Source: Verrucomicrobiota bacterium (GTDB lineage: Bacteria > Verrucomicrobiota > Verrucomicrobiia > Limisphaerales > SIBE01). From it: DNA of 39,516 nt. How positions within the stretch are numbered: the first letter of the stretch is position 1; the number at the start of each line of letters is the position of its first letter. Below are positions 1 through 39,516 of the stretch, one piece after another. The notes under the pieces are model-generated. The model saw only the letters and a program-made list of their open reading frames with translations. It searched no databases and was not told the origin of the DNA. Where the stretch lies: the NCBI GenBank assembly GCA_016871535.1, contig VHCZ01000028.1, positions 1 to 39,516 of the forward strand, in the 5' to 3' direction. The translations under genes and the position numbers were made by a program.

Positions 1-1
1 C

Positions 2-2734
2 AGCGGCCAGACTTACATTAACATTCATACCGCGGCCAACGGCGGCGGCGAAATCCGAGGCCAGTTGGTTCTGGAGACGTCCACGACCAGCAAACTCCTC
101 ATGATCACCGGCGCCGGCATCGTCAACCTCACCGCGCAGCAACTGGGGGACGACCGTTACAACCGCGCGCCGGACGTGGGCCAGAACCTCACGATTTTCA
201 AGGGGAATCAGACCATTCAGTTCGCGCCCATCACGGGGAAAACATATGGCGAGCCATCTTTCAACGCGCCGGCCAATTCTTCCGCCGGTTTGCCGGTGCG
301 AATCGAAGTCAGTTCGGGTCCGGCGGTCTTGGGGACGGACGGCAAGATTCAGATCCTCGACGCCGAGTTCGTGACGCTGGTCGCCAGCCAGGATGGGAAC
401 GAGAACTTCAATCCAGCCCAGCCCGCGTTCCAATCGTTCAACGTGGCCCGCGCGCAGTTGAACATTAATGTCAACAGCGCCTCCCGTGGGTTTGGCCAGC
501 CCAACCCGACGTTCACCGGGAGTTTCTCGGGGCTGCGCAACAACGATTCGATCTCGATCGGTTACTCGAGCTTCGCCAATGCCCAAAGCCCGCCGGGCAA
601 CTACGATATCTTCCCGACGTTCCAGGATGCGTCCGGCAAATTGCAGAACTACGCGCTGAACATCACGCGCGGCACGTTGACCGTGACCCCGAATCAGCCG
701 CCCGTCGCCACCGCGCAAACGGTTTCCACGGACGAAGACACACCCAAACCGATCACGCTGGCGGGAACCGACGCGGAAGGCGCGACGCTCAGGATCACCA
801 TGGGACAACCGCCGCAGCGCGGCACCGTTTCCGGTGCTCCGCCGAACGTCACGTACACGCCCGCCCTCAACTACAACGGACCGGACTCCTTCACGTTCCG
901 CGTCCACGACGGCTTCCAGGATTCTCCGCCTGCGACGGTCTCGATCACCGTCAATGCGGTCAACGATCCGCCGACGTTGGCGCCGATCCAGAACATCGGT
1001 CTGCACCCGGACAGCGGCGTGGTCACCGTTTCGATCTTAGGCGTTTCTCCAGGTCCGCAAGGAGAGGAAGGACAGACCGTCACCCTGACGGCCTCTTCGG
1101 GCAACACGACAAAAGTCACGGTTGTGGGGGTGGATCAACCGACCGCGACCCAACCGGGAGCCGTCCGAATTCAGCCCGTGGCCGGCGTGACGTCCGGCGA
1201 CGCAATCATCACGGTCATCGCGAATGACGGCGCGTCAGCGAACTCGACCTCCTCCAGAACTTTCACCGCCTTCATCACGCCTCGCATTTTGCGGCTGGTT
1301 AACACGACTGGACTGGCGGGAGCGCAGGTGGCGGTGCCGCTGCAACTGGTGGCGCAAGGCAACGAAAACACGATTGGCTTCAGCGTCGATTTCGACAAGA
1401 CCAAGATCGCGTTCGACAGCGTGATTCTCGGAGCGGATACGAGCGGCACCAGCGTGGGAGCGAACCTCCAGGTTAATCCCAGTCAGGCGGACCAGGGACA
1501 AGTTGGCTTCGCCCTGGCGCTGCCCGCCGGGCAAGTTTTCTCGGCCGGCACGAAACAAGTTGCGTTGATCAGGTTCAACATTCCGATCACCGCTCAGCCA
1601 GAGGTCACTCGCATCCGCTTCTCGTCGTTCCCGCTCTTCCCTGAAGTGGTGGATGCCCAGGCCGCCCGGCTGCCCGTGGCGCCGGCGGGAGCCGACCTGG
1701 CCATTTCTCTCGGCTACGAGGCGGACGTGACCCCGGCGCCGTTTGGCAACAACGACGGCTTGGTTACGGTGACGGATTGGACCAAGGTTGGAATCTTCGC
1801 GATCCATCTGGAGAATCCCAGCAGCCCGAGCGAATTCCGGCGGGCGGACTGCGCGCCCCGCGAGTCGTTAGGGGATGGCGAGATCAGCCTGGCCGATTGG
1901 ACGCAAGCGGGGCGCTATGCGACGGGCCTGGATCTCATCGGGACCGGCGCCGACGCCAAAGTGCCCAAAGCCGGCGGCCCTTCCGGCACATCTCAAGGCG
2001 CGACCGGCACGCAAGGCCTGAGTTCCGGCGGAAGCAACGTCGCTTTGAAATCTTCAGGCCGCATCACGCGAAGTGTTCGCCTCCATGATCGCAGAGTGCA
2101 GCGCGGCCAGCACTTCATCGTCCTGGCGTCCGTGGAAGCGCGCGGCGATGAAAACACAGTCGGGTTCAGTTTGAAATACGACCCGCGCGCCATGCGTTTT
2201 GTCGGCGCCCGGCCGACCGGTGGCGCTCAAGGAGCGACTTTGCTCTTGAATGACCGCGAACTTGAGAATGGCCGCGTTGGGGTGGCCTTCGCCCTCCCGG
2301 CCGGCAAATCCCTGCGCGCCGGAACCGGAGCAGTCCTGGAACTGGAATTCTCTTCCAATGCTTCCGCCACCGAAGCGATCTCCCTCGTGCAACTGGCGGA
2401 CGCGCCGGTTCGCCGCGAAGTCGTGAGCGTCACCGCCGATGAATTGCGCGCGAGTTATTCGGACGCCACCGTGACGATTCAGGGCGCGGATTCTCCAGCG
2501 TTGGAGAATCGCCCGGCGCGGAATTTGAGCGTCGTGGACCGGGCGCCTGCGGGTGAGCTGGTGCTGCGTCTGGCCGGCGCGCCGGGAACCGAACTGGTGA
2601 TCGAAACTTCACCTGATCTGGTGAATTGGACGCTGCTCAAGACCGTGACAGTCACGAACGGGCAGGCTGAATTCGTCGATCCGGACGCGAAGAATCTTCC
2701 GGGAAGGTTCTACCGCGTTCGACCTGTGCGGTAA
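2..2734 (+). CDS. Large secreted protein, 5' truncated: CHRD end, MBG, cadherin-like, two cohesin-like and dockerin-like modules
   Basis: The frame is open from base 2, so the gene enters from outside the window; 910 residues are visible. The first residues (INIHTAANGGGEIRGQL) are the end of a CHRD domain. Next come an MBG-like module (about 63-230, with YGEPSF and a GxPNPTFTGSFSGL motif), a cadherin/tandem-95-like module (about 232-322, DEDTP...NGPDSFTF...NDPPT), and a cohesin-like module (about 428-563). Two dockerin-like loops follow (about 578-648: NNDGLVTVTDW and LGDGEISLADW), then a second cohesin-like module (about 692-830). The last 60 residues (DLVNWT...FYRV) match the ends of the two other giant proteins here. 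It is probably extracellular, with a binding rather than catalytic role. An apparent TTG start at 65 is internal to the CHRD end. Domain names are from motif recognition, not a profile search. Confidence 0.85.
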   Translation, partial: SGQTYINIHTAANGGGEIRGQLVLETSTTSKLLMITGAGIVNLTAQQLGDDRYNRAPDVGQNLTIFKGNQTIQFAPITGKTYGEPSFNAPANSSAGLPVRIEVSSGPAVLGTDGKIQILDAEFVTLVASQDGNENFNPAQPAFQSFNVARAQLNINVNSASRGFGQPNPTFTGSFSGLRNNDSISIGYSSFANAQSPPGNYDIFPTFQDASGKLQNYALNITRGTLTVTPNQPPVATAQTVSTDEDTPKPITLAGTDAEGATLRITMGQPPQRGTVSGAPPNVTYTPALNYNGPDSFTFRVHDGFQDSPPATVSITVNAVNDPPTLAPIQNIGLHPDSGVVTVSILGVSPGPQGEEGQTVTLTASSGNTTKVTVVGVDQPTATQPGAVRIQPVAGVTSGDAIITVIANDGASANSTSSRTFTAFITPRILRLVNTTGLAGAQVAVPLQLVAQGNENTIGFSVDFDKTKIAFDSVILGADTSGTSVGANLQVNPSQADQGQVGFALALPAGQVFSAGTKQVALIRFNIPITAQPEVTRIRFSSFPLFPEVVDAQAARLPVAPAGADLAISLGYEADVTPAPFGNNDGLVTVTDWTKVGIFAIHLENPSSPSEFRRADCAPRESLGDGEISLADWTQAGRYATGLDLIGTGADAKVPKAGGPSGTSQGATGTQGLSSGGSNVALKSSGRITRSVRLHDRRVQRGQHFIVLASVEARGDENTVGFSLKYDPRAMRFVGARPTGGAQGATLLLNDRELENGRVGVAFALPAGKSLRAGTGAVLELEFSSNASATEAISLVQLADAPVRREVVSVTADELRASYSDATVTIQGADSPALENRPARNLSVVDRAPAGELVLRLAGAPGTELVIETSPDLVNWTLLKTVTVTNGQAEFVDPDAKNLPGRFYRVRPVR

Positions 2735-2803
2735 GTCGGAGCGCCGGTGGGCTCGCTTATGGCCGGCGCTTTCACTTCGTCTCAACCTCTGACACACAGG
2801 TCA

Positions 2804-5800
2804 ATGAATATCATGAAGCGGTTGAGTCTGCTGACGACTTCAGCTCATTCAAGACTCTCGCGAAAGGAGCGCGGGCAGCCTGCCCGCGCAGGTTTTTCGC
2901 GCGACTCTTTGAACACCGCGCGGGCAAGCTGCCCGCGCTCCTTCACGCTGGCTTGCTGGCTGGCGGTATTTTTCTTGGTCTCTTTGTTCGGCGCTTCCGC
3001 CTTCGCCGCGACGGTCGTTCGCGTCGTCAGTACGACCATCGGCGAGAACTCGACCGGCACCGCAATCATCGAGATGGTCGCCGATGGCAACGAAGCAGCG
3101 CTGGGTTTCACCCTGAACTTCGATCCGGCTCGCTTGACCTTTGCCAGCACGACGATCGGGGGGAGTGTCACCGCGGCGACGCTGAACGTGAATAATCTGC
3201 AGGCGGCCAGCGGCAGGCTTGGCGTCGTGATAGGGATGCCCCCTGGCCGGAGCTTCCCCGCCGGGACTTTGGAGTTGCTCCGGGTCAGTTTCACGACCAG
3301 CAGCGTGGGCGGCTCGACGCAGATCACTTTTGGAGATGTCCCCGTCGTTCGCGAGGTCTCCAATCGGCAGGCGGTGGCGCTGACCGCGACGTTCACGCCG
3401 GGCACGGTGCTGGTGAACAGCCCGCCGATCGCGAACAGCCAGAGCGTCAGCGTGCGGGAGGATGGATCGGTCGACATCACCCTCACAGGGTTTGACGCCA
3501 ACGGCGATGGGCTGAGTTTCAGCATCGGCAGTTCGCCCACGCGAGGGACTTTGAGCGGATCTGCTCCCAATCTGACTTACCGGCCTAATCCCAACGTGAA
3601 CGGGCCGGACAGCTTCAGCTTCACGGTCAACGACGGTTTCGCCACTTCAGGCGCGGCGACGGTGAACATCAACATCGCCTCGGTCAACGATCCGCCCACG
3701 TTGAGTCCCATTTCTTCTCAAACCGTCGCGGAAGGAAATCCTCTGACGTTCACGGCCTCGGCCACCGACGGCGATGTGCCGCCCGATCCGCTGAGCTTCA
3801 GTTTGGAAGGCGCGCCACCGGGTGCGTCCATCAGTCCGTCGGGCGCGTTTACCTGGACGCCGACGGAAGCACAAGGACCTGGAACTTACACGATCACGGT
3901 GCGGGTCACCGACACTGGTTCGCCGCCTTTGAGCGCGACCCAGTCGTTCTCGGTCACGGTAACCGAAGCCAATCAACCCCCGGTTTTCCCCGCGCTCGGC
4001 AGCCAGACTGTCAACGAAGGAAGCCTGCTGGCGGTGGTCGCTGTTGCTGCGGATCCCGACCTGCCCGCCCAACCGCTCCAGTACAGCCTGGACGGAGCGC
4101 CTCCGGGCGCATCGATTGATCCCACATCCGGCATTTTCACGTGGACACCGACGGAAGCGCAGGGGCCCGGCCAGTACTCGATCAATGTTCGCGTGTCGGA
4201 CGGAGCCGGGGGCACAGCGACCGCGAGTTTCCAGATCAACGTTCAGGAAGTGAACGCGCTTCCGACTCTGGCGCCGATCCAAAATCAGAGCGTCCGGGGC
4301 GGGCAAACATTGTCGTTCACCGTGAGCGCGAGCGATCCCGACTTGCCCGCGCAAACTCTCACGTTCAGCCTGCCTTTCGGCGGCCCCATCGGCGCGTCGA
4401 TCAATCCGACGACCGGCGCTTTCTCGTGGACGCCTCCGGCGGGATTGCCCGACTCGACCGAGTCCGTGACTGTGCAAGTGACCGACAGCGGCGGGTTGAG
4501 CGCGGTGCAGAGTTTCAGCATCGCGGTCGCGGCGTCGAACACGCCGCCGTTGATGTCTCCGATCGCGCCACAAACGATCAACGAAGGCGTCGCGCTGACT
4601 TTGAATCTCAGCGCCACGGACACCGATCAACCGGCGCAGGTGCTGACGTTTTCCGCGGAATCCGGCGCGCCGCCCGGATTGAGCGTCAGCCCCGCGGGAG
4701 CGCTTTCGTGGACGCCGACCGAAGCTCAAGGGCCTGGCAGCTACCAGGTCACCGTGCGCGTGACCGACAACGGAGCGCCGCCGCTCAGCGCCACTCAAGT
4801 AGTCAGCATCACCGTCAACGAAGTCAACGCGCCGCCCGTCCTGGCCGCCATCGCGGATCAAACAGTTCGCGCGGGCAATCCATTGACTGTGTCGGCCGCG
4901 GCGACGGATTCAGATCTGCCTCCGAATCCTTTGACCTACAGCCTTGGCGCGGGCGCGCCGCCGGGAGCTGCGATCAATCCGGGCACGGGAGCATTCTCCT
5001 GGACGCCCACCGCGGCGCAAGGAGGGACGACCGTTCCGATCACGATCGTCGTGACCGACAACGCGACGCCGCCCGGAACCGCGAGCATTACCTTCAACGT
5101 AGAGGTCAGTCCGTCCAATACCGCGCCCGTCCTGTCCCCCATCGCGGATCAGACGATTCCTGAAGGAAGTCCGTTTTCTCTCACCGTGACGGCGACGGAC
5201 GCGGACGTTCCCGCCAACACCATCGCGTACGCCCTGGGTCCCGGCGCGCCCCCCGGCGCCACGATCAACCCCACGACCGGCGTGTTCACCTGGACACCGA
5301 CCGAAACCCAGGGACCAAGCGTCAATCAGATCACCGTCATCGCCACGGACAACGGCATTCCTCCGTTGGGTGCGACCAACCGATTCACTCTCAACGTCAC
5401 CGAAGTGAATCAGCCGCCGACGCTCGGAGAGATCTCGGATCAAACCGTTGAGGCGGGACAGGCGCTCACTTTTCCCGTGAGCGCGAACGATCCGGACTTG
5501 CCGCCCAACATTTTGACTTTCAGCGTTGGCCCTGGCGCGCCCACCGGAGTCACCGTCAATCCGGCCACCGGAGAATTTTCGTGGAGACCGACCGGTTTGC
5601 AGGGCCCCAGCACGAATCGCATTACGATCCAGGTCGCGGACAACGGGACGCCAAGCCTGAGCACGAATCGAACTTTCACCGTGATCGTGACGCGCCTGAA
5701 CCAGCCTCCGGTCTTGGCGCAGATTGCGAATCAAACCATCGCGGAAGGGAGCCCATTGACGTTTACTGCGAGCGCGACCGACCCTGACCAGCCTGCCCAA

Positions 5801-8800
5801 ATCTTAGCGTTCAGTCTCGCTCCGGGCGCGCCCCCCGGCGCCACGATCAACCCCACGACCGGCGTGTTCACCTGGACACCGACCGAAGCGCAAGGCCCCA
5901 GCACGAACGTGATCAACGTGCGCGTGACCGACAACGGCACGCCTCCGGTGCGCGCCGCGCAAGATGTGACCATCGTCGTCACCGAAGCGAACGTCGCCCC
6001 GGTGTTGGCGGTGATCCCGGACCAACCCATCGTCGTCGGCGAAACCGTGCGATTGACGGCGCGCGCCACGGACGCGGATTTGCCGGCCAACCTCCTCACC
6101 TACAGCCTGGATCCGGGCGCGCCCGGAGAAGCGACGATTGATGGCGCGACGGGCGCCTTTGCGTTTGCGGCAGCGCCCGGGCTGCCGCCGAGCACCAACG
6201 TGGTGAGCGTCCGCGTTACCGACAACGGAGTGCCGCCTCTGAGCGACACCAAAAGCTTCCGCATCGTGATTCGCGCCGGCGTCAACTTGCCTCCGACGAT
6301 TACGCAAATCTCGAATCAGACCACCCCGGAAAACCGGCCTACGCCGGCCATCGCGTTCACGATCAGTGATCCCGACACGCCGATTGCGAACTTAAGAGTC
6401 TTTGCCACTTCCTCAAACCCGACGCTAATTCCAGTGGCGAACATCGTGTTCACGGGTGAAAGCACGAATCGGACAGTGACGATTACGCCGGCGAAGGACC
6501 AGACCGGCACCGCCACCATTACGGTCCGAGTGGAAGAGAATACGGGCGCGGGCGCAGGGACGACTTTCGAGATTGCCGTGAATGCCTTGCCACCCGTGAT
6601 CACCCGGCAGCCGGACAAGCAGGAAGTGGTGGCGGGCGGCCTCGCCACGTTCAGCGTGATCGCGACGGGTTCCCAGCCTTTGAGCTATCAATGGCGATTC
6701 AACGGAGCGGACATTCCGGGCGCGACCAATTCGGTGTATGCGGTGTCGAACGTCCAGACCAACCATGCCGGCGCTTATTCCGTCGCCGTTCGGAATCGAA
6801 TCACGAGCGTTACCAGCGCCGACGCGTTGCTATCAGTGATCGAACTGCTGCGCATCACCAAGCAGCCCATTGGCCAGGCGGTCCTGGCGGGGGGCAACGT
6901 CACGCTGGTGGTGACGGCAACGGGCCGCGGCAGGATTCAGTATCAATGGCGTTTCAAGGGCGCGGATCTGCCGGGCGAAACCAACCCGTCGTTGGTGCTT
7001 CTCAACGTGGACGTCACGAAGGCGGGAGTTTATTCCGTGCGCGTTTCCGATGAATCCGGCGCGTTCCTGGACAGTCAAGGCGCGGAACTGATCGTCAACG
7101 CGGTGGCTTCCTTCACCGAACAACCCCAGAGCCAGACGGTGGTGGAGGGAACGAATGTCACGTTCACGGTCCAGGTCGCGGGCGTTCCTCCGCCGCGACT
7201 GCAATGGCAGTTCAACGGTGTGGATATTCCAGGCGAGACAGGCGCGGCGTTGAATTTGCAGAACGTCCGAATCTCCAATGCGGGCCGATACTCGGTCGTG
7301 GCGAGCAATCCGGCGGGTTCGACCAATAGCGCCGCAGCCACGCTGACTGTGGCCACTGCTCCCGCGTTTTCGCGCCAGCCTCAAAGCCAGACCGGGAAGC
7401 CGGGCGACAGCGTGACTTTCACCGTCAGTGTCAGCGGCACGGAGCCGATCCAGTATCGCTGGCGGTTTGTCGCCAGTGCGGCGGGACCGGCCAGTCCGAG
7501 CGGCGGCCGCAGCGTGTCGCTGCTCTCTGCCGGGAGACTCGCGGCCCTTCCTGGAACTGAAATTGCCGGAGCTAACGGGCCAACCCTGACGATTCCCAAT
7601 GTCCAGGCCGGGAACGTCGGCGAGTACATTGCCGTGGCGAGCAACGCTGCCGGAACTGCGGTCAGTTCCGGCGCCAGGCTGGACGTTTTGGCTCCGGTCA
7701 CGATCACGCAACACCCGCAAAACCAGACCGCCAACGCTGGAGGGACCGCGGCTTTTTCCGTCACGGCGACGGGCACGGCGCCCATCATCTACCAATGGCG
7801 CGTCAATGGCGTCGATGTTCCGGGGGCGACCAATGCGACTCTTAACCTGAGCAATATCCAGGCGACATCCGCGGGAGCGGTTCAGGTCGTGGTGGCGAAC
7901 GCCGCCGGCCCGGTGGTGAGCAACCCGGCCACGCTGGTGGTGAACCAGGGTGTGACCATCGTGACGCAACCCCAAAGCCAAAGCGCGACCAACGGCGCTT
8001 CTGTTGTGTTCAGCGTGGTGGCGGCCGGAACGCGTCCGCTTACATATCAATGGCGCTTTGAAGGACAGAATATACCCGGGCAGACTGGCCCCAGCCTGGT
8101 GATTGCCAGTGCGCAGGAAACGGACGCCGGAAACTTCAGCGTGGCAGTGCGCAACGTGGCCGGAGAAGTAATCAGCGGCAATGCGTTCTTGACGGTCATT
8201 CGCCCGCCTTCCATCCAGACCCACCCGGCAGGCCAGAGCGTCAACCTCGGCGCCACGGTGACCTTTACAGTCGCCGCTTCGGGGGATTCACCGCTGACGT
8301 ACCAGTGGCAAAAGAACGGCATAAACATTTCCGGAGCGACCAGCCAGAGCTTGACGATTTCCAGCGTCCAGCCAGGTGATCAAGGCACATACAACGTCGT
8401 TGTCAGCAATCCAGGCGGCGCTCTCACGAGCAACCCCGCCACGCTGGCCGTTATCTTGCCTCCGATCCAATCGAGTAACTCGGCGCAGAATCCGCCCGCT
8501 CCCGTTGAGTCTTCGGAAGGATCATTTGACGGCGGCAGCAACGAAGGAGGTGCTGCTGGCGGCCAGGTCGCGCGCAAAAACGCTCCGGCGCGCGCCAGTG
8601 AAGAACGATGGTTTTCGTGGCGCGCCCCTCAGAGCGGTATTGTGACGTTTACGACGGTGGGAAGCACGTTCGACACGGAGCTGGCGGTGTTTACCGGAGT
8701 TGCCCCCAACTTGACGGAAGTGGCGGCGGACGATGACCGGGGCGGCTTCTTCGCCAGCGAAGTAAGATTCAACGCTCAGCAAGGCACAAGTTATCTCGTC

Positions 8801-11122
8801 CGCGTGAGAGGGTTTGGCGGCGCCGCCGGAAAAATCGTCGTGGGCTTCAAACTCCAGCAAACCGCGCAAAGGCTACCGGAGATTACCTCGGCGCCACCGC
8901 TGGTCCAAACTGTGACCTCGGGCCAGCCGGTCACTCTCCGCGTAGAAGCGCGCGGAGATGCGCTGACTTACCAGTGGTTGAACAATGGAACAGCCATTCC
9001 GGGCGCGACCCAGAACCAATACACGATCCCCAGCGTGCGCGACACCGATGCCGCGAGGTACACGGTGCGCATCACGGCCAATCCTCCGGGACAAAATCCG
9101 GTTTCGATCGAGAGCTTGCCCGCCATCGTTCAGGTCGGCACGACCGGTTCGTCCGCGGTCGATAAATTCAAGAGCGCACCGTCTTTGACCGGCGGACAGC
9201 AATTGCAGTCCCTGTCCGGCGATTTCATCAAGAACGCGGGCGGTTCGGTGGCGCGCGGGTATTCCGGTTCGCAAGTGTTCAACACTTTCGGGGCCACCAA
9301 AGAGCAAGGCGAACCGAACCATTGCGATGTCATTGGCGGCGCTTCCCAGTGGTTTGTTTACCTGGCGGTGACCAACGGGCCGGTGCGCATCAGCACCGAA
9401 GGCAGCAATTTCGACACGGTGCTGGCGGTGTACACCGGGCCGGGCACGGATTTCGCCAGTTTGAAGCTTGAAGGCTGCGATAATAACAGCGGCGCCGATG
9501 GCAAGACGAGCGCCCTGACGGTGAACGTCAAGCAAGGCACGGCCTATTACGTCGCGGTCGATGGCGTCAAAGGCGCGACCGGCACGGTTAAATTGAGCTA
9601 TCTATTCAGCACCGGGCCGGCCATCACGGCGCAGCCTCAATCTCAAGCGAAGGCACTGGAAGAATCCGTGGCCTTATTTGTCGTGGCGACAGATCCATCC
9701 AGCGCGCTGAGCGGGGTTGCTTCCCAGATCAACTACCAATGGCAGAAAGATGGTCTGCCCCTTCGCGGGGAGACGAATAGTTCGGTGGGCTTGCTCAGCG
9801 TCAAGCTGGCGGACGTCGGGGATTACCAGGTCGTGGTTTCCAATTTCGCGGGATCGAGCACGAGCGCCGTGGCGCGCCTTTCCGTCAATGTGCCTTTGTC
9901 TTTTACGCTGGCGCCGCAGAGCCAGACGGTCAAGCCCGGCAATACTGCGACCTTCATCGCGGCTGCGAGCGGGACCCCGCCCATTTCCTATCAATGGCGT
10001 TTCAACGGCGTCAGCGTCACAGGCGCGACCAACGCCACATATGAGATTCCGAATGTTCAGCCTGCCAATGCGGGCGCTTACACGGTCGTGGCGCAGAACC
10101 CGGCGAGCACCATCGAAAGCCCCGCTGCTTTTCTGGGCATCAACCAGGCGCCAGCCATCACCGTGCCGCCCGTCGATCAGGTGGCGGCTTTGAATGGCTC
10201 CGCGACCTTCGCGGTCACCGCCGTTGGCACTCCGCCACTGAGCTATCAATGGCGGTTTATCGGGGTCGATATCCCCGGAGCGACGAACGCCACGCTGACG
10301 ATCAATAATGTCAGGGCGGCCAATGTCGGTGAGTACACCGTCTTGGTGAGCAACGCCTCGGATTCCGTGGCCAGTCCGCGGGCGAGGCTGGACCTTCGCA
10401 TCCCGCTGACGATTCTTGAGGAACCTCAAAGCCTGACCGTCACTGCGGGAAGCAGCGCCATCTTCAGCGTGCGCATTGGGGGGCCGGCGCTTCTGGCCTT
10501 TCAATGGCGCAAAGACGGCGTCGCGATTCCCGGAGCGACCTCAGCCAATCTTGCCCTTTCCAACGTCCAGCCAGGCGACGCCGGGCAATACACGGTGGCC
10601 GTAGCCAGCGGAACGGAGTTTGTCGAAAGCAAACCTGCCACTTTGACCATCGGGGCTGCGCCGGTCATCACCCAACAACCGGTCGGGCAGATTGTTTTCG
10701 CCGGGGCAACCAACGTGTCCTTCAGCGTGACGGCGACCGGAGCCGGGCCTTTGAGCTACCAATGGTTCAAGAATAACGCGGCCATTCCGGGCGCGACCAA
10801 CAGCACGCTGGCGCTGGCCGTTGCCCAGGTCGCTGACACGGGCGTTTACTCGGTGACTGTCAGCAACGCGGGCGGCTCGGTCGTGAGCGACCTGGCGGTG
10901 TTGACCGTCCAGCAAGTCGTTTCCGACGCGCGTTTCGATCCGGTGGCCGGATTCCAATTCCGCTTGAGCATTCCGGCTGGAAAGACCGCCACCGTTGAGT
11001 CCTCCGCCGACTTGGTGAACTGGACTTCGATCACGCCCGTTCCGGTGACGGGCATTGTGGATATCCAGGATCCGCAAGCCGTCGCGGGCGCGCTGACCTT
11101 CTACCGCATCATCGTCCAGTGA
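2804..11122 (+). CDS. Giant secreted cohesin-like/He_PIG/Ig/PPC repeat protein (2772 aa)
   Basis: A Sec signal region (hydrophobic TLACWLAVFFLVSLFGASAFA) is followed by a cohesin-like module (about 69-205) and a cadherin/tandem-95-like module (205-299). Nine He_PIG-like repeats follow (299-1162, each with QT[IV]xEG, APPGAxI and FxWTPTEAQGP), then a divergent repeat and seven Ig-like domains (YQWRFNGxxIPGATN motif, about 1264-1884). A PPC-like domain, an eighth Ig, a second PPC-like domain, five more Ig domains and the shared FYR-type C-terminal module (2704-2772) complete it. The only cysteines I noticed after the signal region are two in the second PPC-like domain, so the Ig units lack the classic disulfide. 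ATG 2804 was chosen because it leads into the basic n-region (ATG 2813 is an alternative; 2747 reads leaderless sequence). It lies 69 bp after the upstream gene, probably in one operon. A palindromic repeat is built into the signal peptide (2864-2943). Likely a surface or matrix adhesin. Confidence 0.9.
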   Translation: MNIMKRLSLLTTSAHSRLSRKERGQPARAGFSRDSLNTARASCPRSFTLACWLAVFFLVSLFGASAFAATVVRVVSTTIGENSTGTAIIEMVADGNEAALGFTLNFDPARLTFASTTIGGSVTAATLNVNNLQAASGRLGVVIGMPPGRSFPAGTLELLRVSFTTSSVGGSTQITFGDVPVVREVSNRQAVALTATFTPGTVLVNSPPIANSQSVSVREDGSVDITLTGFDANGDGLSFSIGSSPTRGTLSGSAPNLTYRPNPNVNGPDSFSFTVNDGFATSGAATVNINIASVNDPPTLSPISSQTVAEGNPLTFTASATDGDVPPDPLSFSLEGAPPGASISPSGAFTWTPTEAQGPGTYTITVRVTDTGSPPLSATQSFSVTVTEANQPPVFPALGSQTVNEGSLLAVVAVAADPDLPAQPLQYSLDGAPPGASIDPTSGIFTWTPTEAQGPGQYSINVRVSDGAGGTATASFQINVQEVNALPTLAPIQNQSVRGGQTLSFTVSASDPDLPAQTLTFSLPFGGPIGASINPTTGAFSWTPPAGLPDSTESVTVQVTDSGGLSAVQSFSIAVAASNTPPLMSPIAPQTINEGVALTLNLSATDTDQPAQVLTFSAESGAPPGLSVSPAGALSWTPTEAQGPGSYQVTVRVTDNGAPPLSATQVVSITVNEVNAPPVLAAIADQTVRAGNPLTVSAAATDSDLPPNPLTYSLGAGAPPGAAINPGTGAFSWTPTAAQGGTTVPITIVVTDNATPPGTASITFNVEVSPSNTAPVLSPIADQTIPEGSPFSLTVTATDADVPANTIAYALGPGAPPGATINPTTGVFTWTPTETQGPSVNQITVIATDNGIPPLGATNRFTLNVTEVNQPPTLGEISDQTVEAGQALTFPVSANDPDLPPNILTFSVGPGAPTGVTVNPATGEFSWRPTGLQGPSTNRITIQVADNGTPSLSTNRTFTVIVTRLNQPPVLAQIANQTIAEGSPLTFTASATDPDQPAQILAFSLAPGAPPGATINPTTGVFTWTPTEAQGPSTNVINVRVTDNGTPPVRAAQDVTIVVTEANVAPVLAVIPDQPIVVGETVRLTARATDADLPANLLTYSLDPGAPGEATIDGATGAFAFAAAPGLPPSTNVVSVRVTDNGVPPLSDTKSFRIVIRAGVNLPPTITQISNQTTPENRPTPAIAFTISDPDTPIANLRVFATSSNPTLIPVANIVFTGESTNRTVTITPAKDQTGTATITVRVEENTGAGAGTTFEIAVNALPPVITRQPDKQEVVAGGLATFSVIATGSQPLSYQWRFNGADIPGATNSVYAVSNVQTNHAGAYSVAVRNRITSVTSADALLSVIELLRITKQPIGQAVLAGGNVTLVVTATGRGRIQYQWRFKGADLPGETNPSLVLLNVDVTKAGVYSVRVSDESGAFLDSQGAELIVNAVASFTEQPQSQTVVEGTNVTFTVQVAGVPPPRLQWQFNGVDIPGETGAALNLQNVRISNAGRYSVVASNPAGSTNSAAATLTVATAPAFSRQPQSQTGKPGDSVTFTVSVSGTEPIQYRWRFVASAAGPASPSGGRSVSLLSAGRLAALPGTEIAGANGPTLTIPNVQAGNVGEYIAVASNAAGTAVSSGARLDVLAPVTITQHPQNQTANAGGTAAFSVTATGTAPIIYQWRVNGVDVPGATNATLNLSNIQATSAGAVQVVVANAAGPVVSNPATLVVNQGVTIVTQPQSQSATNGASVVFSVVAAGTRPLTYQWRFEGQNIPGQTGPSLVIASAQETDAGNFSVAVRNVAGEVISGNAFLTVIRPPSIQTHPAGQSVNLGATVTFTVAASGDSPLTYQWQKNGINISGATSQSLTISSVQPGDQGTYNVVVSNPGGALTSNPATLAVILPPIQSSNSAQNPPAPVESSEGSFDGGSNEGGAAGGQVARKNAPARASEERWFSWRAPQSGIVTFTTVGSTFDTELAVFTGVAPNLTEVAADDDRGGFFASEVRFNAQQGTSYLVRVRGFGGAAGKIVVGFKLQQTAQRLPEITSAPPLVQTVTSGQPVTLRVEARGDALTYQWLNNGTAIPGATQNQYTIPSVRDTDAARYTVRITANPPGQNPVSIESLPAIVQVGTTGSSAVDKFKSAPSLTGGQQLQSLSGDFIKNAGGSVARGYSGSQVFNTFGATKEQGEPNHCDVIGGASQWFVYLAVTNGPVRISTEGSNFDTVLAVYTGPGTDFASLKLEGCDNNSGADGKTSALTVNVKQGTAYYVAVDGVKGATGTVKLSYLFSTGPAITAQPQSQAKALEESVALFVVATDPSSALSGVASQINYQWQKDGLPLRGETNSSVGLLSVKLADVGDYQVVVSNFAGSSTSAVARLSVNVPLSFTLAPQSQTVKPGNTATFIAAASGTPPISYQWRFNGVSVTGATNATYEIPNVQPANAGAYTVVAQNPASTIESPAAFLGINQAPAITVPPVDQVAALNGSATFAVTAVGTPPLSYQWRFIGVDIPGATNATLTINNVRAANVGEYTVLVSNASDSVASPRARLDLRIPLTILEEPQSLTVTAGSSAIFSVRIGGPALLAFQWRKDGVAIPGATSANLALSNVQPGDAGQYTVAVASGTEFVESKPATLTIGAAPVITQQPVGQIVFAGATNVSFSVTATGAGPLSYQWFKNNAAIPGATNSTLALAVAQVADTGVYSVTVSNAGGSVVSDLAVLTVQQVVSDARFDPVAGFQFRLSIPAGKTATVESSADLVNWTSITPVPVTGIVDIQDPQAVAGALTFYRIIVQ
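2864..2943. repeat. 80-bp double-palindrome repeat inside the signal-peptide region
   Basis: Two near-identical 21-bp palindromes (2869-2889 and 2918-2938, both gcgcgggca...tgcccgcgc) are enclosed by matching ends aaggagcgcggg (2864) and cccgcgctcctt (to 2943). The element is translated in frame as about residues 21-47 of the giant protein, between the basic start and the hydrophobic core of the signal peptide. It has the same two-hairpin design as the intergenic repeats in this window. Confidence 0.8.
5243..5887 (+). repeat. Pair of identical 63-bp segments in the He_PIG array
   Basis: Bases 5243-5305 and 5825-5887 are identical over 63 bp and lie 582 bp apart, which is exactly two 97-codon repeat units. 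Other units differ at many synonymous sites, so this pair points to recent duplication or gene conversion within the array. Confidence 0.85.
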
Positions 11123-11128
11123 AAAGTA

Positions 11129-11150
11129 GGGCAGGTTTTCCAGCCTGCCC
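11129..11150 (+). terminator. Hairpin after the giant-protein gene
   Basis: Stem gggcagg (11129-11135) pairs with cctgccc (11144-11150) across an 8-base loop, seven bases after the stop codon. Only two T residues follow, so it could be a weak terminator or simply another member of the palindrome collection. Confidence 0.4.
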
Positions 11151-11160
11151 TTGGAGTGGC

Positions 11161-11320
11161 GGTAGGGACGGATTCCACTCCGTCCCAAATCAAGCCTCGA
11201 GGCAGACCGCCACACAGGAAGAGAAGATGGGCCGACGGAGGCTCCTGGTTTTTCCGTTGTCCGTCTCTCCCTTCAAGAGACGCCGCAAGGATTAATCAGG
11301 GACGGAGTGGAATCCGTCCC
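11161..11320. repeat. Family A palindromic element, copy 1 (160 bp)
   Basis: Two hairpins of the type gggacgga-N6-tccgtccc (11165-11186 and 11299-11320) bracket a spacer that contains aggctcctggtttttcc. The spacer is shared with the copies at 19809-19972 (reverse orientation) and 39358-39516. It lies between convergent genes and ends nine bases before the rhomboid stop codon. Confidence 0.85.
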
Positions 11321-11328
11321 CACCGCAC

Positions 11329-12255
11329 CTACCGCACTTTCCGAGATCGCCCCATCGATCCAAGAAAACCCCAGAGGACGCCGATGGCCAGTCCGACCCC
11401 GTGCACGGTGTTGGCCACGGCCATGATGCCGGTCAGGCAAAACACAAACCAGATCAGCATGAAGGCGACGATCGACGAGTGAATGAAATAGCCGGACGCG
11501 GGATCGAAGCGCGCTTTCATCCAGATGTAACCCAGCAAGCCGTACACGACGCCGGACATCCCGTAAAAGTTCGGGCCGCTCACGAAGAACTGAGCGAGAT
11601 TCGAGCCGGCGCTGATCACCAGGACGAGCAGGCCGAGCCGCCAGGGGCTCTGGCGCGCCTCCACCATGCTGCCGAGATCTTTCATCCAGAGCATATTGAA
11701 CAGGATGTGCAGAAACCCCGGAAACGGCACCATCGGCGCGTGCATGAAAATCGGCGTGATGGCGCGCCAGACCTGGCCGTGCCGAATCTCGGGCAATCCG
11801 TAGCGCAAACGCGCCAGAATGCCGTCGGCGTCGTATTCGCTGATGAACAGGAAATTCCAGAAATCTTTGTCGCCGCCGAACTCCATTGCCGCCCAGACCA
11901 GCACGCTGATGCCAATCAATGTCATGGTCACCGGCCCCATGCTGTACGATTCCTGGGAGCGCAATAGTTCCGCCCCGTTGATGTATCTCCGGGCGGCCGC
12001 TTCGTCCTGTTCCTTTTCCTTTTCGCGAAGCTCGGTCGCGCGTTTGGCCACGGAGCGATATTCCGTGTCATCGGGCCGAGAGAGAAAGCCGTTGAGCAGG
12101 ACGCGCGCTTGATTCACGTCGTCTTCGCCCTCGACCCAGACGACCCAGGATCCGTCCCGCTCTGCTTCGATCTGGTTCCTGATCCCCTGGACATAGAGGT
12201 AGTCGCCGAACGTGCGCGCGTGCGCTTCATTCTGAAGATGGCCAATCATCCGCAT
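11329..12255 (-). CDS. glpG: GlpG-like rhomboid intramembrane serine protease
   Basis: This 308-residue protein has an N-terminal cytoplasmic domain (about 1-65, MIGHLQNEAHARTFGDYL...) of the GlpG type, a charged coiled stretch (66-95) and about six membrane segments. The catalytic serine is S234 in YGMSGVVYG and the partner histidine is H285 in NTVHGVGLAIG; HILFNMLW (183-190) and WR (163-164) are the conserved HxxFN and WR motifs. It should cleave transmembrane substrates within the inner membrane. The start is ATG 12255, with a second ATG two codons in. It stands alone on the minus strand. Its stop codon falls just past a palindromic element. Confidence 0.92.
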   Translation of the reverse strand: MRMIGHLQNEAHARTFGDYLYVQGIRNQIEAERDGSWVVWVEGEDDVNQARVLLNGFLSRPDDTEYRSVAKRATELREKEKEQDEAAARRYINGAELLRSQESYSMGPVTMTLIGISVLVWAAMEFGGDKDFWNFLFISEYDADGILARLRYGLPEIRHGQVWRAITPIFMHAPMVPFPGFLHILFNMLWMKDLGSMVEARQSPWRLGLLVLVISAGSNLAQFFVSGPNFYGMSGVVYGLLGYIWMKARFDPASGYFIHSSIVAFMLIWFVFCLTGIMAVANTVHGVGLAIGVLWGFLGSMGRSRKVR

Positions 12256-12320
12256 ACAGCTTTGTGCCTAGCGGTACAGGCTCAAGCGTCACGACGCAAT
12301 CCACAAATGGGCCACATGAC

Positions 12321-12400
12321 CGTGCGGACCGCAGCCTTTAGGCTGCTTCCACGCACTCTTCATCGTCGGCGTTGAAGCGGGCTAAAGGCCACGATCGGGG
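12321..12400. repeat. Family B palindromic repeat, copy 1
   Basis: A gcagcctttaggctgc hairpin is followed by a weaker arm with gcgggctaaaggcc. It is a diverged relative of the better preserved copy at 12551-12632. The 572 bp between the rhomboid and DUF4404 genes hold only these repeats; I see no gene there. Confidence 0.65.
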
Positions 12401-12497
12401 AGACGGTTTCCCCTGAAAGTAGTAGCAAGTCGTTGAATTCCAAGGGGCGTAACTTTCATGCGAAGTGGTGTCCCAGAATTGGGATGGGGGATTCATA

Positions 12498-12650
12498 GGA
12501 AGCTTCCACGGTTCTTAGAACCATGCCCACTGCCCGTGAACCGAGAACTGCGCGCACCGCAGCCTTCAGGCTGCTTCCGCGCACTCTCCACAGTCGAGGG
12601 CTGAAGCGGCCTAAAGGCCGCGGTCCGAACCGACGGTTCATGGGAAGGAG
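12498..12650. repeat. Composite repeat: ggaagcttcc leader, frame, family B core (copy 2)
   Basis: It starts with ggaagcttcc, runs through ggttcttagaaccatg and cgtgaaccg, then has core hairpins gcagccttcaggctgc and gcggcctaaaggccgc, and ends with cggttcatgggaaggag. The same leader and outer flanks surround different cores at 29112-29312, 32343-32494 and 37644-37790. Confidence 0.75.
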
Positions 12651-12827
12651 CTGAAGTTGTTGGCCATCGCTCTTCTGGTTGCTCCTGTTCAGAGTACACC
12701 GCTCACGGCAATCCCATTCCGCCGATCCCTCCCATTCCCCACGGCATTAAGGGCCTGTTCGCGGCAGGGATGCGGGCTTTTCGGATGCGCTAAACTCGGT
12801 TATGTTGTCGCAGCATCTGAAACGGAT

Positions 12828-13160
12828 ATGATCCGGCAAACGATTGTTGAAATTGAAGAGCGGCTCCGGAAAACGGAGTCGATCAAGGAAGAGAACAAGG
12901 CCGAACTGCTCGACTTGCTTTCCACGCTCAAATCCGAAATCGAACAGCTTTCCCGGACGCACGGGGAACAGGCGCAGAGCATCGCGGGCTTCACGAACGT
13001 TTCGACTCACGAAGCGATGCGCGACGAAAAGAACCCGCAGTTGACCAGGCTGGCCCTCGACGGCCTGTCCGCCTCGGTCACCGGCTTCGAGAATTCCCAT
13101 CCTAAGCTCGTCGAGATTGTGAACCGAATCTGTCTGACGCTCTCGAACTTGGGCATCTGA
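12828..13160 (+). CDS. DUF4404-like small coiled-coil protein
   Basis: This 110-residue, soluble, mostly helical protein begins MIRQTIVEIEERLRK and ends SHPKLVEIVNRICLTLSNLGI; the closing 'HPxLxxxxNRIxxxLxNLGI' pattern is the DUF4404 signature as I remember it. There are no membrane segments and no recognised catalytic residues, and the function is unknown. ATG 12828 was chosen because the frame upstream, open to 12657, reads repeat-derived low-quality sequence. It stands alone between repeat-filled gaps. Confidence 0.7.
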   Translation: MIRQTIVEIEERLRKTESIKEENKAELLDLLSTLKSEIEQLSRTHGEQAQSIAGFTNVSTHEAMRDEKNPQLTRLALDGLSASVTGFENSHPKLVEIVNRICLTLSNLGI

Positions 13161-13196
13161 AGTTGCATCGTTTCATGAAACCGTAACGCGCGCTGA

Positions 13197-13387
13197 GTGC
13201 GATTAAAACTGTCGGTCCACGAGGTCTTCTCCCTCTCTTCCCGAAGGGAGGAGAGGGCTGGGGAGAGGAGGAGCGTTGGATCGCTTCTCATGTTTCCAAG
13301 CAACCCTCTCTCCAACTTTCTCCCCCTCGTTCCTCGCGGGGAGAGAGGGAAGTCAATCGGAGTCGCTGACCGACACTTAAATCGCAC
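13197..13387. repeat. CT-rich gene-end element with inverted ends
   Basis: Ends gtgcgattaaaactgtcggtc-type (13197-13217) and gaccgacacttaaatcgcac (13368-13387) are imperfect inverted copies. Between them lie two inverted CT/GA-rich palindromes (13229-13268 and 13312-13350, ccctctc...gagaggg). CT-rich relatives occur at 34008-34056 and 39308-39342. No gene is visible between 13161 and 13645. Confidence 0.65.
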
Positions 13388-13589
13388 CCGGCGCTCCGTC
13401 GGATTGACACAGGCCCATGCGATGTCTAGCCTGCGTGCAATCAATCGGAAAACTCGCCTGCTCAGCCCGGGACAATTGTTGTATTTGAGTTGCCTGCCTC
13501 GTGTGCCAGGCGAACCGATGAGCCAAATCAGAAACTGACCTATGACAACGCGCTCCTTCTTCGTTCAACTTCGCCGCAAACCTGATTCT

Positions 13590-13660
13590 ACCGCGGATTT
13601 CGCGGATAAAACGCCGATGCGATCGCATCTCCATCCGCGAAATCTGTGAAATCCGTGGTC
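13590..13660. repeat. Inverted 'cgcggatttcgcggat' repeat overlapping a gene start
   Basis: Left arm ccgcggatttcgcggat (13591-13607) is inverted in the right arm atccgcgaaatctgtgaaatccgtgg (13633-13658). The right arm contains the GTG codons at 13646 and 13655 that are the likely starts of the next gene. Confidence 0.65.
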
Positions 13661-16600
13661 GGAACATCGGCTCAGAGATTGCCAGGAAACATTCTCTCAG
13701 CGCTTTGCCTTTGCGCGGCATTCTTCGCGATTCCGACCGCTCGCTCCGCCCCGGCCGTGCTCCTCTTTGAAGACGATTTCAATCGCGGCATTCCGGGCTG
13801 GACCGCGGTGCAGCCCACCGCCAATTACCTGGATGGCCCGCTGCGCTGGCAATACGACATCGTCAGCGAGTCCTTCCTCGAACAGAGCAACATTTACACG
13901 GATGCCGCGGACGCCTCGCCCAGCGCCACGGCGGTGATGCTAATCAATGATGCCAACGCCGGGACCAATTTCACCTACAAGGCGCGTCTGACCGCGGGCG
14001 ACGACGACGCGTTCGGCCTTATCTTTGGATACCGGGACGCCAACAACTTTTATCGCGTCACCTTTACTCGCCAGCGCCGAACCGTGCCGGGTTATCCGTG
14101 GAACGGGTGGAACGTGGACCGCAAAGTCAGCAACGTTGCGACCAACCTCTTCGGCCACGGCACGCCGGACCACGTCGAATCATTTTTCAACACTCAGTAT
14201 CAACCCTTCGACGTCACGATCGCGGTGACGGGCAATAATTTGTTCAGCCTGACGGTGCTGGACGATCCGGACGGCGCCAAAACCGAATACAAACTCGTGG
14301 AATCGAAACCGCTCCCAGGCCCGGTGAATGGCCGCGTCGGCCTGGTTGTCTGGGGCATGAGCGGGACGGCTTTGCGCGCGTTTCGGATTCAAAATCCGAC
14401 CTTGGATCCGGTCAAAATTGTCGGCAACCCGAATGCCCTCACGAATTGGACAGCCGTCGTGCCTCCGCGGACCGATGGCAGCGGACTGGATTCCGGCAGC
14501 GGCAACGGCGGACGGCCGATCTGGTCGCTGGCGTTGGGGCCGAATGCCCTGGGCACGTTGCACGAGAACAGCGACTCGTTTGGCGGCAATGATGCCGAAG
14601 GCGCCATTGATTTCGCTGCGCCTTCCGTCATCGCCGGAAACGTCACTTGGTCCAACTACGTCATGACCGCGCGGATCATTCCGGCGGACGATGACGGACA
14701 CGGCATTCTCCTGCGGTACAAGGACGAGAAGAACTTCTACCGCGTCGCGCTGCGAGCGCAGGATTCAGCGACCGGTCCGCCGCAAGGTCTCTCGATTCAG
14801 AAAGTGGTCAATGGTGTCTTTGAAGAGGTCTATCGCGACAACCCCGTCAAGTTCAGTCCGCCAAACAATGTGGCCTACGACATCACGGCGGCGGTGCTGG
14901 GGAATCGGCTGCAAATCTTGCTCGTCAGCAATCCGACGGGCACCGCGCAATCGTTTTCTTACGGGCCATTCGATCTCACCGGAGCTGCGGTGGCGAATGG
15001 TAAGATCGGGCTTTTCAGTTGGGGCATGTCGCGGACGGAATTTGATTTCGTGCGCGTTCAGGGAATCGACGGCGTGCCGCTCCAGGTGAACTCTGCCTTC
15101 GGCGCGCCAAACCCCGGCACGGGACTCCAGGCCTTCCCACCGGGCTCGACAGTCGCGGCGTCTGTGGCCAGTCCGGTTGAGGACCTGCCCGGCGTGCGGC
15201 GTGTGGTAACCGGTTGGACGGGGTTTGGGTCCGTTCCCGCGAACGGCACGGCTTCCAGTGTAAGTTTCACGCTGAACGACATTTCCGGTTTGACCTGGAT
15301 CTGGCGCACGGAAGTCAAACTCGCGGCCACCGCCGGCGCGGGCGGACAAGTCACGGCGCCGACCGGCGACTGGCTGCCGGAAGGAACGAACGTCGTTGTC
15401 ACCGCGCAGGCCAATCCAGGATTCGTTTTCGCCGGTTGGTCCGGCGATCTGGCTTCGGCGGAGCGCACGCTGAATCTGCGATTGAACCGTCCCTACACCA
15501 TTACCGCGCGATTCGAAGCCGATTCGGACAACGACGGACTCCCGGACAAATGGGAGCAATCTAACTTCGGCGGCTTCACGGCCGCGGCGGATGGCGACGC
15601 GGACAAGGACGGAAAGAGCAATCTGGTCGAGTACCAACGCGGCACTGATCCGAATACCGCCGAAGCACTCGTGGCATCGGATGGTCTGTCGTCGCGCTGG
15701 GAAAACGTGCAGCGCGATCCGGCGTTGCCCGGTCAATGGGCGATCCGGGATTTCGGGCGCGGCTTCAAAGGCGCGTGGGAAAACAGCAACGACTTCCGGA
15801 ACGCGAACGACACGAATTTCCTCGGCGCAGGTTTCTTCGTGGACAACGCCAGCTTTGAAGGGTCGCGTCTGATCATCCGGACGAATGTTTGGAATCCGGC
15901 CTGGAACGATTTCACGGCTCAAACCGTCTTTAGCGTGGGCGATAACGACGGCAACTGCGTTTATTTCCGCTACAAAGACGAGAACAACTGGTATCGCGTG
16001 ACGATCCTGGGCGAGGCCAACAACGATGTCCCGGCGCGGCCAGTCTATGGCGTTTCCATCCAACGGCGCGTGAACGGCCAGTTTGCCGACCTCGCCCGCG
16101 ATGCCACGATCGCGACCGATCCCCCGGACAGCGCCGGTTACAAACGCGTGCGCATCACCGTCACTGCGCAAGGCTCGAATTTTGAAGTGCGCGTTGTGGG
16201 TTGGGATGCCAAAGCCACGCCGCCGAACTGGCTGGCGGCCTCCGAAGTCGTGATTCGCTTCACCGACGACCAGTTGACGACGGGCCGGTTTGGCATCGGG
16301 GATTGGGGGCAAAGCGGTGGATCGTTGACGCCGGAGAATCCGGTCAACGCCGGCGTCCTCATCGAGAGTGTGGTGATCACGGCGGGCGGCACTGAAGTAT
16401 TTCGCGAGGATTGGAGCCAGTTTCCCATCTGGCAAGCCAGTCCGTCGTTGCCGCAATTGCCGCCCGGTTGGACGCGGCCCGTGACGGGAACTCCCGCCGG
16501 CAACTGGCAAGTCAGCGCGCACGGAACCATCATGGAACTGTCGAACTACAGCACCGCCACCACCGGAACGGTCAATCAACCGAAGGCCAATGGCGAGAGC

Positions 16601-17275
16601 ACCATTCTGCTGGCGCCTCCGCCCGGAGTGCCCAACTACTTCCTCGAACTCGGCTTTCACCCGTTCGACGACGATGGCCTCGGCTTCGTGTATGATTTTC
16701 AGGACACGAACAATTACTCGCGCGTGCTCTTCGTGAGCGAGGCGACCGGAAATACGCGGGTGCCGCAAGGCGTGAGCGTGAGCCGGAAGTCGGCTGGAGT
16801 CTGGTCAGATATCCTTGTGGGGGACAACACGTTTGTGTTTCGAAATGGCAGCCCGTTCGCCGTGGAGTTCGCCAACAACAATGGGGAGTTTCGCATGTCG
16901 GCCCGAAACGTTGATGATCCGGGCTCGGTTCGGACGTGGAGCTGGACGGGACCCGCGGCGGGTGCCACGAACCGGTTTGGGTTGACCGCCTGGGGTATGT
17001 CGGACGCACATTTCCTTTACGCGCGCGCTTACGGTTTGCCCACGCGCGGCGCCGCTGGCGGTGACCTGCGCATCAGCAAAGTTTCGCTCTCCGGCGGGAA
17101 TCTCGTCCTGGAGGTTTCGAATCCAGGCGGCGCGCCTTACGCCGTCGAAACTTCCACGACGCTGGCTTCGGGGTCGTGGACCGTGATGGCCCGCGACCAG
17201 ACCGGCGGGCAATGGACCACGCCGCTTCCCGCGGGCGCCCGCGCGACTTTCTATCGGCTAAGCCGTGGGCGTTAA
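13646..17275 (+). CDS. Secreted protein with four lectin-like repeats, InlB-type and Ca-binding linker modules (1209 aa)
   Basis: The signal peptide (about 1-34, hydrophobic ALCLCAAFFAIPTARSA) precedes four repeats resembling concanavalin-A/thrombospondin C-terminal lectin folds. The repeats are marked by FGYRDANNFYRV, LRYKDEKNFYRV, FRYKDENNWYRV and VYDFQDTNNYSRV, each ending near a GxxGLxxWGMS-type motif. Between repeats two and three sit a divergent InlB-type module (about 530-625, GWSGDL...YTITARF) and an acidic DSDNDGLPDKWE/DADKDGKSNLVEY linker of the thrombospondin type-3 style. The C-terminus (WTVMARDQ...FYRLSRGR) is the module shared with the other two giant proteins. Probably cell-surface or extracellular carbohydrate binding; no catalytic motif seen. 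The start is uncertain: GTG 13646 or 13655, both inside a repeat, or TTG 13679. Confidence 0.85.
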   Translation: MKSVVGTSAQRLPGNILSALCLCAAFFAIPTARSAPAVLLFEDDFNRGIPGWTAVQPTANYLDGPLRWQYDIVSESFLEQSNIYTDAADASPSATAVMLINDANAGTNFTYKARLTAGDDDAFGLIFGYRDANNFYRVTFTRQRRTVPGYPWNGWNVDRKVSNVATNLFGHGTPDHVESFFNTQYQPFDVTIAVTGNNLFSLTVLDDPDGAKTEYKLVESKPLPGPVNGRVGLVVWGMSGTALRAFRIQNPTLDPVKIVGNPNALTNWTAVVPPRTDGSGLDSGSGNGGRPIWSLALGPNALGTLHENSDSFGGNDAEGAIDFAAPSVIAGNVTWSNYVMTARIIPADDDGHGILLRYKDEKNFYRVALRAQDSATGPPQGLSIQKVVNGVFEEVYRDNPVKFSPPNNVAYDITAAVLGNRLQILLVSNPTGTAQSFSYGPFDLTGAAVANGKIGLFSWGMSRTEFDFVRVQGIDGVPLQVNSAFGAPNPGTGLQAFPPGSTVAASVASPVEDLPGVRRVVTGWTGFGSVPANGTASSVSFTLNDISGLTWIWRTEVKLAATAGAGGQVTAPTGDWLPEGTNVVVTAQANPGFVFAGWSGDLASAERTLNLRLNRPYTITARFEADSDNDGLPDKWEQSNFGGFTAAADGDADKDGKSNLVEYQRGTDPNTAEALVASDGLSSRWENVQRDPALPGQWAIRDFGRGFKGAWENSNDFRNANDTNFLGAGFFVDNASFEGSRLIIRTNVWNPAWNDFTAQTVFSVGDNDGNCVYFRYKDENNWYRVTILGEANNDVPARPVYGVSIQRRVNGQFADLARDATIATDPPDSAGYKRVRITVTAQGSNFEVRVVGWDAKATPPNWLAASEVVIRFTDDQLTTGRFGIGDWGQSGGSLTPENPVNAGVLIESVVITAGGTEVFREDWSQFPIWQASPSLPQLPPGWTRPVTGTPAGNWQVSAHGTIMELSNYSTATTGTVNQPKANGESTILLAPPPGVPNYFLELGFHPFDDDGLGFVYDFQDTNNYSRVLFVSEATGNTRVPQGVSVSRKSAGVWSDILVGDNTFVFRNGSPFAVEFANNNGEFRMSARNVDDPGSVRTWSWTGPAAGATNRFGLTAWGMSDAHFLYARAYGLPTRGAAGGDLRISKVSLSGGNLVLEVSNPGGAPYAVETSTTLASGSWTVMARDQTGGQWTTPLPAGARATFYRLSRGR

Positions 17276-17283
17276 CCCGAAGA

Positions 17284-17298
17284 TCGGAGGCTTGAATG
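17284..17298 (+). promoter_or_regulatory. Shine-Dalgarno deciding the pseudopilin start
   Basis: ggagg at 17286-17290 lies five bases before ATG 17296. This is a textbook ribosome-binding site and argues that translation begins here, upstream of the repeat, although the pilin cleavage site is 72 codons further on. Confidence 0.7.
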
Positions 17299-18180
17299 CA
17301 AACGAACGTGACGAAACGAATGGCTAGCTCGGTAAGGACGCGTTCCACCGCGTCCCTGATATTCCCCGCCAAGCTCATCGAACGGGAGCCGGACGCGGAG
17401 AAAACCCGAGACCTCAGTGTTCCCATCGTCCCGCACGCTGTCGGCCATTTGGCTCAAGGTCTAAAGTGGGACGCAGTGGAATGCGTCCCTACCGGACGTT
17501 GGAAACGAGCCTTCACGTTGATCGAGTTGCTCGTCGTGATCGCGATCATCGCGATTCTGGCCGGCATGCTGTTGCCGGCCCTCGCAAAGGCCAAAGAGAA
17601 GGCCCGCCGCATCGGTTGCCAGAATAACACGCGCCAGATCATGTTCGCGGCGCACCTCTACAGCGATGATTATCCGGGATATTTTTACAATACCGCTACC
17701 ATCGGCAGTGACGAAGCGCCACTCTCCTTCTATCCGAGATACCTTTCCACAACGAAAATCTTCGTGTGTCCGAACACCAAGAACATCGTCCGAGAGAATG
17801 TGACGAACCGCCTGGGTGAAATCATCGACCTGGGAGTCACCTCGCATGGCGACCGCGAATACAACAAAGGCGGCCATAGCTATGAGTTCTTTGGCATTTT
17901 CGAGCGTGAACACTTGAACGGGGTTCGGAAGAACCCGACCACCACGGCCTTTGCCCCAACGAAAATAGTCATAGTCCTGGATGCGGACGATGGACTGGAG
18001 CGCATTCCGGACGACGCCAACAATTCGCCGGACCCGATCAACAATCATGGAGCGAAAGGCTGGAACTGGGGTTTCGCAGACGGCCACGCGGAATGGGTCA
18101 CGGCCAAACGCACCTCGGACGCGCTGCACGAAAGCTGGATGACCACCGGCGTCGGGACCAAGCCGTACGGAGAGCGGTGA
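17296..18180 (+). CDS. Type II secretion/type IV pilin-like pseudopilin with a repeat-derived leader
   Basis: The mature part begins at F73 ([22 protein letters not shown]), the usual prepilin peptidase site with Glu at position 5 (E77), followed by a globular domain ending in [18 protein letters not shown]. That is a variant of the H-X9-DG motif with ten intervening residues. The mature length is about 222. Family leaders are normally about 5-20 residues, but here it would be 72, because codons 12-66 are a family A palindromic element (17331-17493). Without the element the leader would be a normal [11 protein letters not shown]...RWKRA. A GTG at 17476 inside the repeat would give a 12-residue leader and is an alternative start. 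No pilus or secretion assembly genes are nearby. Confidence 0.88.
17331..17493. repeat. Family A palindromic element, copy 2, inside a coding sequence (163 bp)
   Basis: Left hairpin ggacgcgttccaccgcgtcc and right hairpin gggacgcagtggaatgcgtccc-type bracket a spacer that is a diverged version of the copy 1 spacer. The element lies wholly between the start codon and the cleavage site of the pseudopilin and has no in-frame stop. Confidence 0.85.
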
Positions 18181-18356
18181 ACGGAGTGTGGAGCGTTTGA
18201 GGCGTGGAGTGTTGAAGCGTTTCCGACAGAGTTTCACGCCTCAGGGGAACAAAGATCTCAGTCCAGGAAAGCGGGTGCACCAATTCTCCGACTTCTTTGT
18301 TCTCTTCGTTGCCTTTTGTTAAAAACTCAGAAGCCAACGAAGTGAACAAGGCCGGA

Positions 18357-19450
18357 CTATTCCTCCGGCGGCGGAGGGGGCGGAGGCTTGTGGATGAGTT
18401 TCTTCAGCTTCGGGCCGAATTGCTGAAGCACCGTGCCCAGGATGATCACCAGGGCGATGGGGAGCACGATCAAGTTGAAAAAACTTTGCGCGGATTCTTT
18501 CGCTTCTTCCTTCTTCTTTTCCCGCACCGCGCCGGCCGGGCGGCTATGCGTTGTGGATCCGCCTTCGGCTTCTCCTTGATCTCCTGAATCCGCTTTGCCA
18601 CCGCGGGATTCTTCGCAGGTTAGCCTGGCCGCATCTTCCTTGCCCGAGGTCTTGCTGCCTGGTTTTCGTTTGAGTTCCTCTTGCGCTTTTTGTCGTCGCC
18701 GCCGCAGATATTTCGGCCCGAAAATCGCGATCGCGAGGAAAGCCACAACCGACAGCGAGATCATGACAATCTTCTGGATCATCTCGCGCCGGCTGGTCTG
18801 GGCTTGCGCTCCGACGCGTGCCTCGCGCTCCTTGATCGCGGCGCGAAGATCGCCCGCCACGCGGCCCACCCCATCGCAGAATTGGAACAGGCGCTTTTCT
18901 TTGACGTTGGGTTCGCCGCCAATCCATTCCTCGCCAAAACGGCCGTCGGCAAATCTTTCTTCCAACGCGAATCGGGTTCCGGGAATCGCAGAGCCGGGGC
19001 CAGGCCGCCAGCCCCAGACGGCGGTTTCCTCTTCGGCATTCCGAGCGGAGGCGCGCGTCAGCCCGGACGGAGGGTTATCTCCTCCTTCGGTGCCCTCTCG
19101 GATTTCGCAGACTTCCACGGGAGTCTCGACGCCAGCGATTTCACACGGGCCGTGGTCAAACCAGGCAAAAACGCCGAAGGGCTTCAGGTCGTCTTTCTTG
19201 GTGGACAGCCTCAATTCGTTGAAGATGGGGCGCGTCAGGCCCGGATGTTCGCTTGAAGCTGAAGGGCGAAGCGGAGAGCGACCTCGGATTGATTGAACTG
19301 AATGAAAAAGGAATCGCCAAACCGGCCGATCTCTTCGCCCCCTTTCATCTTCACCAACAGATCTCGAACGACAGTGGCGTGACGCTGGATGAGCGTGAGA
19401 TTGTCGGCTTCCGACTGGGTTGAACGGCAACTAACCGAGACGAACAGCAA
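18357..19450 (-). pseudogene. Decayed adenylate/guanylate cyclase-kinase fusion gene
   Basis: Reading from 19450, the frame LIQRHATVVRDLLVKMKG...IGRFGDSFFIQF...ALRFALQLQANIRA matches the first half of a class III cyclase domain, then stops at 19235. A second frame, overlapping it, carries the end of the cyclase region (FDHGPCEIAGVETPVEVCEIRE), a linker (VWGWRPGPGSAIPGTRFALEE) and the first strands of a kinase lobe (RFGEEWIGGEPNVKEKRLFQFC). It then runs into a membrane segment (MIQKIVMISLSVVAFLAIAIFG), a charged stretch, a second membrane segment and a poly-proline tail. The middle of the cyclase domain and almost all of the kinase are missing and there is a frameshift near 19240-19260. An independent 141-residue two-segment membrane protein from ATG 18782 is possible. 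Confidence 0.6.
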
Positions 19451-20114
19451 CGTTCGCCGCTCGGTGGAGCCGGGCCGGAGGCACCTGGGGCACAGTTTCC
19501 GAGGGTTGCTCCATAAGCTGTTTCATCCGGATTTGTGTCTTTGCATCTTACGTTCCTGCCAATCCGGGAAGCCAGTCCGAATCTATCAGGTTTCAGCCGA
19601 TGTGTCTAGCAAGCATCTCGGCCTGTGGAGGTTTCGCAAACACTGCTCTCGCGTGCCTCTCAGAGTTTGCCAACTCTGAGCGTGTCTCAAATGTGGACGG
19701 GCAAACAGACAGCCTGTCCGAATTCTGGCTGCCTCCCGGGTTAGTGGCCTGAAACGCCTACAAAAGCGGTAGGGCAGTCCTGCCGGTCTGCCGTATGTGG
19801 TTAGTGTCGGTACGGACGGATTCCACTCCATCCCTGATTAATCCTTGTGGCGTCCCTTGAACGGAGAGACGGACAACGGAAAAACCAGGAGCCTCCGTTG
19901 GCCCATCGTCTCCTCCTGGGCGGTAGTCTGCCTCAAGGTCTGATTTGGGACGGAGTGGAATCCGTCCCTACCACGTACGGAGCTCCGCCCCACCAGTGGC
20001 GGACTCGATTACCGGATTACTCTTGTCGCGCCTTTGATAGAAGCTTACTGTCGCGGGCAACGTGGACGGTTCGGAGATTGGCAAAGCAGCGCCAAAACCG
20101 TTACTAAGAAACGA
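19451..20114. other. Gene-free gap before rodZ
   Basis: I see no convincing gene. The gap holds a small hairpin ctcagagttt...aactctgag-type at 19660-19681, a gtagggcagtcctgcc palindrome near 19770 and a full family A element (19809-19972). Confidence 0.6.
19809..19972. repeat. Family A palindromic element, copy 3 (164 bp, reverse orientation)
   Basis: It is bounded by ggtacggacgga (left) and tccgtccctacc (right). Its spacer is the reverse orientation relative of the copies at 11161 and 39358: it reads gattaatccttgtggcgtcc on the left and ctcaaggtctgatttggg on the right. Confidence 0.85.
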
Positions 20115-20615
20115 ATGGCTAGCGTCGCCGAACAACTTCGGGAAGCGCGAGAAAAACGCAAACTGACCGTTTGCGACGTCGCGGCTGCGACGAAAATCCG
20201 AACGGATCATGTCCGGGCCATGGAGGAGGGAGACTACCGGGTCTTCGCCGCCGCCGTGTATATCAAGGGCTTCGTTCGAAGTTACGCCAATTTACTCAAG
20301 CTCGACACTTCCAAGGTCATGGCCGACCTGGATGCCGAACTCTCGGCTACGAAGGAGTTCAGCGAACCTTCAAGCCTGGCCGGAAGCCCGCGAGGACTGG
20401 TTGACGCGGTCATGCTTTGGGCGTCCAAGCTGAACTGGCAACTCGTCATCGTGCTGTTCGGAGGGGCGCTGATTCTGGCTCTGGGATTCTGGAGTTATCG
20501 TGCCTGGCAGCGATACCAGACCGCAGACCCGCTCTCCGGACTGGGGCCGGGACTTTATCAGCCGCCGCGAACCAATGTCGGCGAGGTGCTGCCGCTCCCC
20601 CGGCCAAACGAATGA
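20115..20615 (+). CDS. rodZ: RodZ-like helix-turn-helix membrane protein (short form)
   Basis: The 166-residue protein has an N-terminal HTH of the RodZ type (MASVAEQLREAREKRKLTVCDVAAATKI...YIKGFVRSYANLLKLD), a linker and one membrane segment (about 113-135, LVIVLFGGALILALGFW). A short proline-rich tail of about 30 residues replaces the large periplasmic domain of E. coli RodZ. Family members organise the MreB rod complex. ATG 20115 was chosen because it begins the HTH directly; the frame is open further upstream but reads unrelated sequence. It lies upstream of rimO and pgsA, an order seen in many bacteria, which supports the call. Heptamer repeats start right after its stop codon. Confidence 0.75.
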   Translation: MASVAEQLREAREKRKLTVCDVAAATKIRTDHVRAMEEGDYRVFAAAVYIKGFVRSYANLLKLDTSKVMADLDAELSATKEFSEPSSLAGSPRGLVDAVMLWASKLNWQLVIVLFGGALILALGFWSYRAWQRYQTADPLSGLGPGLYQPPRTNVGEVLPLPRPNE

Positions 20616-20619
20616 GTTA

Positions 20620-20709
20620 GCGTCAAACGTCAAACGTAAAACGTAAGTGACGTGAGACGTGCGTGAAGTTGCGTTTTACGCATTACGTTTTACGTTTTGC
20701 GCATTACGG
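20620..20709. repeat. Inverted heptamer arrays between rodZ-like and rimO
   Basis: Left array: cgtcaaa cgtcaaa cgtaaaa cgtaagt with a seven-base period (20621-20648). Right array: inverted tacgttt/tacgcat units (20674-20709). The two could pair into one long imperfect hairpin in the rodZ-rimO gap. Confidence 0.75.
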
Positions 20710-20748
20710 TTGCCTTCCGCCAATCGCATCCCTTAAGTTCCCGGCCCA

Positions 20749-22479
20749 GTGACGAAAACTTTCGACAACGCTGATCCAATTCGCGTCGGCCTCGTGTCGC
20801 TCGGCTGCGCCAAAAACCTGGTCGATGCCGAAGTGATGCTCGGCTCGCTGATCAAAGACGGATTTGAAATCACCAACAACGCGGCGAACGCCGATGTGGT
20901 GATCGTCAACACTTGCTCGTTCATCGACTCTGCGCAGGAGGAGAGCGTCGATGCGATCCTGGAATCCGATGCGTTGCGCCAGGCGAGAAATCCGGGGCAG
21001 GGATTGATCGTGTCCGGCTGTTTGCCGCAACGGTTCCGAGAGGAATTGCCGAAGTTGCTGCCCGAAGTCGATGCGTTCATCGGGATCGATCAAGTGGCGC
21101 AGATTTCGGAAGTGGTCCGCGCGGCTTTGGCCCGGCGAATGGCCCGGCTTCAGGAAGCGGAGGCCGGGATTCTCACTCCCAGTCCTAATCTTAATCCTAC
21201 TCCTAAGCTTACCCCTAAGCTTACTCGACGAGGGGACGACCTCGAGGGGATTAGGAGTAGGAAAACGGGGCGTTCTGAAATCGCGGTTGGTGCGGCGTCG
21301 ATGAAAGCGGAAGGCGGGTTCGCGCATACATCGCGCGTTGCCATCCCTCTCGAAGCCCTCGTTGCTGTTCAACCGCGCCCGAAATACATTCCGGATTACG
21401 CCACGCCGAGATTTCGGCTTACCCCCCGGCACTTTGCCTACGTCAAAATCGCGGAGGGCTGCAATCATCCTTGCAGTTTTTGCACGATCCCAAGGATGCG
21501 CGGCTCGCACCGCAGCCGGCCCCAACGCGATCTTGTTGAGGAAGCCCGGCGTCTAATCGCGGATGGCGTCAAAGAACTGAATCTGATTTCGCAGGATTCC
21601 ACTTACTACGGCCTGGATTTGCGCCCCAATCGAATTGGCTCCATCGCAGCGCCGGATAATTTCAAAGCCGCGGCCCGTGCCTTGCCCGTCGGCGCGGCGA
21701 CCTTGTGTACCTTGTTGCGCGCGCTGAATGATTTGCCGGGCGAATTCTGGATCCGGCTGCTTTACACCCATCCGGCGCACTGGACCGACGAATTGATCCG
21801 CACGATTGCCGCATGCCCGAAAGTCGCGCGCTACGTGGACATGCCGCTGCAACATATCCACGACAACATGCTGGAACGGATGCGCCGCGAAACTTCGCAG
21901 CAATATATTCGCGACCTGATCGCCAGAATCCGGGCCGGCGTGCCGGGAATCGCGCTGCGAACGACTTTCATCGTCGGATTCCCGGGCGAGACCGAGGCTT
22001 ATTTTGAAGCGCTGTTGGATTTTATCCGCGAAACGAGGTTTGAGCGTCTGGGCGTGTTCACGTATTCGAAGGAGGACGGAACCCTGGCCGCCCGCATGAT
22101 GAGTCAGGTGCCGGAACGGATCAAAAAGCAGCGCCGCCGCCGCGCCATGGCCGAGCAGTTGCGCGTGGCCCGCGCCGTTTCGCAGTCCTTTGTCGGGCGC
22201 GAGATTCGAGTGCTCGTCGAACGCAAGGCGACGGAAGCCGACCTTCACAAGGCGAATGTCTCGTCCTGGGAACACGGACTGATTCGCAGCGGCCAGAAGG
22301 CGGGCCAGGCCTTGAAGGGAACTTATTTGATCGCCCGCGGCGAGGCGGACGCGCCGGATATCGATGGCCGCGTTTATGTGCGCGGACGGTTGCTGTTAGG
22401 CGAATTCGCGGATGTCAAAGTCGTTGGCCACACCGATTACGACTTGATCGCGCAGCCGGCCGCAGAAAGTAATCAGTGA
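20749..22479 (+). CDS. rimO: Ribosomal protein S12 methylthiotransferase RimO with an inserted linker
   Basis: RimO adds a methylthio group to an aspartate of ribosomal protein S12 using two iron-sulfur clusters. The N-terminal domain cysteines are C20 (SLGCAKN), C56 (VNTCSFI) and C91 (VSGCLPQ). The radical-SAM triad is C238, C242, C245 in CNHPCSFCTIPRMRG, and a TRAM-like end follows. At 576 residues it is well above the roughly 430-460 usual for the family. The main excess lies between about residues 140 and 208, where a DNA repeat (21173-21268) is translated as PTPKLTPKLT and following residues; a smaller extra stretch follows the radical-SAM triad. All catalytic residues are intact and the frame is open, so it is probably functional. 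The start is GTG 20749. Confidence 0.93.
   Translation: MTKTFDNADPIRVGLVSLGCAKNLVDAEVMLGSLIKDGFEITNNAANADVVIVNTCSFIDSAQEESVDAILESDALRQARNPGQGLIVSGCLPQRFREELPKLLPEVDAFIGIDQVAQISEVVRAALARRMARLQEAEAGILTPSPNLNPTPKLTPKLTRRGDDLEGIRSRKTGRSEIAVGAASMKAEGGFAHTSRVAIPLEALVAVQPRPKYIPDYATPRFRLTPRHFAYVKIAEGCNHPCSFCTIPRMRGSHRSRPQRDLVEEARRLIADGVKELNLISQDSTYYGLDLRPNRIGSIAAPDNFKAAARALPVGAATLCTLLRALNDLPGEFWIRLLYTHPAHWTDELIRTIAACPKVARYVDMPLQHIHDNMLERMRRETSQQYIRDLIARIRAGVPGIALRTTFIVGFPGETEAYFEALLDFIRETRFERLGVFTYSKEDGTLAARMMSQVPERIKKQRRRRAMAEQLRVARAVSQSFVGREIRVLVERKATEADLHKANVSSWEHGLIRSGQKAGQALKGTYLIARGEADAPDIDGRVYVRGRLLLGEFADVKVVGHTDYDLIAQPAAESNQ
21173..21268. repeat. In-frame tandem/inverted repeat inside rimO
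   Basis: A cctaagcttac unit occurs at 21202-21212 and 21214-21224, preceded by cctaatcttaatcctac units. An 11-bp perfect inverted pair cctactcctaa (21196-21206) and ttaggagtagg (21251-21261) closes the element around gacgaggggacgacctcg. It is read through without a stop. Confidence 0.8.
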
Positions 22480-22571
22480 TCAATATTCAGTAATCAGTTA
22501 CAGAGGGCCCGCAAGCAGCGATCGACTATTTGCCCATTTAGCTCATTTAACCCATTTAACCAGTTAACCTT
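22470..22571. repeat. Short tandem repeats between rimO and pgsA
   Basis: A seven-base series (agtaatc agtgatc aatattc agtaatc) begins at the rimO stop. A second, nine-base series (catttagct catttaacc catttaacc) follows at about 22536-22562. No gene is visible in the 144-bp gap. Confidence 0.6.
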
Positions 22572-22623
22572 GTTGTAACACCTGACGCCTTTGTCTGCCG
22601 TGCTGCCTTGCTGGTGATTATAG

Positions 22624-23196
22624 ATGAACCTTCCCAACCGGCTCACTTTGGGACGCCTGGTCCTGACGGTCGCCTTCCTCGGTGTCGTCTTCTGGAGTTT
22701 TCCTTTCTCGAATACGTGCTCGCTCGTCCTGTTCGTCGTGGCCAGCGTCACCGACATTCTTGACGGACGAATCGCGCGGCGCCATCGGCTCATTACGGAT
22801 TTCGGCATCTTGATGGATCCGCTGGCGGACAAAATCCTCATTTGCTCGGCCTTCATCGCGTTTGTTGGGCGCGAGCAAGTCGCCGCCTGGATGGTGGTGA
22901 TCATCGTGGCACGCGAACTGGCGATTACGGGCTTGCGGTTGCTGGCGGCATCGAAACAAGTCGTTCTGGCCGCGGAAGGCTACGGCAAACATAAAACGTT
23001 CTCGCAAGTCATCGCGATCATCTCGGTGCTGGTGCTGGCCAGCTATCCCGAATGGGGTGAGTGGGGCAAATGGCTTTTCCACGGGTGGGTGCCAGCGTTT
23101 GCGGAGCTGGCGAAATGGGTTGCGGTAGCGTTGACACTGGTTTCGGGAGCGCTTTATCTCTCCCGCAACCGCAACCTCTTCCTTAAGGATCTATGA
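22624..23196 (+). CDS. pgsA: CDP-diacylglycerol-glycerol-3-phosphate 3-phosphatidyltransferase
   Basis: This 190-residue membrane enzyme makes phosphatidylglycerol phosphate from CDP-diacylglycerol and glycerol-3-phosphate. The CDP-alcohol phosphotransferase motif DG-x2-AR-x8-G-x3-D-x3-D is complete: D47, G48, A51, R52, G61, D65, D69. About five to six hydrophobic segments are visible. NRLTLGRL at the start is typical of PgsA. The next gene, pgpA, removes the phosphate from its product, so the two form a pathway pair. The neighbour rimO matches the common rodZ-rimO-pgsA order. Confidence 0.93.
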   Translation: MNLPNRLTLGRLVLTVAFLGVVFWSFPFSNTCSLVLFVVASVTDILDGRIARRHRLITDFGILMDPLADKILICSAFIAFVGREQVAAWMVVIIVARELAITGLRLLAASKQVVLAAEGYGKHKTFSQVIAIISVLVLASYPEWGEWGKWLFHGWVPAFAELAKWVAVALTLVSGALYLSRNRNLFLKDL

Positions 23197-23213
23197 ACGC
23201 TCCGGTAGGGACG

Positions 23214-23287
23214 GATTCCACTCCGTCCCTGACTCTACTCCGTTATCGAAGGAGCGATTCCAGGGACGCGGTGGAACGCGTCCTTAC
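23214..23287. repeat. Family A palindromic element, copy 4, short spacer (74 bp)
   Basis: Hairpins ggacggattccactccgtcc and gggacgcggtggaacgcgtcc-type are separated by only about 30 bases, between pgsA and pgpA. An inverted copy of the ggaagcttcc leader lies just downstream at 23324-23333. Confidence 0.8.
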
Positions 23288-23353
23288 CTGTTCGGGACCT
23301 GTGCGCAGGGTTCCGAAACCATGGAAGCTTCCCGAGACCGCGGCCCTTTCCGC

Positions 23354-23875
23354 ATGAAGCGGCTGGTTGTTTTCATCGCGCAGGGATTCGGCGTCGGCCG
23401 ATCACCCGTCGCGCCGGGAACGATCGGGTCGGTGCTTGGATTGGCTTGGTTCGCCTTCTTGATTTCGCCGGCGAATTCTCTCCTCTTCGCTTTGGGATTG
23501 ATTCTTAGCTTTGGGCTGTCCGTCCTGGTTACGGGGAGGGCGGAACAGGAATTGGGACAAAAGGATCCCGGCTCCATCGTGCTTGATGAAATCGTTGCCG
23601 TGCCGGCGTGCTTCGCCATTTGGATCATCGTGGCGTGGCGCCAAAGCGGACATTGGCCGGACGCCGGATTTTTCTTTCGTTCGGAGAAGTGGCTGACCGT
23701 GCTCGGGGTGCTGGCCGCGTTCCGGGCATTCGACGTGCTTAAACCGTGGCCCGTTCGGCAGGCGCAGAACTTGCCGGGCGGCTACGGCGTGACGGCGGAC
23801 GATGTTCTGGCCGCTGTTTACGTGAATCTCTGTGTCCTGGGCGTTTATTTCATTCAGCCGAATTGGCTGCTATGA
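23354..23875 (+). CDS. pgpA: Phosphatidylglycerophosphatase A
   Basis: The 173-residue membrane protein dephosphorylates phosphatidylglycerol phosphate to phosphatidylglycerol at the inner membrane. Family motifs are present in order: GFGVGRSPVAPGTIGS near the start, DPGSIVLDEIVA in the middle, FRAFDVLKPWPV, and GGYGVTADDVLAA near the end. Three to four membrane segments are visible. ATG 23354 was chosen because it begins MKRLVVFIAQGFG; an ATG at 23321 adds eleven residues that come from repeat sequence. It follows pgsA across a repeat-filled gap. Confidence 0.88.
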   Translation: MKRLVVFIAQGFGVGRSPVAPGTIGSVLGLAWFAFLISPANSLLFALGLILSFGLSVLVTGRAEQELGQKDPGSIVLDEIVAVPACFAIWIIVAWRQSGHWPDAGFFFRSEKWLTVLGVLAAFRAFDVLKPWPVRQAQNLPGGYGVTADDVLAAVYVNLCVLGVYFIQPNWLL

Positions 23876-24217
23876 GAAGGGGATGTGTCATCTTCACGCG
23901 TTTTGCGTGGAAATGATCACGCGCACTGCTTCGCGTTAAATCGGTTAAAAGGTTAAATCGTTAAAAAAGTGGTTGAGATCGGGTGAACCACAGTCAGCGG
24001 GCGTTCGCGCGCGCCGTGACAATTCTCCACGCTGCGGCGAGCCAGGCGAAACCTCCCCCATTTAACCTATTTAACCCATTTAACGATTTAACGTTTCAAC
24101 AGCGCTACGCCTCCGTGGCACTGACGCGCTAAATACTTTTTTACCGAAATAGAATTGACACTCTGATTCGTTTGATTAGAGTGCAGCGACCGTTACCCAG
24201 TAATAACCGAAAAAACT
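23876..24217. other. Gap with inverted ttaaatcg/cgatttaa arrays
   Basis: No gene seen. The left array (23937-23966, ggttaaaa ggttaaat cgttaaaa units) is inverted about 90 bp later in catttaacc tatttaacc catttaacg (24059-24094). Downstream, an A/T-rich stretch (24130-24165) may contain the pseudopilin promoter (ttgaca at 24155), but no matching -10 box is clear. Confidence 0.6.
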
Positions 24218-24946
24218 ATGAACCATGTTTTCCGCAAATACAAAGTCGGGGCTTTCACGCTCATCGAGCTGTTAGTCGTTATCGCCATCATCGCCATCCT
24301 TGCCGGTATGCTCCTTCCTGCGCTCGCCAAGGCCAAAGCCAAAGCGCAACGCATCAAATGCGTCAACAACCTGAAGAACGTCGGGTTGTCCTTCCGCATT
24401 TTCGCCACCGATAATGGCGACCGCTTCCCGATGAGCGTCAGCACCAACGAAGGCGGCTCTTCCGAATTCGCCGTCGCCGCCAGTGCGACCGCCATTCCTG
24501 AAGTTTGGCGCCACTACGCCGCGATGTCCAACGAGTTGAGCACGCCGAAGATCATCGTCTGCCCGGCGGACGGATCGAAGACCGAAGCCACGAACTGGAC
24601 GGTGCATCTCACACTCTTGCGTAACAAGGCCACGAGCTTCTTCGTTGGACAGGATGCCGATGAGACGCGCCCGCAATCGTTGCTCGCTGGTGACCGGAAC
24701 ATCACCAATGGCGGCGGCACGCATATCGCGCGAACCGACATGGACAAGTCCCAGGTTATCAAGCTCGGCACGAACCATACTTCAACCATCGGCGCTGGTT
24801 GGTCGAAGGATTTGCACCAGAATCAAGGCGACGTGGCCCTGGGCGACGGCAGCGTGCAGCAGATCAGCACGGCTCGCTTGAAGGACCAACTGAAGACCTC
24901 CGACAGCGACAATACGCTGGCTTTCCCTGGTCAATCTCCGAAGTAA
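24218..24946 (+). CDS. Type II secretion/type IV pilin-like pseudopilin (H-X9-DG family)
   Basis: The 242-residue protein has an 11-residue leader ([11 protein letters not shown]), cleavage before A/F at [22 protein letters not shown], and Glu at mature position 5. Its C-terminal part has the exact H-X9-DG motif in [18 protein letters not shown]. Related proteins are numerous in Verrucomicrobiota and Planctomycetota and form or decorate short pseudopilus fibres. It stands alone with its own terminator, so it is probably a single-gene transcript. Its normal leader is a useful control for the repeat-lengthened leader of the pseudopilin at 17296. Confidence 0.92.
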
Positions 24947-24970
24947 CCGGACTTCCGGCTTAGCTTTCAC

Positions 24971-24998
24971 AAAGGCATCCGCAAGGATGCCTTTTTTG
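24971..24998 (+). terminator. Rho-independent terminator after the pseudopilin
   Basis: aaaggcatcc-gcaa-ggatgcctttttt: a perfect nine-pair stem with a GCAA tetraloop and a run of six T. This is the clearest terminator in the window. Confidence 0.92.
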
Positions 24999-25012
24999 TT
25001 TCGAGTGAATCC

Positions 25013-25186
25013 GGTAGGGACGGATTCCACTCCGACCCCAATTAAACCTTGAGGCGGACCAATGCCAGAAAAGTGACGATGGGACTACTGAGACCCCAGG
25101 TTTTCTCGTCCTCCACTCTCCGCTCAACGCACGCGCCAAGGAGTGTCCAGGGACGCGGTGGAACGCGTCCGGAACGCGTCCCCACC
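25013..25186. repeat. Family A palindromic element, copy 5 (174 bp)
   Basis: Left end ggtagggacggattcc; right end gggacgcggtggaacgcg with a partly duplicated hairpin arm (cgcgtccggaacgcgtcc). The spacer keeps recognisable pieces (ccttgaggcggacc, gacgatggga) but is diverged from copies 1, 3 and 8. Confidence 0.75.
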
Positions 25187-25234
25187 GAAACTACTGTGCA
25201 GACCGTGGGATTGACGACAGATCGACCGGAGAAC

Positions 25235-25370
25235 CGTAGCGCAGATTTCCAATCTGCTGTCTCGCCGATTTGCAATCGGCAGGGCGCCAGCCAATCCCAG
25301 CGCGCTCGGACCGTGAGCCGCCCCGCAGAATGCAATTCTGCGATACGGCAGAGTGCAACTCTGCGCTACG
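25235..25370. repeat. Family D: symmetrical four-hairpin array
   Basis: Four 17-bp palindromes stand in two pairs: gcagatttccaatctgc (25241), gccgatttgcaatcggc (25264), gcagaatgcaattctgc (25325) and gcagagtgcaactctgc (25348). Starts within each pair are exactly 23 bp apart. The whole is enclosed by cgtagcgcaga and its inverse tctgcgctacg. No gene is seen between 24947 and 25437. Confidence 0.85.
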
Positions 25371-25437
25371 AGCTTTGTCGCCCATCCTACGGACCAAGCA
25401 GTAAGCTTGGCGCGAACCATCTTGCCAACGTTAACTG

Positions 25438-26397
25438 TCACCTCGCGGAAGCAGTCAACTTGATGATCTGATCGAGACGCGTATTCGGTTGGAAGCCGAC
25501 CGTCCGAAGGAGCTTTTCGACCACGGGCTTTCGGCGTTGCATGTCCTGGAATCCAGCCGCGTAGGCTTCGCTGTAAGGAACAAATTCAATTGGTGATTTG
25601 GATTTCAACACTCGCACGACCAGCTTCGCCAAATCCCCGATGCGGATCTCTTCCGTGCCGCCGATGTTGAAGACGCCCCCTCTGGCTTCGGATGATTGTT
25701 GCAGGCGGATCAGCGCCTCCACCGTATCGACGACGTAGCAAAAGCATCGAGTCTGCTGTCCGTCCCCAAATACTTTCAGGGGCAAGCCCGCCTTTGCCGC
25801 GGCGATAAAGCGGGGCAAGACCATGCCGTAACGCCCAGTCTGTCGCGGGCCGACAGTGTTAAAAAGTCGCGCGATCACCACGGGCAGACTTTTTTCCTGC
25901 GCGTAGGCCAGTGCTAGAAACTCGTCCATGAGCTTCGAACAGGCGTAGCTCCAGCGCCCCAGAAAAGGCGGCCCAATCAGCAAATCGTCTTCCTCGTTAA
26001 ACGCCGCCTTCTGGCTCTTGCCATAAACCTCCGAAGTGGACGTCAACAGGACAGGGACGGATTTCGCGCCGGCGGCCTGCAAGATCACTTCCGTCTCGTG
26101 CAGGTTAGTTTGAATCGTGCGAATAGGCGAGTGGACCACCAATTCCACGCCAACCGCCGCAGCCAGGTGAAAGATGAAGCTGGCGTTCGCGATGACGGCG
26201 TCGAGGTCCCCGCACTCGGAAACCTTCGCGCGAATGACACGAATATCCGGGTGGGAGATCACCGCCTGGAGGTTGTCCAGGCTCCCGGTTGAACAATCGT
26301 CAATGACGGTGACGGCGTTGCCTTCGCGCAACAGCCGCTCGACCAGATGCGATCCGATGAACCCGGCGCCGCCGGTGACAAGTATGTGAGTTTTCAG
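25438..26397 (-). CDS. NAD-dependent sugar-nucleotide epimerase/dehydratase (extended SDR), start codon disrupted
   Basis: The Rossmann motif GGAGFIG (8-14) and catalytic Tyr151/Lys155 (YACSK) mark an extended short-chain dehydrogenase. TSTSEVYG, RLFNTVGPRQ and YGMVLPRFI resemble UDP-glucuronate decarboxylase and UDP-glucose/galactose epimerase relatives; the substrate cannot be fixed. About 319 residues. No ATG, GTG or TTG precedes the Rossmann motif: the frame opens after a TGA at 26401-26403 that lies inside a heptamer repeat. The first usable codons are CTG (26397) or ATA (26385). A TTG at 26331 would delete the NAD-binding loop. The upstream repeat may have replaced the true start. Translation may rely on CTG, or the gene may be newly inactivated. 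Confidence 0.8.
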   Translation of the reverse strand: MKTHILVTGGAGFIGSHLVERLLREGNAVTVIDDCSTGSLDNLQAVISHPDIRVIRAKVSECGDLDAVIANASFIFHLAAAVGVELVVHSPIRTIQTNLHETEVILQAAGAKSVPVLLTSTSEVYGKSQKAAFNEEDDLLIGPPFLGRWSYACSKLMDEFLALAYAQEKSLPVVIARLFNTVGPRQTGRYGMVLPRFIAAAKAGLPLKVFGDGQQTRCFCYVVDTVEALIRLQQSSEARGGVFNIGGTEEIRIGDLAKLVVRVLKSKSPIEFVPYSEAYAAGFQDMQRRKPVVEKLLRTVGFQPNTRLDQIIKLTASAR

Positions 26398-26454
26398 TTG
26401 TCAGTTGTCAGTTGTCAGTTGCCAGTTGTCAGTGGTCAGTGGTCAGTGGTCAGC
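26391..26454. repeat. Heptamer array, left end of the four-helix-bundle cassette
   Basis: cagttgt/cagtggt-type seven-base units repeat about nine times. The array supplies the stop codon of the four-helix-bundle gene (26450-26452) and abuts the start region of the epimerase gene. Confidence 0.88.
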
Positions 26455-26806
26455 TAATCGAGTTAATCAGACCGTTCACGACGCGACCAACTTCCGACGT
26501 TCGCGCGAGCAAGCTCTCGGTCTGGCTATTATCGAGATAACCTAACCGTTGGGCGATGATTAACTGGGTCTCGGATTCCAGCAGAGAACCGTGAGCAACG
26601 CGGAGTCCCCGGACAAACTCGTTCGGCGTTCTTCGGCCTTGGCCCTCCGCGATGTTGGACGGAACCGAAACCGCCGCGCGTCGAACCTGGCTGGTCAATC
26701 CGTATATCTCGCGTTGCGGAAACTGATTGGTCGCCTCATAAACGGCAACTACCAGGTCAATCCCCTTTTGCCAGGCGATAAGGTCTCGGTAATGCATGAT
26801 CTTCAT
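26450..26806 (-). CDS. Four-helix-bundle (IVS/S23-type) protein
   Basis: This 118-residue helical protein has the family signature: YRDLIAWQKGIDLV near the start, FPQREIYGLTSQVRRAAVSVPSNIAEGQGR in the middle and a later ESETQL segment. Relatives are encoded in 23S rRNA intervening sequences, and the Avd accessory protein of diversity-generating retroelements has the same fold; free-standing copies are common but of unknown function. It has a strong Shine-Dalgarno (aaggagga, reverse complement of 26811-26818). It lies inside a compact 540-bp unit bounded by inverted heptamer arrays, between amidase and epimerase genes. No reverse transcriptase or rRNA is nearby. Confidence 0.9.
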   Translation of the reverse strand: MKIMHYRDLIAWQKGIDLVVAVYEATNQFPQREIYGLTSQVRRAAVSVPSNIAEGQGRRTPNEFVRGLRVAHGSLLESETQLIIAQRLGYLDNSQTESLLARTSEVGRVVNGLINSIS

Positions 26807-26897
26807 ATTTTCCTCCTTGATGTATTGTTTGATGTCGTTTGCCAGTCCACCTCCAGGCGGCTAGCAATTCGCGACCTTTCTTGCCCAGAACGCTCGC

Positions 26898-26937
26898 CAC
26901 TGGCAACTGAAAACTGACAACTGGCAACTGGCAACGG
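26898..26937. repeat. Heptamer array, right end of the four-helix-bundle cassette
   Basis: cactggcaactgaaaactga followed by caactggcaactggcaacgg: seven-base units that are the inverse of the array at 26391-26454. It ends one base before the amidase stop codon (26939-26941). Confidence 0.85.
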
Positions 26938-26938
26938 T

Positions 26939-28144
26939 TCACTCCAGCGCCTTTACCACCGCTTCCGCCAACTTCTGACGGTACGCAGGGCTGGCGATGA
27001 GGCGCGCTTCGTCCGGGTCGGACAGGTAGCCGCCTTCGAGCAAAACGGCGGGGCGATTTTGCTCGCGCAAGACCGTCATGAATCGCGCGCGCTTGATGCC
27101 TCGATCGTTCCGTTCCACCAGTTGCACCATGGCGTGGTGCAGGCGGACGGCGAGTTGAAGATTCTGTTCGTCAAAGTCGTTGTTCGGAAAAATCATGGCA
27201 GGCACGTCTTTGAACTGGCGGACCAGATTGGACGGCATGCCCGTTGGGGTCAGGCAGTAAGTCTCCAGTCCGTGGTGCTCCGGCCGGGCCGATTGGGCAT
27301 CGACCGAGTTAAAGTGCAGGCTCACGAACAAGCTGGCGTTCGCCTGTTCGGCGATGCGCACGCGTTCGGCGATGGGCACATCGACATCCGAAGTGCGCGT
27401 TAACACGACGCGCCAGCCTTTGGCATTCAGAAGCGGCTTCGCTCGAAGTGCCCAGTCCAGGGTGTAATCTTTTTCAAACCCCGTTTTGAGCACGCTTCGG
27501 GCGCCGGTTTGCTCGCCGCCATGGCCCGGATCGAGAACAACGATGCGACGCCCATCCAATCTCGGTCCCGAAGAAGCGAGCAGCGGCGCGAAATTCTTCC
27601 GCAAATCCAGCGTGTGGAGGAACGGGAGGCCGTCGCTCAACTGCGGGACAAAGCCCAATGCCAGCGCCAGCCCGTTCCAGTACGCGACGCGGCTGCCGAT
27701 GGTGAGCGAGAGCACGCCGTTGGTGCTGCGGCATTGGAATGTCGCTCCCCAGCCGTTGTCGAAGCGCTTCGGCGCTTCCAGGCCGTTCAGGCGATTCCAG
27801 TTTTCGAGCGCGACCCAGCCGGTGGTGGGGAGCGATCGAGCTTCCGGACGTTTCGAGTCTGCAACGTCGATTGGCGTGGACACCGCAGGAAGCGCGTTCG
27901 ATGACGCAGCCTGAAAGCCGCCCCCGGCTCGCGTTGGCGTAGAGAATCGCAGTGCAACCTGGCGGGTGGCGTTCGTGCCTGAAGAACCCTCCGGCGGCGG
28001 CAGTTTCAAGGGTTGAACTGCCGGCGCCGGAGGCAAGGTCGTTCCCAAGGGGGTGATTCTTGGAGCTGTTTTCGGCGGACTGGGACACGCGGTCAGAAAG
28101 ACGAGCGCCGCCATCAAGGCAGCGAACAACCAGGGCTTCGGCAC
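26939..28144 (-). CDS. N-acetylmuramoyl-L-alanine amidase (Amidase_3), lipoprotein
   Basis: The 401-residue protein cuts the bond between muramic acid and L-alanine in peptidoglycan. A lipoprotein signal ends at FLTAC (C20), so it is probably membrane anchored in the periplasm. A small domain (about 105-190) resembles a copper-amine-oxidase N-like fold. The catalytic domain (about 200-400) carries zinc ligands H208 (DPGHGG), E224 and H277 (SLHFNS) plus catalytic E370 (VLLEGGYLS). All key residues are present. It lies downstream of deoC on the minus strand, separated by a large palindrome. Confidence 0.92.
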   Translation of the reverse strand: MPKPWLFAALMAALVFLTACPSPPKTAPRITPLGTTLPPAPAVQPLKLPPPEGSSGTNATRQVALRFSTPTRAGGGFQAASSNALPAVSTPIDVADSKRPEARSLPTTGWVALENWNRLNGLEAPKRFDNGWGATFQCRSTNGVLSLTIGSRVAYWNGLALALGFVPQLSDGLPFLHTLDLRKNFAPLLASSGPRLDGRRIVVLDPGHGGEQTGARSVLKTGFEKDYTLDWALRAKPLLNAKGWRVVLTRTSDVDVPIAERVRIAEQANASLFVSLHFNSVDAQSARPEHHGLETYCLTPTGMPSNLVRQFKDVPAMIFPNNDFDEQNLQLAVRLHHAMVQLVERNDRGIKRARFMTVLREQNRPAVLLEGGYLSDPDEARLIASPAYRQKLAEAVVKALE

Positions 28145-28204
28145 GCGGACATTTTGCGTACGATGACTCTCGACTCAAGCAGATGTTTCGTCGATGCGTC
28201 AGTG

Positions 28205-28276
28205 AAGGTGGGACGAGGCTTATAGCCGAGCCAATGCCATCGAGGAACGGCTCGGCTATAAGCCTCGCCCCACCTT
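28205..28276. repeat. Family C: 28-bp near-perfect inverted repeat
   Basis: Arms 28205-28232 and 28249-28276 match over 28 bp with one mismatch (core gaggcttatagccgagcc and inverse), separated by 16 bases. As RNA it would form a very stable hairpin between deoC and the amidase. It lacks a T-run, so it is not a classic terminator. Confidence 0.88.
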
Positions 28277-28316
28277 ACAGTATACCTTAGCACCTTAGCT
28301 GGGAGGGACACTGAAC

Positions 28317-29000
28317 TCAGTAACCGGGCTGTGATCCGGCGTTGCTCGCCACACCCGCAACAATGGCCACTCCTGACGAAGTGCCCAACCGGTTGGCGCC
28401 GGCGGCGATCATCGTCAGCGCCGTTTGCGTGTCGCGGATTCCGCCAGCCGCTTTGACGCCGAACTTCGCCCCCACAGTTTCCCGCATCAATTTCACGTCC
28501 TCGACCGTGGCACCGCCTGGACCGAAGCCGGTCGAGGTCTTCACAAATTGCGCGCCGGAATCGAGCACGATCCGGCAGGCCGCGACCTTTTCCTCCGCGG
28601 TCAGATAACCGGTTTCCAGAATGACCTTCACGGGACGTTCGTCCGCCGCCTCCACAACGTCCCGCAACTCGCGAAGCACGTACGCGTGATCGCCCTCTTT
28701 GAGGCGCCCAAGGTTGAGCACAACGTCGATCTCGTGCGCTCCGTTGTCGATGGCGACCTCGACTTCGTACCGTTTCGCGTCCGGATCCACTGCGCCAAGC
28801 GGAAAGCCGATCACGGTGGCGACCTTTACAGCGCTTTCTTCGAGGAAGGCGCGCGCTTCCACGATTCGCGAACCATTCACGCACACGCAATGAAACCGGT
28901 GCTGACGCGCTTCGGCGCAGAGTTTTTCAATGGCGGCGCGCGTCGCGTCCGGCTTGAGCAATGTGTGTTCGATGTGCGGAGCGATGTCTTTTGCAGTCAT
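28317..29000 (-). CDS. deoC: Deoxyribose-phosphate aldolase
   Basis: The 227-residue cytosolic enzyme splits 2-deoxyribose-5-phosphate into glyceraldehyde-3-phosphate and acetaldehyde in deoxynucleoside breakdown. The Schiff-base lysine is K154 (FVKTSTGFG); D92 (EIDVVLN) and K183 (VKAAGGIR) complete the active site. Length and motif order are normal for bacterial DeoC. No other deo gene is nearby. The gap on both sides is filled with palindromes. Confidence 0.95.
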   Translation of the reverse strand: MTAKDIAPHIEHTLLKPDATRAAIEKLCAEARQHRFHCVCVNGSRIVEARAFLEESAVKVATVIGFPLGAVDPDAKRYEVEVAIDNGAHEIDVVLNLGRLKEGDHAYVLRELRDVVEAADERPVKVILETGYLTAEEKVAACRIVLDSGAQFVKTSTGFGPGGATVEDVKLMRETVGAKFGVKAAGGIRDTQTALTMIAAGANRLGTSSGVAIVAGVASNAGSQPGY

Positions 29001-29034
29001 CGGAGCGATTATGAAACTTCAAACGAAGCCTTCG

Positions 29035-29105
29035 CGGGTAGGGCGGTGCTGCTGCGCCGCCGTATCGACACAAAACCATCTGCGCGGCAACGAAGCCCTA
29101 CCGCG
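29035..29105. repeat. Palindromic repeat with gtagggc ends
   Basis: Ends gggtagggc (29035) and gccctacc (29095-29102) are inverted, with inner matches ctgcgccgcc and gcgcggcaa. It lies directly upstream of deoC on the minus strand. Confidence 0.6.
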
Positions 29106-29111
29106 CTCAGG

Positions 29112-29312
29112 GGAAGCTTCCTCGGCTTCAGAACCATCCACACGGTCCATGAACTGGTAAGGCGTTCCACCGGGTCCCTGAAATTGTCTTTTTGAATTGC
29201 AGAATAAAGTCAGGGACGGAGTGATCCGCGTTTCGCGAAGCGAACGTTCTATCTGGGGAAACCGATGGCGGGGCTTGGGAAGCCCATCCGTCCCTGCCAA
29301 ATTCATGAGAAG
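29112..29312. repeat. Composite repeat, family A core (copy 6) interrupted by a small insertion
   Basis: The ggaagcttcc leader, ccatgaac flank and degenerate family A hairpins are present, closing with attcatgagaag. The right hairpin is split: gggacggagtg stops at 29223 and resumes as atccgtccc at 29286. The interruption is flanked by atccg on both sides (29224-29228 and 29286-29290). Confidence 0.7.
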
Positions 29313-29344
29313 TCGGGGTAATGGAAGGAATGGCCGCGTCGCCG

Positions 29345-30337
29345 TCACGACTTCGGCAGCAAATCTGCCACCAGAGATTTCTCTTCCTTCAATTCATTGA
29401 CCGTGGCGTCGATCTTGGCCCGGCCAAACTCGTTGATCGGCAAACCTTGGACAATTTCAAGCTTCCGTCCGGTGCTCCGGATGGGGAAGGACGAGATCAG
29501 TCCTTTTTCAATGCCATAGCTGCCGTCCGAGCAAATACACACGCTGTGCCACTCGCCGGCCGGCGTGGGGTTGACGATGGAGGAAACGCTATCAACGATC
29601 GCATTGGCCGCGCTGCCGGCGCTGGAGGCCCCGCGCGCCTTGATGATGGCCGCGCCGCGCTGCTGGACGGTGCTGATGAATTCGCCCCTCAGCCACGCCT
29701 CGTCTTTGATCACCTCGGTCGCGGGCGGGCCTTGGATCTTGGCGTTGTAGAAATCAGGGTATTGAGTCGAGGAATGGTTCCCCCAGATGGTGAGGTTGGT
29801 CACCTGGGTGACATCCACGCCGGCCTTCCGCGCCAACTGGGATTTGGCGCGATTCTCATCCAGGCGCGTCATGGCGTGCCAGCGTTCCCGCGGCACATCA
29901 GGCGCATTGCTCATGGCGATGAGACAATTCGTGTTGCACGGATTCCCAATGACGAGGATCCGCACGTCGCTGGCGGCGTTCTTCTGGATGGCCTGGCCCT
30001 GGCCGATGAAGATCTTGCCGTTGATGCCCAGCAAATCCTTTCGCTCCATGCCCGCCTTGCGCGGCACGCTTCCCACGAGCAGCGCCCAGTTCACGCCGCG
30101 AAATCCTTCTTCAAGGCTCGCGGTCGGAACAACGCCTTTGAGCAACGGGAAAGCGCAATCGTCCAGCTCCATCACCACGCCGTTGAGCGCGGGGAGGACC
30201 GCTTCAATCTCGATCAGATGCAGAATCACCGGCTGGTTCGGTCCGAACATGGCGCCCGAGGCGATGCGAAACACCAGCGCGTAACCGATCTGGCCCGCGG
30301 CGCCGGTCACGGCGACACGAAGAGGAGTCGTACTCAT
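29345..30337 (-). CDS. mdh: Malate dehydrogenase
   Basis: The 330-residue enzyme interconverts malate and oxaloacetate with NAD in the TCA cycle. The nucleotide loop is TGAAGQIG (11-18). Substrate and catalytic residues are R93 and R99 ([13 protein letters not shown]), D160 and R163 (RLDENRAK) and H188 ([13 protein letters not shown]). The sequence belongs to the group resembling cytosolic eukaryotic and actinobacterial type MDH. The start is ATG 30337. It is a single gene with divergent DUF885 upstream and a repeat gap downstream. Confidence 0.95.
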
Positions 30338-30727
30338 AGGTTCAAAGAACGCGCAGTATAAGAGCGGCGTTTTTGGCGACGCAACGCAAATTCGAGATCA
30401 CCAATTGTGGCCCTACAGTAGCATGTTGCACAGTTCGAGAAGTGTGCACGGGGGAACACAGCATTGCTTTCTGACACCGCAGAGACATTTCCCGAAACCG
30501 GAGCGCGGCATTCATGCCGCTTGCGCGCCAATCACGGCCGGACGTTGCATTTGACCAGAGCGTGCCCGTCGATCCGAACGTTGGAGCGGCATAGATGCTG
30601 GGCTCCTTCCGAGAAGCTTTTGAAGCCGCCGTGCTCCAGAACGAAGCGCCGAAATTCAAAATCGTCATTTGAGATTTGAAATCGGCCGGCGCTTGCAGTC
30701 CTATTCAGCCGCTCGCGCTTTGCGCTT
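30338..30727. other. Gap between divergent mdh and DUF885 genes
   Basis: I see no gene or clear element in these 390 bp. An A/T-rich imperfect palindrome (ttcaaaatcg...gatttgaaat, 30653-30680) is the only structure noted. Promoters for both genes should lie here, but no convincing -35/-10 pair is visible. Confidence 0.4.
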
Positions 30728-32335
30728 ATGAACAAGATTCAAACCCAGTTTGAAGGACTGCTCACCGAATACTTTGACAGCGTGCTGGAGGACCATCCGA
30801 CTTATGCAGCCTTCGTCGGCCTCAAGGAGGGGGAAGGCAAACTGGCAACGGCCGGACTGGACTTCGAACAAAAGCAGGAGAATCGGCGGCGCCGAACGCT
30901 GGCCGCGCTCGAGTCCATTTCCCCGCGTGATCTCACGAACGAACAGCATCTGGACCGACTCGCTCTCCGCAGTCAAATCTTGCGCGAAAGCGAAGATTTC
31001 CAGCGCGGCCGTCATCGGCTCGATCCGAATGCCGCCGACCAGGTCCTGAACATTCTCCTTCACGAGCTGATTCGCAGCGAGGACGAGCCCAAGCGCGCGG
31101 CGCGCAATGTGCGCTCGCTGCTGGACCGGGCGCCACAATTCCTCGATCAGGCCGCCGGGTTGATCGACCGGCCCGAACCAGTTTGGCGCAAGATCATGAC
31201 GCAAACCGCCGCCGGCGCACCCAGTCTGCTTGAGGCCGTGAAGGTCTTTCTGGCTCGCGTCGAACCTTCGCCGGGCGATGCGCGCCAGATCGATTCAGCC
31301 CAGAAGTCCATTGTGAAGTATCGCGATCGAGTTTCGGCGCGTCCGCTCGCGAACGAAGGATCGTTTGCCGTGGGCACGCCGATTCTTCAGCGCCGCGTGC
31401 GCGATGAACTGGGATTGGACTACACTCTCGGCGAGATTGAGACTTTGGCGCAAAGCGAAATCGTTCGTGTGGGCTCGCGGTTGCGCGAAGCCTGCCGCAA
31501 GTTGGGTCCGAGGAAGAGGTTTGAGGATATCATCGATGAAGCCCGCTCGCGCTGGAATCCCGGCCCCGACCTGGTGGCGATTTATCGCGCGCAGACGAAG
31601 AAGTTGGTGGCGGCATTCAAATCCGCAAAAGCGGTGTCGTTTCCTCCCGGCGAGAGCCTCGAAGTGCGGTTGGTTCCGGAATTCATGCGGCACCTCTTCC
31701 CCACGGCGGCTTACAGCCAGCCGGGCGCTTTCGAGAAACGGCAGCGGGGAATCTTTTGGGTGAACGACCTGAGCGTGACGAAGAAAACCGAAGCGGAGAA
31801 ACGCGCCGAGCGCGCGCAGCATTTCGGGTTGAGCCTGACCTGCGCGCACGAGGCTTATCCCGGACATCATCTGCAATTCGTCACGGCCAATCGGCATCCG
31901 CGGCGCTGGCGCCGGTTGTTCGCGCACGCGGTGTTTTACGAAGGCTGGACGCTCTGGTGCGAACAGATGATGGTCGATTTGAAGATCGACCGTTCGCCCT
32001 GGCTGGGGGTCCAGCAGCTTCACGATGCGCTGTGGCGATGCCACCGCATCCTGGTGGATTTGCGGCTGCAAACGGGTCGTTACACCTACGCGCAAGCCGT
32101 CGGCCACATGCAGAGGCATTTGGGCTTCACGCGCGCGCGGGCCGAGGCGGACGTGAATTGGTACACCGGCCAGCCAGCGGTCCCGATGAGCTACTGGCTG
32201 GGCCGATTGGAGAACGAACGCCTGCGCCAACGCCTGATGAACGGACGCGGCTGGCGTTTGCAGAAATTCAACGATTGGCTGTTGAGCTTTGGAACGCTGC
32301 CCCAGGCCTGGCTGGAAAAATACGGGCTCGACTAG
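30728..32335 (+). CDS. DUF885 family putative zinc metallopeptidase
   Basis: This 535-residue protein has the DUF885 hallmark HEAYPGHH (about 374-381), an HExxxHH-type zinc site, followed by FYEGWTLWCEQMM (about 402), which supplies the expected downstream glutamate. The body is mainly helical. No clear signal peptide is seen, so it may be cytoplasmic, although many relatives are exported. The substrate is unknown. The start is ATG 30728. A palindromic composite repeat begins eight bases after its stop codon. Confidence 0.88.
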   Translation: MNKIQTQFEGLLTEYFDSVLEDHPTYAAFVGLKEGEGKLATAGLDFEQKQENRRRRTLAALESISPRDLTNEQHLDRLALRSQILRESEDFQRGRHRLDPNAADQVLNILLHELIRSEDEPKRAARNVRSLLDRAPQFLDQAAGLIDRPEPVWRKIMTQTAAGAPSLLEAVKVFLARVEPSPGDARQIDSAQKSIVKYRDRVSARPLANEGSFAVGTPILQRRVRDELGLDYTLGEIETLAQSEIVRVGSRLREACRKLGPRKRFEDIIDEARSRWNPGPDLVAIYRAQTKKLVAAFKSAKAVSFPPGESLEVRLVPEFMRHLFPTAAYSQPGAFEKRQRGIFWVNDLSVTKKTEAEKRAERAQHFGLSLTCAHEAYPGHHLQFVTANRHPRRWRRLFAHAVFYEGWTLWCEQMMVDLKIDRSPWLGVQQLHDALWRCHRILVDLRLQTGRYTYAQAVGHMQRHLGFTRARAEADVNWYTGQPAVPMSYWLGRLENERLRQRLMNGRGWRLQKFNDWLLSFGTLPQAWLEKYGLD

Positions 32336-32342
32336 ATTCTTG

Positions 32343-32494
32343 GGAAGCTTCCAAGGTTCTGAAATCACGCATTCTGACCATGAACGGTAGGGACGCGTTC
32401 CACCGCGTTCCACCGCGTCCCTGATCAGTACCTTTCGATCGCTAAACAAAAGTCAGGGACGGAGTGGAATCCGTCCCTACCGTTCATGGGAAGG
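32343..32494. repeat. Composite repeat with family A core, copy 7 (perfect 17-bp terminal inverted repeat)
   Basis: The ggaagcttcc leader is followed by ccatgaacggtagggac (32378-32394), whose exact inverse lies at 32473-32489. The left hairpin has an extra gttccaccgc unit. It fills the gap between convergent genes and is read into the C-terminus of the frameshifted barrel protein. Confidence 0.88.
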
Positions 32495-33705
32495 ATTTCA
32501 GATTGCGGAGGCAGAGCCTCCTGGCGTGGACGCCTCAATAGGAATACGTGACCGAGACCTGCGCGAGTCCCCAGTCGCGGCTCCGGTAAAGTTTCTCGAA
32601 CGGTTTGATATCCGCTTCCACCGCAGCGTAGCGGCTGAAATAGGCCCCCCCCCACGACCTTGACTGACCAGCGCTCCCCTTGCCGACGCAGACCGAGGCC
32701 GACCTGAACCGTTTCCAGCGCCGGGGCAGCGACGTTGAAAAGCTGCGGATTGTCTATCTCGCCATTGTCCTGGTAATACCGTCCGAACACGCTCAGGAAC
32801 CACGTTTGCTCCCAATCGTATTCGAGCGTGGCCGCGAATGAGAACGCGTGAAAATTTGGCTCTTCGACGGAAAAACCTGTAACCGAACGCAGCACCCAGC
32901 GCTCGGCGACGGCCCAATTCATGGAACCTTGATACGAAAAGCGCGGTTCGCGTTCCGTTGTGGCCACCACCTGGAATTCGTTGAGTGTCCGGATCCGCCG
33001 AGTGAGCACGTTCTCCAGGGCCAGCCGGCCGCCGGCGGTGTGGAGCCGGTCGGGACTGCGAAGGAGTTCCGTGCCAATCTGAGGCGGAGGGAGCACGACG
33101 ATTTCGTAGCCGGACGGAACGTTGCCCTGGCTGTAGAGGGCATCGATCTGGAGAAAGGCCGTGGCGGGCTGGTATTCCCAACGAAATCCGGCCGAGAGAT
33201 TGTAACCGTTGGGATTCACCGCTCGGTATCCCCGAACGTCCGAGTAGTACTGCCGGTAGTATTCGTTCAGCCACAGCGTGCGGTAATTGACGTATCCGTC
33301 GTAATAGCCGCCCGATCCCAGCAGCGACAGCGACGGAGTGACCTTCCGCTTCAACCCGCCTTGAACCGCGACGCGATGCTCGCTCAGGTCCGCAGCCTGG
33401 CTGATGATGTCGAAATCGGCGGGTTGATAGTCCAGGTCAAGCGTGCTGTAGGACAAACTCAAATTGAGATCCAGATTACGGCGCGTTTGTCGGTAAGCCG
33501 CGGAGCTGTCTGTAAGATTGATTCCGGAAGTCCAGAGCCCCTCGGAGTTCACCTCGAACAGATGGTTCGCCGAACTCGGCATCGAACTCTCTGCGGAAGA
33601 AGAATCCGGCAGTCCGTCCGTGGCCGCGAGAAGTTCAGAGTCCGATATGGAAATCAGAGCCGCGCAAACAGCCAGCGTCGCGCGTCGTGGAGCCGAGGAA
33701 ATCAT
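32425..33705 (-). CDS. Outer-membrane beta-barrel protein with frame break at a C9 tract
   Basis: A short signal region (MISSAPRRATLAVCAALISISDSELLA) precedes many alternating, aromatic-rich strands (LDLNLSLSYSTLDLDY, GYNLSAGFRWEYQP, FSFAATLEYDWEQTWFLSVFGRYY), typical of an outer-membrane barrel. At 32645-32653 there are nine C (nine G in the gene). After it the current frame reads non-barrel sequence and ends at 32425 inside a palindromic repeat. With eight G the frame would give AYFSRYAAVEADIKPFEKLY...VTYSY and stop at 32535-32537, a proper barrel ending in an aromatic residue. So the real product is probably 32535-33705. The upstream DUF4266 gene ends 21 bp away, so they form an operon. 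Confidence 0.75.
   Translation of the reverse strand: MISSAPRRATLAVCAALISISDSELLAATDGLPDSSSAESSMPSSANHLFEVNSEGLWTSGINLTDSSAAYRQTRRNLDLNLSLSYSTLDLDYQPADFDIISQAADLSEHRVAVQGGLKRKVTPSLSLLGSGGYYDGYVNYRTLWLNEYYRQYYSDVRGYRAVNPNGYNLSAGFRWEYQPATAFLQIDALYSQGNVPSGYEIVVLPPPQIGTELLRSPDRLHTAGGRLALENVLTRRIRTLNEFQVVATTEREPRFSYQGSMNWAVAERWVLRSVTGFSVEEPNFHAFSFAATLEYDWEQTWFLSVFGRYYQDNGEIDNPQLFNVAAPALETVQVGLGLRRQGERWSVKVVGGGLFQPLRCGGSGYQTVRETLPEPRLGTRAGLGHVFLLRRPRQEALPPQSEILPMNGRDGFHSVPDFCLAIERY
32645..32653. repeat. C9 homopolymer tract (slippage site) in the barrel gene
   Basis: Nine consecutive C on the plus strand. Deleting one restores a barrel-like C-terminus. It could be a sequencing or assembly error or a phase-variable switch. 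Confidence 0.8.
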
Positions 33706-33726
33706 CCGAGCGATAGAAGCCTCACG

Positions 33727-33960
33727 TCACTGCGCACAGGCGCTGCAACCCACGGCCCGGGCGCCGCCCGAAAACATCGATCCTGGCTCAGTCTGCAGCC
33801 ACATCTTGGATTGATAGACGAAGGCGCCGGAATCATTGAACAGCATGTTCGGCTTCGACACGAGCCGTTGTTGAAAGGCTGGCACCGAAGAGCAACCGCA
33901 GAGCATCGGCAAGCCGACCCCCGCGATGACCAGCGACAATCCCCTCTTCACTCGCCGCAT
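33727..33960 (-). CDS. DUF4266 family small lipoprotein
   Basis: This 77-residue protein has a lipoprotein signal (MRRVKRGLSLVIAGVGLPMLCGC; lipidated Cys in CSSVPA). The family motif LVSKPNMLFNDSGAFVYQSK is followed by GSMFSGGARAVGCSACAQ. DUF4266 proteins usually sit beside an outer-membrane barrel gene, as here, and are thought to act at the envelope; the terminal CxxC may bind metal or haem, which is inference. ATG 33960 was chosen; the longer frame to 34089 reads CT-rich repeat sequence. Confidence 0.8.
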   Translation of the reverse strand: MRRVKRGLSLVIAGVGLPMLCGCSSVPAFQQRLVSKPNMLFNDSGAFVYQSKMWLQTEPGSMFSGGARAVGCSACAQ

Positions 33961-34007
33961 CCACGGTCTGGTCAGTAAACTCGGCGCAGCGTGGCTGATT
34001 TTTCTTC

Positions 34008-34056
34008 TTCCTCTCCCCGCGAGGGACGAGTGGGGAGAGGACCGAGGAGAGGGGTT
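34008..34056. repeat. CT-rich gene-end palindrome
   Basis: ctctccccgcgagg pairs with the inverse gagtggggagagg; it is related to the element at 13229-13350. Just after it, at 34139-34161, is a taaccttg/taacgatt/taacc repeat similar to the array at 24059. Confidence 0.6.
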
Positions 34057-34188
34057 ACTTGCAGATTCAAGCATGATTCTAAGACTCATAATCTGAATTC
34101 CACAGCAGTCGGCGGGATCAGAACTGCCTGATCCTCGCTTTAACCTTGTAACGATTTAACCGCGGTGCTGGTGGACGAAACTCGTCGA

Positions 34189-34377
34189 CTATTTCTCCGC
34201 CTTATCCAGTTTTTGTTCGATGCGTTGCAGCCGCCGGTCGATGTCATCGAGTCGCTTCTGCGTGTCGGAGCTGTGTTCCCGATGCTGGACGTTGATCAGC
34301 GGCGGCACCGCTACGCAGCCGCTGAAGGCAACGATAGAAATGAAACCGAGCAAAAGATAGAACGCTGCTTTCTTCAT
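34189..34377 (-). CDS. Small coiled-coil lipoprotein
   Basis: The 62-residue protein has a lipoprotein signal MKKAAFYLLLGFISIVAFSGC, then a short charged helix with heptad pattern (DTQKRLDDIDRRLQRIEQKLDKAEK). It resembles short Lpp-like lipoproteins in plan but not in sequence. It is minus strand, upstream of the DUF4266 and barrel genes across a repeat, so it may belong to the same envelope cluster. No specific function recognised. Confidence 0.7.
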   Translation of the reverse strand: MKKAAFYLLLGFISIVAFSGCVAVPPLINVQHREHSSDTQKRLDDIDRRLQRIEQKLDKAEK

Positions 34378-34531
34378 GTTGGACCACTAAGTTGATTCAT
34401 TCAAACAAACAAGCTTCACGCGTCGGCTGGAGCGTGTCATTCCATGAATCCTCTGGCAACTGGGAAAGGGTTTGAAATTTGAAAATTCTCGTGCCGTCGG
34501 CAACCCGAGTGTCTATGGTCATTTGCGCATC

Positions 34532-37432
34532 ATGGATCGACGACGCAGCGCGATGAGGTGGCCAGGACCGATGTCCCTGGTCTGGACTTTCGCAATCCTT
34601 CTTCCGGCCAGCGCGCCATTGCGGGCGTGGGGCGCGCCTGCCTCTTCAGATCATGTTCTCCCTCTTGTGCTCGGCCCGCAGACGGCGTCCCACGCCGAGG
34701 CGGATTCAGGAGAAACTCTGTTGGGCGAACTCAACTGCCTTGCGTGCCACACAGCCAGCGGCACGGTCAAAGCTCGCGTAGCTTCGCGGCCATCTCCGAT
34801 CCTTGGCGCGGAGGGCCTGAGGATCACGCCGCAGTATCTGCGCGCCTTCTTGACCGCGCCGCACAACGAAAAGCCCGGTACCACGATGCCGGACTTGTTG
34901 CACGGCATGGACGCGTCGGCGAAATCCGAAGCCGTCGAAGCGTTGGTTCACTACCTGATCTCGCTCTTTCCGTCCGCAGCTTCGACTCCCACCGGGGCCG
35001 ATCCGTTGAAGATGCAACAAGGGCGGCGGCTGTATCATCAAGTCGGCTGCGTCGCGTGTCATGCCCCGCACGAAGTGGCCTCGGCTTTTCGTCCCGGAAT
35101 GAACGGTGATCGGTCATCTGCGAGTCCCAACGCGCTGGCGAATCTGGCCTCGTGGCAGGCTGCTTCCGTTCCGCTCGGAGACCTGGCCAAGAAAACCACG
35201 GTCGAAGCGCTGGCCAAGTTTCTGGTCAATCCCTTTCAGTTTCGGCCCTCCGGTCGAATGCCGTCGCTGAATCTGAACGAAGCGGAAGCCAGCGCGATCG
35301 CGATTTACCTCCTCCGCGAGCAAGCTCCCGGCCTGTACGATCCTACGGCCACACTCCACAAAATCAAAGGGCTGCGCTACCAGTATTACGAAGGACGCTT
35401 TGGCGGCGACACGGTTGACTTTGATTCGATGCGTCCGCGCGATTCCGGCGTGGCGGACCGATTCAGCCTGGATCCGCGCCGCCGGAACGCGAACTTCGGC
35501 CTGCGTTTCACCGGCTTGATCCACATCCAGACCGAAGGCGACTACACGTTCTACACCGAGTCTGACGACGGCTCGCGGCTGTGGATCGGCAGCACGTTGG
35601 TCGTGAAGAACGACGGGCAGCACGCCATGGCCGAAGCTCAGGGCAAGATTCATCTAAAGCCCGGCGAGCATCCGATCATCGTAACCTACTTCAACGGTGG
35701 CGCGGAGTTTGGTCTCAAAGTCTCGTATCAAGGACCTGCGTTGCCCAAGCAAGAAATTCCTCCGAGTCTGCTCTCGCATCTGGGCCAGCCGATGCTGCCG
35801 ATTGGCAGCGAACCATTCGCCCTCGACGCGGCGAAGGTTGCGCGCGGGAAAGAACTGTTTGGGTCGTTTGGCTGCGTGGCTTGCCATCCAACAAAAGATC
35901 GAACGGGCACTTCCACGTTCCAGGCCAGGTCCCTGGATTCACTGAAGCCCGACGCTGCCGAGGGCTGCCTCGGCGAGAGCGTCGCGGCTGGTCGTCCGCA
36001 GTTTCGTTTGAGCGATACCCAACGCCGAGCCTTGCGCACGACCCTTGCTCACCAGAGCAAGCTGGCAGCGCCGCGCAACGCCCAGGATCAAATCGTGCGC
36101 ACCATGACCGCGTTGAACTGCTTCGCCTGTCATTCCCGGAACGGAGTCGGCGGGCCCGATGCTGCGCGCGGCGAGTATTTCGCCACGGTCGGCGAGGTCG
36201 ATTTGGGCGACGAAGGCCGCATTCCGCCACATCTGACGGGCGTGGGAGCGAAGCTGCGCTCCGATTGGCTCGGCGAGGTGTTGATGTATCGCGGCACGGT
36301 TCGCCCTTACATGGCGACGCGCATGCCGCAATTTGGCAAGGCGAACGTCGAACATTTGGTCGCTGCCTTCGAGCGCGTTGATGAACCTGCATCCGAGGCG
36401 AACGTGTCCGAAATTCCCGCCGAGAACTTGATGCGCCTCGCCAAGTCCGGCCACAAGCTCGTGGGCCGCGACGGCCTGACCTGCATTTCGTGCCACACCT
36501 TCGCGCAGTTCAAATCGCTTGGTGTTCCGGCGATGGACATGACGCAAATGGCCAAGCGGCTGCGGAAGGAATGGTTCCGGCGTTATTTGCTCGATCCCGC
36601 TTCGCTCCGGCCGGGCACACGCATGCCGAGTTTCTGGCCGGACGGCCTCGCCGCGAACAAGGAAATCCTCGGAGGCAACACGGAGCAGCAGATCGAAGCG
36701 ATCTGGGCGTTCCTTTCTCGCGGACGCGAGGCGGACATACCGGCCGGTTTGATCCAGGCCCGGATGGAACTCGTCGCAGATAAAGAGGCGATCCTTTACC
36801 GCAACTTCATCGAAGGCGCGGGCGCGCGCGCGATTGCCGTGGGCTACCCGGAAAAAGCCAATCTCGCTTTTGACGCGGAGAACCTTCGGCTGGCGATGAT
36901 CTGGCAGGGCGCATTTCTCGATGCTTCGCGCCACCGCAGTGATCGCGGCGCCGGCTTTGTGCCTCCGCTCGGCCACAACGTTGTGAGAATGCCGCCCGGT
37001 CCGGCGTTCTCGATCTTGAATGATCTGCAAGCGCCCTGGCCCGAGGCGGTGGGCAAAAAGGCGGGCTATCAAATGCGCGGCTACCGCCTCGACTCGAAGC
37101 AACGCCCCACGTTTCTTTATTCGCTGAATGATCTTCAAATAGAGGATTACCCCGTAGCAGCGCCTGGAGAAATTGATCCGAAGCTTACCCGAATGCTGAC
37201 GTTTCGCGGTGGGAAGGCAACGGATAAACTCTGGTTCAGGGCCGCCGTGGGCTCGAGGATTGACGCCAAAGCTAACGGCGAATTCTGGGTGGATGGAAAA
37301 CTGGCGTTGAAATTCGACCTCGTCGGCGCGGCTAAACCCGTCATCCGCGAGAGCGGCGGGCAGAAGGAATTGCTCGTCCCGATCATGTTTCAAGACCGCG
37401 AAGCTCGAATCCTCGAAGAGATGATCTGGTAG
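34532..37432 (+). CDS. Secreted five-haem cytochrome c with PA14 domain
   Basis: The 966-residue protein has a signal peptide (MRWPGPMSLVWTFAILLPASAPLRAWG) and five CxxCH haem sites at about C69 (CLACH), C173 (CVACH), C448 (CVACH), C530 (CFACH) and C651 (CISCH). Candidate Met ligands lie in GTTMPD, GRMPS, TRMPQF and TRMPSFWP. A PA14 domain (about 281-402, YYEGRF...GDYTFYTESDDGSRLWI...YFNGGAEFGLKV) separates haems two and three. The C-terminal 200 residues have no recognised fold. It probably transfers electrons in the periplasm and binds glycans through PA14. It stands before a beta-propeller dehydrogenase-like gene on the same strand. ATG 34532 (or 34553) was preferred over TTG 34472, which lies in repeat-like sequence. 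Confidence 0.9.
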   Translation: MDRRRSAMRWPGPMSLVWTFAILLPASAPLRAWGAPASSDHVLPLVLGPQTASHAEADSGETLLGELNCLACHTASGTVKARVASRPSPILGAEGLRITPQYLRAFLTAPHNEKPGTTMPDLLHGMDASAKSEAVEALVHYLISLFPSAASTPTGADPLKMQQGRRLYHQVGCVACHAPHEVASAFRPGMNGDRSSASPNALANLASWQAASVPLGDLAKKTTVEALAKFLVNPFQFRPSGRMPSLNLNEAEASAIAIYLLREQAPGLYDPTATLHKIKGLRYQYYEGRFGGDTVDFDSMRPRDSGVADRFSLDPRRRNANFGLRFTGLIHIQTEGDYTFYTESDDGSRLWIGSTLVVKNDGQHAMAEAQGKIHLKPGEHPIIVTYFNGGAEFGLKVSYQGPALPKQEIPPSLLSHLGQPMLPIGSEPFALDAAKVARGKELFGSFGCVACHPTKDRTGTSTFQARSLDSLKPDAAEGCLGESVAAGRPQFRLSDTQRRALRTTLAHQSKLAAPRNAQDQIVRTMTALNCFACHSRNGVGGPDAARGEYFATVGEVDLGDEGRIPPHLTGVGAKLRSDWLGEVLMYRGTVRPYMATRMPQFGKANVEHLVAAFERVDEPASEANVSEIPAENLMRLAKSGHKLVGRDGLTCISCHTFAQFKSLGVPAMDMTQMAKRLRKEWFRRYLLDPASLRPGTRMPSFWPDGLAANKEILGGNTEQQIEAIWAFLSRGREADIPAGLIQARMELVADKEAILYRNFIEGAGARAIAVGYPEKANLAFDAENLRLAMIWQGAFLDASRHRSDRGAGFVPPLGHNVVRMPPGPAFSILNDLQAPWPEAVGKKAGYQMRGYRLDSKQRPTFLYSLNDLQIEDYPVAAPGEIDPKLTRMLTFRGGKATDKLWFRAAVGSRIDAKANGEFWVDGKLALKFDLVGAAKPVIRESGGQKELLVPIMFQDREARILEEMIW

Positions 37433-37643
37433 AATGAACTGGCTTTGCCGTGAACATCTGAAGCGAAGCGCGGCCTTCAGGCCGCTTCGGCGCTCGAGAA
37501 TCCCAACGGGATTCTGCCCCAAAGCCCAGGGTTGCGAGGAACGAAACCTACTGGCGCTTTGGATCCGCCGGGTCAGCCTAAAAGCGGCAGAGGACTGCCG
37601 CACTCCAAGACGCTGGCGCGCGACTCGCTCCTTTCCGTTCATG
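37433..37643. repeat. Gap with gcggccttcaggccgc and gcggcagaggactgccgc hairpins
   Basis: A family B-like half element (37471-37486) and another palindrome (37583-37600) occupy the space after the cytochrome gene. The gap continues into the composite repeat at 37644-37790. No credible gene: an open frame at 37434-37802 is made of repeats. Confidence 0.6.
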
Positions 37644-37790
37644 AGAAGCTTCCTTGGTCTGATTACCATGCTCACACGTCATGAACCAGGTAGGGCGAGT
37701 TCGTCCCGGCGAGCCGCTCGACGTGCTTGGAACACGTCCGACGCGGCTCGCTGGGGACAGGCTCGCCCTACCGTCAGGTTCATGGGAAAA
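37644..37790. repeat. Composite repeat with gtagggcgag core
   Basis: The leader agaagcttcc is followed by catgaacc, then ggtagggcgagttcgtccc inverted as ggacaggctcgccctacc, with inner cgagccgctcg/gcggctcgc matches. It closes with ggttcatgggaa nine bases before the next start codon, replacing most of that gene's leader region. Confidence 0.8.
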
Positions 37791-37798
37791 TCCAGCCA

Positions 37799-39268
37799 AT
37801 GAAAGTTCTCACCATTTTGTTGGCGTTGATCGGGTGCGTCGGCACACTTCGCGGTGCCACCACGGCTGCTGAGGAAAGCCATTACTACGAAATCATCACG
37901 CTGCCCACACCGCCCGGCGTCGTCCTGGAAGCGAGCGGGTTTCAAATGCTGGAGAACGGCCGCATCGCGGTGTGCACGCGTTACGGCGATATCTACCTGA
38001 TCGACGGCGCCTTCGCCCATCCGCCGAAGGACGTGAAGTACCTGCACTACGCCAGCGGCTTGCACGAAGCGCTTGGCCTGGCGGCGCGTGACGGCTGGCT
38101 TTACGTCATTCAACGCGGCGAACTCACCCGCACCAAAGACACGGACGGCGATGGCCGCGCGGATTTGTTTGAAACGGTCAGCGACGATTGGGGTTTGAGC
38201 GGCGATTACCACGAATACGCCTTTTGCTCGAAGTTCGACGCGGAAGGTTATCTGTGGGTCGTGCTGTGCCTGACGGGGTCCTTCACGAGCGACCTGGAAT
38301 TTCGCGGCTGGTGTTTTCGCATTTCGCCCGACGGCAAGGCCATCCCGACAACCAGCGGGATTCGCTCCCCCGGTGGGATTGGAATGAACACGGCGGGCGA
38401 CATGTTTTACACCGACAATCAAGGTCCGTGGAACGGAGCTTGTGCGCTGAAGCAATTGGTTCCCGGCCATTTTGTGGGCCATCCCGCCGGGAACCGCTGG
38501 TATCCGCTCGCTCGAGCAAGCATGGGCCTTCGGCCGACCGATCCGGTCAGCAACAGCCGCATGCACATCGAGGCAAAAAAAATTCCGCAGCTTGTCCCGC
38601 CGGCCATCCTGTTTCCGTACGGCAAGATGGGCCAGTCGGCCAGCGGCATTGCTGGCGATCTGAGCCGGGGCAAATTTGGGCCCTTCCAGAACCAACTGTT
38701 CGTCGGCGATCAGACCCACAGCACCGTCATGCGGGTGTTTCTGGAGAAAGTGAATGGCCGTTATCAAGGCGCGTGCTTTCCGTTCAAGCAAGGCTTTGCT
38801 TCCGGCTGCCTCGGACTCGAATTCGCGCCAGACGGCTCGCTGTTTGTCGGGGGGACGGATCGCGGCTGGGGCGCGCGCGGCGGAAAACCTTTCGCGCTGC
38901 AACGATTGGTCTGGACCGGGCAGACGCCTTTCGAGATTCACGAAATGCGCGCGAAACCGGATGGCTTTGAGCTGACCTTTACTCAGGCGGTCGATCCAGC
39001 ATCCGCGAGCGACACCCGTTCATACCGGATGGAAGCGTTCACTCACATTTATCAAAGCAACTACGGAAGCCCCGAAGTGGACAAGACCACGCCGACGATC
39101 CAAAGCGCCGGTGTGAGCCAGAACGGACGGAGCGTCCGATTGGTGGTCGAGGGGATCGTGGAAGGACACGTCCACGAACTGCACCTCCCGGGCGTGCGTT
39201 CGGCGGAAGGAAAGCCAGTGCTTCATCCCGTGGCTTATTACACGCTGAACGCGCTTTCCGGGAACTGA
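37799..39268 (+). CDS. Secreted beta-propeller protein, sugar-dehydrogenase-like
   Basis: A signal peptide ([20 protein letters not shown]) precedes a beta-propeller (489 residues total) with repeated GxxxxxxGxLYV-type blades: [101 protein letters not shown] and [20 protein letters not shown]. The plan resembles soluble PQQ-dependent sugar dehydrogenases and the large Planctomycetes/Verrucomicrobia family placed beside c-type cytochromes. The upstream five-haem cytochrome fits as electron acceptor. I cannot confirm cofactor residues. The C-terminal 120 residues form an Ig-like end. The start is ATG 37799. Confidence 0.85.
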
Positions 39269-39516
39269 GGATTGGTTCGTTGCAGGAGGACACGGAACAG
39301 AGAAACAACCCCTCACCCTATCCCTCTCCGCTCGGCGGGGAGTATCTGTTTAGCGTTGGTAGGGACGGATTCCACTCAGTCCCAAATCAGACATCGAGGC
39401 AGACTGCCGCCCGGGAGGAGACGATGGGCCAACGGAGGCTCCTGGTTTTTCCATCGTCCGTCTCTCCGTTCAAGGGACGCCTTCAGGATTAATCAGGGAC
39501 GGAGTGGAATCCGTCC
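39269..39516. repeat. Family A palindromic element, copy 8 (from 39358), and CT-rich repeat
   Basis: A CT-rich gene-end repeat (39308-39342) precedes ggtagggacggattcc at 39358. The spacer contains aggctcctggtttttcc and gattaatcagggacggag, nearly the same as copy 1 and as copy 3 inverted. The window ends inside the right hairpin. No gene seen here. Confidence 0.85.

Follow-up and report, generated by a model that had tools for sequence, protein, structure and literature searches.

A candidate minimal mobile element with inverted tandem-heptamer ends and a single gene of the 23S rRNA-intervening sequence protein family

A small gene between an amidase and an epimerase gene of a Verrucomicrobiota bacterium, coding for a 23S rRNA-intervening sequence protein (IVP), is part of a cassette that, judged by comparison of genomes, turns out to be a presumptive mobile element of bacteria at large, found in many phyla and apparently inserting directly downstream of other genes' stop codons. 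It is quite probably a minimal mobile element, with inverted arrays of tandem heptamers as its ends and the IVP gene as its sole gene, in which the IVP would read the heptamers for movement. Structures of the IVP (S23) family have been available since 2006 and, to our knowledge, no function has been assigned to the family. Cyanobacteria, Xanthomonas, Beggiatoaceae and other bacteria are rich in tandem heptamer repeats, for which we know of no accepted origin either.

The cassette and its empty and filled sites

The window is the whole stretch of 39,516 nucleotides that was analysed. The cassette occupies positions 26385-26935, about half a kilobase, and the IVP gene is its only gene (Table 1). 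The two arrays are the arms of an inverted repeat (57 nt, 77% complementary, 443 nt apart); in the sense of the IVP gene the left array is the 3' end of the element and the right array is the 5' end. The element is closely fitted between its neighbours. The left array includes the IVP stop codon, 26450-26452, and likely also the start codon of the epimerase gene, a CTG at 26398-26400, and the amidase stop codon, 26939-26941, adjoins the other end. The preliminary description of this DNA had recognized a 118-residue protein of the intervening sequence (IVS) type with a strong ribosome-binding site, and the PF05635 match and AAGGAGGAA agree with this. The cagttgt heptamers that it placed on one side and their inverse on the other are borne out by the TRF arrays and the inverted-repeat arms, and its placement of the IVP stop codon in the left array was correct. 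It had the right array ending one base before the amidase stop; the distance is three bases.

Table 1. Parts of the cassette in the window and the two genes beside it
Feature	Position	Strand	Basis
Left heptamer array, (CAGTTGT)n	26385/26389-26453	+	TRF period 7, 9.9 copies (~10), 90% matches, score 96
IVP gene, 118 aa, ATG start	26450-26806	-	PF05635/TIGR02436 four-helix bundle
IVP ribosome-binding site AAGGAGGAA, strong	26810-26818	-	Sequence
5' leader of the cassette, from upstream array to IVP gene	26819-26898	-	Sequence
Right heptamer array, inverse of left (CAGTTGT-type on minus strand)	26899-26935	-	TRF period 7, 5.3 copies, score 53
N-acetylmuramoyl-L-alanine amidase (Amidase_3), upstream of the insertion	26939-28144	-	PF01520, E 1.1e-43
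NAD-dependent epimerase, downstream of the insertion	25438-26400	-	PF01370, E 2e-50 over the open frame

Other repeats are present in the window. Two short period-7 arrays (CGTCAAA and CGTTTTA) at 20621-20698, just upstream of the gene at 20749, are possibly a gene-less heptamer element. At 25325-25370, in a repeat-rich intergenic stretch, a 23-bp unit, GCAGAATGCAACTCTGCGATACG, is repeated in tandem and looks like a separate family of dispersed palindromic repeats. Similar CCCATTTAA-type 9-mer arrays at 22533-22569 and 24057-24092, about 1.5 kb apart, bracket a gene pair.

The IVP matches PF05635 ('23S rRNA-intervening sequence protein') with an E value of 6.8e-37 (126.4 bits, cut-off 33.8) and TIGR02436 with an E value of 2.8e-36 (124.1 bits, cut-off 24). 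The predicted structure (pLDDT 96) agrees with that of 2GSC, a pentameric Xanthomonas protein (Foldseek TM 0.94, rmsd 0.7) and, more remotely, with the Avd chains of diversity-generating retroelements (DGR), 4DWL and 8UB7 (TM 0.77-0.81 by query length). Invariant residues of the IVP include R42, S46, N50, E53, G54, G72, S73 and E76. Purifying selection acts on the protein, and it does so when copies at different sites are compared as well, with dN/dS roughly 0.1 (0.17/1.45 for the orthologous copies of genomes G000 and G002, 0.05/0.38 for the pair L057-L068 and 0.09/0.92 for the pair L272-L273). No transposase family is found among the profile matches of the cassette's only gene, and the cassette encodes no nuclease or polymerase.

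The junction between the amidase and epimerase genes was compared in related genomes. In four genomes of the same family and other genera (G004-G007) the junction is empty, and the stop codon of the amidase gene either overlaps the start of the epimerase gene or almost reaches it. The full cassette is found there in G000 and G002, both of the window genus. G001, of this genus too, has an internally deleted copy, in which both arrays are retained, the 5' leader is largely kept and most of the IVP gene is missing. At this place G003 has a spacer, some 200 bp long, that is unrelated to the cassette. In the three cassette-bearing genomes the epimerase frame most simply starts at a CTG inside the array. 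The target duplication at the window site is ambiguous. As part of the best explanation of the whole, there is good reason to think that the cassette entered the junction of amidase stop and epimerase start, arrays included, in an ancestor of the window genus.

Empty sites, which had been proposed as a check on insertion, were found not only at this junction in G004-G007 but also at two sites, A and D, on cyanobacterial plasmids. Site A is filled in plasmids of Trichormus and Scytonema and empty in 97%-identical plasmids of Aulosira, Nostoc carneum and Microchaete. The empty site reads ..AAAAAGTAATTAACAAA and the filled site, with the element boundaries marked by a stroke, ..AAAAAGTAAT / AAATCAGAATTCAG..IVP..GTTCTTCTTT / GTAATTAACAAA. 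Array, IVP gene and array are either all there or all missing at this site, as a single unit, and the insertion has duplicated 5 bp of the target, GTAAT. At site D, for which the filled and the empty site are found on two plasmids of one Nostoc strain, TTCTA is duplicated. The sequences at sites C, F, G and H have diverged too far for such a decision, and a search for 5-bp duplications beside 78 elements gave 2 where 2 were expected from shuffled pairings; with no excess across the 78 elements, the 5-bp duplication is claimed for the two resolved sites only. Array length, which it had been suggested should be compared among strains, does vary: at site A, two filled and near-identical plasmids have left arrays that are unequal in length by two units (14 bp).

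Derivatives of the cassette also occur on the Nostoc plasmids. A truncated site-A cassette in Nostoc C052 (L289, 1438-1590) has its left array and the start of the IVP gene fused to the downstream gene. At site B, Nostoc ATCC 53789 has a AAGGGAACTC-type array-only derivative without the IVP gene (L292, 1396-1730); the full cassette is found in other plasmids.

Related cassettes at different sites are similar over their own length. The flanks of L272, L273 and L284 are unrelated, and the stretch between the outer edges of their arrays, exactly 416-419 bp, is 78-82% identical. L057 and L068, two copies in one genome, are 89% identical over 466 bp, again from edge to edge. That the protein and the heptamer ends form a minimal insertion unit had been suggested from the window, and the edge-to-edge similarity and the empty and filled sites support the suggestion. 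Movement of the cassette as a unit, arrays included, is well supported by comparisons of this kind.

Heptamer arrays and insertion targets across bacteria

The survey sample comprised 120 PF05635 loci from many phyla, with 117 or 116 genes evaluable depending on the test. Period-7 arrays scoring at least 12 were found within 250 bp upstream of 44% and downstream of 57% of 117 IVP genes, compared with 2.2% of distant control windows. Other periods (4-6, 8-13 and 15) were seen beside only 0-3% of the IVP genes. Both-sided inverted arrays of heptamers, at distances of up to 300 bp, were found for 67 of 116 IVP genes (58%) and at none of 1015 control positions; free-standing homologues elsewhere thus do have arrays, and the window gene is one of many IVP genes between inverted heptamers, a point that had been put forward as a check. 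Strong arrays were present on both sides of 55 genes, and in 51 of these the two arrays shared one heptamer in reverse-complement orientation (6-7 of 7 matching), the figure for shuffled pairings being 13.6%. The same strict both-sided test was passed by 21 of 39 IVP genes, paralogues included, in seven genomes, a set that overlaps partly with the 120 loci, and arrays flank 11 of 12 IVP copies on cyanobacterial plasmids.

The heptamer is particular to the element, 52 types being found among 78 elements. Its sense strand is mostly AGTNNNN upstream of the gene and the complement of this downstream, and the polarity is fixed, with AGT present upstream in 50 of 67 units and downstream in 1 of 67. 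A universal AGT core was considered and rejected; it holds for closer relatives only, and divergent IVPs have units such as GAATGAT, GATTTAT and AAAGGAG. Paralogous IVPs in one genome carry different heptamers. The window genome has 11 IVP genes, of which 8 have a period-7 array with a score of at least 10 on at least one side and 3 have none of that score on either side, and the heptamers vary by gene (GTTTCGA, GTTCGTG, GGAGTGC, AAACGTA and others). The type of heptamer tracks the phylogeny of the IVP (Mantel r 0.44, 0 of 999 permutations), which is compatible with recognition of the heptamers by the IVP; gene and arrays that are simply inherited together would also be expected to give the correlation. 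One exceptional IVP gene (L048, flanks of 3001-3339) has arrays that are direct and not inverted, with ACTGCCT on both sides.

The outer array edge lies at most 10 bp from the stop codon of a neighbour in 63% of 78 elements, compared with 9% of random intergenic positions. The stop codon is strictly outside the element and no more than 10 bp away in 30 of the 78, and in some cases the array itself may supply the neighbour's stop. The left neighbour is on the strand of the IVP gene in 55 of 65 typed cases (55 vs 10). Why do the cassettes lie so close to stop codons? This may be a matter of target choice or of the survival of harmless insertions. Cassettes were also met between the RNR beta and alpha genes, between cas6 and cas4, between cas10 and cmr3 and inside T4SS clusters, and the RNR and Cmr sites have counterparts without a cassette. 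The IVP cassettes within CRISPR operons are at 1501-1869 of L271 and 1501-1857 of L281 (cas6|cas4 and cas10|cmr3). Insertions of this kind might account in part for the '23S rRNA IVP' that is named in a legend to a figure of PMC10910872.

Gene-less arrays and known elements

Arrays without an IVP gene are common, with 28 found in an unbiased 400 kb of the window genome. Gene-less short inverted pairs have the polarity of the cassettes, with 10-160 bp between the arrays. In 791 kb of the same genome two inverted pairs are more than 400 bp apart and both enclose an IVP gene. The preliminary description had held that heptamer arrays equally common beside unrelated genes, with no association, would count against its proposal. 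Arrays without the gene do occur, but the inverted pairs that are long surround an IVP gene, and control positions show no such association. AGTTCTC has 61 and 84 matches in two genomes that have AGTTCTC IVPs and 0-2 in 18 others, whereas AGTGGAT arrays are plentiful in G058 and G060, the resident IVPs of which are without that unit. A rule that orphan arrays always match a resident IVP was therefore dropped, as it holds for AGTTCTC, G000 and G062 and fails for AGTGGAT in G058 and G060. With the gene-less inverted pairs and the distribution of AGTTCTC set against the AGTGGAT exception, it is likely that miniature derivatives of the cassette exist, and these may be mobilised in trans. The density of period-7 arrays in IVP-rich and IVP-free relatives (10 in 324 kb vs 5 in 341 kb, leaving out a second G000 batch that was partly chosen by heptamer matches) is too weak a difference to add to this. 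Between the arms of short inverted heptamer pairs without IVP, at 5902-6118 of L160 and 8522-8708 of L162, there is a hairpin of the GGTGGGGCGA...TCGCCCCACC type, which is a dispersed repeat of another kind.

Intergenic 7-bp tandem units like those of the cassette arrays have been reported before. TAACTGA repeats, which on the other strand have the unit AGTTATC, were described in Beggiatoaceae, cyanobacteria and Bacteroidetes, and GGGAATC and GGGGA(C/T)T heptamers in Xanthomonas and Nostoc; convergent pairs are reported in Xanthomonas (PMC4692102). Neither a gene nor a mechanism of mobility accompanies these reports (PMC4679880, PMC4692102). In the open-access literature no paper was found that links PF05635 genes with heptamer arrays and none that describes the cassette.

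The 23S rRNA IVS of Leptospira and Coxiella are similar to the cassette in having an ORF of the same S23/IVP family, a terminal inverted-repeat stem and a length of about 430 nt. The Coxiella IVS, which has been termed a selfish element, has a terminal stem of 28 bp, and its ORF is immediately preceded by a tandem (GACAGAT)n, the copy number of which varies between strains (PMC4990558). The idea that the IVS ORF serves mobility goes back to Ralph and McClelland in 1993 (as cited in PMC4990558). Known IVS lie within 23S rRNA and are excised by RNase III, whereas the cassette is found between protein genes at stop codons and has long arrays at both ends and a strong ribosome-binding site. In the window, inverted repeats surround the ORF as in an IVS, and the location is between amidase and epimerase genes and not in 23S rRNA. 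The Avd protein of DGR has the fold of the IVP, with a profile match to DivGenRetAVD (E 4e-6) below the cut-off of that profile; no reverse transcriptase is encoded in the element or the window, and the two RVT_1 matches of the genome are on contigs C111 and C32. An insertion sequence (IS) encodes a transposase, which the cassette does not; the ends of the cassette are inverted repeats, and a 5-bp duplication is seen at the two resolved plasmid sites, though not across the elements. REP/RAYT (TnpA-REP) systems and MITEs offer an analogy, a gene-bearing element together with dispersed gene-less repeats that share its ends. Unlike in these, the gene associated with the heptamers codes for an IVP, which is not a Y1 transposase as in REP/RAYT nor a DDE transposase, and the element ends in tandem heptamers, which are not the same from one element to the next. 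MITEs have no coding capacity and the cassette has a gene under purifying selection, although short array-only pairs would fit this definition. Since the cassette lacks defining features of IS (a transposase), DGR (a reverse transcriptase), RAYT and 23S IVS (a place in rRNA), it is filed as new, and the 23S rRNA IVS are probably a special case or relatives of it.

How the cassette may move

We infer that the IVP recognises its own heptamers and takes part in movement. By homology the IVP would be a pentameric barrel of the Avd fold, which may bind its own heptamers at both ends of the element, either as DNA or as their stem-loop RNA; in the predicted fold of the cassette transcript the arrays are the basal stem. 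The IVP would then bring the ends together and recruit a cutting and joining activity. Integration would take place at a target that overlaps a stop codon, with a short duplication of 5 bp, so that the stop codon of the neighbour is preserved. If the gene were lost, short array-only pairs would remain, perhaps mobilised in trans. It is quite possible, though tentative, that this is a new class of element, in which a non-enzymatic Avd-fold pentamer and a host activity move an element with its own heptamers to stop codons, and which is the source of the 23S IVS and of many arrays.

Other explanations were considered. The IVP may bind the stem-loop RNA of the arrays, which is then copied by a reverse transcriptase acting in trans and integrated, as in DGR. 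The structural homologue Avd belongs to a DGR reverse-transcriptase complex (8UB7), and the predicted RNA stem and the bias of the left neighbour towards the strand of the IVP also point this way, but an RVT_1 domain was not found in 12 of 30 IVP-bearing genomes, several of which are incomplete assemblies. An obligatory reverse-transcriptase partner was rejected on this count, and the RNA route as a whole seems unlikely. Somewhat less likely still is that the cassette is a MITE-like passenger, the termini of which are read by a DDE or Tn3-type transposase of the host, with the IVP serving otherwise. The 5-bp duplications at two sites, as made by such transposases, and the inverted array pairs without a gene would be expected of a passenger. 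However, the 52 heptamers of the 78 elements would need as many cognate transposases, long inverted pairs, where this could be checked, always enclose an IVP, and purifying selection acts on the IVP between copies at different sites.

The start or the stop codon of the IVP gene is often directly adjacent to an array, and the TAACTGA repeats of Beggiatoaceae have been put forward as translational regulators (PMC4679880), so the arrays could regulate the IVP gene, by autoregulation or as an RNA switch, with mobility incidental. This is improbable, as the arrays are the ends of the element at polymorphic sites and are retained in the G001 derivative after loss of most of the IVP gene. It could also be supposed that the heptamers arose first, by slippage, and that IVP genes insert into arrays or persist near them, given how widespread arrays without IVP are. 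The empty sites, site A included, hold no arrays, which contradicts arrays as pre-existing targets; the arrays come in with the gene, their inverted polarity is fixed and the similarity between cassettes stops at the outer array edges, all of which makes an origin from arrays very improbable indeed.

The reading of the cassette as an element moved with the help of its own IVP offers a role for a protein family without an assigned function, as well as a source for genome-wide heptamer repeats. The cassette gives natural empty and filled sites, and both questions can be tested in culturable strains, for example with plasmid C of Trichormus variabilis ATCC 29413, the cassette heptamer of which is TCAGGAG. 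IVP genes inside cas or other operons may be insertions and not components of those systems. If the reading is true, a new class of mobile element would lie behind the 23S rRNA IVS and many of the dispersed heptamer arrays, with each element having evolved a heptamer of its own.
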